Under the pieces are notes generated by a model. It was not told the origin of the DNA, searched no databases, and saw nothing but the letters and a program-made list of their open reading frames with translations. Shown one piece after another: positions 1 to 55,514 of a stretch of 55,514 bases of DNA. The DNA lies in IMG/VR virus record IMGVR_UViG_3300036781_000044, positions 1-55,514 of that record. The stretch is one strand, 5' to 3'. The stretch comes from a virus. The first letter of the stretch is position 1; every line of letters begins with the position of its first letter. The position numbers and the translations under genes are program-made.

Positions 1-39
1 TGCGTCAGTGAGCACGCTTGACGAAATCGAAATGTTCAT
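1..39 (-). CDS. dnaN: Sliding clamp, N-terminal fragment (second copy of the 5' end)
   Basis: These 39 bases encode the first 13 residues of the clamp that is complete at 54304-55377. They are here only because the contig ends overlap. The ATG at 37-39 overlaps the TGA of the nuclease gene (36-38), which gives the true junction of the circular map: nuclease, then clamp, translationally coupled. Confidence 0.9.
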   Translation of the reverse strand, partial: MNISISSSVLTDA

Positions 40-176
40 CGCGTATGCACACTCCAGATCGCGTCTGCGACTTTCTCGTGATCGAAATTACCGATCACGA
101 CGTCAGCTTCACTGCACATAACGAGCCGATCAAGCTTGCCGTGCTTGCGCGCGACGTGCTTGGGATCGAGGATGAC
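1..176. repeat. Terminal direct repeat, left copy
   Basis: Identical to 55339-55514 apart from one substitution (G at 128, A at 55466). This is the overlap expected when a circular or circularly permuted phage genome is assembled as a linear contig, although a true short terminal repeat would look the same. It contains the clamp start codon and the end of the upstream nuclease gene. Confidence 0.95.
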
Positions 177-491
177 GACGAACTGTTCTTGTTTGTGGGG
201 GCCGACAAGATACGGCATCATCGCATCGACATAGATGATGTACCGGCAGAAACTCGTCTTCGCCAGTCGTTCACATGTGATTTCTTGCAGGCGTGGGCTG
301 TCGAAATGCGGCGTCGCGTGCTTGACTTCCCACCACGATGTTTTGTTGCAGACGTTGAACGTAAAATCAGGCGTGCCGCCCTTACGCACGTCTTGAATGG
401 GCACGATGAGCGGCACGTATGTCGCGCGTGGTACTTCAAGCACGTCGAATAAGTCTTGTTTGAGCGGTGTTTCTCGTTTCGCGATTCTCAC
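36..491 (-). CDS. PD-(D/E)XK-fold nuclease, possible junction resolvase or recombination nuclease
   Basis: 151 residues. The core signature is visible: GTPD at 39-42 (Asp42), then WWEVKH with Glu55 and Lys57, then a helix with Gln69, in the order typical of VRR-NUC and Hjc-like members of the PD-(D/E)XK superfamily. These enzymes cut DNA with two metal ions held by the Asp and Glu. The gene is coupled by ATGA overlaps both to the DUF4406 gene upstream (488-491) and to the sliding clamp downstream (36-39), so a role in replication or recombination is the best inference. The substrate, whether branched DNA, ends or host DNA, cannot be read from sequence. Confidence 0.7.
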   Translation of the reverse strand: MRIAKRETPLKQDLFDVLEVPRATYVPLIVPIQDVRKGGTPDFTFNVCNKTSWWEVKHATPHFDSPRLQEITCERLAKTSFCRYIIYVDAMMPYLVGPHKQEQFVVILDPKHVARKHGKLDRLVMCSEADVVIGNFDHEKVADAIWSVHTR

Positions 492-826
492 GATTGCACG
501 CTCTGTGACATGCGAATCAAGCCGCGGGCGTCAGCGGTGTAATAGAAAATCTGCAGTCCGAGGGCGAGCGCGATGCTCAATTCAAGCGTCGCACCCTTCG
601 ACGCCGGATAGCCTGCGAGCAGGATGATCGCGTCGCAGTCGAGCAGCAATCGGATGTCTTCTTTGAGATGATCGGCCCATGACTTGTTCGTGTCGTTCTC
701 GGACTCTTTCTCGTGAGGCGAAACGATTGTCAGGCCTTCTGATCGGAGCAGCGTGCATGCGAGCGTGAACGCTGGGAAGTTGTATTGCGGGTAGCCCGTC
801 ATTGGGCCAGACAGATAGTATTTCAC
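488..826 (-). CDS. DUF4406 / nucleoside 2-deoxyribosyltransferase-like protein
   Basis: 112 residues from a GTG at 824-826. I prefer this start because the upstream gene ends at 828, leaving a one-base gap, and GAGG lies six bases ahead of the GTG; a longer reading from 865 would overlap that gene. The N-terminus YYLSGPMTG is the hallmark of DUF4406, a Rossmann-like family related to nucleoside deoxyribosyltransferases, and the C-terminal part (GATLELSIALALG) fits the same fold. Phage members are common beside nucleotide metabolism genes. Their activity is unproven, so a nucleotide-salvage role is inference. Confidence 0.75.
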   Translation of the reverse strand: MKYYLSGPMTGYPQYNFPAFTLACTLLRSEGLTIVSPHEKESENDTNKSWADHLKEDIRLLLDCDAIILLAGYPASKGATLELSIALALGLQIFYYTADARGLIRMSQSVQS

Positions 827-827
827 G

Positions 828-1025
828 TCACGCCTCGTCGTTGGGATCGTTGAAGATGAACTCAAGACACGGAAACGTCAAAATCGCGCCATTCTCAAAA
901 TGAATGACGACAAACGGATCGCCCTCTTCATCTGCGTCAGACTGTGTGATATCGACGACGCGTAACCCGATGCAGCCGCCAATGACTTCACGAATGTTCT
1001 TGTAATCGCCGTCTGGCACGCTCAC
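828..1025 (-). CDS. Small hypothetical protein
   Basis: 65 residues, acidic, with alternating hydrophobic strands (VVIHFENGAILTF) suggesting a small beta-rich fold. I do not recognise a family. The start overlaps the stop of the upstream gene by four bases (1022-1025), and its TGA sits one base ahead of the GTG of the DUF4406 gene, so it is a member of the leftward operon. Confidence 0.65.
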   Translation of the reverse strand: MSVPDGDYKNIREVIGGCIGLRVVDITQSDADEEGDPFVVIHFENGAILTFPCLEFIFNDPNDEA

Positions 1026-1225
1026 AAGTCTTCTGCCGTCATGACGCGCGTTTCGTGCAATGGCTCAGCATCCGTCCACTTGATCGTCGTTGGCGTCAGT
1101 TCAGCCGGTAGATTCGCGCTGTGGATCGCTTGCTGCATCGCGTCGCTGACGCTTGACGCTTCTGCGACGAGCACGACACATTCTTGCCGCATGATGCGCA
1201 TGAGCTTGACCCGATACGATTTCAT
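1022..1225 (-). CDS. Small hypothetical protein, first gene after a leftward promoter
   Basis: 67 residues beginning MKSYRVKLMRIM. The alternating strand and the helix (SVSDAMQQAIHSAN) suggest a small alpha/beta domain, but no family is recognisable. It is the first gene downstream of the promoter at 1249-1277 and is coupled by ATGA to the next gene. A weak purine-rich GAGAG precedes the ATG by about ten bases. Confidence 0.65.
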   Translation of the reverse strand: MKSYRVKLMRIMRQECVVLVAEASSVSDAMQQAIHSANLPAELTPTTIKWTDAEPLHETRVMTAEDL

Positions 1226-1248
1226 GGGGTTTCTCTCGTGAGTCGCTG

Positions 1249-1277
1249 ACTCTAACAGCGGTATAAATCTGGGTCAA
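1249..1277 (-). promoter_or_regulatory. Leftward sigma70-like promoter in the gap after the polymerase gene
   Basis: Reading the minus strand: TTGACC (1277-1272), a 17-base spacer, then TAGAGT (1254-1249), with the first gene starting at 1225. The -35 box is embedded in a half-site AAGTGCTTGA (minus strand of 1274-1283), the motif that forms the palindromes at 10386-10418 and 48797-48825. A regulator binding there would occlude the -35 region. Confidence 0.6.
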
Positions 1278-1281
1278 GCAC

Positions 1282-4200
1282 TTATTTCGCTTCAGCCCAA
1301 CTTTTCCCTGTCCCGACTTCCCACAAGATCGGCACGGCAAGATCGAACGACTGCTCGTTCAACAGCGCACTGATCTTGTTCGCGGTTTCGACGTCAGGCA
1401 CGTCGCCGCAGATTTCATCGTGAATCGTCATGCGCATCGTGAACCCAAGCTCTTTGCGCATCTTGTAAAGCTCGACGAGCTTTGTTTTCATGATGTCAGC
1501 CGCGCTGCCTTGAATCACGGCGTTCAGTGCTTTGTGGATCTTGAAATCGTTGGGGAAACGTGAGCGACGCCCGAGCATCGTTTTCACATATCCGCGATGC
1601 TTGAACTTGCGATGCAGTTCGTCAGCCGGATTGCACCACTTGTTACAGCTAGACATCGCCAAGTGCATGGCGCGTCGCAACAAGGGTTTGACTTCTGGCA
1701 TCTCACGCGCGTAGATCGCATCGACTTCACGTGCAGGCGCGAGACGCGGATCGCTCGACTGCGTTTCAGCCGCCGTGATTTGATTGCCTTCGTCTTCTGT
1801 AATGAATCCCATCATGACGGCGGTCTTGACGATACCGCCGCCATAGATGCGCATGAAATTGAAATTCTTCATGCCTGAATACGACAGATCAGGCTTGCGC
1901 GGCTGCATGATCGCATACATGAACTTGTGAAAGTTCATGTCCGGTTTCTTCTTGTAAGCGTCGAGCACGCGCTTATTTTGCGCACGACTCGCGAACAAGC
2001 GGTATTCGATCTGTGCCGCGTCACCGGCGAGAAATAGACCGCTGCCCGCGATGTAGAGTTCACGCGGGAAATAGTCGTCACCAAAATCACGCGTGTGATT
2101 GTCGTGATTCGGCACTTGCTGAATGTAGGGCGCAGAGAATCGTCCGCTGACGGTACCGCGTTTTCCCTTGTCATCGTCGATACGTAGTTGATGAAGCTCG
2201 AATCGCAGAATGCCATTGTGATCAATCACGCTGGGATACGCGTTGAACACTTTGCTTCGCAGTGAATCAAGCTGGGCGGCGAATCGCGCTTTGACCACCG
2301 TCGGATGCGTCATGCGTGCGAGCAGCGCATCTTTCGGGCGCTTCGCTTTGAACTCGGGAACTGCGAGTGCAAACCGCTCGAAAAGACGCTGCCACGACTG
2401 CGCGCTATCATCGAACGTGAAACCGGCCTCGGACGAAATCTCTTTGATGAGCCGGAAGTAATGTGCTTCTGACGCGTCTGACATGCGCTTGAATAGCTCC
2501 ATGTCGAGCGGCGCGCCGTTCTTTTCCATCTCGCAGACGATCGGGATCACGGCGTCTTCAAGCGCGCGAACTTTTTGGAGTTCTTGTTCGTCGAGGAGCG
2601 GCCACATGGCAGCTTTGAGTTCTGCTACCGTATTAACGTCACCCTCAGCGCGGACGGCGACTTCTGCGGGCGTGTAATGCGCCATGCGGGTCGGGTCGAG
2701 ATCCATCCCGGCTTTCTCACGACCGAGGAAATCTTTCGCCAGTTCGTTCAGTGCGAAGCGTTTACGATGATCGTCGAGCAGCGCCGCGTAGTGCATGACG
2801 TCGCTGAACTCGCAGCCAAGCTCTGTGAGATCGGCGCCCCACTCGCGCGACATGTGGATATCGAATTTGATGTTGGCGTTCGTGATGCGCTTACGTTTGA
2901 CTTGTTCGTTGAACCAACGACGCATCACATTTTCGTCGAGGTTATCAGGACTGCCCTGATGGCCCCACGGGAAATACTTGCTGCGTCCGTTCCAGCGAAC
3001 AGCCGCGCCAATGGGCTTGTCTTTGCCGTTGAGCCATTCAAGCCCGTTAGTCTCAAAGTCAATTTCGAGGTCATTGACGTTATCAAGAATCGGTGGATCT
3101 TCACGTCGCCACGTCTCGCGCGGTACCGGCTGTTCGCCCAAGAATTGGATCAGCGACGTCGCTTTCGGCGTTTCATCGACTTCAGGGAACGGCGGCACCA
3201 TCACGAGCAATGCGTCACGATGTTCGCGCAGTAAGTCGCGTTCTTCATCGGTCAGCGTGCTCGATTTCGTCACCATCAATTTGCCGCGCTTGTCGTAAAT
3301 CGCATGCTCGTTTGCGGCCAGTCGCGCAATCACGTCAGCAGGCGTCAACTTCGGCACAACGCGCTCTAACGTCTCTGACGCTTGCTGCGCGATCATCTTC
3401 AGCAGATCCGTGTTGATGACAGGCGCGTTGATGTTGACGTGGAGTTCTTGCACCGTGGTGTCAAAACTTTGACTATTGATGAAGTCGAGCGCAGACGGTA
3501 CAGCGGGCTCGACGATGCGCGGGGCGGGTTCTATGACGTCTACAGCGTCGAGCGTCGTTGGATCGAAGCTGACGTCGCTGTCGCCCGGTTCGCTCGTCTC
3601 AGCGTCGTCAGTGACGTCAGACACGCGCTCGGGCGTGACAAGCTCGACAGGCAAATCCTCTGGTAACACAAGCGTGCCTGATTTCTTCACTTCATAGAAC
3701 GTCTCGCCCTCGCCTTGCTTGCCGAGGCCGTTACTCGCACTCAAGCGATCTTTCTGCTTGCATACATCGTATTTGCCGTCAGCGATGGCCGCAAGACGCT
3801 CGTTGAGCGGATACAGACGACTGCCAATGTTGATAATGAAGACGCCGCCAGGCTTCAACGCGCGCATCGTGCGATGAATCAACGGCGCGTAGAAGCCGGC
3901 GCACCACGCATCGAACGTCGCATAGCGGTTGCCACTGCTCGTCTGCTCACCAGGCGCATACCATTCAGTGTCGTAATACGGCGGTGACGTCATCGCGAAA
4001 TCGAACGTCTCGGCAGGTAGCGTGACATCCTCGAAGGGCGATGGATGTATCGTGGCGTTGAACGTGCTACGAAATGACTGGATGAACGCGAGTAGTTGTG
4101 TGAGTCCCGCGACAGTTTTTGTGGAGGGCTCGCAACACGTGTAAGAGTTAACGACAGCGGAGAATCCGAGCATGCGACCGCCCCAGCCGGCACAGGGATC

Positions 4201-4686
4201 GAGCACATGACAATGCTTGTTAAGGCCGTATTCTTTGGCGAGATCACGAGCCACATGTGGTGGAAACTCCTGCACGTATGACGTGCCCTGCACGCCCATG
4301 CCGATCGACGCGTAGAGCAAGTCTTTCGTGTTGCCTTTCTTCTTGTTCAGCAGCACGACACGTGCGAGTCCACGCACGAAGCCGGGATCTTTCAACGCTT
4401 GATACAGACTGATCGGGAAACGCTTCGTGCCGGTGTCGAGACGATGCGGATTGAACATCAATGAGATGCGTTGTCCGCTGCGTTCACCGGCACACAGATT
4501 CGCGTATTCGACCACAGCGTCAAATCGATTCGTCAACAGCGCGGCAAACTGCGGCACGCTGATGTCTTTTAGCTGGGTATGCAACGCAAGCGCGAGCGCG
4601 TCACGCGAGATGTCGGCGCCTGAGACCGCGGTGATCTCGTCGCCAAAGAGGTTGGTATCGGTGTCGAGTGCGACGGTATCGGTCAT
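1282..4686 (-). CDS. DNA amino-methyltransferase / TubC-like / DNA polymerase I fusion
   Basis: 1134 residues in one uninterrupted frame. Residues about 20-345 form an AdoMet-dependent DNA methyltransferase: motif I DPCAGWGGR (163-171) and catalytic SPPYYD (234-239), the arrangement of N4-cytosine or N6-adenine enzymes. Residues 346-400 are an acidic linker. Residues about 447-498 resemble a TubC N-terminal docking domain (LTDEERDLLREHRDALL). The rest is a proofreading family A polymerase: exo I DFET (Asp543, Glu545), exo II NANIKFD (603-609), exo III Asp683 with the usual Tyr replaced by Arg679, polymerase motif A DAAQIEYRLF (889-898), an O-helix with Lys940, Phe944 and Tyr948, and motif C HDE (1089-1091). 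The residue matching Klenow Arg754 is Tyr936. Its ATG overlaps the stop of the upstream nuclease-like gene. It is presumably the phage replicase. Methylation of nascent DNA by the attached domain is inference. Confidence 0.9.
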   Translation of the reverse strand: MTDTVALDTDTNLFGDEITAVSGADISRDALALALHTQLKDISVPQFAALLTNRFDAVVEYANLCAGERSGQRISLMFNPHRLDTGTKRFPISLYQALKDPGFVRGLARVVLLNKKKGNTKDLLYASIGMGVQGTSYVQEFPPHVARDLAKEYGLNKHCHVLDPCAGWGGRMLGFSAVVNSYTCCEPSTKTVAGLTQLLAFIQSFRSTFNATIHPSPFEDVTLPAETFDFAMTSPPYYDTEWYAPGEQTSSGNRYATFDAWCAGFYAPLIHRTMRALKPGGVFIINIGSRLYPLNERLAAIADGKYDVCKQKDRLSASNGLGKQGEGETFYEVKKSGTLVLPEDLPVELVTPERVSDVTDDAETSEPGDSDVSFDPTTLDAVDVIEPAPRIVEPAVPSALDFINSQSFDTTVQELHVNINAPVINTDLLKMIAQQASETLERVVPKLTPADVIARLAANEHAIYDKRGKLMVTKSSTLTDEERDLLREHRDALLVMVPPFPEVDETPKATSLIQFLGEQPVPRETWRREDPPILDNVNDLEIDFETNGLEWLNGKDKPIGAAVRWNGRSKYFPWGHQGSPDNLDENVMRRWFNEQVKRKRITNANIKFDIHMSREWGADLTELGCEFSDVMHYAALLDDHRKRFALNELAKDFLGREKAGMDLDPTRMAHYTPAEVAVRAEGDVNTVAELKAAMWPLLDEQELQKVRALEDAVIPIVCEMEKNGAPLDMELFKRMSDASEAHYFRLIKEISSEAGFTFDDSAQSWQRLFERFALAVPEFKAKRPKDALLARMTHPTVVKARFAAQLDSLRSKVFNAYPSVIDHNGILRFELHQLRIDDDKGKRGTVSGRFSAPYIQQVPNHDNHTRDFGDDYFPRELYIAGSGLFLAGDAAQIEYRLFASRAQNKRVLDAYKKKPDMNFHKFMYAIMQPRKPDLSYSGMKNFNFMRIYGGGIVKTAVMMGFITEDEGNQITAAETQSSDPRLAPAREVDAIYAREMPEVKPLLRRAMHLAMSSCNKWCNPADELHRKFKHRGYVKTMLGRRSRFPNDFKIHKALNAVIQGSAADIMKTKLVELYKMRKELGFTMRMTIHDEICGDVPDVETANKISALLNEQSFDLAVPILWEVGTGKSWAEAK

Positions 4687-5270
4687 GAACTCAAACCAGA
4701 AATTTGTCTACGCAAGCTTGCTGCTCGTTTTTCAAGTCGAGCGAGTCGATCCTGTGGCGTCATAGGCAAAGATTGCCTCACGCTTGAAAACAGTAGTTGA
4801 ATGTTTTCACTTGCCGCGCTGCGTACCAGACTACGCGCGTTGGATCTCCTGATGCGCGGGGAGAAGAAAGCATCTTGCGCCGCCCATAAGATCCAAATAA
4901 AGCGTATGACAGAACCTTCTGCGTAGTTAACAACGATGTAGTTTTCCCCATTGACGATCTTCGACTGATTGATCGTCAATCCAGCGCCCTTACAGATTTT
5001 CACTTCCCAATCGCGTTCATGCCTGCACAGATCGCAATGTCCATTGCCTTTTGTGAATGATCCGCAGTGCTGCACAATCGCTTTCTCGATTTTCTCTGAC
5101 AGATCGCGTGCAATGACACCAGCAGACGGCGGCGTGAAGCCGAAATCCTCGAAAATCGGTCCCACCTTCACGTATAGATTTTTGAGTTTTCTAAACGTCG
5201 AATTGACAGCAGAGATGATGCCTTCGTTTTCATCAAGCGTCAACGGACGATACGAAGGTGGCAGGTTCAT
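4683..5270 (-). CDS. Putative PD-(D/E)XK (restriction-like) nuclease with a Cys-rich insert and coiled C-terminal tail
   Basis: 195 residues from the ATG at 5268-5270, two bases after the stop of the upstream gene; a reading from 5405 would overlap that gene by 130 bases. A helix (SEKIEKAIVQHC) is followed by CDLCRH and then DWEVK (Asp87, Glu89, Lys91), which matches the metal-binding core of PD-(D/E)XK nucleases, and then by strands (YIVVNY, IRFIWIL). The last 26 residues (TPQDRLARLEKRAASLRRQ) are nearly the same as the tail of the protein at 7078-7548. It overlaps the methyltransferase-polymerase start by ATGA, so the two are coupled. A nuclease call rests on the motif alone. Confidence 0.55.
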   Translation of the reverse strand: MNLPPSYRPLTLDENEGIISAVNSTFRKLKNLYVKVGPIFEDFGFTPPSAGVIARDLSEKIEKAIVQHCGSFTKGNGHCDLCRHERDWEVKICKGAGLTINQSKIVNGENYIVVNYAEGSVIRFIWILWAAQDAFFSPRIRRSNARSLVRSAASENIQLLFSSVRQSLPMTPQDRLARLEKRAASLRRQISGLSS

Positions 5271-5272
5271 GC

Positions 5273-5494
5273 TCAGTCTAATTCGACTTTCTTCCCGCTG
5301 ACGATCCGCGTCCCGCTGCTCGCTTTGAGATGCGCTGTGGGCGAATACCCGAAGAACAGCGACTCGTCGCACGTCGCGCAGCGATATCGGCCGGGCCCTA
5401 GCCACTGCAGCGCGCCGCCGCAGTCAGCATGACGCATCGGCGCGCGCTCGCGTCTGACGAGCTTGTGTTCGATTCGTGGCGCTTTATCTGTCAT
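5273..5494 (-). CDS. Small zinc-ribbon protein
   Basis: 73 residues from the ATG at 5492-5494, chosen because it follows the upstream stop by one base. The central part has HADCGG and CATC about 17 residues apart, a plausible zinc knuckle or ribbon, then a basic C-terminus (GTRIVSGKKVELD). No specific family is recognised. Such proteins usually bind nucleic acid or protein, and its operon places it with replication genes. Confidence 0.6.
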   Translation of the reverse strand: MTDKAPRIEHKLVRRERAPMRHADCGGALQWLGPGRYRCATCDESLFFGYSPTAHLKASSGTRIVSGKKVELD

Positions 5495-5495
5495 G

Positions 5496-5738
5496 TCAGC
5501 GCCGATCGTGATCGAAATTGCGCGGCGGATTCTCACGCTCCGGCACGTCACGCATCGAACGACGTGCCGCCATCATCTCATCCGCCAGTTGATACGCGGT
5601 CAGCGCGACCCACGCGAGACGAAGATCGAGATTCTGACGTTCACTCCACTTATGGATCAATTCGCGCATCGCATCACGCGCAATGTCGTCGCGTAACTTG
5701 AGGTCGTTAACGATGCCGTCACGATCGAAAGGTGGCAT
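5496..5738 (-). CDS. Small hypothetical helical protein
   Basis: 80 residues starting MPPFDRDGIV at the ATG 5736-5738, which has AGGAG four bases upstream. A longer frame to 5984 lies over the PLP-enzyme gene and has the Arg/Ser-rich composition of a shadow. The protein is mostly helical and charged. I do not recognise it. Confidence 0.65.
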   Translation of the reverse strand: MPPFDRDGIVNDLKLRDDIARDAMRELIHKWSERQNLDLRLAWVALTAYQLADEMMAARRSMRDVPERENPPRNFDHDRR

Positions 5739-5745
5739 AACACTC

Positions 5746-6432
5746 CTATGCCGCGACGTTCCAAAACAACGCGCCGGGTGACGCATGCTGCTTGACGATG
5801 CGCCACGCTTTGGCATCGAACTCGGGCATTGACGGGAACGGCGGCGGAAAACGTGCTGGTTGATCGAACGCTTCGTCAGCGGTGTAAATCGTCGCTTTGC
5901 CTGCGTCAGGATGATGTCCAACTTTGACGCCGTAAAACGTCGCATCAGGCCATGCCATCTGCAGCGCGCGGGTGAGAGTGCCACTACTCGCGATGCTCCA
6001 GACTTCTGTTGGCTGAACAGGCAGCTTCATTGCGACGTCAGCGAGTGCCAAGAGAAACATGGGAGCGTCGAGCCCAAACGGCAGTAAGCGAGCGCCATAC
6101 TCTGCGCAATACGCCCGCGCTTTTGCCGTCACGTTGCTCAACATGCCGAACGGCACTTCCACGATCGTGGCGCCAGCTTCAATCGCCCGCACTGTCAGCG
6201 GCGCCAGTATCTTGCGTTTCGCACAGAAGATCGTCGCGCGTTTCCCCTGCTCGCGACACGTATGCGCGAGTGCGACTTGTGCGGCGCCGAAGACAGGCGA
6301 CGCGTAGACATACTCGTCGTGCTGATGATCGAGAAAGACCCACAGCGCGCGACGCTTCGTGCCGCCTGGAATTAAGTCGTCACGCACGACATAAATGTTG
6401 TCGTGTAGTTCGATTACAGGCTCAGGCAGCAT
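5746..6432 (-). CDS. PLP-dependent enzyme, fold type II (ACC deaminase / cysteine desulfhydrase-like), short form
   Basis: 228 residues. The start (VVRDDLIPGGTKRRAL) matches the PLP-lysine region of 1-aminocyclopropane-1-carboxylate deaminase and D-cysteine desulfhydrase relatives, with the Schiff-base Lys expected at residue 26. SPVFGAAQVALAH occupies the place of the substrate-binding loop, and WSIASSGTLTRAL that of the glycine-rich phosphate loop. Family enzymes are about 330 residues, so this is a compact version. It overlaps the upstream SLOG gene by 19 bases and has GAGG ahead of its ATG. Its reaction in a phage is unknown; sulfur, amino-acid or base-modification chemistry are all possible. 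Confidence 0.75.
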   Translation of the reverse strand: MLPEPVIELHDNIYVVRDDLIPGGTKRRALWVFLDHQHDEYVYASPVFGAAQVALAHTCREQGKRATIFCAKRKILAPLTVRAIEAGATIVEVPFGMLSNVTAKARAYCAEYGARLLPFGLDAPMFLLALADVAMKLPVQPTEVWSIASSGTLTRALQMAWPDATFYGVKVGHHPDAGKATIYTADEAFDQPARFPPPFPSMPEFDAKAWRIVKQHASPGALFWNVAA

Positions 6433-6899
6433 GCGTCCTCTTCGATGTTTTTACGGGTCCAGATCCACTGATACAACGTATCTTGCGTCAAGTAGATCAG
6501 CGCGCCGTCAGGCACGACGATCCACGCACGACGTTTCGCGCGCATCGCATAGCGCACGGTCGCCCACGTACCAGAACGCAAGATTGGATGTTCTTGTGCA
6601 GGTGTCGCGACGAGTCGCGCGCAATCGTTGACGATGTATTTGTTACGAACGAGTGGCGCGAACGCCGTAAGCCGGTAATCTCCCGGCTGCAGCGGACAGA
6701 CGCCGCGTTGTTTGTGCGTTGAGGGGTGCTCGATGATTTGTGCGTCGAGTGATTGTGCTATCTCGTGGGCTTGCTCGTCAGCGCCTGGCGCGCCGCCATG
6801 ATGCAAGACAGAAATGCCAAAGCGTTGAAAGACGCGCAGCAACGTGTGACGTTGTGCGGGTGTCATGCCTTGACGCGTTCCTGTGAACCCGATGACCAT
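6414..6899 (-). CDS. SLOG-superfamily Rossmann protein (DprA/LOG/YspA-like)
   Basis: 161 residues from the ATG at 6897-6899, which has GGAG five bases upstream; a GTG six bases earlier is possible. The N-terminal GFTGTR, the GGAPGADEQAHEIA loop and SGTWATVRYA are the nucleotide-binding features of the SLOG fold. SLOG proteins bind nucleotides or nucleotide-derived signals and also include DprA. This one ends inside the PLP-enzyme gene, suggesting the two act together. Confidence 0.75.
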   Translation of the reverse strand: MVIGFTGTRQGMTPAQRHTLLRVFQRFGISVLHHGGAPGADEQAHEIAQSLDAQIIEHPSTHKQRGVCPLQPGDYRLTAFAPLVRNKYIVNDCARLVATPAQEHPILRSGTWATVRYAMRAKRRAWIVVPDGALIYLTQDTLYQWIWTRKNIEEDACCLSL

Positions 6900-6926
6900 T
6901 AGCACTCCGACGACGAAGAAAAATGA

Positions 6927-6970
6927 CGGCGCGCTGGCTGCGACAGTTGCCTGCCTTGTCCAGCGCGCCG
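6927..6970. other. 11-bp perfect inverted repeat in an intergenic region
   Basis: Arms 6927-6937 and 6960-6970 (CGGCGCGCTGG and its complement) enclose a 22-base loop. It lies in the 178-base gap between the SLOG gene and the gene at 7078-7548. A second weaker pairing, GGGCT with AGCCC, lies nearby at about 6989-7013. There is no convincing U tract, so it could be a terminator-like hairpin or a protein site. No gene is visible in the gap. Confidence 0.5.
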
Positions 6971-7077
6971 GCCTAGGGAGAAGTTTTAGGGCTATACCCC
7001 GGCGACTGAGCCCGGCGCGTCGCGCAGCCTGTCACGTCGCTGTAACACGACGCACGTTGACTGCGCGACCCGACGTC

Positions 7078-7548
7078 CTAGCTCTGCGTCGCGGCGATCT
7101 TCGCGCGCAGCTTCGCGGCGCGTTCCTCGATCTTCGCGAGCTTCTCCGCGGGCGTCAGCTTCGGCGCGTTCGCACGTGCCGCCTTGCGTTCCTCGGCCGT
7201 CATCGTCGCACGCGTCTTGCGCGGTTCTCCGAACTGATCGCTGTCGAGCGTGAACGACGCGGGGCCCGTCTTGTCGGCGAAAAACGACTTCGAGAATCGC
7301 ACGCTGCCAGCGTAGCCGGCGACGTTGTAGGTGACGGCATTCGATTTGCGCTGCTTATCGTTGCGCACAAGGGACAGATTCATGACCTTCGACTCCTGTG
7401 TCTGCGACGTCGCTTCTGACGTCTGGGAAAGTGCGTCGTTCTGCGACGCGTCTGTTGACGGGGCTGACTGTACCGGAGCGTCGCTCGTCTTGTCAACGCT
7501 CTTTTTCGATTTCTTTGGCTTCGCGGACGTCGCTTTCTTCACGCTCAT
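7078..7548 (-). CDS. Hypothetical basic protein with Lys/Ser-rich N-terminus and coiled C-terminal tail
   Basis: 156 residues. Residues 1-55 are low complexity (Lys, then Ser/Thr/Gln/Asp), residues about 70-105 form a compact segment (NAVTYNVAGYAGSVRFSKSFF), and the last 27 (TPAEKLAKIEERAAKLRAKI) form a charged helix shared with the nuclease-like protein at 4683-5270. GGAG precedes the ATG by nine bases. Function unknown; the shared tail suggests a common binding partner or pairing between the two proteins. Confidence 0.7.
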   Translation of the reverse strand: MSVKKATSAKPKKSKKSVDKTSDAPVQSAPSTDASQNDALSQTSEATSQTQESKVMNLSLVRNDKQRKSNAVTYNVAGYAGSVRFSKSFFADKTGPASFTLDSDQFGEPRKTRATMTAEERKAARANAPKLTPAEKLAKIEERAAKLRAKIAATQS

Positions 7549-7578
7549 GTCTAGGATCTCCTGGGAAAATTCGTCGCG

Positions 7579-7827
7579 TCAGTGTGATGGATCGCCGTTC
7601 ACAATGTCAATGATTTTCCGGACGAACTCATCACGCGCGATGATAATTCGTGCCGCTTGCGTCGCGCTCAGCCCGACGAAAATATCGTTAGCGTTGTTGT
7701 CGGTGATCTGCAACGTCTTATCGTCTGGATCGTGCCCGAAGATCATCCAGCGTTTGAGCATGGGCGTTTCTTCGTCGAGATACTTTTCACGATACGGCGC
7801 GCGTCTGACGTCGATGGGAAGATTCAC
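7579..7827 (-). CDS. Small hypothetical protein
   Basis: 82 residues with no recognised family. The N-terminal part is Tyr/Arg/Glu-rich and the C-terminal part is an amphipathic helix (AARIIIARDEFVRKIIDIV). Its ATG overlaps the stop of the ParB-like gene by four bases, so it is coupled to that gene. Confidence 0.65.
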   Translation of the reverse strand: MNLPIDVRRAPYREKYLDEETPMLKRWMIFGHDPDDKTLQITDNNANDIFVGLSATQAARIIIARDEFVRKIIDIVNGDPSH

Positions 7828-8690
7828 GACAGTCGCGCGCTGTGCACCGGTCGCACAAGCGTCCCGCCGCGTGCGCGTGACGGCTTCAGTTCGCCTGGTA
7901 GCGGGAACTGCTCGTCGCTGGCGGCATACAGCGACTTCAGCGTTTCGTCGCGCAGAAACGCGAGTAACGCGCGTTCTGTCTTCTGATAGTGCTCGACTCG
8001 CGCGTCACGCTGACCGCTTGGTGTGCTCAGCAAGTAGTCGCGCAGCAAGAGCACTGTCCGCTCAACTTCGTTGCTGTAGCCGCCGGTCAACAGCACTTCT
8101 CCGAAGCGACGAATCTTCGCGAGATCCGCGGTATAGAACGCCCGCGCGATCACGGCGCAGACAGGCGCTTGTGTCAATCCCGCTCGCTTCGGAGACATCA
8201 CGTCGCACGCAAACGCGATGGCCTTCTGGTGCTCCTCCAGCCGCTTGAAGTTGTCAGCCTTCAACGCGCCTTGCATCTCTTGGCCGCCGTTGAGCACGCG
8301 CGCAATGGCCATTTGCTGAGTATTCGCCGGCGTGTCATGCGTCAGATTGTAAGTGTCGACGTTCTTGCGCTTGAACGAGTCATCCATGTAGTGGATGTCA
8401 GCACGCTCGAAACCTTCAGCAATGATGAACCGTTGCGACGTCTCTGACTGAATCACGGCCCACAGACGATGCTGACCGTTGATAACGCCGCCGTCTGCCA
8501 TGAAACAGATCGCGCTTTCACTGAATCCCCACTCGCCCCGTTTCATCATCGACGTATACCCATCGACGACGTGTTGACGCAGTTCACGATTGACGGCCTC
8601 GTGACTCAGCCATTTTTCTGCAATCGCCGGATCGACACACGCGACATACACTTTGATACGCTCGCCGCTCGAATACTTGAAGTTGACCAT
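7824..8690 (-). CDS. ParB/Srx-like phage protein
   Basis: 288 residues. The N-terminal domain carries the phage ParB/sulfiredoxin-like signature: a WL..NRELRQHVVDGY segment, then GGVINGQHRLWAV (NGQHR at 71-75), the nucleotide-binding box of this fold. The C-terminal half is helical. Such genes are common in tailed phages and their role is unproven; CTP-dependent DNA binding and nuclease activity are known for relatives. GGAG is placed eight bases ahead of the ATG. Confidence 0.75.
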   Translation of the reverse strand: MVNFKYSSGERIKVYVACVDPAIAEKWLSHEAVNRELRQHVVDGYTSMMKRGEWGFSESAICFMADGGVINGQHRLWAVIQSETSQRFIIAEGFERADIHYMDDSFKRKNVDTYNLTHDTPANTQQMAIARVLNGGQEMQGALKADNFKRLEEHQKAIAFACDVMSPKRAGLTQAPVCAVIARAFYTADLAKIRRFGEVLLTGGYSNEVERTVLLLRDYLLSTPSGQRDARVEHYQKTERALLAFLRDETLKSLYAASDEQFPLPGELKPSRARGGTLVRPVHSARLS

Positions 8691-8714
8691 TTGGGGATCT
8701 CCTGAAAAATCGGG

Positions 8715-9860
8715 TTAACGAAGTCGTTTGGGTGACGCCGCGCTCGTGACTGCGCGGCGTCCGAGTGTCATCGCATTCGCCGCCGCTTTGCCGCGGGCGA
8801 CGCCTTCACTGTTCGTGCTTCGACCACTGCTCAGCGCGTTCGCGCCGCTACGACGCGACTTGAACTTGTCGTCGATATAGCTCTTGACGCGCGTCAGCGC
8901 GCCGTCGAGTCGAATCAACGCCTGTGACTCGCTGCCTGCAGGCAAATCGACGACGACTTCTGCGACGGCGGCTTTACGTGCGTCGTCGAAACGCTCTGCG
9001 ATGCGCTGTGTGAACGACGTGAGCCACGATTCACGAAAGCCGTTGACACCCTTCCAGTGTCCGTCGCGCTTGAAGCACTCGTGGCCGTAGCGGTACTTCT
9101 CTTTGATGCTCATCGTGTTCGCGGCAGGGATGAGCGTGCCGAAGACGTATTCAGCGACCATCGCATGGCTGCGCGTGCCGACGAACCAGATTTGATTACT
9201 GCCTGGGCGCAGCAAGAACGAGCAGAGATGCGCTTTCGCGACGATGCGCGCGAGGGCTTCTTGCCACGCGACGCGCGTTTTCTTCGCATCAATCGCATAC
9301 TTCGACAAATCTACCCGAAGCTCGACGATCGGATCGTCGTCAGCCGCACGCGCGTAGTCGAGATCGCTGGGACGCAGTTCATATTCGACCAACATGCGAT
9401 TGATCGCGGAGGCGAACGCCTCAGCCGCCTCAGTGTTGCCTAGCTCAGCTTCGCTCTGACGCGCACGCTGCATTTTGACAAGCTTGTCGATGATCTTCGC
9501 TTTGTGATCGGGCGTGCGAAGATTGTCCATCGCTTGCACAAGTTCCATGAAGAACTCGTGAAACGCGGCACCGTGATTCAGGTGCTTCAAGTGCGCGAGT
9601 TCGTGTGCCGCTGTGCGCCAGACGTCTTCTGGCGAGCGCGGATGCTCGACGAACTGTCCGTCGACCGTCGCGCGCATGACAAGCTCGATCTCGCCTGTCG
9701 AAAAACAGCGACCGAGAAAATCAGACATGCCCGCTTTCGGCATGTGCGCAGGGCGAATGCTCTTGAGCGGCAGCGCGTAGCGCGTCGCGATCGTGCGCAT
9801 CGCGTCAGCGACTTCGTTGAAGAATAGCAAGTCGTCGGGATGCAGATTCGGGATGCTCAT
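8715..9860 (-). CDS. Zinc metalloprotease (HExxH) fused to DUF2786/DUF7168-like domain
   Basis: 381 residues from the ATG at 9858-9860, which overlaps the upstream stop by four bases. The N-terminal domain contains AHELAHLKHLNHGAAFH with zinc ligands expected at His86, His90 and about His96, like SprT/WLM-type peptidases. Residues about 150-310 contain the DUF2786 segment (INRMLVEYELRPSDLD) and the aromatic-rich block that follows it in phage homologues (HMVAEYVFGTL-like, then FRESWLTSFTQRIAERF). The C-terminus is basic and low complexity. A role in processing or DNA-protein crosslink repair is only a guess from the SprT resemblance. Confidence 0.75.
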   Translation of the reverse strand: MSIPNLHPDDLLFFNEVADAMRTIATRYALPLKSIRPAHMPKAGMSDFLGRCFSTGEIELVMRATVDGQFVEHPRSPEDVWRTAAHELAHLKHLNHGAAFHEFFMELVQAMDNLRTPDHKAKIIDKLVKMQRARQSEAELGNTEAAEAFASAINRMLVEYELRPSDLDYARAADDDPIVELRVDLSKYAIDAKKTRVAWQEALARIVAKAHLCSFLLRPGSNQIWFVGTRSHAMVAEYVFGTLIPAANTMSIKEKYRYGHECFKRDGHWKGVNGFRESWLTSFTQRIAERFDDARKAAVAEVVVDLPAGSESQALIRLDGALTRVKSYIDDKFKSRRSGANALSSGRSTNSEGVARGKAAANAMTLGRRAVTSAASPKRLR

Positions 9861-10063
9861 CGCGCACCGCCTTGAAGCTGAGTGAGCGTCTGACGACGCA
9901 GCGCAGCGCGCACGCGGGACGACATCGCGCGTGTCTGCTCGACGGCGCCCCACAGGGCGCGCATGTGTGTATCGAACGTCTGACGTGAGATGAGACCGCG
10001 CATGTAGCGGTCAGACGTGCTGTTGAGCGCGGCGACGAACTGCGACGACGTTGGGCGCTTCAT
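9857..10063 (-). CDS. Small basic hypothetical protein
   Basis: 68 residues, Arg-rich and helical, no recognised family. It overlaps both neighbours by four bases (ATGA at 10060-10063 and 9857-9860), which is the main evidence that it is real. Confidence 0.65.
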   Translation of the reverse strand: MKRPTSSQFVAALNSTSDRYMRGLISRQTFDTHMRALWGAVEQTRAMSSRVRAALRRQTLTQLQGGAR

Positions 10064-10296
10064 GGCAGCACCACGACGTAAAGCGTTCCGCGCTGATCAT
10101 CGTAGAGGGCTGAGAAGTGCTTGCGCGCTGCGAGCTTCGCTTCGCTGTAACTGCCGTTGTGCCAGAACACGAACTGAAGATAGTCGGGACGATTTACGTG
10201 CCGGTCTTCGCAGAATGCCCAGTTGCCCTGTCCGCGCGGCGCGCGTCCTGACTCTGAGTGTCGCTCATACATCGCGGTGTCGAATTTGACGTTCAC
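10060..10296 (-). CDS. Small hypothetical protein, first gene of a leftward operon
   Basis: 78 residues from a GTG at 10294-10296. This start has AAAGGAG five to six bases upstream and gives VNVKFDTAMYERH; an ATG at 10368 would fall inside the promoter. The protein is Tyr/Trp/Phe-rich (YLQFVFWHNGSY) and may be a small beta domain. Function unknown. It is the first gene after the promoter at 10340-10368. Confidence 0.65.
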   Translation of the reverse strand: MNVKFDTAMYERHSESGRAPRGQGNWAFCEDRHVNRPDYLQFVFWHNGSYSEAKLAARKHFSALYDDQRGTLYVVVLP

Positions 10297-10339
10297 AATG
10301 ACTCCTTTGTTGTGCGTATCGTTGCGCACGAACAGATAG

Positions 10340-10368
10340 AGCTTACAGGACGAAAAAACGAAATGCAA
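10340..10368 (-). promoter_or_regulatory. Leftward promoter sharing a 15-base element with the one at 48759
   Basis: On the minus strand: TTGCAT (10368-10363), 17 bases, TAAGCT (10345-10340), then a 37-base leader to the GTG at 10296. The 15 bases at 10356-10370 (AAACGAAATGCAAGC on the plus strand) recur exactly at 48776-48790, in the same position relative to another leftward gene. The -10 box is weak, so the conserved element carries most of the weight. Confidence 0.6.
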
Positions 10369-10385
10369 GCCTCTTTTTTGACGTC

Positions 10386-10418
10386 ACGGTAAGTGCTTGA
10401 TTATCAAGCACTTACCGT
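10386..10418. promoter_or_regulatory. 33-base perfect palindrome, probable operator
   Basis: Sixteen-base arms around a single central T at 10402; each arm contains AAGTGCTTGAT. It lies just upstream of the leftward promoter and touches the stop codon of the gene at 10418-10621. A degenerate copy occupies the same place at 48797-48825, and a half-site overlaps the promoter at 1249-1277. Repeated placement upstream of leftward promoters argues for a regulator site rather than a terminator, and no U tract follows it. Confidence 0.7.
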
Positions 10419-10621
10419 CAGTCTCTCGGGTCGCTCGGCCAGATGGACGCGTAGTGGGCCGGCACGACCACCGCCGGCGGATGCTCGACAATGCGCACGG
10501 GCACGACGCGATCCCGTCCTGTCTGCGTATCGAACTCGCGAAACGCGATCCGCCCGTCAGTCGTGCGCGACTTGCACGACGGATCGATCACGTCCCACTG
10601 CGCTTGTGTGATCAGGTACAT
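10418..10621 (-). CDS. Small hypothetical protein
   Basis: 67 residues from the ATG at 10619-10621, which has GAGGAG seven bases upstream. The composition (MYLITQAQWDVIDPSCKSRT, then HPPAVVVPAHYASIWPSD) is protein-like, but I recognise no family. It stops at the edge of the palindrome at 10386-10418. A leftward transcript must enter from the right, possibly from the weak promoter at 10938-10970. Confidence 0.6.
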   Translation of the reverse strand: MYLITQAQWDVIDPSCKSRTTDGRIAFREFDTQTGRDRVVPVRIVEHPPAVVVPAHYASIWPSDPRD

Positions 10622-10625
10622 ACAG

Positions 10626-10934
10626 ATGCTCCTCGATTTGACGCTGACGACGGAGCATGAACTCATAGAAGCGATTGCACGACGCAATGTGAAACTGTTC
10701 GTGCCAGAACTCGTCGTCGCGTCGCTGCTCGTCGTGCGTCATGTCGCACGCTATTACACGATCCATGCCCACTGCGCGATCTGCAAAAACATTGAGTGTT
10801 TCCTACCGATCCGCATCCCGTCACGTGCCGATCTCGTCGTCGCGCTGACAGTCTTGTCGTGCGGCGCAGAAGCTTACACGACAACAAAGACACCTGCAAA
10901 TCTGCGCGTATCAGACGCATATCTCGTTCAGTGA
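10626..10934 (+). CDS. Possible small protein with CxxC, divergent from its neighbour
   Basis: 102 residues, MLLDLTLTTEHELIEAI then CAICKNIEC. Codon choice resembles the rest of the phage, but there is no good ribosome-binding site. The first bases cover the ribosome-binding site of the divergent gene at 10418-10621. A minus-strand frame over 10557-10742 (MTHDEQRRDDEFWHEQFH) reads the same bases and also looks protein-like. Only one of the two is likely to be real. Confidence 0.35.
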   Translation: MLLDLTLTTEHELIEAIARRNVKLFVPELVVASLLVVRHVARYYTIHAHCAICKNIECFLPIRIPSRADLVVALTVLSCGAEAYTTTKTPANLRVSDAYLVQ

Positions 10935-10937
10935 ACC

Positions 10938-10970
10938 GGAATAGCACAAGATAGTCATTGACAACAATGA
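10938..10970 (-). promoter_or_regulatory. Tentative leftward promoter in the divergent region
   Basis: Minus strand reads TTGTTG, 18 bases, TATTCC with an extended -10 TGC directly ahead of TATTCC (10943-10938). It would serve the leftward gene at 10418-10621. The match is modest. The nearby ACAAT-GAAAA-ATTGT inverted repeat at about 10963-10977 could be a binding site. Confidence 0.35.
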
Positions 10971-11014
10971 AAAATTGTGAGGCAGTCCCTGGTCGATACA
11001 GCGAAACTCTGTCG

Positions 11015-11043
11015 TTGACTACAGCGATCAACTGAGCTAGTCT
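11015..11043 (+). promoter_or_regulatory. Rightward promoter for the primase and late arm
   Basis: TTGACT (11015-11020), a 17-base spacer, TAGTCT (11038-11043). It stands ahead of the first clear rightward genes. GTTGA and TCAAC form a short inverted repeat over the -35 and spacer, a possible operator. The box pair has the same TTG...-17-TAGnnT form as the leftward promoter at 1249-1277. Confidence 0.55.
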
Positions 11044-11089
11044 GCGCAGCGCGCGTGGTGTGTGCTGACAATCTCAGCCCGCCGCAAGC

Positions 11090-11398
11090 ATGTCGGCAGA
11101 CTGCCCTGCTGACGTGGCCACTCGCGTCCATTCACATTGCTTCACGGCAGAGGGAGCGACTCCACACGTGTTTCCATTGTTTTTCGACTGGCTGTCACGC
11201 CAGTCTAGCCGCAATGACGACGTAGGCGCGTTCGCGCGCTACGCACTCAAAGACAAACTCTTCCCACGACGTAAGAAGCATCTGTATTACGTCTTGCTCA
11301 GATACGAAGGACTCCCCGCATTGCGCACGCAAGCGAAGCGAGCGCACGCAGAATATCGCGCCGCGCGAAAATCCGCGATCCACGGAGCCGTGTCATGA
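11090..11398 (+). CDS. YozE SAM-like domain protein
   Basis: 102 residues from the ATG at 11090, or 76 from the GTG at 11168, which has AGGGAG about eleven bases upstream and begins at the conserved part (VFPLFFDWLSRQ). The pattern FFDWL, a following DDVGAFARYALKD, then FP and an aromatic helix matches the YozE SAM-like fold. Family members are small, and some accompany DNA-transaction genes. It overlaps the primase start by four bases, so it is coupled to the primase. Confidence 0.7.
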   Translation: MSADCPADVATRVHSHCFTAEGATPHVFPLFFDWLSRQSSRNDDVGAFARYALKDKLFPRRKKHLYYVLLRYEGLPALRTQAKRAHAEYRAARKSAIHGAVS

Positions 11399-13521
11399 GT
11401 CGCGAACTCGTCCAATCGTTCTTGGATGACGGGTTCAAAATCTGCGTCTGGGCGCAGATCGGGTATCAGAAAGGTCCACTGCTGAAAGAGTGGCAGCTAA
11501 AGACCTACACGATCGACGACTACAAAGACGGCAATCGCGTCGGGCTCGTCACCGGCGTCGAGATCGCCTCCGGCAAGTTCGTGCATGACGTCGATATCGA
11601 CTGGGCCCCCGGCAGTATCGTCGCGCAATATCTCTTGCCGCCGACAGAGTTCGTGTATGGACGCCCAAGCAAACGCATCTCGCATTGCTTTTACACGACG
11701 TCAGAAGCGATTCCGTGTCAAGAATACAAAGACATTGACGGCAACATGCTCATCGAGCTTCGCGGCACGAAACTCGACGGCTCGATTGGCAAACAGAGCA
11801 TGGCGCCGCCGTCGATCTGGACCGACAAAAACGATCTGACGAAGCATGAACCGCTCGGGTTCGTCAAGCGCGGAACACCCGCACACGTAGAGCCTCCCTC
11901 GTATCTCAAGCAGCGCGTCTGTTTGGCCGCGATTGCGATGCTCTTGAGCAAGCATCTCGGCCGGCACGGTTTCGGACACGATGCGCGTCTCTGCTGGGCG
12001 GGCTTCCTGTTACGCGCCGGGCTCAGTGTTGACGAGCTTGTGACGATGGGCGAAGCGATCTCCGCCTATTGCGAGAATCGCGAAGTGAGCGACGTGCGCT
12101 TAGTGCTTGACAGCACGTCGAAGAATCTGGCGACGAAAGACGCCGCGCTGACGAAGAAAGTCAAAGGCGGCCCCGCGCTTGCGAAACTACTAGGCGATAA
12201 AGGCAAACTCATCATCAAGCGTATCAATGAGTGGCTCGGTCGCGACAGTGATTTCATTCGCAACGCGGAAGGCAAGATTCTGCACGACAATCAAGAGAAT
12301 ATTCGACGTGCGATCAACATGCTCGGCGTCGATCTCAGCTACAACGAGTTCAGCGATAAGCTGTTGATCAACCGGGTGAAAGCCATGGAGGACCGCGAAC
12401 TCACCGAATTGTGGCTGCACATTGACAGTGAGTATCGCTTCCGCCCGTCGTATGCGTTTTTCGAGAAAGTCGTCAAGAAACTCGCATGGGAAAACCCGTT
12501 CCACCCGGTCAAAGACTATCTCGCGACGCTCACGTGGGACGGCATCCCACGCATTGACGATTGGCTCGTCGTCGCCGCTGGCGCTGACGACACGAAATAC
12601 ACACGTGCCGTCGGTGCGATGACACTCCTAGCCGCAGTCCGTCGCGTGAAGCATCCCGGCTGTAAGTATGACGAGCTTCTTGTGCTCGAAAGCGGGCAAG
12701 GCCTATTCAAATCGACGGCGTTGCGCACGCTCTGTCCGCAGAATGAGTGGTTCTCAGACGATCTCCCGCTGAACGTGACGTCACAGCGCATGATTGAATC
12801 GACGATCGGCAAGTGGATCATTGAAGCGAGCGAACTTTCAGGTATGCGACAGTCGCTCTTAGAGCAGCTAAAGAGCACACTGTCACGTCAAGTCGATGGG
12901 CCCGCCCGTATGGCGTATGCCCACTTACCTGTCGAGCGTCCGCGTCAATTCATCATGATCGGCACGACGAACTCGTCAGAGTATCTGATCGATCAGACAG
13001 GTGCGCGTCGGTTCTTGCCGATGAAGATCAAAAAGTTTGACATTGCGTGGTTGCTTGCAAATCGTGATCAACTGTGGGCAGAAGCGAGCGCCCGCGAAGC
13101 GACCGGCGCGTCAATCAGACTGCCTGAAGAACTGTGGAAAGACGCTGCCGAGCAGCAAGAAAAGCGACGTGAGATCGACGCATGGGAAGACACGATCACG
13201 CATGCGGTGCAAGATACACCAGAGTTTCACGACTATCGTGACGGAAAGTCACGCGTCATTACAGACAGACTATGGACCGCGCTCAACGAGACGCGCAAAG
13301 ATCGTCTCGGTCAGCATCGCATCGCACAAATTATGCAGCGTCTTGGCTTCGCGCCGACGACGATCAAGCATGACAACAAGACGTACCGAGGCTATATCAG
13401 TAAAGAGCGTGATTGGCTTGAGCACTGGAAAATCAAAGAAGCCTCGATACACCATGGCGAAGATGCACACGAGCAAGTGACGCGTCAGCCTGGAGACGAA
13501 GACGAAGACGTGCCTTTCTGA
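11395..13521 (+). CDS. Primase-helicase: PrimPol N-terminus and VirE-type ATPase
   Basis: 708 residues. The N-terminal domain has GLVTG (50-54) followed by the metal-binding DVDID (65-69) of archaeo-eukaryotic-type primase-polymerase domains. The C-terminal half is a virulence-associated E (VirE) P-loop ATPase: HPVKDYLATLTWDGIPRID, then Walker A GQGLFKST at about 434-441, then WIIEASEL. This combination makes primers and unwinds DNA at phage forks. It is read rightward at the head of the late arm, apart from the leftward polymerase and clamp genes, and directly precedes the GTNAC-rich non-coding block. The acidic C-terminus (DEDEDVPF) resembles tails that contact partners. Confidence 0.9.
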   Translation: MSRELVQSFLDDGFKICVWAQIGYQKGPLLKEWQLKTYTIDDYKDGNRVGLVTGVEIASGKFVHDVDIDWAPGSIVAQYLLPPTEFVYGRPSKRISHCFYTTSEAIPCQEYKDIDGNMLIELRGTKLDGSIGKQSMAPPSIWTDKNDLTKHEPLGFVKRGTPAHVEPPSYLKQRVCLAAIAMLLSKHLGRHGFGHDARLCWAGFLLRAGLSVDELVTMGEAISAYCENREVSDVRLVLDSTSKNLATKDAALTKKVKGGPALAKLLGDKGKLIIKRINEWLGRDSDFIRNAEGKILHDNQENIRRAINMLGVDLSYNEFSDKLLINRVKAMEDRELTELWLHIDSEYRFRPSYAFFEKVVKKLAWENPFHPVKDYLATLTWDGIPRIDDWLVVAAGADDTKYTRAVGAMTLLAAVRRVKHPGCKYDELLVLESGQGLFKSTALRTLCPQNEWFSDDLPLNVTSQRMIESTIGKWIIEASELSGMRQSLLEQLKSTLSRQVDGPARMAYAHLPVERPRQFIMIGTTNSSEYLIDQTGARRFLPMKIKKFDIAWLLANRDQLWAEASAREATGASIRLPEELWKDAAEQQEKRREIDAWEDTITHAVQDTPEFHDYRDGKSRVITDRLWTALNETRKDRLGQHRIAQIMQRLGFAPTTIKHDNKTYRGYISKERDWLEHWKIKEASIHHGEDAHEQVTRQPGDEDEDVPF

Positions 13522-13910
13522 CGTCAGAGTGACAGAAGGTCACACTTGCATTTCTGTCGTCGGCACGTGTAAATCGAGTGTGCGCAAGCAGTTCCGGCGA
13601 AAAAACGCGGTCACAGATAACAGTAACACACGCGATCTCAGGACCCTACCGGACCCTTTTCCAGTCTCACTGTTCCTATTCAGTCCTATACCTACTGTTA
13701 TAACTGTTACCAGTGTTACCAGGTGGGAAGTGACTGACTGCAAAAGACTTGGGCGGTCACACTCGGAGTCACAGAAGTTTTGAGAGTGTGACGTCACAGA
13801 GTAACAGTCGTAACACTTGTGTGGCAAGACTTTCGGAGATTGCTTGCTATTCTACGCTCGTCGTGATAAGTCGTTGCGCTCTGCCTGCCTGCTGTGTTAT
13901 TTTTCGCCGC
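13522..13910. other. Non-coding block rich in GTNAC and 9-bp iterons; candidate origin or packaging site
   Basis: Nearly 390 bases without a credible gene. Thirteen GTNAC pentamers fall between 13529 and 13814, where about one is expected by chance. They include GTGAC-5-GTCAC (13529-13543) and GTGACGTCAC (13788-13797). Three 9-base iterons (ACTGTTATA, ACTGTTACC, AGTGTTACC) are tandem at 13694-13720, and GGACCCT is repeated at 13641 and 13651. The position between the primase-helicase and the small terminase gene fits either a replication origin or a pac/cos site. Confidence 0.6.
13845..13853 (+). promoter_or_regulatory. Extended -10 promoter candidate ahead of the terminase genes
   Basis: TGC followed by TATTCT (13848-13853) is an extended -10 element. 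No good -35 lies 17 bases upstream. It would give a leader of about 50 bases to the GTG at 13911 and could drive the packaging and head genes. Confidence 0.35.
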
Positions 13911-14501
13911 GTGAGTGAGCAGCTAGACGACATTGAAGCGAAGCTAGAGCAAGAACGCCCATTGACCGCTCGTCAGCGCGCGTTTGTCGCTGAATATTTG
14001 CTTGATCTGAACGCGACGCAAGCGGCGATTCGCGCAGGCTATAGTGCCGCGAATGCGCAAGCGATCAGTTCGCATCTCGTCGCTGACGCGCGCATTGCGC
14101 AAGCGATCGAACGTGGCAAAGCGCAGCGCAGCAAGCGTCTTGACATCAAGCAAGAAGACATCTTGACTGAGCTAAGCGCGTTGGCTAACTCACGCGTCGA
14201 TCACTATCTCATCGACGACGACGGCAACGTGAGACTCGCGCCAGGCGCGCCAGACAATGCGATGGCGGCGATTGAGTCGATTGATCGTCGTAAGACGGTG
14301 CGTGAAAGCAAAGACGGCGATATCTCGATTACCTACGACGTCAAAATCAAGCTCCACGATAAGCCGCGTCAGCTACACTTGCTTGGGCGGCATATCGGGA
14401 TGTTCCCCAACAAGATCGAAGTCACCGGCAAGAACGGTGGCGCGATCGAGCATGTGACACGTATCGAACAGGTCATCGTTGACCCAAAGGAGACGCCATG
14501 A
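13911..14501 (+). CDS. terS: Terminase small subunit
   Basis: 196 residues from a GTG at 13911. LTARQRAFVAEYLLDLNATQAAIRAGY split over 31-57 is the HTH signature of the Terminase_2 family, which recognises the packaging site and hands DNA to the large subunit. Oligomerisation would use the central helices. The frame is open upstream to 13749, but that part runs through the repeat block and is Cys/Ser-rich, so I start at the GTG even though its ribosome-binding site is weak. The large subunit gene follows two small genes later. Confidence 0.85.
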   Translation: MSEQLDDIEAKLEQERPLTARQRAFVAEYLLDLNATQAAIRAGYSAANAQAISSHLVADARIAQAIERGKAQRSKRLDIKQEDILTELSALANSRVDHYLIDDDGNVRLAPGAPDNAMAAIESIDRRKTVRESKDGDISITYDVKIKLHDKPRQLHLLGRHIGMFPNKIEVTGKNGGAIEHVTRIEQVIVDPKETP

Positions 14502-14689
14502 GTCTGCTGACACTGATCCTCGTGATTGTCGCGCTCGGCATACTGCTGTGGTTGCTGCAGTCAGCGCCATTCATCTCGGCGGACGTCAAACCGTTTCTCC
14601 GGTGGATTTTTCTCGCGCTGATCGTGCTTGTGATTCTGCAAGCCCTTGGCGTGCTGACTGTGCTGCAGACAACGCGCATAGGGAGATAA
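14498..14689 (+). CDS. Small two-helix membrane protein (Thivi_2564-like)
   Basis: 63 residues with two hydrophobic segments at about 3-21 and 37-55 joined by a polar loop (SAPFISADVKPF). It resembles a family of short bacterial and phage membrane proteins of unknown role. It overlaps terS by ATGA. A holin role is possible, but the clear lysis genes are elsewhere (37370-38803). Confidence 0.7.
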   Translation: MSLLTLILVIVALGILLWLLQSAPFISADVKPFLRWIFLALIVLVILQALGVLTVLQTTRIGR

Positions 14690-14690
14690 C

Positions 14691-14948
14691 GTGCCGCTTT
14701 ACGATTTGCGTTGCGCGCGTTGCGGTGTCGTGCGAGAAAAGCTCTATCCGTCGTACCGCGCGATGCGTGAAGAGTCAGGCGACGCGCTTGAATGCGGCAT
14801 TGACGGCTGCAAGGGTTATCTTGAGGTTCTGCCTTCGATGCCGTCGTTTGTTGTCAACGGGTTCAGCAACAAGAACGGGTATTCAGGAGGACAAACGTAT
14901 GAAGTCAAAGTGAAAGAGAAAGACATGCGTGTTGTCGTTAAGTCGTAG
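14691..14948 (+). CDS. FmdB-type zinc-ribbon protein
   Basis: 85 residues from a GTG at 14691 preceded by GGGAG. MPLYDLRCARCG is the FmdB family start, and a second Cys pair follows (CGIDGC). These are putative regulatory or structural zinc ribbons common in phage genomes near terminases. Specific role unknown. Confidence 0.75.
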   Translation: MPLYDLRCARCGVVREKLYPSYRAMREESGDALECGIDGCKGYLEVLPSMPSFVVNGFSNKNGYSGGQTYEVKVKEKDMRVVVKS

Positions 14949-14964
14949 CGTGCGACGCTAACTC

Positions 14965-16404
14965 ATGGGTCGCACGCTACGTATCGAGCACGCCCGTGTG
15001 TATCTGCCGTTTCTTCAACCGATGCGCTATAAGGGCGCGCATGGCGGACGCGGCAGCGGCAAGTCACATGCATTCGCAAAGCTTGCGATCCAAAAGTGCA
15101 TCACGCGACCTAGCACGCGAATCGTCTGCGTGCGTGAAGTGCAGAACTCGCTGGAGCAATCGGTCAAACGTCTATTAGAAGATACCCTCACTGAGTTTGG
15201 ACTAGGCGAATCTGACGGCTTTCGTGTCTTGAACTCTCACATTGAAACGCCAGGCGATGGCATCATGATTTTTCAAGGCATGCAGAATCATACAAACGAT
15301 AGCATCAAGTCGTTAGAAGGGTATGACGTCGCATGGGTCGAAGAAGCGCAATCGATTAGCGAACGATCGTTGCAGTTACTTCGACCAACCATCCGTAAAG
15401 AGACGTGCCGTTGGTGTTGGTGTAACTCTGAACGCGACGCTGACGCAACGTGTCCTAGCGTGCTGAGTCCAGACGGTAAGCATCTTTTCGACCCGTCTGA
15501 GATTTGGCTTAGCTGGAACCCGCGCTCACCGAAAGATCCCGTCGATGTCATGATGCGAGGGAAGAACAAATATCCTGAGTCAATCACGATAGGGACGACG
15601 TATCGAGACAATCCGTGGTTTCCTAACGTGCTACTCAAAGAAATGGAGTGGGATCGTCAGACTGATCCAGACAAATACGCGCACGTGTGGCTCGGCGGCT
15701 ATGAGATTCACCCCGACTCACGCGTCTTCAAGAACGTGCGTGTAGAAGAGTTCGTCACGCCGCCCAATACGCAGTTTCAGACTGGCGCTGACTGGGGATT
15801 CAGCATTGATCCTGCGACGCTTGTGCGCTGCTTTGAGTCATTGCGGAATCCTGCGACAGGCGAACTATGGCCACGTAAGCGACTCTACATCGATCGCGAT
15901 CTCTATCAAGTCGGCGTCGAGATCGATCACTTGCCGTCGTTCTTCGATGGCCTTGTGTGTGGGTGCAAGATTAACCCTGCGCAAGCGTTGACGCCATACA
16001 CAATGATCGTTCCACCTACGTGCAAAGCGCCTGCCGAGCATGGCTGCATGCGACGTTGGCCGATTGTTGCGGACTCTGCGCGCCCTGAGACGATCAGCTT
16101 TCTACGTCGTCACGGCTATACGCGCATTGAGGCCGCGAAGAAGGGCCAGAACTCTGTCAAAGAAGGTGTCTTGTTTTTGCAAGGGTATGAAATCATCATT
16201 CATCCTCGCTGCATGAATGCGATTGACGAGTTTTCGACGTATAGCTATGTCACAGAAGAAGTCGTCGATTCTGTGACTGGGCTATTGACTGAACGTCCGT
16301 TGCCGTTGTTTCAAGACAAGAAGAATCACATTATCGACCCAGCACGTTACGCCGTCGAGCAGCTACGCGGCGTGATGCGTGTGCGGGAGTCGCAGTGGGG
16401 CTAA
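14965..16404 (+). CDS. terL: Terminase large subunit
   Basis: 479 residues. Walker A GGRGSGKS (27-34), Walker B DVAWVEEAQ (121-129) and a C-terminal RNase H-like nuclease starting GADWGFS (Asp276), with further acidic residues in VADSARPET and HIIDPARYA, identify a PBSX/Terminase_3-type motor. It powers DNA translocation into the prohead and cuts the genome. A Cys-rich stretch (Cys148, 151, 153, 163) sits between the ATPase strands and may bind zinc; it is not part of the usual core. Confidence 0.93.
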   Translation: MGRTLRIEHARVYLPFLQPMRYKGAHGGRGSGKSHAFAKLAIQKCITRPSTRIVCVREVQNSLEQSVKRLLEDTLTEFGLGESDGFRVLNSHIETPGDGIMIFQGMQNHTNDSIKSLEGYDVAWVEEAQSISERSLQLLRPTIRKETCRWCWCNSERDADATCPSVLSPDGKHLFDPSEIWLSWNPRSPKDPVDVMMRGKNKYPESITIGTTYRDNPWFPNVLLKEMEWDRQTDPDKYAHVWLGGYEIHPDSRVFKNVRVEEFVTPPNTQFQTGADWGFSIDPATLVRCFESLRNPATGELWPRKRLYIDRDLYQVGVEIDHLPSFFDGLVCGCKINPAQALTPYTMIVPPTCKAPAEHGCMRRWPIVADSARPETISFLRRHGYTRIEAAKKGQNSVKEGVLFLQGYEIIIHPRCMNAIDEFSTYSYVTEEVVDSVTGLLTERPLPLFQDKKNHIIDPARYAVEQLRGVMRVRESQWG

Positions 16405-16406
16405 GT

Positions 16407-16733
16407 ATGGATCTGCCTGAGTCTTACGACGAGTTTAAGACGCGTTTTCGTGACGCGCAAGAACACGACGCATGCGATCTGAACTCGGGACGTGGGATGC
16501 CGTGCCCGTTCTGTGCGGCGCCTGGGTTTACGACGTATCCGATTTTCGATCACGAGGCTAAGAAGCTCCCGCATCCGCCGTTGTTCTGCGCAGAATGCAA
16601 GCGGATTGCGTTATTCATTTTTGAGTGTCGCGAACTCGCACCAAACGTGCATGAGACGCACTTTGGTGTATTGCAAGTCAGTGGTCCAGTGCAACCTAAG
16701 TGGTTAGTTCCTTCGATTGGATGGGTTCAATAA
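16407..16733 (+). CDS. Zinc-ribbon protein between terminase and portal
   Basis: 108 residues from the ATG at 16407, preceded by GGGG; a GTG at 16395 is the alternative. CPFC and CAEC about 28 residues apart form a zinc ribbon. The C-terminal half is probably beta-rich. No family beyond this is recognised. The stop overlaps the portal start by one base (TAATG). Confidence 0.65.
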   Translation: MDLPESYDEFKTRFRDAQEHDACDLNSGRGMPCPFCAAPGFTTYPIFDHEAKKLPHPPLFCAECKRIALFIFECRELAPNVHETHFGVLQVSGPVQPKWLVPSIGWVQ

Positions 16734-18196
16734 TGCCGGTTGATACGCCGCGTGCTGATTACTCCGCGATGCTGCCGAAGTGGCAGCGTCTCCGCGATTG
16801 CTTCGATGGACGTGACGCGATCTTGGCACGTGGGCCCGTCTATGCGCCTGACTTACCAGGTGCGGACAAAGCCGCGAATCTCGCGTATCGACTGCGCGGG
16901 AACTTTTACAACGCGACGTCGCGCACAGTCGGCGGCATGAATGGGATGATTTTTCAAGAGTCCCCCAACGTCACGATCCCTGAGAGTGAGAGTGCGCTAC
17001 TCGACGACATTACGTTGACGAACGTCTCTTTTGAGTCGTTCTCAACGATGGTGGGCTCCGAAATTTTCACGATGGGACGTTACGGCGCGCTCATCGACAT
17101 GCCGACGCAGCCGACTGAAGCTGGCGCGCTGCAGCGTCCCGACGTCGATATGCGCCCTTACGCCATCGCGTATCGTGCAGAAGACATCGTGAATTGGCGC
17201 ACCGAGCGTCGCGGCGGCGATCAAGTGCTGACGATGGTCGTCTTGCGTGAGATCGTCGAGATTCAAGACGCTGAAGACGCGTTCAAACTCAAGCAAATTT
17301 GCCAGTATCGCGTCGTTATGCTGAACGGTACCTCATGCGTCGTGCAGTTGTGGCGCGAAAGCACTGAAGAATCGAAAGAGTATCGCAAGTTCAGTGAAAC
17401 GACGTTGATGCGACGCGGCGAAGCGTTGAGCTTTGTGCCGTTCGTTTTCTTCGGCCCGTTGTCGCCGTCTCCCGATCTTGCTGCACCGCCGTTGATCGAT
17501 CTCGCTGACGTAAATCTTGGACACTGGCGAAACTCAGTCGATTACGAACATGGATTGCATCTCGTCGCGCTGCCCACGCCATGGCAAGCTGGCGGCAAGG
17601 GTGGACCTGACGACGGCCCAAAGAAAATGGGGCCGTCAGTCGTCTGGGAATTGGAAGTCAACGGTAGCGCCGGCATGCTCGAATTTACGGGCGCTGGCCT
17701 TGACGCGATTGCGGCGGCGATGGAGGAAAAGAAAAAGCAGATGGCGACTCTTGGTGCGCGTCTGCTTGAAGACGCGCCAACGGTGGGCGAGACGGCTAGC
17801 GCGGTGAAACTGCGACACAGCGGAGAAACGGCGTCGCTGAAGACAATCGCGCAGAGTTTGGAAGAAGGGCTTGTCCAAATGCTGCAAATTTGCTTGTGGT
17901 GGCAAACGACTGAAGCGAAGCCCGCTGACGTCGAAGCGGAAGTGGAACTCAACAAAGAATATCTGAACGTGCGCGCGACGCCGCAAGAAATTCAAGTCGC
18001 GTTGACCGCCCTGCAAGCGGGTGAGATGAGTTTCGAGACATGGTGGAACCTGCTCACGACCGGCGGCTGGGCGCGCGAGGGTGTTGACGCCGATCAAGAG
18101 CAGAAAGACATCGCGAAACGCAAGGTCGATGTTACGCCGCCAGATCCAAATCTCGACCCGAACTTGAACCCGAACCCGGTGCCGCCGCAACGATGA
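16733..18196 (+). CDS. Portal protein, DUF4055 type
   Basis: 487 residues from the ATG at 16733. LIDLADVNLGHWRNSVDYEHG and the following LPTPWQAGG match the DUF4055 family, which forms the portal ring at the capsid vertex. The C-terminus is Pro/Asn-rich (DPNLDPNLNPNP). The placement directly after terL and before the MuF-like gene is standard for head modules. Confidence 0.85.
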   Translation: MPVDTPRADYSAMLPKWQRLRDCFDGRDAILARGPVYAPDLPGADKAANLAYRLRGNFYNATSRTVGGMNGMIFQESPNVTIPESESALLDDITLTNVSFESFSTMVGSEIFTMGRYGALIDMPTQPTEAGALQRPDVDMRPYAIAYRAEDIVNWRTERRGGDQVLTMVVLREIVEIQDAEDAFKLKQICQYRVVMLNGTSCVVQLWRESTEESKEYRKFSETTLMRRGEALSFVPFVFFGPLSPSPDLAAPPLIDLADVNLGHWRNSVDYEHGLHLVALPTPWQAGGKGGPDDGPKKMGPSVVWELEVNGSAGMLEFTGAGLDAIAAAMEEKKKQMATLGARLLEDAPTVGETASAVKLRHSGETASLKTIAQSLEEGLVQMLQICLWWQTTEAKPADVEAEVELNKEYLNVRATPQEIQVALTALQAGEMSFETWWNLLTTGGWAREGVDADQEQKDIAKRKVDVTPPDPNLDPNLNPNPVPPQR

Positions 18197-18351
18197 GCCG
18201 CAAGAACGAAGTCAACCAGAATCCGTGGGGCTATTTTCAGCCCGTTTTACCCGCGCGCAAGCGCCGCAGAAAGGTACAGCATGAACGTCGTCGCCCAGCT
18301 AGTGATCACACTCGACGAATCCGGAAACGTCGGCATCAACGGCCCACTTGA
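18193..18351 (+). CDS. Small basic protein overlapping its neighbour
   Basis: 52 residues as read, starting with an ATGA overlap with the portal gene. The first 30 residues (MSRKNEVNQNPWGYFQPV) look genuine and the rest is Arg-rich, antiparallel in character to a coding tail. The frame runs 71 bases into the next gene. One more A in the AAA at 18270-18272 would bring a TGA into frame exactly at the next start codon, so the long overlap may be an indel artefact. Confidence 0.4.
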   Translation: MSRKNEVNQNPWGYFQPVLPARKRRRKVQHERRRPASDHTRRIRKRRHQRPT

Positions 18352-18484
18352 AAATCGGTTGCTGTGCTTTGGCATGATGGAAATGGCCAAAGACGGCATC
18401 AACAAGAAGCACGACGCCGATCAGAAACGCATCGTGCAAGTCGCGCCAGGGACGACGTTGCGCCCAGTGCCGCCGCAGTCATGA
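18281..18484 (+). CDS. Small conserved-type hypothetical phage protein
   Basis: 67 residues: VITLDESGNVGINGPLENR then a helix CFGMMEMAKDGI. This strand-turn-helix layout is common in phage head modules, but its role is unknown. AAAGG lies six bases ahead of the ATG, and its stop overlaps the next gene by ATGA. Confidence 0.7.
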   Translation: MNVVAQLVITLDESGNVGINGPLENRLLCFGMMEMAKDGINKKHDADQKRIVQVAPGTTLRPVPPQS

Positions 18485-19017
18485 CGCGATTCAAGGGCCC
18501 TGTTTTTCCGTCGTTTCGCAACGCGCGTCCGAGCGCGCCGAAGATACAGTATGCGTCGCATCAGAACATGCGACGTCAGATCCGTAATCTGAAACAGTGG
18601 GTCCGTCCAGTGCTTGACTCGACGGATGCTGACGTGTTGGCGGCAGGACGTCGCGTCATTGCAGCGTCGATGGAAGAACCGAACCCCGAATTTTCGGCGT
18701 TGCATTTGCTGTATAGCGGCATGCGCATGGCGTCTGACACGCGACAGTCATTCGCAGTGTGTATGAATCTCATCATGGACAAGTTTGACGCGAGGCGAAC
18801 AGATGGCGCCGAAGAAGATCCGCATTTCACCAAAAACGGGCAACAAACTGCCGGTGTTGCCGCACCAGAAGTTTCTGCAGAAAGCCCTACACGACTCGGC
18901 AGACTTCTTCGAGGCCTCTTTACGCGCACGCGTCTACAAAGAACTCAAGAAACTGCAAGCGAAGACGAGCATCAACAGTCTGACGCTCGCGTTGGCGAAT
19001 CACCGAAGCGTGCATGA
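18481..19017 (+). CDS. Hypothetical head-module protein with an over-extended 3' end
   Basis: 178 residues as read. The first 105 or so look genuine (helical, ending near FAVCMNLIMDKF). The remaining 70 read out of frame through the next gene, a 215-base overlap. One extra A in the AAG at about 18780 would place TGA just before the ribosome-binding site of that gene, which suggests an indel or loss of the original stop. Confidence 0.5.
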   Translation: MTRFKGPVFPSFRNARPSAPKIQYASHQNMRRQIRNLKQWVRPVLDSTDADVLAAGRRVIAASMEEPNPEFSALHLLYSGMRMASDTRQSFAVCMNLIMDKFDARRTDGAEEDPHFTKNGQQTAGVAAPEVSAESPTRLGRLLRGLFTRTRLQRTQETASEDEHQQSDARVGESPKRA

Positions 19018-19141
19018 CGTGATCTCACGCAAGATGATCGAAGCCGCAGTGCGCACAGCGACAGAAAAAGTCGTGCGCGATGCGTTCTTGCGCGGCGGCA
19101 AGTTGGGCGCTGAGCATGTGAAGGATTTGCCGCGTGGCTAA
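18803..19141 (+). CDS. Hypothetical head-module protein, N-terminal partner of the MuF-like protein
   Basis: 112 residues from the ATG at 18803, with GAGG seven bases upstream. Basic N-terminus (MAPKKIRISPKTG), then helices. It overlaps the MuF-like gene by eight bases. It may correspond to the N-terminal part of longer minor head proteins, but that is inference from position. Confidence 0.6.
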   Translation: MAPKKIRISPKTGNKLPVLPHQKFLQKALHDSADFFEASLRARVYKELKKLQAKTSINSLTLALANHRSVHDVISRKMIEAAVRTATEKVVRDAFLRGGKLGAEHVKDLPRG

Positions 19142-19703
19142 GCACATTACGTTTCGCTTCGATGACACGCTGCCAGCGGCAGAAAAAGCAGCTACGAACG
19201 TCGTTGAAAATCTGATCACCGAGATCAGCGACGAGACTGAGAAAAACATCCGTAACGTGGTCGCGACCGCGGTGCGCGAAGGCATCCCGGTCTATGACGC
19301 GGCGCGCACGATACGTCCGCTGATCGGATTGACGTCATCGCAGGGTCAAGCGGTGTTGAAATATCGCACCGAGCTTGTCGATAACGGCCTCACACTTGAA
19401 AAAGTCAATGACAAAGTAGACGCCTATAGTGACGAACTGTTACGCGGGCGTGCGGACTCGATTGCGCGCACTGAAATCCTTGACGCATTGCAAGCTGGGC
19501 AAGATGAAGCGTGGGCACAAGCGCAAGACGCTGGACTGCTCAGCGACAATGCGACAAAAGAAGTGATCTTGACTGACGATGCGTGCGAAGAGTGCGTGGG
19601 CATCGCAGAAGAGGGCCCCGTGCCGATCGATGATGACTTCAGTGAAGATGGGCCGCCCTTTCATCCGCAGTGTCGCTGCACAACGGCAATTTCGACGCCA
19701 TGA
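19134..19703 (+). CDS. Minor head protein, MuF/SPP1 gp7-like
   Basis: 189 residues from a GTG. The C-terminal DDACEECVGIAEEGP...PPFHPQCRCTTAI is the zinc-binding signature of phage head morphogenesis (MuF) proteins. These sit inside the capsid near the portal and may be ejected with DNA. Order portal, MuF, scaffold, coat is normal. Confidence 0.85.
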   Translation: MAKHITFRFDDTLPAAEKAATNVVENLITEISDETEKNIRNVVATAVREGIPVYDAARTIRPLIGLTSSQGQAVLKYRTELVDNGLTLEKVNDKVDAYSDELLRGRADSIARTEILDALQAGQDEAWAQAQDAGLLSDNATKEVILTDDACEECVGIAEEGPVPIDDDFSEDGPPFHPQCRCTTAISTP

Positions 19704-19891
19704 ACGACGAAAAAGTGAACGTCACATTGTCGTTTTGCGTTACGCCATCTGAAGCGCAAGCGATCTATCGACTTGCGCTGAGTCATCACGTCAGCACGTC
19801 GAAGTATCTACGCGCGATCGTGACGCGACGTGTTCTGTCCCGAACTCGGGAAGAATCTGTAGAAACACTGAAGAAATCCACTGACCTATAG
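19700..19891 (+). CDS. Small ribbon-helix-helix-like protein
   Basis: 63 residues from the ATG overlapping the previous stop. VTLSFCVTPSEAQAIYRLAL then STSKYLRAIVTRRV matches the strand-helix-helix layout of Arc/CopG regulators. A local regulator of head or scaffold expression is possible. A longer start at 19670 overlaps the MuF-like gene and is not needed. Confidence 0.55.
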   Translation: MNDEKVNVTLSFCVTPSEAQAIYRLALSHHVSTSKYLRAIVTRRVLSRTREESVETLKKSTDL

Positions 19892-19896
19892 ACTGC

Positions 19897-19925
19897 TTGC
19901 GTCGAGAGCCGACGTCTTCTAGACT
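19897..19925 (+). promoter_or_regulatory. Possible rightward promoter ahead of scaffold and coat
   Basis: TTGCGT (19897-19902), 17 bases, TAGACT (19920-19925), the same TTG-17-TAGnnT form as other promoters here. Transcription would start about ten bases before the scaffold ATG, giving an almost leaderless mRNA, so the call is cautious. Confidence 0.4.
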
Positions 19926-19941
19926 GACGCGCACACACGTT

Positions 19942-20751
19942 ATGCCCAGCATCATCCCAGTCATTGACAAGCTTGAAGACGTCGCAGAACCGCTGCGCGC
20001 GTTCTACGAACCGAAAGACGGCAAGTTCCAGATCACGCTGAGCGCAACGCCGCCGGGCTACGCGCTGGCGGCGGATCTTGCGACGGCCAATGGCAAAGTC
20101 GTCGAGTTTCGCAACACCAACATCGAACTCAAGAAGACGGTCGACGAACTGACGCCGCTGCGCGACAAGTTCAAGGACATCGATCCCGAGAAAGCCCGTG
20201 AGGCGCTGGCGCAAGTCGAGAAGCTGAACAAGAAAGGCGTCAAAGACGTGGACAACGATCTGCAGACGATGATCACAGCGGCGACCAAGCCGCTGATGGA
20301 CAAGATCGAGCAGATCACGGCGTCGAGCGCCGAAGAACGTAAGCGCGCCGACAATCTCACGCTGCGCAGCGTGATTCACGACAAGTTCATCAAGGCCGGC
20401 GGACACGCTGACGCCGTGGACTTCATCATGTCGCGCGTCGGCGGCACGTTCGTCGTCGAAAACGGACTCGTCAAAGCGGCGCCCAATCAGTTCAGTACCG
20501 ATCGTCCAACTGAAGCCCTCAGCGTCGATGAGTGGATGACACGTCAGACGAAAGAAGTCGGCTACGTGTTCAAGCCGTCGAATGGCGGCGGCGCATCGCC
20601 AGCGAATGGCAACGGCGCGCGACAAGTTCCAGCAGGCGTCACGGTGTTGAAAGACCCAACGGCGCAGCAACTTGGCGAAAACGCCAAGGGGATTCGGGAA
20701 GGCAAAGTCAAGCTCGAATATTCGAGCGACGCAAGTCAGCAGACGCACTAA
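19942..20751 (+). CDS. Capsid scaffolding protein
   Basis: 269 residues from the ATG at 19942. Charged coiled helices dominate residues about 45-150 (KVVEFRNTNIELKKTVDEL), followed by a Gly/Ala/Asn linker and a polar C-terminus. This composition and the position directly before the coat gene are typical of internal scaffolds that guide prohead assembly. There is no protease signature. Confidence 0.75.
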   Translation: MPSIIPVIDKLEDVAEPLRAFYEPKDGKFQITLSATPPGYALAADLATANGKVVEFRNTNIELKKTVDELTPLRDKFKDIDPEKAREALAQVEKLNKKGVKDVDNDLQTMITAATKPLMDKIEQITASSAEERKRADNLTLRSVIHDKFIKAGGHADAVDFIMSRVGGTFVVENGLVKAAPNQFSTDRPTEALSVDEWMTRQTKEVGYVFKPSNGGGASPANGNGARQVPAGVTVLKDPTAQQLGENAKGIREGKVKLEYSSDASQQTH

Positions 20752-20818
20752 TCGTCGAGACACACGCGCTGAGACGTCGGGGGCGGCTCAGACTCGCGTA
20801 GGAGCGACGCAACGATAG

Positions 20819-20891
20819 AGACTCGACCCGCGGGGCGGCGTCGAGTCTGGTCCCGCCTCAGCGAGCGCAGGGCCCGACTTCGGGGAAGTCG
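20819..20891. promoter_or_regulatory. Two hairpins in the coat mRNA leader
   Basis: A 9-bp stem (20819-20827 with 20840-20848) and a tight 7-bp stem with a GGG loop (20875-20881 with 20885-20891) lie in the 179-base gap before the coat gene. The second resembles a stable tetraloop-like hairpin. They may stop read-through partly or protect the coat mRNA. No T-rich tract follows. Confidence 0.5.
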
Positions 20892-20930
20892 CTTGGTCAC
20901 ACTTTTGTGATTTCCAAGGAGACATCCACG

Positions 20931-22076
20931 ATGGCCGGAGCACTTGTTACCACGAGCATCATGGGCACGACAGTTGCGATGGGACTTGGCACCCTTCGCG
21001 AAGAACTGGCGCTCGCCCTCATCGCGAATCGCGACTACGAAGGCGAAATCACTGCCGCGAAGCGCAACGCGACTGTCAATATCACGGTACCCGCACCTGT
21101 CACGTCGCGTGACGTCACGCCGGACGTCGTGCCGCCCGCGGTCACTGCGGTCACGCCGACGGTGGTGCCGCTGACGCTTGATCAGTGGCGTGAAGCGCCG
21201 TTCGCGATGGACGACAAGGGCCTGGCCCAGGTCGATCGCGGCATTCTGCCAATGCAGGCTGACGAAGCGATCAAGAGCCTCGCGAACTACATCGAGGATT
21301 TCTTGTGGACGAAAGTCACCGCGAACTGCTACACACTCGTCGGCACGGGCGGCGTGACGCCGTTCGCCACCGATCTTGGCGTGTACCTCGACGCGCGTGG
21401 CGCCGCGAACCGCAATCTGATGGCGATGACGCCACGCTACGCAGTGCTCGATACGTTCGCTGAGGCGAACGCGTTGGGTCTCCGTGCGTTTCAGGACGCC
21501 AGCTTCGGCGGCGGCACTGACGTCATTATCAACGGCCAGATTGGCAAGAAGCTTGGCGCCCTCTGGCTCATGTCGCAGCGCGTGCCGGGTCACACGAACG
21601 GCACGTATACGACTGGCACGACCGTCACTGGCGTGAACGCGATCGGTGCGACGACACTTGCACTGAGTGGCGGCGCGACTGGGACGATTCTCGCCGGCGA
21701 TATCGTCAAGATCGGCAGCTACACTTACAACGTGCAGGCGAACGCGACGGGCGGCAGCACGCCGTCGAGCGTCACGATCTCGCCTGGACTGTTCGCTGCG
21801 ACCGCGGGCGGCGAAGCGATCGTCAAGCAGGGCGGGACGTCGTTCACCCAGAACCTGCTCATTCAGCGTGACGCGCTGGGTTTCGCGATGGCGCCGTTGC
21901 AGGATTCGATCATCATCCCGGGATCGGGTCTGCAGGCGATCGCCATCGACGAGAAGTCGGGTCTTGCGCTGCGCCTCGAAGTGACGCGCCAGCACAAGCA
22001 GAACCAGTGGTCTTACGATGCGCTGTTCGGCGGGAACAGCGTGCGTAAGGGCAGCATGGTCTACATGGCTGGCTAA
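20931..22076 (+). CDS. Major capsid protein, P22-coat-like
   Basis: 381 residues from the ATG at 20931, with an excellent AAGGAG upstream; the frame is open to 20907 but that reading skips the site. The N-terminal region (ALALIANRDYEGEITAAKRN, then ...LDQWREAPFAMDD split over 60-95) matches P22 gp5-type coat proteins, which use the HK97 fold. Codon use is strongly GC-ending, as expected for the most expressed protein. A Gly/Thr-rich insertion at about 220-300 is probably a surface domain. Confidence 0.8.
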   Translation: MAGALVTTSIMGTTVAMGLGTLREELALALIANRDYEGEITAAKRNATVNITVPAPVTSRDVTPDVVPPAVTAVTPTVVPLTLDQWREAPFAMDDKGLAQVDRGILPMQADEAIKSLANYIEDFLWTKVTANCYTLVGTGGVTPFATDLGVYLDARGAANRNLMAMTPRYAVLDTFAEANALGLRAFQDASFGGGTDVIINGQIGKKLGALWLMSQRVPGHTNGTYTTGTTVTGVNAIGATTLALSGGATGTILAGDIVKIGSYTYNVQANATGGSTPSSVTISPGLFAATAGGEAIVKQGGTSFTQNLLIQRDALGFAMAPLQDSIIIPGSGLQAIAIDEKSGLALRLEVTRQHKQNQWSYDALFGGNSVRKGSMVYMAG

Positions 22077-22089
22077 GTGAACGTGGTTG

Positions 22090-22114
22090 GGGACGTCCCG
22101 CTGTGGGACGTCCC
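22090..22114 (+). terminator. Strong hairpin after the coat gene
   Basis: GGGACGTCCC occurs twice (22090-22099, 22105-22114) with a 5-base loop; because the decamer is itself palindromic it forms a 10-bp stem. Pyrimidine-rich sequence with CATTTT follows about fifteen bases on. Placed between coat and decoration genes, it probably attenuates transcription or stabilises the coat mRNA. Confidence 0.55.
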
Positions 22115-22150
22115 TCTTCCGCTTCCTCATTTTCAAGGAGACACGTTCAC

Positions 22151-22687
22151 ATGGACAGCAAACTCTATCCCCAGGGGCGCGGCGGCGTAAAGACGCGCGA
22201 AGTCGGCAATACGCTGCAGTTCCTCGATGTCAACGGCGCAGTCATCTTTACAGTCAACGCCGATCTCGGGACAGTCGGCCCACTTGGCGGACTCTATGTC
22301 GCGCGAGCGACCTTCGACCCGAGTGGCGACGCGACGCAGCGCACAGTCGCAGCGCACACACTTGGTATCACGATCCCGAGTGGCGCGATTGTCGTCGGCG
22401 GCTTCATCGACGTCATCACGACATTCGCAGACGGCGCGTCTGACAACGCGACGATCGCGATCAAAGTCGAAGGCGCCAACGACGTCGTAACGGCTGTCGC
22501 CATCAGTGACGGCGCGAACCCGTGGGACGCGGGCAAGCACGCGATCATCCCGAAGGCGAACACGCCCGAGTCCACCGGCGTCAAAACCACCGCTGACCGC
22601 CTGGTCACTGCGACGGTCGCTGTTCACGCATTGACGGCAGGCAAGGCTTACATCTTCCTCTATTACGTGCAGAGTTCCGCGACGTAA
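22151..22687 (+). CDS. Probable capsid decoration/head protein
   Basis: 178 residues from the ATG at 22151, with AAGGAG upstream matching that of the coat gene. Beta-rich, Ala/Thr/Val-rich and nearly Cys-free, starting MDSKLYPQGRGGVKTREVG. Position and strong translation signals suggest an abundant structural protein, either decoration or a head fibre. No family is recognised. Confidence 0.6.
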   Translation: MDSKLYPQGRGGVKTREVGNTLQFLDVNGAVIFTVNADLGTVGPLGGLYVARATFDPSGDATQRTVAAHTLGITIPSGAIVVGGFIDVITTFADGASDNATIAIKVEGANDVVTAVAISDGANPWDAGKHAIIPKANTPESTGVKTTADRLVTATVAVHALTAGKAYIFLYYVQSSAT

Positions 22688-22698
22688 GAGAAAGTCTG

Positions 22699-23226
22699 AT
22701 GCCTGTCTCGACGCTGATTACCACCGCTGGGTCCGCAAACGCGAACGCGTATTGTGACGTCGCGTTTGCGGACCAGTACCAGCTTGATCGTCCAGCCGTC
22801 GGAACGACGTGGACACTCGCGAATCCAGATATGAAGAGTGCCGCGCTGTTGTGGGCGACGCGCTTGATGGATAGCTTGTGGAACTGGACCGGTTTCCCAA
22901 CAGATGCGCATCAAGCGTTGTTGTGGCCGCGTCAAGGCATGCTGAAGCGCAACGGCTGGGAATACGTGGATATGCACACGATCCCTGTCGAGCTTCAGAA
23001 CGCCACCGCGGAATATGCACGTCAGTTACTCGTCAGTGACTTGGCAGGCAATTCGCAGATTGAGACGCAAGGGATCACGTCACTGAAAGTGGGTCCTGTC
23101 GCGTTCACATTCAAAGAAGGTGTTACGGCGAAGCCAGTCCCTGACACCGTGTTCAATTTGATTCCGCCGTCGTGGGGATACCCGCGCAGTCGTAACAGCG
23201 GCGTCAGAGAATTGTTGAGGGCTTGA
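22699..23226 (+). CDS. Head-tail connector / DnaT-like ssDNA-binding-family head protein
   Basis: 175 residues. ANAYCDVAFADQYQLDRP, AALLWATRLMDSLWNWTG and QALLWPRQGM match the phage family annotated DnaT-like ssDNA-binding, which by position is a head-completion adaptor. The C-terminus contains the usual PP...G segment. Confidence 0.7.
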   Translation: MPVSTLITTAGSANANAYCDVAFADQYQLDRPAVGTTWTLANPDMKSAALLWATRLMDSLWNWTGFPTDAHQALLWPRQGMLKRNGWEYVDMHTIPVELQNATAEYARQLLVSDLAGNSQIETQGITSLKVGPVAFTFKEGVTAKPVPDTVFNLIPPSWGYPRSRNSGVRELLRA

Positions 23227-23227
23227 G

Positions 23228-23653
23228 ATGCGACGCAGTTCAATCGGACGACGCACGTCAGACGGGACGACCGCGGCCGCCGCGATCGAGATCATCTCTG
23301 CGGGCGTGTGCTTCGTCAGAGAACTTCAGATCAGTTTGGCCGCGGCGACTGCGACTACGCTTGGCGTCGGCCGTCCTGCCGCTGCAGGCATCACGCCGAC
23401 GTCGCCAGTGACGAGTTTGCTGGAGGGCGTAGCAACCGACGCGTCGAAGATCACGACGGCTGTAGCGTGGGGAACAGGACCCACAGTGCCCGCGTCGTTC
23501 TTTCGTCGCGTAGGGTTTCCAGCGACGATTGGCAGCCAGATTCTGTGGCAGTTCAAAGACGGGATCTATCTGTCGCCGGGACAGACACTCGTTGTCTGGA
23601 ATCTCGCGTCGAATGGCGTCATTGACGTCACGGTGGTCGTGGACGAGCAGTGA
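23228..23653 (+). CDS. Hypothetical structural protein
   Basis: 141 residues, Ala/Thr/Val-rich with a jelly-roll-like strand pattern near the end (GQTLVVWNLASNG). It sits between two head-tail joining genes, so a virion role is likely, but no family is recognised. Confidence 0.6.
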   Translation: MRRSSIGRRTSDGTTAAAAIEIISAGVCFVRELQISLAAATATTLGVGRPAAAGITPTSPVTSLLEGVATDASKITTAVAWGTGPTVPASFFRRVGFPATIGSQILWQFKDGIYLSPGQTLVVWNLASNGVIDVTVVVDEQ

Positions 23654-24033
23654 CGCTGATCAGCGATCTCGTCGGCGTCGCGAATGACTTGACGCAGCAA
23701 TTTGGACTGCAGGCCAATGTCATTTATCACAAATTCGTATCCGCTGACGGCGCCGGCAAGAGATATTACGCGACAGGCGTGAATCGTACCGCCGTCGTAA
23801 CGCGCAGACAGCGGCAAGTGCGCACGTTTTCAGGAGAACTCGGCGTCAGCACAGCGCAAGTCGTATTTATCGACCCGACGCCAGTCAGTGAGTTTGACAA
23901 GATCGTATTGCCGAATGCGGGCACGATTGACACGAGTGACGATGCGAGAGACGCCGCACAGCCAATCATCGGAACCGATGGCTACGTTGATGCGACGAAC
24001 TCGCCAGTAGTGACTGAGATTTATCTAGGTTGA
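23650..24033 (+). CDS. Putative neck or head-tail joining protein
   Basis: 127 residues from a GTG that overlaps the previous stop by four bases. N-terminal helix (LISDLVGVANDLTQQFG) then strands and a Pro-containing loop (DPTPVSEFDKIVLPN), similar in layout to head-closure proteins. Function assigned by position only. Confidence 0.55.
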   Translation: MTLISDLVGVANDLTQQFGLQANVIYHKFVSADGAGKRYYATGVNRTAVVTRRQRQVRTFSGELGVSTAQVVFIDPTPVSEFDKIVLPNAGTIDTSDDARDAAQPIIGTDGYVDATNSPVVTEIYLG

Positions 24034-24037
24034 AATC

Positions 24038-24424
24038 ATGGCGACACCTTCAGTTTTTCACGGTTGTGACGCAGCGTTGCGTGACGTGCGGAAGCTGATC
24101 AAGCTGGCGCCCGATGAGTTTGCACGTGCGCTGTATCAAGAAGCGCAAATCGAACTGAAAGAGATCAAGCAGCGCACTCCGGTTGATACAGGCGCGCTGC
24201 GCGCGAGTGAAGGGATTACGCAGCCTCAACGTGAAGGACGTCGCATTTGGGTCGAAGTCTACGCCGGCGGCCCGTCTGCGCCCTATGCGTTTTGGGTGCA
24301 TTACGACTTGGAAGCGTTCCACAAATATGGCGAAGCGTTGTTCATTGAACGACCACTCGCAGAAAGCGCGCCGTTTTTGTCGGATCGCATCGCAAAGCGC
24401 ATCGATCTGAATCGAGCCGCATGA
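24038..24424 (+). CDS. Tail completion protein, HK97 gp10-like
   Basis: 128 residues. TPVDTGALRAS at about 49-59 is the hallmark of HK97 gp10/lambda gpZ-type proteins that close the tail for joining to the head. A VHYDLEAFHKYGEALFIERPL segment follows, as in homologues. Confidence 0.8.
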   Translation: MATPSVFHGCDAALRDVRKLIKLAPDEFARALYQEAQIELKEIKQRTPVDTGALRASEGITQPQREGRRIWVEVYAGGPSAPYAFWVHYDLEAFHKYGEALFIERPLAESAPFLSDRIAKRIDLNRAA

Positions 24425-24425
24425 C

Positions 24426-24854
24426 GTGCCGTCGAGCTTTGTTCCTGATCTCGTGTTTTTTCTTGAGCAAGCGCCGCTCGGGCTTACATATGGCGTCAAC
24501 GTGTTCAAAGGGCCAAAAGCGAAGATTCCTGACGGCAACGGTCCATACGTTTCGATCATTCGTGCGACAGGACTGGGCAGCGAAGGCACGCACAATTCAG
24601 TCAATGTGCCGGCGTATGAGCAGCCAGGCGCGCAAATACTCGTGCGTGCGACAGATTACGACGTCGCTGAGCGGATGGCGCAATCGCTTTACGACTTGCT
24701 GTGGCCTGTGCAAAACCAGTTCATCAATGGCACGTGGTGGCGCATGTTGAACTGTAAGGGCGAGATTTACGATCTGCCACCGGATGAGAAGCAACGTGCG
24801 CGTGTCGCGTTCAACATTGGTTGTGTGAAGCGCACTTCACCAGCCACGAGCTAA
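24426..24854 (+). CDS. Tail terminator-like / minor capsid C-type protein
   Basis: 142 residues from a GTG one base after the previous stop. PGAQILVRATDYDVAERMAQSLYDLLW has the helix-strand layout of tail terminator and phage minor capsid C-family proteins, which cap the tail tube. Position directly ahead of tail genes supports this. Confidence 0.65.
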   Translation: MPSSFVPDLVFFLEQAPLGLTYGVNVFKGPKAKIPDGNGPYVSIIRATGLGSEGTHNSVNVPAYEQPGAQILVRATDYDVAERMAQSLYDLLWPVQNQFINGTWWRMLNCKGEIYDLPPDEKQRARVAFNIGCVKRTSPATS

Positions 24855-24868
24855 GGAGACTCACAACG

Positions 24869-25408
24869 ATGGCCTCTTCACTTGCGACACAGATCACGCT
24901 GATGTTGAACTCCGTGCTAAACAACACGATCGGTGTTGCAGCCGGCGTCGCGACAGTCAATCAGAGTTTCACGATCCCGTGGATCAACGGCGTCGCCGCC
25001 GATCAGGCCGACAAGATTTACAGTGCGACGATCACGCGCACGCATGGCGCGCCTGCCGCGGATCTCGATCTCGCAGGCACGCTGACCGACGCGTTCGGCG
25101 CCACGATCACGATGGCGCGCCTGAAAGCTCTGCTCATCGTCGCAGATCCGGCGAACGTCAATTCCGTCGTCGTCGGCGGTGGTGCAACGACGCCGATCAC
25201 GTCGTTGTTTTTCGACTACGTGGCCACTGCTGACGCGCAGCCGGCGATCAAAGTCGCGCCTGGTGGCATTCTGTTTTTGACGGCGCCGAAAGCGACGGCG
25301 TATGTCGTCACCGCGACGACGGCTGACAAGCTTCAGATTGCGAGCGGCGACGAAGACTCGACGACGAGCGTCACCGCAACGGTGGTCGCCATCGGTGCCA
25401 GCACGTAA
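24869..25408 (+). CDS. Hypothetical structural tail-module protein
   Basis: 179 residues from the ATG at 24869, with AAGGAG upstream. Ala/Thr/Val-rich beta protein beginning MASSLATQITLML. Strong translation signals and a hairpin over its stop codon suggest abundant expression. Family not recognised; a second tube or decoration protein is possible. Confidence 0.6.
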   Translation: MASSLATQITLMLNSVLNNTIGVAAGVATVNQSFTIPWINGVAADQADKIYSATITRTHGAPAADLDLAGTLTDAFGATITMARLKALLIVADPANVNSVVVGGGATTPITSLFFDYVATADAQPAIKVAPGGILFLTAPKATAYVVTATTADKLQIASGDEDSTTSVTATVVAIGAST

Positions 25409-25420
25409 TCGCTGGCACCG
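25393..25420 (+). terminator. Hairpin spanning a stop codon in the tail module
   Basis: A 10-bp stem (25393-25402 with 25411-25420) and an 8-base loop containing the TAA of the gene that ends at 25408. Only a short TCTCT follows. It lies directly before the tail tube gene and may separate two highly expressed messages. Confidence 0.5.
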
Positions 25421-25468
25421 TCTCTAGCCACTGCGCGTATCGAGTTCACCTTTTGAGGAGATGCGACG

Positions 25469-25888
25469 ATGAGCAACGCTGTAGCCACCACAGGGATCCT
25501 GATCAAGCGGGCCCTGTTCGCCACGCCGATGGTCTTGACGACCATCGCGGAGATCACCGACGTCGGTCCGGGCGGCAAGAGCCGCAACAAGATCGAGACT
25601 TCGACGCACAACGACGGATCCGAGAGTCACATTCTCGGTATCCTGCGTCAGAAGGATCCGACGTTCAAGATCAACTATCTCGGCGGTGACGCAACGCACA
25701 TTGCGATCAACGACGATATCGACAACAACGTCAAGAACTTCTGGCACGTGCTGTTCCCGTCTGGCCGGTACCGGCAGGGTTACGGGTTCGTGCAGAACTT
25801 CGAGCTTGACGACGCGCCGGTTGACGGCAAACAGGGTGCGACGATCACGCTGACGTGGGCGAGCGTCGTGACCGAGGGCAACGTCTAA
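25469..25888 (+). CDS. Major tail tube protein
   Basis: 139 residues with GAGGAG upstream. ITDVGPGGKSRNKIETSTHNDG, FKINYLGGD and QGATITLTWAS match phage tail tube proteins, which stack as hexameric rings. It is followed by tail chaperones and the tape measure, as in other siphoviruses. Confidence 0.85.
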   Translation: MSNAVATTGILIKRALFATPMVLTTIAEITDVGPGGKSRNKIETSTHNDGSESHILGILRQKDPTFKINYLGGDATHIAINDDIDNNVKNFWHVLFPSGRYRQGYGFVQNFELDDAPVDGKQGATITLTWASVVTEGNV

Positions 25889-25923
25889 GTTTCAACAACG
25901 TCCATCAGAAGGAGTAGAGCGTA

Positions 25924-26271
25924 ATGACCCAGACATTACTCTCTGCGGATCAGATTTTCGCCGCAGAGGATCTTTCAGAAGAGACCGTCGAAGTTCCAGA
26001 ATGGGGCGGCGCCGTCCGCCTCGTCCAGATGACGGCTGCTGAGTCGCAGTCGTTCTCCAAGCACATGATGTCTGTCCAGCACACGGACGACGGCATGTTC
26101 TTGATGCTCGTTTACTCGGCGCGTAACGCCGAGCGTGAGCGCATCTTCACTGTCGAAGACATCAACAAACTACGTCTCAAGTCTGTCAACGTGCTTGCGC
26201 GTTTGCAGAGCGTCGCCCTGCGTCTGAACAACATGGGCAAAGAAGGAATGGAGGCCCTAAAAAAGGCCTAG
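25924..26271 (+). CDS. Tail assembly chaperone, short form (gpG-like)
   Basis: 115 residues, MTQTLLSADQIFAAEDL. Near its 3' end is the slippery heptamer A_AAA_AAG (26259-26265) in the zero frame, with a hairpin beginning seven bases later. Normal termination at TAG 26269-26271 gives this product; a -1 slip gives the longer fusion with the next frame. Both forms normally coat the tape measure during tail assembly. Confidence 0.85.
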   Translation: MTQTLLSADQIFAAEDLSEETVEVPEWGGAVRLVQMTAAESQSFSKHMMSVQHTDDGMFLMLVYSARNAERERIFTVEDINKLRLKSVNVLARLQSVALRLNNMGKEGMEALKKA

Positions 26272-26296
26272 TGCGAGGCGGTGACCGCCGCTTCGC
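26259..26296 (+). promoter_or_regulatory. Programmed -1 frameshift signal
   Basis: A_AAA_AAG at 26259-26265 fits X_XXY_YYZ in the gpG-like frame. After a 7-base spacer a stem forms: GCGA (26273-26276) with TCGC (26293-26296), and GGCGG (26277-26281) with CCGCC (26285-26289), loop TGA. The -1 frame continues into the next coding region without a stop. Confidence 0.85.
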
Positions 26297-26639
26297 ATAT
26301 CGCCTTGCGCGTCAGCTTGGGTATATCGACGTTGATGCGGCCGTTGCGTCGATTGGCGGATACCTAGGGTGGCGCTTCGCAGAGTGGAAAGCGTTCTACG
26401 AACTTGAGCCGGAGCCTGAGATCCGGAACGACTTTGGGCTGGCGCGCGTCATTCAAGTGTTGTTGCGCTCAGACAAGCCGTTATCAGATTTCATGTTGCC
26501 TTTTGGCGACTACGGTAGCGATCGATTCGTGCAACGACAGGTACGCACGCCAGAAGAACATGCGAAGTACCTTGAGCGCCGTATAGAAATGTGGATTTCC
26601 GGTAGCAACGCCGCATTCCGAGAAAAGGGACATGTCTGA
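26271..26639 (+). CDS. Tail assembly chaperone, frameshift extension (gpT-like)
   Basis: 122 residues if started at the GTG at 26271, but more probably made as a gpGT-like fusion after the -1 shift, continuing GLVRGGDRRFAYRLARQ. Helical and charged, as usual for this segment. The stop overlaps the tape measure start. Confidence 0.8.
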   Translation: MRGGDRRFAYRLARQLGYIDVDAAVASIGGYLGWRFAEWKAFYELEPEPEIRNDFGLARVIQVLLRSDKPLSDFMLPFGDYGSDRFVQRQVRTPEEHAKYLERRIEMWISGSNAAFREKGHV

Positions 26640-28901
26640 CATCGCCCCAATCAAAGGACTCATCGAACTCCAAGACGACTTCACCAGTCGTCTTGGACTC
26701 GCTGAGGCGGCGCTAGGCAATTTCACTAAACAGAATCAAGAAAGTCTGAAGGCCGTCGCTGGCGTCGCAGGACTCGTCACTGCAGCGTTTGGCGCGACTG
26801 CGGCTGCAGTCATTGAGCTTGGTAAACGTGGCGCTGACGTCAACGACGTGCGTGACACGGTTGAGCACTTTGCAGGCAGCGCGCACGCTGCCGCAGCCGA
26901 TATCGAGGCGCTGCGTCAAGGTACGAAAAATACCGTAGACGATTTCATTCTCGCGAAAGATGCCGCCCACCTGCTGTCTGCGGGTATCCAACTGACTGCA
27001 GATGATTTCGGTGTGCTTGGGCAAGCCGCGTTCGTATTGCAGAATCGTGGATTGGGCGGGACAAAAGAACAGTTGGATCTTGTCTCCGAAGCGATGGTGA
27101 CCGGTCGCACCCGTGCGCTGTCAATGGCACTCGGCGTCGTCGATGTCACTGACGCGCAGGGCGATTTCGCGAAGAGTATCGGGCTCACGAAAGATCAGTT
27201 GAACGAAGCCGGCAAAGCGGAAGCGAACCGCATTGCCGTCATGAAGATCCTGCAATCGGCGGTGAAAGACGCCGGGCAGCAAGAACGCGATTTTGGTGAA
27301 GAGTTTGAAGCGGGACAAGCGGCGATCACGAATTGGTTTGACGAGCTTGGCAGCCAGATCGCTAAGTCTGAGACGTTCAAAGTCGGTTTCAAAGCGATCG
27401 AAGATGCCGTCAGTAGCGCGTTTAGCAACGACAAGGGCCAGTCGATCAAGACCGTCACGAGCTTTATCGAGCAGGGCGCTATCGCGGTAATTGGCTTCGG
27501 TCAAGTCGCGATTACGATGGCGAAGGGTTTTGAAAGCGCGTGGTACGTCGTCAAAACGATTGTGCTGGGCGTCGAAGGCGCGATCGTCGCAGCCGCTGAG
27601 CTTGTCATCGGCTACGTCGATGACGTCGCACGTAGCGCCGCGTCGCTGCACGTCATTTCGCAGAGTACCGCGGAGTCCGTTGATTCGCTCAAAGCGAACA
27701 TCACCGGCATGCGTCAGTCGTTTGACGATCAGATCACTGAGGCGGCAAAAGCTGTCGTCGGGCATACCGCACTCGACGATACGTTTGATAAGCTGAGTGA
27801 CACGCTTGGCAAAGTCAAAGCCGCGATGATCACGACGCATGATCAGACGCAGAAAAATACAGACGCGACCGACAAAGCGACTGATTCAAACAAGAAGCTT
27901 GGTCAGTCAAGTGAGGATCTACAGAAAAAATTTGGTGATCAGGACAAGATCCAGAAAGAGCTTGAAAAGAGCACGCGTGAACTCGCGAAGATTTGGGACG
28001 ATTATTACGCCGAAGTCGCGAAGAACTCCGGCACGACGGCAGATGAGCAGCAAGCGGACATCGAAGCGACGTTCCGAAAGAACGTCGATACGCTTGACAA
28101 GCTTGATCCGCTCTACGCGCAGAAGTATGCCGCGTATCGTGCGATTGCTGACGAGTCGTTGAAGGGGATTGCCTCCGACTGGAACAGCGTGCGTGATACG
28201 TCGCTTGAAGCCCTGCAGCAACAAGCCGACAAAGCGAAGAACACATACGATCAGATGCTCGACTCTGGGCTGACGTTCAGTCGTGACGTGCTCGACGCGC
28301 AGCGACAGAAGTGGCTTGATCTAGAAGACGCCGTGCGTAATTACGGCGATACTGCTATCTCGTCTGTCGGTAACGTCGTCAACGAAATGGACGAACTGAT
28401 CAAGCAGATGGACGCTGCGTATGAAGCGTCAAAGAAGCTGACGTCTGCAGGTCAATTCGACGTGACGAAAGACAATTTCGCGAAGACGATCCACGACATC
28501 ATCACTGATTACGGCTATAACCCGACAGGCATCGGCTCAAAGATCGATCCGAATTTTGCCGGCGAACTAGCGAAGCAAGGGTATTCACTGCAAGAAATTC
28601 TGAACTATTTCAACACAGGCACACTGTCACCGACGCCTGCGGGTCCACGGATTCCTGGCTTTGCTGAAGGCGGCATCGTCATGGTGGGCGAGCGCGGCCC
28701 TGAAGCTGTGCGATTACCGTCTGGCAGTCAAGTTTACCCGACAGGGACAGGTCCTGGCGGAACGTCGATCAGCATCGCGCCAGGCGCGATCCAGATCAAC
28801 TACCCGATGATGAACGACCCACGCGCGAAAGACAATCTGGCGCGTCTCGTCGGTGATGCGATCATGGAACGCGCACGCGCGCAAGGGAAGCGTTTCGACT
28901 G

Positions 28902-28902
<1 letters not shown>
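26632..28902 (+). CDS. Tape measure protein
   Basis: 756 residues with long helical stretches, two hydrophobic segments at about 40-65 and 285-335, and the C-terminal motif [21 protein letters not shown] common in tape measures. At about 1.5 angstrom per residue it predicts a tail near 110 nm. It sets tail length and later assists DNA entry. Confidence 0.9.
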
Positions 28903-34451
<5,549 letters not shown>

Positions 34452-34452
34452 C

Positions 34453-35580
34453 ATGAAACTTCACGTCCTTGGCTTGCCGCACACAGAGACGATCGACGAG
34501 TTCTCGTCGTGCGCCTACACACAGCGCACACGTGATTTTGCGTCGTTCATGACGAAGCAAGGCTACGAAGTCGTCCTCTATGCTGGTGAGCGCAACGACG
34601 CCGCTTGCACTGAGCACGTACCGATCATGACGCGCGCTGAGCAAGCGCAATGGTTTCCAGGCTACACGCATCGGGACATGTTCGATAACTTCAATGCGGA
34701 GTCGAAGGGCTGGACGGAGTTCAATACGCGTTGTGCAGACGCGATCTTCACCCGTGCGTCTGCGCGCGACGTGCTCTGCGTCACGATGGGCGTCACGCAA
34801 CGTGACGTCATGAAGCGTCTACAAACGAAATACGCCCTCGCGTGCAAAGACTTCGATCTGCTTGTTGCTGAGACAGGCATCGGTTATAGCGGTGTCTGGG
34901 CTCCGTATCGCGTCTTTGAGTCCGCGGCGTGGCGTCATTACATGGCGTCGAAAGAACCAAACGATAATCTTCGCTGGTTCGATACTGTGATCCCGCGTGG
35001 CTATTTCACTCAGCAATTTCCCTTCGGGTTTGGTGGTGTTGATTACCTTTACCTCGGTCGCTTGATCTCCCGCAAGGGCGTGAAGATCGCGGCTGAAACG
35101 TGTCAGCGCATTGGTGCACGTCTGCTCGTCGCAGGACAAGGCGTGCAGTCATACAAGAATGGCGAATTTCTGCAGACGTTTGACGGGACGCGCCTTGAAG
35201 GAAACGTGCAATACCTCGGCGTATTGAACCCGACAGAACGCGCCGCTGTGATGGGGCAAGTGCGCGCCGTCTTTATGCCGACGTGGTATCTCGAACCCGG
35301 CGGCGGCGTCGCGATTGAAGCGCAGCTATGCGGGACGCCTGTGATCACGACGCCATGGGGTGCGATGACTGAGACTGTGCTGGAAGGTCCGCAGCGCACG
35401 GGCTTTCACTGCAGCGTCATGTCTGAGTTCGTGTCTGCCGCTGAACACGTCGAAACCCTTGATCGCGTGAAGATTCGACAGTCTGCGCAAGCCCGCTTCT
35501 CGTCGAAAGTGATCGCGTCGAAATACGACTATTACTTCAAACGCCTTCAGACGCTCTACAGTGAAGGGTGGTATCAGTGA
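34453..35580 (+). CDS. GT-B glycosyltransferase (GT1/GT4-like) in the tail cassette
   Basis: 375 residues from the ATG at 34453, two bases after the fibre stop. The C-terminal Rossmann half has YLGRLISRKGVKIAAETC, MPTWYLEPGGGVAIEAQLCGTPVITTPWGAMTETV, the acceptor-to-donor loop and Glu-containing sugar-nucleotide motif of GT4 enzymes. The N-terminal half is weaker. Being coupled (GTGA) to the next receptor-type gene, it may glycosylate virion fibres or alter host surface sugars. Confidence 0.8.
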   Translation: MKLHVLGLPHTETIDEFSSCAYTQRTRDFASFMTKQGYEVVLYAGERNDAACTEHVPIMTRAEQAQWFPGYTHRDMFDNFNAESKGWTEFNTRCADAIFTRASARDVLCVTMGVTQRDVMKRLQTKYALACKDFDLLVAETGIGYSGVWAPYRVFESAAWRHYMASKEPNDNLRWFDTVIPRGYFTQQFPFGFGGVDYLYLGRLISRKGVKIAAETCQRIGARLLVAGQGVQSYKNGEFLQTFDGTRLEGNVQYLGVLNPTERAAVMGQVRAVFMPTWYLEPGGGVAIEAQLCGTPVITTPWGAMTETVLEGPQRTGFHCSVMSEFVSAAEHVETLDRVKIRQSAQARFSSKVIASKYDYYFKRLQTLYSEGWYQ

Positions 35581-37367
35581 AATTCTCCCCAGACGGTTTG
35601 CACCTGCTCGGCGGCGTCGGTGACGGTCGCATCTACATCGACGGCGTGATCCCTGACGTGATGCGCAACTTTCACGCGGGCGGGTGGGACTGGCTCGACA
35701 ACGAAACGATCGTCGGTGGCGGTTCGCCTGACGACACGAAATGGTCCGTCTGGTCTTACAACCTTGTGACGCAAGTGCTCAAGCAAGTAGACGAGCGTCC
35801 GTCAAGCTGGGTTTATGCAAGTGGCAGCGGCAAGTTTGCCGTCTATCTCGCGTCGAATCCTCCGCTGAGCTATGACAGCTTGACGAAGCTGGGCGACGAG
35901 TGGAAAGACCGCGCCGCGTTTGCGATGTCTCCAGAAGGCGACGAGGTCTTCACGAATTTCGATCACAACATCCTTCTCGTGCGCAGCGCCGCGGGCACTG
36001 AAACACACTACGAAACAGGCCCTGTCTTCAATGCGCAAATGCAGGGCGGCGTCTTGTTCTGGTGCGGCATTCCGACTATTCTGCATGCCGTCGGCGCACC
36101 CAGCCCGAAGTGTCCGCAGAGCGGTGGCGTCAATGCCGTATTTACGACGCTGCAAGATGGACGCCGCTTCATCGTGCAGTGGGACAGCGCGATCAATGCC
36201 CTGGTCGTTTACGAGTGGATCTCACAGACCGTTTCTGGCGCACTCATGGGCTACACGCTGTCATTTGACGGTCTCGACTTCAATCACGATATCACGCAGC
36301 GCACGACTGACGGCATGCTGCTTGTCGGAACAGGTGTTAATCAGGGCGAAACCGGTCAGCGACTCTACGAACTCGATCTCACGAACTCGCGCGTTCGCCG
36401 TAACGGCGGTTTGTGGTCGCCACTCGTCTTGTCGAATCTCGACACCCCGCCTGTCGTGCTGCCGACGATCGAAGCGTTCGATCATGACGTCTGGGTCGCA
36501 CCGTATTTCCCTGACAAGACCGCGCCAGGTAACGCGTGCATTGTCGCGAACAATCAAGACTATCGGACGGATGCACCTGACACGTCGATGATCATTGCGT
36601 CACCGACGGCACTTGCCGTCGCGGTGCCGCCAAAAGAACGCTTCTTGGGGATTTACAACGAGACGCGCTCAGGCATCACAATCGCACTCGCAGAGCAATA
36701 CGACGTGCCGCTGTTCGTGTGTCAAGACAGTCCTGGACAGTTCGATCCTGGGTCACTGGCGAAACTGCGATCGAAAGACTGGCCGCTGCTTGAATGTTAC
36801 TTACTGCCAGATGAAACCGTTGAGCAGTCGTATCAGCGTTGGCTGGCGAATCTGACTCAACTGCTGAGCGATTGGGAGTTCAACGTCGGACTCGCGTGGC
36901 AAGACTACATGCAGTTATGGAAAGTCACGCCCGCGCGACTTGCGCAAGCCCACAACTATCTCGGACGACTCGTGAATCTTGACAAGCGCGTGGCGCTTGT
37001 CGCGCCGTTCGCATGGAAGCGTCCCGACGGCTGTGTGGGTCCACCGTGGATTGACCCGAATACAGGCATTTACTATTACCCGTCTTCTGATCTCGCGACG
37101 TGCGTCAAGTTGATTGCCGCCGCTTCCCCAGGCATCCCAAGTGAGGCGCCCATGGTGTTGCAGATCCCGCAAGTGCAGGTCGACTCGTTCACACTCGACG
37201 AACTGAAGAACGGCAAAGAGTTCGTCGGGCACGATCCACAAAACCCGTCGATTGCGACGCGTTGCCGCGTGTGGGTCGAAAACGGATCGATCTACATGGA
37301 GATTTCGTATCCCGGACTTGGACCGACTTACGTCGGGAAGACGGGCAAGTATCGTGCGGTGAAGTAA
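35577..37367 (+). CDS. Putative receptor-binding protein: beta-propeller plus hydrolase-like domain
   Basis: 596 residues from a GTG overlapping the glycosyltransferase stop, with AGGGTGG ahead. Residues 1-300 repeat short Gly-Trp-Asp turns (DGLHLLGGVGDGRIYIDG, WDWLDNETIVGGG) like a propeller. Residues about 345-480 (ERFLGIYNETRSG, YDVPLFVCQD, NVGLAWQDYMQLW) resemble a TIM-barrel glycan-active domain. Position with the fibre suggests host attachment or capsule degradation. Catalytic residues cannot be assigned. Confidence 0.55.
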   Translation: MKFSPDGLHLLGGVGDGRIYIDGVIPDVMRNFHAGGWDWLDNETIVGGGSPDDTKWSVWSYNLVTQVLKQVDERPSSWVYASGSGKFAVYLASNPPLSYDSLTKLGDEWKDRAAFAMSPEGDEVFTNFDHNILLVRSAAGTETHYETGPVFNAQMQGGVLFWCGIPTILHAVGAPSPKCPQSGGVNAVFTTLQDGRRFIVQWDSAINALVVYEWISQTVSGALMGYTLSFDGLDFNHDITQRTTDGMLLVGTGVNQGETGQRLYELDLTNSRVRRNGGLWSPLVLSNLDTPPVVLPTIEAFDHDVWVAPYFPDKTAPGNACIVANNQDYRTDAPDTSMIIASPTALAVAVPPKERFLGIYNETRSGITIALAEQYDVPLFVCQDSPGQFDPGSLAKLRSKDWPLLECYLLPDETVEQSYQRWLANLTQLLSDWEFNVGLAWQDYMQLWKVTPARLAQAHNYLGRLVNLDKRVALVAPFAWKRPDGCVGPPWIDPNTGIYYYPSSDLATCVKLIAAASPGIPSEAPMVLQIPQVQVDSFTLDELKNGKEFVGHDPQNPSIATRCRVWVENGSIYMEISYPGLGPTYVGKTGKYRAVK

Positions 37368-37369
37368 CC

Positions 37370-37612
37370 ATGATTGACCCGACGTGGATTGACATCGTTC
37401 AGAAGATCAGCGGCGTCAGCTTTGCGACGTTCTTGCTTCTGCTCGGCGTCGCTGGTTATTACCAGAAATGGGTCTGGGGCTGGCAAATGAACGCTGCGCT
37501 TGAACGTGAGCAGATCGCGAATAAACGCGCAGAGTATTGGCAGAATCTCTACTTGACGCGCGTCGTCCCACTGGAGAAAACGGTGGAGAAAATTTCTGGA
37601 GTGACCGCGTGA
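37370..37612 (+). CDS. Small membrane protein, holin candidate
   Basis: 80 residues from the ATG at 37370. One hydrophobic segment (about 16-31, SFATFLLLLGVAGYY) followed by a Trp-rich stretch and a charged helix. This layout is common for phage holin-like proteins. It opens a row of overlapping lysis-region genes (GTGA with the next gene). Confidence 0.6.
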   Translation: MIDPTWIDIVQKISGVSFATFLLLLGVAGYYQKWVWGWQMNAALEREQIANKRAEYWQNLYLTRVVPLEKTVEKISGVTA

Positions 37613-37827
37613 GCGCGTTTCTCAAGAGCTTCTGGCAGTACCTCGCCCATGAACGTCTAGGCTATCGACGTGCCGATCGTCCGGTGATCCCGAATCTGCC
37701 AGACGACGAAGCGATCCGATACGCCGAAATTACACGCCTTGAACGCCTCGAAGCGCAAGTGCGTTACATGGATGCCAATTTGGATCTTGTGCGCGCAGGC
37801 AAACTCCGTGGAGGCAGTGCATCATGA
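37609..37827 (+). CDS. Small lysis-region protein
   Basis: 72 residues from the GTG overlapping the previous stop. Aromatic N-terminus (FLKSFWQYLAHERLGY) and a charged helix (ITRLERLEAQVRYMDANLDL). No family recognised; it may be a soluble partner of the neighbouring membrane proteins. Confidence 0.6.
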   Translation: MSAFLKSFWQYLAHERLGYRRADRPVIPNLPDDEAIRYAEITRLERLEAQVRYMDANLDLVRAGKLRGGSAS

Positions 37828-38306
37828 TCGCTGTGTTGATTTTTCGATGGTTGTATCTGATTCTTGTCGCTGTTGGATTCTTCGTGAACTACGGCGAGTT
37901 TCGGGCTGCACGCATCGTGTATAACACGTTGGTCATGAATCGTATTAACGGCGCCCGTCAGGTGCTCGCGTCACATTTCGTGCGCAAAGCATTGATGCTT
38001 GTCGGGATTCAGTTTTTCTTGATCATACCTGCGATCGTTGGCATTGCTGCGTTACCGCGTCACGAGGGCCCAAGCAACCTCAACGTCAATGGCTGGATTC
38101 TGATTGCTACGCTTGCACACATGGCCGCTGTGCTCTGTTTGATGCTTATGGCGATCATGTCGTGGTACGACCGCACACTTGCCATGAACATGATTTCGTC
38201 GGACATCTCTCACGAGCGCGACGACGCCATCACGAGCATTCGCATTGAACTTAACGACGTTGCCGACGAACTCCGCAAATTGCGTGAAGACAAGAAGGGC
38301 GCATGA
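37824..38306 (+). CDS. Membrane protein with three segments, holin candidate
   Basis: 160 residues with hydrophobic segments at about 3-21, 55-77 and 92-113 and a long charged C-terminal helix. Overlaps the endolysin start by ATGA. Three segments and the gene order suggest a holin or antiholin, but the length is above typical. Confidence 0.6.
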   Translation: MIAVLIFRWLYLILVAVGFFVNYGEFRAARIVYNTLVMNRINGARQVLASHFVRKALMLVGIQFFLIIPAIVGIAALPRHEGPSNLNVNGWILIATLAHMAAVLCLMLMAIMSWYDRTLAMNMISSDISHERDDAITSIRIELNDVADELRKLREDKKGA

Positions 38307-38803
38307 CGTTTCATCAGATGTTCGTGCGTCTCATCGACGTCGAGGGCGGATATGTCAATGATCCGAATGATCCCGGCGGTGAAACGAAATACGGGATCAG
38401 CAAGCGATCATATCCGACGCTGGACATCAAGAATCTGACGCTCGACGACGCAGAAGCGATCTACTTGCGCGACTTCTGGACACGCATCGCGGCTGACAAA
38501 TTGCCAAGCAGCGTCGCGTTTCAAGTCTTTGACTTCGCTGTGAACTCAGGCATTGAAACAGCGGTGCGCAAACTGCAGGCCGCGATCGACGTCGCAGACG
38601 ACGGCTATTGGGGCCCGGTGAGCGCCGCCGCAGCCGACGCGATGAGTGAAGCCACGCTCATTCTACGACTCACGGCACAACGTCTGCGCTTCTGGACGAA
38701 GCTGAAAAACTGGTCCTCTGCCGGCAAAGGCTGGATCAATCGCGAGGCCACAAATCTCGATTACGCGTCACTCGACATTACGCACCCAGGAGACTCTCAG
38801 TGA
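38303..38803 (+). CDS. Endolysin, GH108 N-acetylmuramidase
   Basis: 166 residues. The N-terminal DVEGGYVNDPNDPGGETKYGIS carries the catalytic Glu14 of GH108 enzymes, and FDFAVNSGIETAVRKLQ matches the following peptidoglycan-binding segment of the family. It cleaves the glycan strand of peptidoglycan at lysis. No signal peptide, so a holin is needed. Confidence 0.9.
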   Translation: MTFHQMFVRLIDVEGGYVNDPNDPGGETKYGISKRSYPTLDIKNLTLDDAEAIYLRDFWTRIAADKLPSSVAFQVFDFAVNSGIETAVRKLQAAIDVADDGYWGPVSAAAADAMSEATLILRLTAQRLRFWTKLKNWSSAGKGWINREATNLDYASLDITHPGDSQ

Positions 38804-40560
38804 AAACGACACTTGCTCTGTTCTTCGTCGCATTTGCCGCGGCATGCCCGTCGCCCGCGCCTGTACCTCAGCCGCCGGTACCCTCGACGTATCGTCTGCA
38901 GATTTATGTGCATGACGACGCAGACGATTCCCCGCTGGTCGCAGCGCGCGGCTACAGAGACAACGTGCCTGCTGAGAACCCCAACATGGGCGGGTCCCCG
39001 TTCACGCTTGGGAGCGACGCTGGGGCCGCGTGGCAGCTATCAGCGCAAGACTTCAACGTGTGCGCACTCGACGCTGGTTACAGTCTTGAATGCGCCCCGG
39101 TTCCCCTGCACGCGAATCTGACGCTGACAATCAAGCTGAAGAAACTACCGACGCCGACACCGCCTCCGCCGCCAGTCGAGTCGCCCGCGACGTGGACGAT
39201 CGAGCAGTTGAAAGACTTGCAGGGCGACTTGATGATCTGGGCCCCCGACGTCGGATGTTCACCCGAAGCGCGAATCGACTGCGGCAGCGCACACGGATTG
39301 CAAGCGGGATGGGTCTGGTCACTCACTACGCCGCGTTTCTCGGCTGAGAATCGACAGAAGCTCTATGCTGACGCCAAGAAGTTTGGTTATACGCATTACG
39401 CGATTGACGTTAACGCCTGCGAGATCGGCGGCGGATATCACAACATCATCCCTGTGACGACATGCGACGGCTTTGACGACGCCATCAATACAACGCTGAA
39501 AGAGATCGTCGCGCAGCATTTGATTCCTGTCTGCGCAGGCATCACGCAAGATGCGCCTGTCGCACCCGGCGTCGATCGATCGCTGTGCCCAATCGTCATG
39601 GACGATTGGGACAACACGCATCAGAAAGATTGTCACGTCAAAACTTTGGCGCAGACGTTCCCGAATGCGTTGATTTACGTTGAGATGCCGCAGGGCGTGA
39701 ACCCGCAGGGCGTATGGTCCCCGTCGCCTGACGCGTGCTCGCCATCCCCGTTCCCTGTGTCAGGCGGCGACTGGATCCGCAATCTGCAGCGTCAGTATCC
39801 CAACTTTACAGGCGTGCTCTATGAGACGTCAGGGCCTGACGGCGTTGACGCACAAGTCGCTGATCTCGTGTCCTGGAATCCGTGGTTCCGCGATTTGCAG
39901 CAAGTCGTCTTTGAGACCGATACGTATTGGAAGTTCTGGAATGGCTGGGACGTCAATGCGCAAAAGACGATGAACGATGCGATACGCGCGAAAGCCCCAT
40001 GGACACTCGGCTATTTTAGCGGCGGCACGTCGCATCCGCCAGTGCAGGGTTCACAGTCAGGCAGCGGACATTTCGAGGGTGAACTATCAGGCGATCAGAT
40101 TCAAGTCGTTGATGCCGTTGATTTCAGACAGTGGCCTGTCACGAGTCAGTTGACGAACGTGACGATCGGGCTTGATGGCGTCTATCTGACGTTTGACAAA
40201 CAAGACACATGGCCTGAAATCTCATTCGGTGTGCAGTATTCGCTAGGCATGTGCTTGAACATTAACAGTCAGTGGTACTGCAACGCGCCGATTGAACTCT
40301 GGAAGGGCTTGCCACGTTCTGGCGGCGCGATTCAAGCGCAAGACATCAACGGCACAGGCATCGGGCAGATCGCGACGAATTGGTGGTATGCGCCACGCTG
40401 GGGCATTCTGCAGAACAAGAACCCGGCACCCAACGAGCAGATCGGTATATTTGCCGTGGCGGGCGACGCGCGTAACGGCATCAACAATCCCCAAGAGCGC
40501 ACGAACATCGTGCTTGTGAGGCTGCCGCCTCCTAATACTGCGGCGACGTTCGTCAAATGA
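38800..40560 (+). CDS. Large predicted lipoprotein with Cys-rich barrel-like ectodomain
   Basis: 586 residues. The start MKTTLALFFVAFAAAC reads as a signal peptide with lipobox-like AAAC (Cys16), then a Pro-rich spacer, a small beta domain (about 30-110), a second Pro-rich linker and a TIM-barrel-like region (LMIWAPDVGCSPEA, YTHYAIDVNACEIGG). Many Cys residues fit an exported protein. It overlaps the endolysin stop by ATGA. Too long for an outer spanin; superinfection exclusion, surface modification or a virion role are possible. Confidence 0.6.
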   Translation: MKTTLALFFVAFAAACPSPAPVPQPPVPSTYRLQIYVHDDADDSPLVAARGYRDNVPAENPNMGGSPFTLGSDAGAAWQLSAQDFNVCALDAGYSLECAPVPLHANLTLTIKLKKLPTPTPPPPPVESPATWTIEQLKDLQGDLMIWAPDVGCSPEARIDCGSAHGLQAGWVWSLTTPRFSAENRQKLYADAKKFGYTHYAIDVNACEIGGGYHNIIPVTTCDGFDDAINTTLKEIVAQHLIPVCAGITQDAPVAPGVDRSLCPIVMDDWDNTHQKDCHVKTLAQTFPNALIYVEMPQGVNPQGVWSPSPDACSPSPFPVSGGDWIRNLQRQYPNFTGVLYETSGPDGVDAQVADLVSWNPWFRDLQQVVFETDTYWKFWNGWDVNAQKTMNDAIRAKAPWTLGYFSGGTSHPPVQGSQSGSGHFEGELSGDQIQVVDAVDFRQWPVTSQLTNVTIGLDGVYLTFDKQDTWPEISFGVQYSLGMCLNINSQWYCNAPIELWKGLPRSGGAIQAQDINGTGIGQIATNWWYAPRWGILQNKNPAPNEQIGIFAVAGDARNGINNPQERTNIVLVRLPPPNTAATFVK

Positions 40561-40937
40561 GTCGCTTTACGACGCCGCTGGAACTCGAATACATCGACGG
40601 TCGAAACTGGAAGCTGACCGCGGAGTTTGACTTTGCCAGCGACACACTTGAACGACTCGTGTGCGTGCCTGTCGGGTTCGTCACTGACTTTGCGTCGATC
40701 CCGCGCGTGTTGTGGCCATTCTTGCCGCCAACAGGACCATACGGGAAAGCGGCTGTCATTCATGATTTGTTGTATCGACATCCGTGCATGTTTTCGCCGT
40801 GCGTGACACGCGCACGCTGCGACGGCAGTTTGCTGGAGGGAATGGAGGCACTACAGGTCAATTTCTTCGTTCGCTGGATCATCTACCTCGGTGTTCGTCT
40901 CGGAGGCCATTTCGCTTATCAAGGAGATCACACATGA
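40557..40937 (+). CDS. DUF1353 protein
   Basis: 126 residues. VPVGFVTDFASIPRVLWPFLPP and AAVIHDLLY are the DUF1353 signature, a small family frequent near phage lysis genes, with conserved His/Asp pairs but no proven activity. Coupled to both neighbours by ATGA overlaps. Confidence 0.85.
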   Translation: MSRFTTPLELEYIDGRNWKLTAEFDFASDTLERLVCVPVGFVTDFASIPRVLWPFLPPTGPYGKAAVIHDLLYRHPCMFSPCVTRARCDGSLLEGMEALQVNFFVRWIIYLGVRLGGHFAYQGDHT

Positions 40938-41344
40938 AGTCACGTTCACTGTTCGCCGTCTTCGCGCTTGTCGCATTGCTCGTTGGTCCCGCGTGCTCGC
41001 ACGCGCCGTCGTCTGTCGTCACGCCGCAGGGCAAAGCGGCGTTTGCCGCCGATCAAGTCGTCACGCGTCTCGCAGAGATCCAGAACGCGGTGATCGTCGC
41101 CGCGACGCCTGACGCGGCGGGCAAAGTTGCGATTGCCAAACCGCAGGCCGATATCATTGTGGGATTCATCGTCGATGCCGCGAAGATCATCAAGCAGACG
41201 CCCAACGGGTGGATCGCGTCAGTCAGTCAGGCATGGACACTCGCGAAGAAGCGCATCCCGGCGGCGACGTTGCCGAGTGTGCAGGGCTACGTGCTCGCGA
41301 TTGACACGCTGTTGGCGGCGTCGGGCGGCGCCCCGCTCCCCTGA
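40934..41344 (+). CDS. Predicted lipoprotein, possible outer spanin-like protein
   Basis: 136 residues from the ATG at 40934. MKSRSLFAVFALVALLVGPAC is a signal peptide with Cys21 as the likely lipid site, though the lipobox (GPAC) is atypical. The rest is helical. Position after endolysin genes fits a spanin component, but it is longer than most and no inner partner is obvious. Confidence 0.55.
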   Translation: MKSRSLFAVFALVALLVGPACSHAPSSVVTPQGKAAFAADQVVTRLAEIQNAVIVAATPDAAGKVAIAKPQADIIVGFIVDAAKIIKQTPNGWIASVSQAWTLAKKRIPAATLPSVQGYVLAIDTLLAASGGAPLP

Positions 41345-41412
41345 GTCGCCGGCGCGATCGGAAGCGACGTCACAACAACGAAGCGATTTACGAGTTTCAA
41401 AGGAGTCAGTTC

Positions 41413-41607
41413 ATGAACCCGATTTTGTTGCAGGCGATCATCACTCAGTTCGTTGCGCCCGAGATCCTAGCGATCATCAAGAAGCATCACGAGACGACGG
41501 GCACGCTGCCGACGGACGCCGAAGTCATCGCGCAGTTGAACACTGACGCTGACGCGCTGATCGCGCGTGGGCAGGAGTTCTTGGACGCGTCGGCGTCACA
41601 GAGCTAG
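41413..41607 (+). CDS. Small hypothetical protein, last rightward gene
   Basis: 64 residues with AAAGGAG ahead of the ATG. Helical (ILLQAIITQFVAPEILAIIKKH). Function unknown. Its TAG stop is interlocked with that of the opposing gene (CTAG, 41604-41607). Confidence 0.65.
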   Translation: MNPILLQAIITQFVAPEILAIIKKHHETTGTLPTDAEVIAQLNTDADALIARGQEFLDASASQS

Positions 41608-41927
41608 AAAAAGGACACGTCTTCGGGCGTCGTCCCTAAGGCGACGGCCGCTTCTTGCGTGATCTGGGCGCGCGGGGAGTGGTCGTCGTCTTTTTTATTG
41701 AGTTCAGCCCGCATGCGCGTGATGCGATCTCGAAAGAACTGCGGCGTTTCGACGTCATCAGGCCAATCGTGCAACGACTCTTCTAACGCGCGCATATCGC
41801 GTTTGATTTGATACAGCCGTCCGTCTTCGCCGGGCTGAATGTCGTGCCACCACTCCCACGTATACGTGTGCAGCGCAGGCGCGTCAAAGAGCGTCTGTTC
41901 GTCGTCGAGCTTCGACCCTCGAGTCAT
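41604..41927 (-). CDS. Hypothetical protein, last leftward gene
   Basis: 107 residues, acidic, with EQTLFDAPAL near the N-terminus, which resembles the QxxLF clamp-binding motif only loosely, and several Trp (YTWEWWHDIQPG). No family recognised. No good ribosome-binding site precedes the ATG. Confidence 0.55.
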   Translation of the reverse strand: MTRGSKLDDEQTLFDAPALHTYTWEWWHDIQPGEDGRLYQIKRDMRALEESLHDWPDDVETPQFFRDRITRMRAELNKKDDDHSPRAQITQEAAVALGTTPEDVSFF

Positions 41928-42132
41928 ATAACAGCATTGTAAGAAATGAAGACGCTGGAAAATCTAAGGAATTTGAGGAAATCGCTCAGAACGTCTCAGG
42001 ATTCAATATGAGCGCGTCAGTCTGCGGGCTATCTAGCAAGTCGAAGTCGCTGTCGTTCGCTTGCCCTGACGAATCCTGACAAGCGTGAAACGCGTGTCCC
42101 GGGGACCAGGACACGCGTTTCGCCTCGGTCTG
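41928..42132. other. Intergenic region with a 13-bp hairpin
   Basis: 205 bases without a gene. Arms 42087-42099 and 42109-42121 (GAAACGCGTGTCC and complement) enclose nine bases. It follows the stop of the gene at 42133 and has no U tract in either direction, so a bidirectional barrier or binding site is as likely as a classical terminator. Confidence 0.55.
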
Positions 42133-42405
42133 TCACGTCAACTGCACGTCGAGTCGTCGAATGTCGATGACGGCGCGCAGTACCGCTCTGTCGCGCTGTA
42201 GTCTGACGCGCTGCGCGCTGACGAGCTTGCGTCGCGCATCGAGTGACACGATCTCGTCATCGGCGGCGCTGAGCTTCTCCGCATTTTCTTTCATGCGGTA
42301 GTCGATCTCGCTGCTCGACAAGTGGCGAATCTCGTGGCTGAACTCGACGTCGCGCAGTTGTGCCGCGCTGGGCTTTCTGACGATTGTTTTGGGCGTCTTC
42401 TTCAT
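42133..42405 (-). CDS. Small coiled-coil protein
   Basis: 90 residues: a basic start (MKKTPKTIVRKPSAAQ) then a long charged helix rich in Arg, Asp and Leu. GAGG precedes the ATG. No family recognised; it could oligomerise or bind DNA through the basic start. Confidence 0.65.
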   Translation of the reverse strand: MKKTPKTIVRKPSAAQLRDVEFSHEIRHLSSSEIDYRMKENAEKLSAADDEIVSLDARRKLVSAQRVRLQRDRAVLRAVIDIRRLDVQLT

Positions 42406-42520
42406 GGGTCTGGGTCCTCAAAGAATCGACGGTGAATCCGTCTTTGGTCGCGTCTGTCGCGTGCTCACGGAGCCATTCGTGGCTCACGTAATCGTATTTG
42501 CGTTTGTTGAACAACCACAT
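42257..42520 (-). CDS. Small protein with over-extended 3' end
   Basis: 87 residues as read, from the ATG at 42518-42520 with GGAG six bases ahead. The first 35 residues (MWLFNKRKYDYVSHEWLREH) look genuine. The rest reads out of frame over the coiled-coil gene for 149 bases. Removing one T from the TTT in GATTCTTTGAGG would stop it exactly ahead of that gene. Confidence 0.5.
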   Translation of the reverse strand: MWLFNKRKYDYVSHEWLREHATDATKDGFTVDSLRTQTHEEDAQNNRQKAQRGTTARRRVQPRDSPLVEQRDRLPHERKCGEAQRRR

Positions 42521-42600
42521 AGAAATCTCCGGGCTCGATAGCCGTTGCGCCTGTCGTTGGCCCCGATAGTTGTCGTGAGGACACCCGGAGATCGTGTGTG

Positions 42601-43524
42601 CTACATGTCGGACGGTTCGCTGCGCGACTCGCCGTCGATCGTGTTGGGATCGTTGACAGCCTCGCCAGCGTTCGCAGGATCGGGATGCTCGTCTTCGTGG
42701 TCGATCTTGATCTTCTTGCCGCCGCCGAAGACGTCGTAGAGCATGGCGCACTGCTCACGCACCGCGATGTCCGTCACGCCCAACTGCGCGAGGTTGTAGA
42801 CACCCCACGAATACGTGCCGTCCTGCTGTGATGCCGTGGTGAACGAATACATCCGCGCCCACGCCGGCGGGTTCGGCAGAGTCACGTTGTCGAGCTTGAT
42901 CGGCAGCCGAAGGAAGCTGTTCAGCTTCTTCGCGATCTTGATCTGCGACGACGACAGGGACAGCGCGACGAACTCCTGCTGGTCGACGAGCCAGATCACG
43001 TAGTCGTAGAACAGCGTCGCGACGGGCTTCACGCGCTTGCCGTTGGTGTCCTGCGTGAAGTTCATGCGCGGGTCGTTGATCGGCACGTCGAAGTCCACGA
43101 TCGTCTTGCCGTCGCCTGCGAACTGCATGCCGCGCGACCCCAACTGCGCGATGACGACGAACTTGAGCGGACCGCGTCCGTAGATTTCGCCGCTCAGATC
43201 GTTGAACATGTCCAGTTCGTTCAGCCCCTGAATCTGCAGGGGATTGTCAGGCTTGCGCTGTGCGCTGCCCGCCTGGCAGATGCGCAATCGGGGCGGCTTG
43301 ACGTCGCCTGCGCCAATGTTCTCAGTGCCCTGTCCTGCGCGCTCGACGAGATCCTGAGGCATGCTGGCGAGTGCGCCGCCTGTTTTTGGCGCCGCGGGTG
43401 TCAGTTTGTTGTCTGTCGTCATGGTGTGTGCTTTCTGTGTTGTATCAGGCTCAGAAGAACGCGCAATCGCCGCCTGTTCACGTTGCGCGCGTCGCTCACG
43501 ATTCAATTTCGCGAAGTCGACCAT
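42601..43524 (-). CDS. Phage protein of unknown function, possible ssDNA-binding-type
   Basis: 307 residues; an internal ATG at 43422 gives 273. The core (PPRLRICQAGSAQRK, DLSGEIYGRGPLKFVVIAQLGSRGMQF) matches a family common near phage replication genes. The last 30 residues are acidic (DHEDEHPDPANAG), as in SSB-type tails, which is the only hint of function. Confidence 0.6.
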   Translation of the reverse strand: MVDFAKLNRERRAQREQAAIARSSEPDTTQKAHTMTTDNKLTPAAPKTGGALASMPQDLVERAGQGTENIGAGDVKPPRLRICQAGSAQRKPDNPLQIQGLNELDMFNDLSGEIYGRGPLKFVVIAQLGSRGMQFAGDGKTIVDFDVPINDPRMNFTQDTNGKRVKPVATLFYDYVIWLVDQQEFVALSLSSSQIKIAKKLNSFLRLPIKLDNVTLPNPPAWARMYSFTTASQQDGTYSWGVYNLAQLGVTDIAVREQCAMLYDVFGGGKKIKIDHEDEHPDPANAGEAVNDPNTIDGESRSEPSDM

Positions 43525-43536
43525 TCGACGCTCAGT

Positions 43537-43731
43537 CTACTCGACTTTGTGGGCTTGTTCAATGTGAAATCTGTAGCCCGTCAGTCGCTCTAAGTGCGCT
43601 TCGACGTCAGGGATCGTCTTGATGTCGTGCGCGTCGAGTTCGTCTGGCGGCGTCGCTTTGACGCCGGTAATTGTCGTCACGGTTTTCGCACCGAGCTTGA
43701 CGACGATCTGAAATCGGATGTTGTCTGGCAT
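43537..43731 (-). CDS. Small hypothetical protein
   Basis: 64 residues with GGAGGAG ahead of its ATG. Strand-rich start (IRFQIVVKLGAKTVTTITG) and a helix near the end. No family recognised. Confidence 0.65.
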   Translation of the reverse strand: MPDNIRFQIVVKLGAKTVTTITGVKATPPDELDAHDIKTIPDVEAHLERLTGYRFHIEQAHKVE

Positions 43732-43772
43732 TTTTCTCCTCCATTAAACGAATCAAGCGCGCAGACGAGCAA

Positions 43773-43922
43773 GTGAACATTGTGACAAGGCCAACATTCC
43801 CCACGTGGACTCACGAGCAGCACTTTTGCGGGCCTTATCCGCTGTGCGAACGCTGCAAAGTCTCACCACTTGCATGGCGCTGCGTTCCTGTGAGTCGTCC
43901 GATCCACTGTTATCCACGCTGA
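43773..43922 (+). CDS. Possible Cys-rich micro-protein on the opposite strand
   Basis: 49 residues from a GTG, lying against the direction of its neighbours. Its pattern CxxxxxCxxC and two more Cys plus His suggests zinc binding (LCERCKVSPLAWRC). No strong ribosome-binding site. It fills a 218-base gap between leftward genes, and its stop lies in the hairpin at 43914-43938. Confidence 0.3.
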   Translation: MNIVTRPTFPTWTHEQHFCGPYPLCERCKVSPLAWRCVPVSRPIHCYPR

Positions 43923-43938
43923 CTGCGTTACAGCGTGG
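43914..43938. terminator. Hairpin after the SMC-like gene
   Basis: CCACGCTG (43914-43921) pairs with CAGCGTGG (43931-43938), 9-base loop, twelve bases after the leftward stop at 43950. No U tract follows, so the terminator call is tentative. Confidence 0.4.
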
Positions 43939-43949
43939 CGCGCTTGAAC

Positions 43950-45353
43950 TTAGACCGTATGCCCGTCTTCAATGAACACGCTGACGTCTGCCGCGTCTTT
44001 CGTCACGTATTCCATGAGAATCTGACCACCCGCGGTCCGCGCTTCACTCGCAATCAGCGCGAGGCTGTCATCGTCAAGTGCGTTGCCGTTCTTCACGAGC
44101 AGCAAGCGCAATTTCGGATGCAGCGCGAACCCGATCGCGACGCTGACGCGAATCTGCTCCGCGGTGCTCGCTTGCTTGAACGGCACATTGTTGAACGTCA
44201 CGCCGCTGTCAGACAGACTGAGCCCAGGCACTGGAAACTGCGCCGCGTCGAGGGCGGCCCGTTTCGCGGCCTCAGCTTCGTCGATGATGAGCCCTTCATC
44301 GACGGCGCGTGCAAAGAGCTTTTTCGCCGCCTCGTTCGCATCCATGAACGCGCGATTGGCGCGCACACGCTGATTCGTCGTGTTGATGTCTGCGAGCCGC
44401 TGATTGATGCTGCTGACGTCGGGCACGGCTTCTGCCGTCTTCTCGACGTGCTGTTGTTGCACCGTCAACAACGTGTCTTTCTCCGCAATCGCGGTTTCGC
44501 ACAACGAGACCTCGCGCTGTGCGTCGCTCAGTTGGGCTTGCAGACGCGCGACGCGATCGACGCTCGCGACTTTCTTTGACATCAGATCGTCGCGCTGTCG
44601 CTGCACGTCGTCACGCGCAGTAACGGCGTCACGGGCGAGCGCGCGGAGTTCTTCGGCGCGTCGAAGCTCAGCGGCGATTTCTTCCGCCGAGATTTCAGCC
44701 GTAGGCGCGTCGTCGAATGTCGGCATCGACGTCAGCACCGCGACCGCGTCTTTGTGCTGCCGATTCAGTTCTGCACGCCGCTCGAATGCCGCTTTGCGCG
44801 TCGCTTCGTGCGCGCTGACGTCGAGATTGACGATCTTGCGCAAGATGTCTTCTTGCGGCTTGGGATCGAGATTCACGAACGCCATCGGGTCAAATGTCAT
44901 CTTGCCGATGAGCTTGTCGAGAATCGCTTGCGGCGTGCCCTGCGTGATGCCGTCGGCGTTGCGCACGACGAGACGCGATTTGACATCACCCCATTTGTGA
45001 GTCGCGCACTTCTCCGTGTGCATTTGATCGTCGCCCACGATCGGCATATCGCCAGGATGCGTCACGCCGCAATCGCATGGAAGGTGATCGCGTGAGAACT
45101 CGCGACGAATCTTCAGGTCGCCCAAGTCAAGCTCGACGAAGCCTTTCGACTTGCCGACGTGGATCGGTTCAGCGGGACAGAGTGCTGCGCCGCCAAGCGC
45201 CATCGCGACGCAGTTGACAGCACTTGACTTGCCGGCGCCGTTCTTGCCGCCGATCATCAGCAATGACTGATCGGCAGACCAGTTGATCTCAATCGCAGAC
45301 AGTCGGAGAATGTTCTGCGCTTGCAGTGAGACGACGCGTAGTGACGTGCTCAT
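43950..45353 (-). CDS. SMC/Rad50-like AAA ATPase
   Basis: 467 residues from the ATG at 45351-45353, overlapping the upstream stop by ATGA. Walker A GGKNGAGKSS at about 36-45, a central coiled region (about 190-330), and a C-terminal ABC-like lobe STAEQIRVSVAIGFAL with a Walker B-like strand RLLLVKNG in which the usual acidic residue is Lys. A Cys-rich stretch (PCDCG, EKCATH) is inserted early. Probably acts in recombination or end processing, like phage gp46-type subunits; the nuclease partner may be one of the PD-(D/E)XK proteins. Confidence 0.75.
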   Translation of the reverse strand: MSTSLRVVSLQAQNILRLSAIEINWSADQSLLMIGGKNGAGKSSAVNCVAMALGGAALCPAEPIHVGKSKGFVELDLGDLKIRREFSRDHLPCDCGVTHPGDMPIVGDDQMHTEKCATHKWGDVKSRLVVRNADGITQGTPQAILDKLIGKMTFDPMAFVNLDPKPQEDILRKIVNLDVSAHEATRKAAFERRAELNRQHKDAVAVLTSMPTFDDAPTAEISAEEIAAELRRAEELRALARDAVTARDDVQRQRDDLMSKKVASVDRVARLQAQLSDAQREVSLCETAIAEKDTLLTVQQQHVEKTAEAVPDVSSINQRLADINTTNQRVRANRAFMDANEAAKKLFARAVDEGLIIDEAEAAKRAALDAAQFPVPGLSLSDSGVTFNNVPFKQASTAEQIRVSVAIGFALHPKLRLLLVKNGNALDDDSLALIASEARTAGGQILMEYVTKDAADVSVFIEDGHTV

Positions 45354-45616
45354 GGCTTGATGCTCCTGTTCACCGACTGCCACAAGAACAGCCGGTCGAT
45401 GATCGCGCGCCTCATGCGCGCATTGGCGCCTCCGGACTCCATGTGCGCGTTGTGGAAAATTTCCTGCATTTCGCTGTCCTGCAGGGCTTGTTCCAGTTCT
45501 TCACGCGACATGATGAGCACAGGCGGCCCAATGCTCGCTTTGGCCTCGTCTTGCCACTTCTGATCGCCGCGTGGCTTCTGAACGTTGTTCTCCAGCCGGT
45601 GCATGAAATCGTTCAC
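45350..45616 (-). CDS. Small hypothetical protein coupled to the SMC-like gene
   Basis: 88 residues from a GTG that overlaps the upstream stop (GTGA). Charged helices (SREELEQALQDSEMQEIFHN). Longer frames upstream lie over another gene. Possible accessory subunit of the ATPase by position. Confidence 0.6.
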   Translation of the reverse strand: MNDFMHRLENNVQKPRGDQKWQDEAKASIGPPVLIMSREELEQALQDSEMQEIFHNAHMESGGANARMRRAIIDRLFLWQSVNRSIKP

Positions 45617-46218
45617 AAATCGGTCCCTTCTGACGCGGCACGCGTCACGCTTTCGTCTACGACGTCCTGTTTCATTTGCGTGAACACGATCGACGTCTTC
45701 ACGTAGATTTTCGTTCCCGGCAGTTCCGGCTCGCCGTTGAGCAGACGTTCTTTGTTGAGCGCGTTGACACTCGCCCATGCGGGTGCGAGCAGACGTTCCA
45801 GCCCGTTTTTCATGTAGTGTTCGCGCAAGACGTCGCGATCCTCGAATGTCGTATACGGCTCGCTTGACACACGCAGCGTGTCACCTGTGACGAGACGCAT
45901 CATGTTTGGCGATGCGCCGTATTCGCCCCAGCCCGCGAACTCGCGCTCTTGTGTATCGATGAGCAGCTGGGTGGCGGCTTCAAGTTCCATGTTCAAGATC
46001 GACGCCTGCGCGTTGAGTTCTGCTTGTCGCTGACGCAACGTGCGATAGTGCTTCGCGAGTGCGACCGCCGGCTGTTCATGCGTCGTCTCGTTGAACTGAT
46101 CGCGCAGTTTCGTTTTGACCTGCTCGACGCGCTCTTGATACTGTGCCGGCTCTGTGCTGCCAAGCTTAGTCAGCTTGTGCAACACACCGTCATATTTGCC
46201 AGGGGCTTTTTTCGCCAC
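45613..46218 (-). CDS. Hypothetical helical protein
   Basis: 201 residues from a GTG with AAGGAG eight bases ahead. Central coiled helix (KHYRTLRQRQAELNAQASIL) and a C-terminal alpha/beta part. It precedes the SMC-like ATPase in the same operon. Family not recognised. Confidence 0.65.
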   Translation of the reverse strand: MAKKAPGKYDGVLHKLTKLGSTEPAQYQERVEQVKTKLRDQFNETTHEQPAVALAKHYRTLRQRQAELNAQASILNMELEAATQLLIDTQEREFAGWGEYGASPNMMRLVTGDTLRVSSEPYTTFEDRDVLREHYMKNGLERLLAPAWASVNALNKERLLNGEPELPGTKIYVKTSIVFTQMKQDVVDESVTRAASEGTDL

Positions 46219-46456
46219 GTTTTAATCTCCTTCTCTCGAATCGTGCCTTGCTAGGCGACAGTTTGCCAAATCCGCGCCAATACGACGGCGCGTGTGGATG
46301 ATCGTTGTTGCACCATCGACGCGCGAACGCGCGATAGACGATCTTGTCTGGGTGCGTCTCGCAGGTGTACCAGATGCCGACTCCACGTCGATACATCTTG
46401 CCGTTGCTGAACATCTCCGCGTTGCTGCGCGGGTAGCGTTGACGTCGTTGCTTCAT
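46190..46456 (-). CDS. Small basic hypothetical protein
   Basis: 88 residues, Arg/Lys/Trp-rich (MKQRRQRYPRSN, ...RRWCNNDHPH). Overlaps its neighbours at both ends (29 bases and ATGA). Nucleic-acid binding is plausible from charge. Confidence 0.55.
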   Translation of the reverse strand: MKQRRQRYPRSNAEMFSNGKMYRRGVGIWYTCETHPDKIVYRAFARRWCNNDHPHAPSYWRGFGKLSPSKARFERRRLKRGEKSPWQI

Positions 46457-46674
46457 GGCTTTTCGACGTTGAGTTCCAACGTCCCTGACAGTGTGCCAAG
46501 TGCGCGCCCGAATGCCGCCATACGCTCACCGTAAAGATTCGTGACGAATGTGAGACGCGCCGGGCCGTCGAGTGGAAAGTCTAAGCGCACGTCGACCGTT
46601 TCTTGTGGCATCTCAATGCCTTGCGCTTTCAGCGCGTCGTAGAGCGTCGGCGTCGATTTGATGACGTAGACCAT
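46453..46674 (-). CDS. Small hypothetical protein
   Basis: 73 residues with GAGG ahead of the ATG. Alternating strands (VDVRLDFPLDGPARLTFVTNLYG) suggest a small beta fold. No family recognised. Confidence 0.65.
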   Translation of the reverse strand: MVYVIKSTPTLYDALKAQGIEMPQETVDVRLDFPLDGPARLTFVTNLYGERMAAFGRALGTLSGTLELNVEKP

Positions 46675-46686
46675 AAGTGCCTCACT

Positions 46687-47041
46687 TCAACCGTAGACGA
46701 GTTCTCCGAAGCACGCATATTGCACGATGGTATCGGCCATCGGCCCGTCAAGATTCTCAGTGTCGAGCACGTTGTCACCAGCGTTCAGCGCGACGAGGAC
46801 GCCTTGCTTGATCATCGTGCGTGTGATGCGACGAGACGTCTGTTTATCGTCGTCACGCTCGATTAGCGTCACGCTGAAAAGACGTTTTTGAGCCGTTGTA
46901 ATCGGTTTCTGTGATTTCAGCCCAGTAGCCGATCCCGTGCGTGTGCCCAGCGTCGAGCGCAGTTTCAAGCACGCGACTCGCGAAATCGTCTGTGACGTCG
47001 ATCGCGGTGACACGAATGTCGGGTATCTTTTTGACGCTCAT
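46687..47041 (-). pseudogene. Hypothetical phage protein split by a frameshift
   Basis: Two overlapping frames make one protein of about 117 residues. The first (from 47041) reads to GYWAEITETDYNGSK and stops at 46853; the second (+1) continues RLFSVTLIERDDDKQTS and ends DTIVQYACFGELVYG at 46687. Phage proteins of this type have a GYWA block early and FGELVYG at the end. Removing one A from the A5 run (46885-46889) joins them, so this is an indel, an assembly error or recoding. Confidence 0.6.
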
Positions 47042-47247
47042 GACCGCACCGCCTCACGTGTCAAACGCTGAGCGACGAGTGCTGTGATTTGCGCGAGTGT
47101 CAGACAATCTACGTTCCCACGACCGTGGCCGGGCGACGTATCGCCGCCCGGCGTGCAGTGTTTCGTATGACAGACGCCGCAACGATTATTCGTGCAGCGT
47201 CCAGCGTCGCGTCTTGTGTCGTTGCCGCAGATTTCGCAGGTACGCAT
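47038..47247 (-). CDS. Small zinc-binding protein
   Basis: 69 residues with Cys pairs CEIC, CGVC and further Cys/His (CHTKHC), consistent with a compact zinc cluster, then a helix. Overlaps the helicase stop by one base and the next start by four. Confidence 0.65.
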   Translation of the reverse strand: MRTCEICGNDTRRDAGRCTNNRCGVCHTKHCTPGGDTSPGHGRGNVDCLTLAQITALVAQRLTREAVRS

Positions 47248-48698
47248 TAGCGCACCCCTTCACGCGCGTTGTGCGCGTCTGCGGGCGACTTCGCGCTGAC
47301 GTAGACAAGACTCGACTTCGCGCGTGTGATCGCGACATAGCAGATGTTTCGTTCTTCGTCGCTGTTGTTGCGCAGCGTGTCTGCCAGAATGAACACGCGA
47401 TCGGCTTCAAGACCCTTCGCTTTGTGAACTGACGAGCACGTGATCATGCCGGCGGCGCCGAGGCCGTCGTCAGTGAACAGGGCGGTAATGCGCGACTCGA
47501 CTTCTTGCACGTTCGTCGCGTTGTCAGTCAGCGACGTCAGCATTTCGGCTTGGTCGCTGATCGCGTCGAAACGCTGCATATACGTCGCGTTCTGTGACAG
47601 ATCGCCCTTGCCCTTGAAGCGCGCGAGCAGGCGTTCTTTCTCTTTCTCTTCCCACGCGCTGATCTTCTTGAGTAAGTCAGGGATGCTGCGCGACTTGAAC
47701 TTTCTGATCAGACCGATGAGACCCGCGCCGATGTCGCGTCCTGCGATGCGCGTGCGCTTGCCTGCACGAAGCAAACTCATCGCGACAGACACGAGCGGCG
47801 CATTCACGCGCGACAGAATGAAGTCACCCGCGCACGCTTCTGACGTCAACTTCGCTTCTTCAAGCGTGCTGACGCTGCCTTCGGGATTCGACTCGCCTGC
47901 TTGAAAGTCAGGCACGTAGTATTGCGCTTCGCGGACGATACTCTGCGCGCAGCGATACGTGATGTTGAGCGGCAGTTCGATCGCGTCGAGAGACGACTTG
48001 AGGCGGTCAATCGAGCCGCTGTCAGCGCCGCGAAAGCCGTAGATCGCTTGTTTGTCGTCGCCCACGACCGTGATGCGACCGCGGCAAATGCCCTGCGCGA
48101 TTTCAAGCTGTGCCGCGGTCATGTCTTGCGCTTCGTCGACCACGACGTCATCGCACATGGGGTGCAGCCAGCCGTTACGCACGGGCAAGAAGATCATGTC
48201 GCTGCCGTCAATCCCCGTCTTGACAGGCTTTTCATTTGCGGCAAGCGCCATCGCTTGCGCGGCTTTCGTGCAGACATACTCGACGCCGAATCCGTCGCGT
48301 GACCACGCGTCTTCGGGTTCACACTCGAATTTTATCGCGATGTCAAGCAACTGCTCGCCAGTCGTCGCGTGCGGCGCGAGATCGTTTTCTCTGTCGCGCG
48401 TGAACGCGACTTTGACGTCAGGCCAGAACCGCTTGACGCACGACAGTCCGATCGCGTGCAGCGTCTTGACAGTGACGTTGAACCCGACGAAACGCGTGAT
48501 GAGTTCTTCGGCAATATTCTTGTTGAACGCGCAGATGACGATTGAGCGCGTCGCGTTCGCTTGAAGCAAGCGCATGACGGCCTCGACGATCGACGTCGTT
48601 TTGCCCGTGCCCGCGCGAGCGCGCACGATGAGATGACGGGTGCCGGTGACGAACTGACCGAAGAAGTTTTCTTGCAGTGAGGACCAAATGCGTGCCAT
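47247..48698 (-). CDS. UvrD/Rep-type SF1 DNA helicase
   Basis: 483 residues. Motif I ARAGTGKTT, II VVVDEAQD, III GDDKQAIYGFRGAD, V SVHKAKGLEADRV and VI YVAITRAKSSL are all present in order. This fold translocates 3'-5' on ssDNA. At under 500 residues it is compact. It is the first gene after the promoter at 48759-48788. Confidence 0.9.
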   Translation of the reverse strand: MARIWSSLQENFFGQFVTGTRHLIVRARAGTGKTTSIVEAVMRLLQANATRSIVICAFNKNIAEELITRFVGFNVTVKTLHAIGLSCVKRFWPDVKVAFTRDRENDLAPHATTGEQLLDIAIKFECEPEDAWSRDGFGVEYVCTKAAQAMALAANEKPVKTGIDGSDMIFLPVRNGWLHPMCDDVVVDEAQDMTAAQLEIAQGICRGRITVVGDDKQAIYGFRGADSGSIDRLKSSLDAIELPLNITYRCAQSIVREAQYYVPDFQAGESNPEGSVSTLEEAKLTSEACAGDFILSRVNAPLVSVAMSLLRAGKRTRIAGRDIGAGLIGLIRKFKSRSIPDLLKKISAWEEKEKERLLARFKGKGDLSQNATYMQRFDAISDQAEMLTSLTDNATNVQEVESRITALFTDDGLGAAGMITCSSVHKAKGLEADRVFILADTLRNNSDEERNICYVAITRAKSSLVYVSAKSPADAHNAREGVR

Positions 48699-48758
48699 GT
48701 CGTTGTGGCTCCCTGTGTCTACGTGCGTCGTATCATTGCGACGTCAGTGACAAGACAG

Positions 48759-48788
48759 ATTCTAACGGCTCTATCAAACGAAATGCAA
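48759..48788 (-). promoter_or_regulatory. Leftward promoter sharing the 15-base element
   Basis: Minus strand: TTGCAT (48788-48783), 18 bases, TAGAAT (48764-48759), then about 50 bases to the helicase ATG. Bases 48776-48790 repeat 10356-10370 exactly. Confidence 0.65.
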
Positions 48789-48796
48789 GCGTTTTC

Positions 48797-48825
48797 TTAA
48801 GTGCTTGAAAATCAACGACTTACAG
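48797..48825. promoter_or_regulatory. Degenerate copy of the operator palindrome
   Basis: TAAGTGCTTGA (48798-48808), three A, TCAACGACTTA (48812-48822): arms match at nine of eleven positions. It sits six bases from the 15-base promoter element and overlaps the stop of the gene at 48812. Confidence 0.6.
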
Positions 48826-49066
48826 TCTTGCAACTGAACCCAGCGACATACGTGCGCGACTGGAAATAGAGCCAAAAGTTATAGCCCCACGACTCGCCGG
48901 ACCAGCGTGCGGCAGTGAACTTGATCCGTCTGACGCGCGTCTCTGTGCCGTTCGGTCCGTGGTGCGTCGGGTGCCCCGTAAAACGGTGTGGCCATTCGAT
49001 GAAAATTGACAGACCAAACGCAAGGACAATCGTGCTGAACGCCAGCGGGACGACTTTGAATCTCAT
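48812..49066 (-). CDS. Small membrane-anchored or exported protein
   Basis: 84 residues from the ATG overlapping the SNF2-type gene stop. One N-terminal hydrophobic segment (about 4-23), then a soluble domain with Trp and Cys. Single-pass or secreted; function unknown. Confidence 0.55.
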   Translation of the reverse strand: MRFKVVPLAFSTIVLAFGLSIFIEWPHRFTGHPTHHGPNGTETRVRRIKFTAARWSGESWGYNFWLYFQSRTYVAGFSCKTVSR

Positions 49067-50673
49067 GCGTCTTCTTTCAATGCGCGAATCCACGCTGCCG
49101 TTGTCCAATTCGCGATGTCCGCTTTGCCGCGTCGTCCTGACAGTATCACGTGATCGATCGTCTTTTGACCCTTCGGCCCTTGCGCGACGAAATCGAAGTA
49201 ACTGACTGGGTGTTTCTGATTCGGTCCATAGACGCGATCACCTGCTTGTAAGAACTTTCGCAAGCTGTAGTCATACGACACATTGATGTTGGTGTGTGAC
49301 GCGCTGAAGTCGAGTCCAAATGAGCCGGTCCCAAACGTGCCGCCGAAGAAGATTGCGGCGTCGGGCGACGTGCCCGGCTTCAGCAACGTGAGCGCGTCAC
49401 GACGTTCTGACTTCGACTGGCCGCCAGAAATGCCGCTGACGATCATCTGTGGGAATTTCTTCTTCACCGCAGCGAGCATGCGTTCCAATTCAGGCTTGAA
49501 ACGCACCCAAGTCACGACTTTCAGTTTGGGATCGTGCTCCAACTGCTGACCGACGAGATAGAGCAGCGTATCAAGCTTTTCATGTCCGATCTCCCGCACA
49601 CTCGCCGTCTGTGTCACGTCGTCGTCGAGTCCCAAGTCTGCGATGCCACCGAGAAACCCGCTCGTGATCTGCGCGAGTCGCATGATCTTCGTAATCGCTT
49701 GCTGCGCGACACTCGCGTTACCGCACTCAAGCTCAACGACCATTTCATCACGCATCGTCTGGTAAAACTGCCAGGTCTTCGGCGTCAGCGTGACCGGCAC
49801 GGTGACAGGCGGCAATTTCTCCGGCATGTCTTTGCAATCTTTCTGCAGCCGTCGAATCGTGTAGGGTGCAAAGCGACGCTGCAGATCGTCGAGATTGACC
49901 CATCCGATCACTTGTGTCGGACGTCCCCCTTCAAAGACGATTTGCCCATTAGGCTTCTTGACTTTTACGGCGCCGACGCGAAAGCCACCCATCTGCGCGT
50001 AGCGTGCGCGATAGTGCGTGATGTATTTGCAATCAAGCACACTGTCATGCAGCATGTTGCCTTGCGCGAATAGATGAATCGGCGTGTCCATCGGCGTGCC
50101 GTTGAGCAGCACGACGCGTCCACACTTCTTGCGCAGTTCGTAGCACGACTTATACGTCTCTGACTTGTGATTCGTGATCGCGCTCGACTCGTCGAGAACG
50201 AGCAACGTTTTCGGCGTGCAGTAAGGCAGTAACGCTTTGAGCGCACTATCGACACGCTGCTGATCTTTCGTGATGTAGGGACACACGAACTCGTAATTGG
50301 TGACGATCCACTTGAGCGACGTAACGACACTGGGCGATGTATTGCTGCTTTCTGATGGGATTTGCCAGCGCCATTGACGCATGTCGGAATGATACTCCGT
50401 GATCAGCGCAGACGTCTTCATCCACAAATGCTTTGCGAGTTCTCCGCCCTCGGGATCGAACCAGACGCCGCGCACTGGGGCCGGCGCGACAACGATGACA
50501 CGATTGATGACGCCTGCTCGATACAAGAACTGCGCGGCGTCAATGACGATCTTCGTCTTGCCTGTGCGCATCTCAGACGTAATGAAGAGATACGGATGGT
50601 CAATCAACGTCTGCGTGTCTTCGACTTGATGCGCAAACGGTGGCAGACGCGCGTCAGAGAAATCGAGGCTCAT
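49063..50673 (-). CDS. SNF2-type SF2 helicase/translocase
   Basis: 536 residues. Motif I SEMRTGKTK, motif II LVLDESSA, NGTPMDTP (motif III) and a C-terminal lobe with VTWVRFKPELERML and AGDRVYG (motif VI region) identify a phage SNF2-like DNA translocase. Roles in replication restart or recombination are usual. Confidence 0.88.
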   Translation of the reverse strand: MSLDFSDARLPPFAHQVEDTQTLIDHPYLFITSEMRTGKTKIVIDAAQFLYRAGVINRVIVVAPAPVRGVWFDPEGGELAKHLWMKTSALITEYHSDMRQWRWQIPSESSNTSPSVVTSLKWIVTNYEFVCPYITKDQQRVDSALKALLPYCTPKTLLVLDESSAITNHKSETYKSCYELRKKCGRVVLLNGTPMDTPIHLFAQGNMLHDSVLDCKYITHYRARYAQMGGFRVGAVKVKKPNGQIVFEGGRPTQVIGWVNLDDLQRRFAPYTIRRLQKDCKDMPEKLPPVTVPVTLTPKTWQFYQTMRDEMVVELECGNASVAQQAITKIMRLAQITSGFLGGIADLGLDDDVTQTASVREIGHEKLDTLLYLVGQQLEHDPKLKVVTWVRFKPELERMLAAVKKKFPQMIVSGISGGQSKSERRDALTLLKPGTSPDAAIFFGGTFGTGSFGLDFSASHTNINVSYDYSLRKFLQAGDRVYGPNQKHPVSYFDFVAQGPKGQKTIDHVILSGRRGKADIANWTTAAWIRALKEDA

Positions 50674-50915
50674 TCGTAACGGTCTTTCGAGATGCCTTCA
50701 GTTGTCAAGATGACGACGTGTTGATCGATGACGAACGTTTTGCGCGGGATGTTTGCGCCGACGCCTTCTTTGATCAGTTGATCAGCGCGCGTTTTCTGTT
50801 CAGCCACGGCATTCGCGTAGCGTCGATTCAACGCCTCAGACTGAGACTTCAATTCCGAAAGCTCAATCTCAGCGGTGAGCCATTTTTTCACGGCCTCTCT
50901 GATGTCACGCATCAC
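50670..50915 (-). CDS. Small hypothetical protein
   Basis: 81 residues; helical start (AVKKWLTAEIELSELKSQSEALNRRY) and strands at the end. Linked by ATGA overlaps to the SNF2-type gene and to the gene before it. No family recognised. Confidence 0.65.
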   Translation of the reverse strand: MMRDIREAVKKWLTAEIELSELKSQSEALNRRYANAVAEQKTRADQLIKEGVGANIPRKTFVIDQHVVILTTEGISKDRYE

Positions 50916-51169
50916 GACATGCCTCCTTGCGCAGGTAGCGCCTTGACGACAAGCGTACCTGGCGGCGTCTCAGCGTCGATTTCCCAAATCGCGGCATACA
51001 TGCGCGCGTTGAACGGGAAGTCGCAGCCGTGCCGTTCACGGTACCCGGCGTTCAGCGACTCGACGTCAGCGGGCGCCACTTTCGCGCGCCAGTCTGTGAG
51101 CGGCACACGCGCAGCGAGTAGGGCTTTTCGCTGCGCGAAATAGGATTCAAGCAATTCGTTCAGTGTCAT
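50912..51169 (-). CDS. Small hypothetical protein
   Basis: 85 residues, MTLNELLESYFAQRKALL at the start. No family recognised. Overlaps thyX by ATGA, so probably co-translated with it. Confidence 0.65.
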   Translation of the reverse strand: MTLNELLESYFAQRKALLAARVPLTDWRAKVAPADVESLNAGYRERHGCDFPFNARMYAAIWEIDAETPPGTLVVKALPAQGGMS

Positions 51170-52119
51170 GCGAGCTTGCGCGCCTCCACTTTCGCGTCGA
51201 TCTTTTCGATTTCCGCTTTGATGCGCCCGACAGAAGCGCCAGTATAGAGGATCCCTTGCTCTGCACGCGTTAGAAACTCTTTACACGCGCGATAGAGTTC
51301 CAGCGTCACGCACGCTTCAGTGCGCTTGTCATTGAACAGCGCATACGTGCACTCGAAATATTTGGCGACGAACGTGGCGACAGCACGAGCATAGCAGCGG
51401 ATTTCCCACTGCGCCGTGGGCTCCATCCGTAGTGTAAGAAACGCGAGCCAGTTGCGCAAGTTCGCTGACGCGCGCATGCGTGAATACTGCGCGACAGGGA
51501 TGACCATGCGGGCGACTTCACGCGCGACGCCGTTAAGCAGCAACGTCTGATAGACCTGCCGCATGTCGCGCTCAGCTTTGTCGATCATCGCTTGCGCGGC
51601 CTCAGCTTTGAACTGACTGAGGCCCACTTCTGATCCCTGCTTGTTCGTCTTCGACTGCGCTGAGCGCATCAATCGTGTGATGCTTGGCACATAGAACATG
51701 TCAGGCAATTCGGTGTAGCGCGCCGACAGTTCGTTGTAACTCTGCGTGCGATGACGGTGCCACTCGCGAAAGACGAAGATCGGCGCCTGAATTTCGAGTG
51801 TCAGCCCCGCCATTTCAAACGGGGTGCCGTGGTGATTGTTGTAGAGATATGCGAGGAGCTTTTCGTCGCCGGGAATCACGCCAAAGCCCTTACATGCCGG
51901 GCACCGAATCAACATCCCGTCAGATGTCTTGGCGGTCCCCAGCGAGGTATCGCCCTTGCCGCACGCTTGACATTCAAATGGACCCCAGCCCACGAAACCC
52001 TTGTCCGTGCTCATGCGCGCGGCTTCGATGATCCGTTCGTCGCTGCCCCACGTCTCGATCAGTCGCACGTAGCCGATCGTATCGAGCACGGGGATTTCTT
52101 CTGTCTGCTTGGGGATCAT
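51166..52119 (-). CDS. thyX: FAD-dependent thymidylate synthase with a CxxCxGxG insertion
   Basis: 317 residues, longer than the usual 220-250. The ThyX signature RHRTQSYNELSARY is at 122-135, with AARMS before and HHGTPFE at 96-102. Between AARMS and HHGTPFE lies an insert of about 38 residues with CQACGKG (50-56) and CPACKGFG (73-80), the DnaJ-type zinc motif. It makes dTMP from dUMP using methylene-tetrahydrofolate and FAD. The insert may bind zinc close to the active site. Confidence 0.9.
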   Translation of the reverse strand: MIPKQTEEIPVLDTIGYVRLIETWGSDERIIEAARMSTDKGFVGWGPFECQACGKGDTSLGTAKTSDGMLIRCPACKGFGVIPGDEKLLAYLYNNHHGTPFEMAGLTLEIQAPIFVFREWHRHRTQSYNELSARYTELPDMFYVPSITRLMRSAQSKTNKQGSEVGLSQFKAEAAQAMIDKAERDMRQVYQTLLLNGVAREVARMVIPVAQYSRMRASANLRNWLAFLTLRMEPTAQWEIRCYARAVATFVAKYFECTYALFNDKRTEACVTLELYRACKEFLTRAEQGILYTGASVGRIKAEIEKIDAKVEARKLA

Positions 52120-52355
52120 AGTTCGATACCTGCGTTGATGCAGTCAGGACGCGTCGCGATCATCGCTGACGCGACGGAGAGTCCGAGCAGATAGCCGCGT
52201 TCGGTCGCGTTCTTCGCGCCTGCAATCTTTTTGAGCACCCGCAGACGCATAAGGCCTGCTGATCGTAGTTCGTTGAGCGCCGCAGCGTTTGACGGCTCAG
52301 TGACAATCGTCTCTAACGCCGCTTCGATAAGTCCTGACGGTGGTATGTTTTTCAT
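52116..52355 (-). CDS. Small helical hypothetical protein
   Basis: 79 residues, Ala/Leu-rich helices (GLSVASAMIATRPDC). Couples to thyX by ATGA. Family not recognised. Confidence 0.6.
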   Translation of the reverse strand: MKNIPPSGLIEAALETIVTEPSNAAALNELRSAGLMRLRVLKKIAGAKNATERGYLLGLSVASAMIATRPDCINAGIEL

Positions 52356-52356
52356 G

Positions 52357-52782
52357 TCAGTCCGTCCAATTTGACGCGTTACGATTGGGATACTTCTCGT
52401 CTTTGATGCACTCAGGACACGCCGACTCAGGCTGAATCGGCACCTTGTGACGCGGACAGAGTTTGACGCGTGTGCGCTCCAGTCGTGCGATCTCGAAATC
52501 GAGGTATGTGCGCGCTTTCTTCAAATCCTCGATATGCGTTGAGAGATCCGGATGTCCCTCGACGAATCGACGTTCACTGTCGCCGTTCGTCGTCACGTCA
52601 AGTTTCGCCGGCTTCTTGCCCGCGCGACAGATGTATTTAACGGCGTTGCCGAGGCTGAAGTTGAGGCCCCACGCTTCGATCACTTTGATCGCCTCGTATA
52701 AGTTGGATGACCCGCCGTAATGTGACGGACGGATCTGTTCAGACTCGATCAGATTGACAGTGAACTCGGGCGCTTGCGCCAT
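52357..52782 (-). CDS. DUF3310 protein with C-terminal zinc ribbon
   Basis: 141 residues. HYGGSSNLYEAIKVIEAWGLNFSLGNAVKYICRAGKK split over 20-57 is the DUF3310 signature, found in T7 gp1.7-type nucleotide kinases. A zinc ribbon (CPRH...CPEC) is added at the end. Nucleotide metabolism role fits the thyX neighbour. Confidence 0.8.
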   Translation of the reverse strand: MAQAPEFTVNLIESEQIRPSHYGGSSNLYEAIKVIEAWGLNFSLGNAVKYICRAGKKPAKLDVTTNGDSERRFVEGHPDLSTHIEDLKKARTYLDFEIARLERTRVKLCPRHKVPIQPESACPECIKDEKYPNRNASNWTD

Positions 52783-52806
52783 GAAAAACTCCAGATGTGA
52801 AACGCG

Positions 52807-53043
52807 TTACTGCAACGCGCCAACCATTCCATACGCTACGACGTCGATGTCTTCACCGTCTGCAATAAGGACAGAACGCTCGCAGACAGGCGACGTCGGA
52901 TCGAAAACTTTATACCACGAGCCGTCACTAAACTTCGACGTCAGCGGGTTATACACGCCATTCGTCAGACGAAAAAGATGGTAGGCGATCCACTGACGAT
53001 CACTTGTTGTGCCGAGTCTCACCAAGACGTGTCTCCAGGGCAT
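52807..53043 (-). CDS. Small hypothetical protein
   Basis: 78 residues from the ATG at 53041-53043, or about 71 from TTG/GTG codons at 53022-53025 that have GGAG ahead. The shorter form overlaps the upstream regulator by about 24 bases. Beta-rich, Trp/Tyr-containing. No family recognised. Confidence 0.5.
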   Translation of the reverse strand: MPWRHVLVRLGTTSDRQWIAYHLFRLTNGVYNPLTSKFSDGSWYKVFDPTSPVCERSVLIADGEDIDVVAYGMVGALQ

Positions 53044-53311
53044 CTTCCAGCAATCGCGACATGCTCTTGCCGGTGCGTCGCGATTCGTCTTGAAGACGTC
53101 TCTTCATCTCTTTCGTGATGTTTGAGCCGACGAAGCCGTACCGGTCGCCGCGCACTTTGCGCGGGCTATCGTTGTAGCTGACGCCCGCTTTACGAAGAAT
53201 CTGATTGATGCGTGTGCGCGTGACGCCAAAGAACGACGCAAGCTGTGCCTGTGTATGGCCCTTCTTGTATCGATCGACGATCTGCGCGTCACGCTCGGTG
53301 TTCTTTACCAT
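53000..53311 (-). CDS. Two-domain DNA-binding regulator (HTH plus RHH-like)
   Basis: 103 residues. Residues about 9-43 form a helix-turn-helix (TQAQLASFFGVTRTRINQIL), and residues about 66-97 resemble a ribbon-helix-helix dimer unit (ITKEMKRRLQDESRRTGKS). It is the best candidate in the genome for the protein that binds the AAGTGCTTGA palindromes; that link is inference. Its start overlaps the end of the polyacidic gene by seven bases. Confidence 0.7.
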   Translation of the reverse strand: MVKNTERDAQIVDRYKKGHTQAQLASFFGVTRTRINQILRKAGVSYNDSPRKVRGDRYGFVGSNITKEMKRRLQDESRRTGKSMSRLLEDALETRLGETRHNK

Positions 53312-53427
53312 TCTTCGTCTTCTCCGTCGAGATCGTCTTCGTCGTCAAGATCCTCGAGATCGTCTTCGTCGTCCAAATCTTCGTCATCTTCTTCGACGCG
53401 GAGATCGTCATCTTCTTTTGACGTCAT
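53305..53427 (-). CDS. Polyacidic 40-residue protein, DNA-mimic candidate
   Basis: 40 residues from the ATG at 53425-53427, overlapping the methyltransferase stop (ATGA). 27 of the 40 residues are Asp or Glu (DDEDDLEDLDDEDDL). The DNA carries a 27-base tandem duplication (GACGACGAAGACGATCTCGA twice). Short acidic phage proteins can mimic DNA and block restriction or histone-like proteins; whether this one does is unknown. Confidence 0.6.
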   Translation of the reverse strand: MTSKEDDDLRVEEDDEDLDDEDDLEDLDDEDDLDGEDEEW

Positions 53428-53958
53428 CCAGCCGGTAATACGCGATGAGCCTGATCTCCGAGACACGTCCAGCCGGGACGTTGACGGCGCGCGAATAGTT
53501 CAACATAAGGACCTCCACTTAGCTGCTCGACCAAATCGTAAAACGCCTCAGGCTTCTGCGAGTGCAGTCCGACAGGTGCTTCAAAGACTGAACGGACACT
53601 CTTTGTCAGCACGTCAGGACGCCCCACTCGTTGCGACGAGACAGACTTCGTGTTCCGCTCTGACGATACGCCCCATGCCGAAAAAGCGTTTGCCATTCGG
53701 CGTTAGCTTCTTCCACACGATCTCAGTCTTGAGTTCAAAATCCCACGCATCAATCACGGCCATCGCTTCGCGCTGCATCGCGGCGACACGCCACAGAAAC
53801 AGGATACTGCTTTCGTAGAGCAGCGGCAGTGGAAATGCCATGATCTCAACGATGCTCATTAGATTGTAGTGCGCAATCGCACCGCGTCCATTGCCAGGCA
53901 ATTGATCACGAAACGGCCACGGCGGATCTGCGACGATGACGCGATAGCGTTCAGTCAA
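53424..53958 (-). pseudogene. MT-A70-type N6-adenine methyltransferase split by a frameshift
   Basis: The first frame (53614-53958) has VIVADPPWPFRD, the DPPW catalytic motif, and runs to EHEVCLVATSGA. The second (+1) continues RPDVLTKSVRSVFEAPVG, then HSQKPEAFYDLVEQL and GPYVELFARRQRPGW, the standard end of MT-A70 enzymes. Deleting one base from the four-base run at 53622-53625 joins them into 177 residues. As read, the gene makes a truncated product unless the shift is recoded or is a sequencing error. Start and stop are coupled to neighbours by ATGA. Confidence 0.8.
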
Positions 53959-54125
53959 AACAGCGTCTCGTCAGGAATATCTGGATGACTCAACATGTCT
54001 TCAAGTGTTTTACGATCTTCGACCCATCCACACTCGTGACAGCCCCACGGACCAACAGCCTCCATGCCGACGCCGTTGTCAACTTCGTCGCGCTCGCACT
54101 CAGCGCCACAGTTGGGACACTTCAT
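53955..54125 (-). CDS. Small zinc-ribbon protein
   Basis: 56 residues from the ATG at 54123-54125. CPNCGAEC and CHEC make a zinc ribbon; the C-terminus is acidic. Overlaps both neighbours by ATGA. Role unknown. Confidence 0.65.
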   Translation of the reverse strand: MKCPNCGAECERDEVDNGVGMEAVGPWGCHECGWVEDRKTLEDMLSHPDIPDETLF

Positions 54126-54307
54126 TTCGTGTCCTCTTTCTTCGGCGGTTCGATCGCGCTCAGCGGCACCCAAATGGTCACCTCGACGAACGCGCCATCG
54201 TTCATGGGTGCGACATTCCCAATGCCTGTGTAGCCTTTAGAGCGCACGAACTCGCGATACTGTTCCATACGACGTTTGATGACTTGCCGTTCGTCGTAGA
54301 TGTTCAT
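54122..54307 (-). CDS. Small hypothetical protein downstream of the clamp
   Basis: 61 residues, Tyr/Arg-rich helix at the start (MNIYDERQVIKRRMEQY) then strands. Overlaps the clamp stop by ATGA. Family not recognised. Confidence 0.65.
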   Translation of the reverse strand: MNIYDERQVIKRRMEQYREFVRSKGYTGIGNVAPMNDGAFVEVTIWVPLSAIEPPKKEDTK

Positions 54308-55377
54308 AGACGTACCGCCATTGCGACAGTAATGAAGTTCTGTCCGTCTGCGAGTAGCACTGCGGCTGACGGCCCGCCCATTTTCATCTCAATCGACGCG
54401 TTGTCAGCGCAGTCGAGAAAATCAATGATCGCTTGCGCTTGCACGTTGACGCGCGTCGCAGGACCAGCGTAGGTGACGGCGACGTTTTCAATCGCATCGC
54501 CAAGTTCGTTGTTCTTCGCTTGCACTTGCAGAATGCCGTCACTGACGCTGAAGTTGACGATCTTGGTATCACCAGCAACGGCTGACACCCGTTTCAGCGC
54601 CGCATTGAGCGCGTCCCGCGGCGCCGTCACGATCATGTGATTCGACTGCGGGATGATGCGCTGATAGTTTGGGAACTGCCCGTCAATCATGCGTGACGTG
54701 ATCGTAGCGGCGTCTGTCGAGAAAAAGAGCACATTGTCACTGTGCGAGAAGCCGTAATCGTCAGCGTCGTCTGCGATTAGATTCTCGATCAGCTTCGTCG
54801 GCAGAATGACTTGATACTGCAGCGGATCGCCGGGAAATGCGCCTGTCGCGACTGCCAGCCGTTTGCCGTCTGTCGTGACGAGTGCGAGTGTGTTCCCTGA
54901 CAGCACCAAGAGAGCGCCGTTGATGTTGTATCGCTTCTCGGTCGCTGAGATGCAGGGATGCACGTTGCGCAACAACTTACGTAGCAACGCGCCATTGATG
55001 AGCGTGCTTTTGCCTGCAGGCGCGCTCAAGACCGGGAACTCTTTCGCGTCGAGAGCCCGCAAACTGAGTTTGAATTGACCTGACGCGACACGCACGCCGT
55101 TTTTCTCTGCGATCAAACGCACGTCGGGTTCTGTGATCTGACTGATGATGTTGAGCAGCGGCTTACACGGCAGCGCGACATGTCCCGCCATCTGAATCGT
55201 CGCGGCGCAGTCACGTGTCAGACTCAATTCGGTATCTGTCGCGCTCAATCGCACTTGCCCCATTTCGGCGTGGATCAGCACATGCGACAAGATCGGCAGT
55301 ACCGCTTTCGTTGGCGTCAGTTTGTCGAGTCTGCGCAATGCGTCAGTGAGCACGCTTGACGAAATCGAAATGTTCAT
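54304..55377 (-). CDS. dnaN: DNA polymerase III beta-type sliding clamp
   Basis: 357 residues, close to the usual 366. The three-domain beta-clamp pattern is clear: LPILSHVLI, RDCAATIQMAG, DAKEFPVL, ATEKRYNINGALL, DGQFPNYQRIIPQ and the terminal MAVRL, which matches MPMRL at the end of bacterial clamps. It tethers polymerases to DNA. Pairing with a family A polymerase in the same operon is noteworthy. The start lies inside the terminal repeat. Confidence 0.93.
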   Translation of the reverse strand: MNISISSSVLTDALRRLDKLTPTKAVLPILSHVLIHAEMGQVRLSATDTELSLTRDCAATIQMAGHVALPCKPLLNIISQITEPDVRLIAEKNGVRVASGQFKLSLRALDAKEFPVLSAPAGKSTLINGALLRKLLRNVHPCISATEKRYNINGALLVLSGNTLALVTTDGKRLAVATGAFPGDPLQYQVILPTKLIENLIADDADDYGFSHSDNVLFFSTDAATITSRMIDGQFPNYQRIIPQSNHMIVTAPRDALNAALKRVSAVAGDTKIVNFSVSDGILQVQAKNNELGDAIENVAVTYAGPATRVNVQAQAIIDFLDCADNASIEMKMGGPSAAVLLADGQNFITVAMAVRL

Positions 55378-55514
55378 CGCGTATGCACACTCCAGATCGC
55401 GTCTGCGACTTTCTCGTGATCGAAATTACCGATCACGACGTCAGCTTCACTGCACATAACGAGCCAATCAAGCTTGCCGTGCTTGCGCGCGACGTGCTTG
55501 GGATCGAGGATGAC
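55339..55514. repeat. Terminal direct repeat, right copy
   Basis: Repeats 1-176 with one mismatch (55466 A against 128 G). It contains the start of the clamp gene and the end of the nuclease gene; the unique genome is about 55338 bases. Confidence 0.95.

Follow-up and report, generated by a model that had tools for sequence, protein, structure and literature searches.

A viral family A DNA polymerase that carries an N-terminal methyltransferase domain in a position occupied by other DNA-modification enzymes in sister polymerases

Phages usually modify their DNA either on the nucleotides before synthesis or on the finished DNA, by means of separate enzymes. A physical link between a DNA-modifying enzyme and the replication machinery has been described for phage T4, where the alpha-glucosyltransferase (alpha-GT) co-purifies with the clamp gp45 and has been proposed to act concomitantly with replication (PMC13216743). 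This link is attributed to Sommer et al. 2004, as cited in PMC13216743, which also reports that clamp binding is not the main cause of alpha-GT's share of glucosylation. In T2 and T6 a TET-associated glycosyltransferase (TAGT, PF20691) adds the second glucose as a stand-alone protein (PMC13216743). The DarB-type proteins of phage P1 and its relatives join a DNA methyltransferase to a DNA-acting motor and protect in cis; here the partner is an SF2 helicase and the protein is carried in the virion, with no replicase involved (PMC5512222).

The window analysed here is a stretch of 55,514 nucleotides covering IMG/VR virus record IMGVR_UViG_3300036781_000044 from position 1. Like the T4 pair it presents a phage enzyme, here a putative DNA modifier, that is physically linked to the replication machinery. 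However, alpha-GT is a separate protein that binds the clamp non-covalently, whereas the enzyme of the window is part of the polymerase chain itself and is a methyltransferase. The initial annotation had placed a methyltransferase and a family A polymerase in one frame, and this was confirmed by an open reading frame of 1134 codons with exact bounds 1282-4686, which lies on the minus strand and whose ATG at 4686 overlaps, in the sequence ATGA, with the stop codon of the frame before it. The gene and its domains are as follows.

1282..4686, minus strand: whole fusion gene, 1134 aa, a single open frame in the order methyltransferase, tether, TubC-like domain, exonuclease/polymerase A
3676..4614, minus strand: class I amino-methyltransferase domain, residues 25-337
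3355..3675, minus strand: disordered tether, residues 338-444 (about 105 residues), pLDDT about 30
3193..3348, minus strand: TubC-like domain, residues 447-498, pLDDT about 94, predicted alpha-beta-beta-alpha-alpha
2527..3099, minus strand: 3'-5' exonuclease domain, about residues 530-720, with Klenow-equivalent residues
1291..2493, minus strand: family A polymerase domain, residues 732-1132

The same domain order, for which the initial annotation had suggested a search, was found in three further IMG/VR contigs at 59-69% identity. Two of these orthologues are full length (1134 aa in L001 and 1147 aa in L010) and the third (L003, 504 residues) is ended by the contig edge. The methyltransferase kind carried by these four contigs, window included, is named MTase-A. 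Purifying selection acts on the two enzyme domains, as among the fusion orthologues dN is 0.16-0.23 against dS of 1.2-2.1 for the methyltransferase and 0.24-0.30 against 1.3-2.0 for the polymerase. Because the fusion recurs in other contigs and both domains are under this selection, it is real and neither a chance joining nor an assembly error. The loss of a stop codon between two genes by sequencing or assembly might be suspected from stand-alone relatives of the methyltransferase, which terminate at the domain's end. However, the three independent contigs come from other assemblies and conserve the TubC-like domain in the linker, and this explanation was rejected, its probability being practically negligible. 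The initial annotation had tied such an artefact to homologues that always occur as two genes; the close homologues are fused and the more distant ones stand alone or are fused to a ParB-like part.

None of 50,697 isolate-phage records had a match over 80% of the window fusion, of a TAGT-fused or of an MTase-B-fused query (MTase-B being a second methyltransferase kind, see below). In bacterial genomes only an unfused relative in a Sulfuricaulis MAG (43%) and one distant relative were found. Open-access papers on polymerase-methyltransferase or polymerase-glycosyltransferase fusions, polyvalent proteins, TAGT and PLP-linked modification did not report the fusion, and those retrieved for MADS/MAD2 were unrelated MAD2 papers. 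The claim that no phage replicase with an N-terminal methyltransferase has been described thus holds for these records and papers, and the fusion is apparently undescribed.

By predicted fold and motifs the N-terminal domain is a class I (D/N/S)PP(Y/F/W) amino-methyltransferase, in agreement with the SPPY-type enzyme first proposed. AlphaFold2 gave a confident class I, Rossmann-like methyltransferase fold (pLDDT 86.5, pTM 0.86), and both signature motifs are intact.

4174..4200, minus strand: motif I DPCAGWGGR, residues 163-171, predicted SAM binding, with GxG and R171 unchanged across 33 members of the family
3976..3987, minus strand: motif IV SPPY, residues 234-237, predicted catalytic, invariant in the same 33 members

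E241 and N286 are also invariant across the family. The profile PADLOC mad2 matches the domain with E 2e-15. The match to Pfam N6_N4_Mtase (PF01555) is weak (E 0.013 with the whole protein and 0.0022 with the domain alone) and does not reach the curated cut-off (15.8-18.4 bits against 26.7). A sequence search for solved relatives found none convincing; the nearest solved folds are those of Trm11, TrmI, METTL5 and TrmN (Z 16.5-17.8), mostly RNA methyltransferases, Trm11 being the best (Z 17.8, with an rmsd of 3.1 across 181 residues). A decayed or dispensable methyltransferase was rejected, dN being well below dS and the motifs invariant. To the same family belong L148-L158 and proteins of Vibrio phage 2.058.O and the Staphylococcus Twort-like phages (PADLOC mad2-like), which differ from the fusion in being separate proteins or in having a ParB-like N-terminal part. 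A fused polymerase was found in none of 15 contigs with these stand-alone or ParB-like methyltransferases, and a separate polymerase gene lies nearby in one.

The C-terminal part (residues 521-1134) resembles the PHROG_17 family A polymerases of the Pol I/Klenow fold in its exonuclease and polymerase domains and in the catalytic residues of palm and fingers. The PHROG_17 match (E 2e-67) starts from residue 515, and Pfam DNA_pol_A is matched with 109 bits against a cut-off of 34.3 (E 3e-31). All equivalents of Klenow D705, E710, K758, F762, Y766, N845, Q849, H881 and D882 are retained, while a Tyr stands in place of R754, a substitution shared with 26 of 46 relatives. The exonuclease keeps the four carboxylates (D355, E357, D424 and D501 equivalents), but the Y497 equivalent is Arg. 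In relatives the losses go further: D424 is replaced by Glu in two MTase-A relatives and several residues are gone in those clade members that carry TAGT or MTase-B. The description as a complete proofreading polymerase therefore holds only in part. Unlike PHROG_17 polymerases in general, the fusion adds a modification enzyme, a tether and the TubC-like domain to these two substitutions. A DpoZ-type aminoadenine polymerase was rejected: NF038380 is the best NCBIfam match, but with 187 bits against a cut-off of 500.

In a careful tree the window falls in a polymerase clade of ten members (support 100/100), nine of which carry an N-terminal DNA-modification enzyme. Three kinds of module were found at the same position on the polymerase chain: MTase-A, MTase-B and TAGT. 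The modules of sister polymerases belong to PHROG_498, a second phage DNA methyltransferase family, and to PHROG_842, a DNA glycosyltransferase family. TAGT (PF20691) is N-terminal in L002, L014, L016, L055 and L111, with a match of E 1.5e-40 in a fused sister polymerase; the window has none. The distribution of MTase-B on the tree needs at least two changes, and its modules are 81% alike against 58% for their polymerases. Likewise the TAGT modules of L013 and L111 are 65% alike against 44% for their polymerases. As read from these sequence comparisons, the N-terminal modules have been exchanged during evolution. The fusion claim is strengthened by the sister polymerases, which hold other DNA-modification enzymes in the same slot. 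A TET enzyme was sought in the TAGT-fused contigs and none was found. The thymidylate-synthase family is absent from all fused contigs and present in four unfused contigs with separate TAGT genes. ThyX was observed in three of the four MTase-A contigs.

The module swaps and the replicase context suggest that the N-terminal domain acts on DNA rather than RNA, even though its closest solved folds are mostly RNA enzymes. Those tRNA and rRNA methyltransferases would fit a domain that methylates host tRNA or rRNA, or has a regulatory role, and joined the polymerase incidentally. However, the fold is common to NPPY-type amino-methyltransferases of both DNA and RNA, PADLOC matches the domain to DNA methyltransferases of defence and type II systems, and the slot in sister polymerases is filled by DNA-modifying families; we consider this reading quite improbable.

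The tether has diverged far more than the enzyme domains on either side of it: orthologues share 14-35% identity in the tether and 64-83% in those domains. The TubC_N profile (PF18563) found no match in the window's protein; in the TAGT-fused relative L002 it scored E 0.031 and 14.8 bits, below the curated cut-off of 26. Two short motifs and a phage-encoded clamp were also found, of which the first motif and the clamp may bear on how the protein is kept at the fork.

4639..4659, minus strand: DTNLFGD, residues 10-16, possible beta-clamp-binding peptide, role suggested by xLF/xLY core statistics
3133..3156, minus strand: SLIQFLGE, residues 511-518, directly ahead of the polymerase part, with a similar motif in most fused relatives
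54304..55377, minus strand: beta sliding clamp gene, with all three DNA_pol3_beta domains

Of 53 N-termini from related polymerases, 31 contain an xLF/xLY core, where shuffled sequences give an expectation of 7.1, and the window's DTNLFGD lacks the Gln of the canonical clamp-binding peptide. In L001 the clamp gene comes one gene after the fusion gene.

The best explanation, to which we give a probability of about two in three, is a phage replicase with a tethered and exchangeable DNA modifier that marks nascent DNA against host nucleases. The family A polymerase would copy the phage genome, with the phage-encoded beta clamp probably keeping it in place, and the flexible tether of about 105 residues together with the TubC-like domain would keep the methyltransferase near newly made DNA. 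There it would modify an exocyclic amino group and, in line with the initial annotation's proposal of protection at the fork, progeny DNA marked during its synthesis would resist host restriction or other nucleases. In sister polymerases the exchangeable slot holds another methyltransferase or a TAGT-type glycosyltransferase. The methyltransferase could instead act on phage DNA wherever it lies in the cell, with the fusion serving only to secure co-expression. This fits the lack of a module in 45 of the 47 relatives sampled outside the clade, the separate TAGT genes that some unfused relatives have in their genomes, and an AlphaFold2 model of the fusion (pTM 0.62) without a fixed arrangement between domains. 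Moreover, L098, a close orthologue (62%), is without the methyltransferase, and therefore the polymerase can function without a module; clamp binding by alpha-GT is not decisive in T4 either (PMC13216743). However, different modifiers were repeatedly joined to related polymerases in the same place, which argues that the linkage itself was selected, and we consider co-expression alone unlikely, though far from negligible.

The replicase with a tethered modifier probably has a further partner.

5746..6432, minus strand: gene for a PLP-dependent (PALP fold II-like) enzyme, likely partner, PHROG_7093 E 8e-36, GGTKRR lysine conserved

The PALP profile scored 17.6 bits in the window and 33.2 in L003 against a cut-off of 35, and no convincing solved relative was found by sequence search. 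GGTKRR, with the putative PLP-binding lysine, is invariant in seven sequences. Orthologues adjoin all methyltransferase-fused polymerases (6/6), whereas 12 contigs that lack such a polymerase have none (Fisher p 5e-5), and the gene is thus tied to two different modules, MTase-A and MTase-B. In the isolated phages Pam4 and R6L a PALP domain lies within the MTase-B chain, between the motif I and motif IV halves. Since the PLP enzyme constantly accompanies the methyltransferase kinds, the modification may go beyond a simple methyl group, and the PLP enzyme would join in making it. A hypermodified base might arise from the joint action of the N-terminal domain and the PLP enzyme, in which an exocyclic amine is activated or alkylated by the methyltransferase fold and an amino-acid-derived group is supplied or processed by the PLP enzyme. 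Simple methylation would then be the wrong description of an activity still tethered to the replicase, a refinement of the best explanation. On the other hand, the PLP gene is absent from the contigs of the stand-alone methyltransferases L148-L150 and of the larger ParB-like ones, so the family can work alone, and fold-II PLP enzymes serve many unrelated purposes. We place hypermodification somewhat short of even odds. Held a little more tentatively still is the fuller proposal that the clade is a replicase chassis with an exchangeable N-terminal slot, in which the methyltransferase kinds and the PLP enzyme install a new hypermodified base at the moving fork, so that unmodified progeny DNA would never be exposed.

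If true, a replicase with its own exchangeable modifier would be a third arrangement, that of co-synthetic modification. The coupling of modification to replication, an old question, becomes directly testable on one polypeptide that can be mutated, swapped or cut at the tether. In addition, the unstudied partnership of a methyltransferase and a PLP enzyme could yield a new DNA base, and the fusion points to a natural model for single enzymes that both copy DNA and mark it in one step. Related phages too may mark their DNA while copying it.

The gene at 1282-4686 (-) is a single open frame of 1134 codons, with an ATG start at 4686 that overlaps the stop of the upstream frame (ATGA). Pfam places DNA_pol_A at residues 732-1132 of its product (E 3e-31) and gives only a weak match to N6_N4_Mtase, while the match to PHROG_17 (phage polymerase) begins at residue 515. 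The structure prediction proposed in the initial annotation recovered all of the following parts in one chain.

Domains of the fusion protein in the full-length model
Residues 25-337, methyltransferase
Residues 338-444, disordered tether
Residues 447-498, small confident alpha-beta-beta-alpha-alpha domain resembling a TubC docking domain, then a short linker
Residues 521-1134, exonuclease and polymerase

The pTM of this model (0.62) indicates no fixed arrangement between the domains. Orthologues are 73-83% identical in the methyltransferase and 64-71% in the polymerase but only 14-35% in the tether, and dN is far below dS in both enzymes.

IMG/VR was searched with the polymerase part and the start of each polymerase frame was read, which gave four kinds of N-terminus: the amino-methyltransferase of the window (MTase-A), a TET-associated-type glycosyltransferase (TAGT), a different methyltransferase (MTase-B) and no extension.

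Family A polymerases with an N-terminal module
MTase-A, besides the window: L001, L003, L010
TAGT: L002 (8663-12307; PF20691, E 1.5e-40), L014, L016, L055, L111
MTase-B: L030, L042

The same domain order was thus found in three further contigs, and homologues are not always two separate genes; had they been, this would have spoken for an assembly artefact. In a careful IQ-TREE run with 57 sequences the window falls in a clade of 10 polymerases (support 100/100), nine of which carry a module; in the tenth, L071, the N-terminus is longer by about 100 residues and holds no enzyme. The MTase-A polymerases form one group, the bootstrap trees require two or more changes for MTase-B, and L111 is placed far outside this clade. 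Moreover the MTase-B domains are 81% identical whereas their polymerases are 58% identical, and between L013 and L111 the TAGT domains share 65% identity against 44% for the polymerases. As the modules are more alike than their polymerases, these values, together with the tree placement, show that modules have been exchanged between polymerases. Module loss occurs as well. The polymerase of L098 (62% to that of the window) retains the TubC-like piece and has no methyltransferase, and on the distant polymerase of L112 (3515-5926) just the N-terminal piece of MTase-B remains, with the catalytic part and a PALP gene as separate genes in that contig. TAGT is also a separate gene in several unfused relatives.

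The N-terminal domain is, by its fold, a real class I methyltransferase (AlphaFold2 with 33 relatives, pLDDT 86.5, pTM 0.86), and its GxG and SPPY motifs are invariant in the family along with R171, E241, Y243 and N286, which bears out its description as an SPPY-type enzyme. The best solved folds, Trm11, TrmI, METTL5 and TrmN (Z 16.5-17.8), act on nitrogens of RNA bases, and the PADLOC matches of the domain are mad2 (E 2e-15) and type II methyltransferases. The family is large in viruses (at least 511 confirmed stretches). Among the matches listed, the nearest non-fused relatives (40-52% identity) stand alone and are about 320-380 aa long, and the next-nearest have 450-520 aa with a ParB-like N-terminal part. 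In the 50 polymerase contigs tested MTase-A was found only in the fused form. Elsewhere, one strand of L150 (3-3457) encodes a family A polymerase and, a single small gene away, a stand-alone member of this methyltransferase family, and in a 485-kb uncultured phage (L141:1727-5416) a related methyltransferase lies inside a 1229-aa frame with LAGLIDADG homing-endonuclease-like repeat stretches.

Mapping onto E. coli Pol I, with 46 polymerase relatives compared, showed that the catalytic residues of the polymerase are retained; Tyr stands at the position of Arg754, a feature shared with 26 of the 46. The exonuclease keeps its four carboxylates and has Arg in place of Tyr497. The single frame with a methyltransferase and a polymerase stands as first described, and the completeness of the exonuclease only in part: proofreading is plausible and not guaranteed, because of this substitution and because relatives have lost more. 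Asp424 is Glu in two MTase-A relatives, several carboxylates are gone in those members of the clade that carry TAGT or MTase-B, and four of the five TAGT-fused polymerases have lost exonuclease carboxylates, so that proofreading is decaying in the sister group. In L002 a DnaQ-like exonuclease is encoded by a frame of its own (17306-18133).

The other five methyltransferase-fused contigs, MTase-A and MTase-B alike, all have an orthologue (60-71% identical) of a PALP fold II-like gene product of the window (PLP enzyme; 5746-6432 (-)), always encoded upstream of the fusion gene and no more than about 1.5 kb from it. The gene was not found in five TAGT-fused or in seven other polymerase contigs (Fisher p 5e-5). 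This value serves as a guide only: two of the seven, L098 and L062, probably derive from a single genome, some contigs may be partial, and genomes that are related do not count as independent. It is also present in L151, which has a stand-alone MTase-A. In Pseudanabaena phage Pam4 (L143:2494-4983) and Erythrobacter phage R6L (L144) a PALP domain sits inside the MTase-B polypeptide, between the motif I and motif IV halves; the Pam4 chain has a ParB domain in front as well. From this co-occurrence and insertion, the methyltransferase probably works jointly with the PLP enzyme, and what they finally make may go beyond simple methylation. We know of no described chemistry for such a pair, and none was found in the open-access literature.

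Other genes lie nearby. A small gene at 7078-7548 (-) has a conserved C-terminus, APKLTPAEKLAKIEERAAKLRAKI, and comparable frames lie ahead of the polymerase in L010 (4803-5384), L030 (3306-3812), L002 (7863-8546) and L098 (2559-3347). The WLM metallopeptidase and DUF7168 protein at 8715-9953 (-) has likely counterparts close to fused polymerases in L002 (5755-6882) and L010 (3639-4793). Close to the fusion gene are a SLOG-like YAcAr protein (6414-6905 (-)) and a DUF4406/nucleoside deoxyribosyltransferase-like protein (488-865 (-)), which may take part in modifying nucleotides or DNA.

The 55,514-base virus record has terminase, portal and tail genes and encodes a beta clamp, UvrD-type and SNF2-type helicases, ThyX and a VapE-like helicase; no second polymerase was seen among the open frames scanned. 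The order fusion gene, nuclease-like frame and clamp in L001 matches the window only when its ends are joined (1-491, 54304-55514), which makes it probable that the record is a near-complete genome in circular permutation; a search of it for exact terminal repeats (10-200 bases) found none. A short xLF motif occurs near the N-terminus of 31 of 53 fused and unfused polymerases (7.1 by shuffling), in fused proteins before or at the start of the modification domain. Several have it as QPSLFD or QPALFD, which resemble beta-clamp-binding peptides, and the window, L001 and L002 encode a clamp. In the simplest picture the replicase would be bound to the phage clamp through this putative motif, and the flexible tether would let the modification domain reach new DNA. 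The nearest precedent is T4 alpha-GT, which co-purifies with the clamp gp45, although this interaction reportedly does not chiefly account for the alpha-GT share of glucosylation (PMC13216743).

The initial annotation knew of no phage replicase with an N-terminal methyltransferase, and none was found in open-access papers or, at the sensitivity used, among 50,697 isolate phage records. The component families are known; what appears to be new is that base-modifying enzymes are joined to a replicase covalently and in exchangeable form. With its putative activity, the fusion would belong with replication-linked phage DNA modification, as a variant of it.
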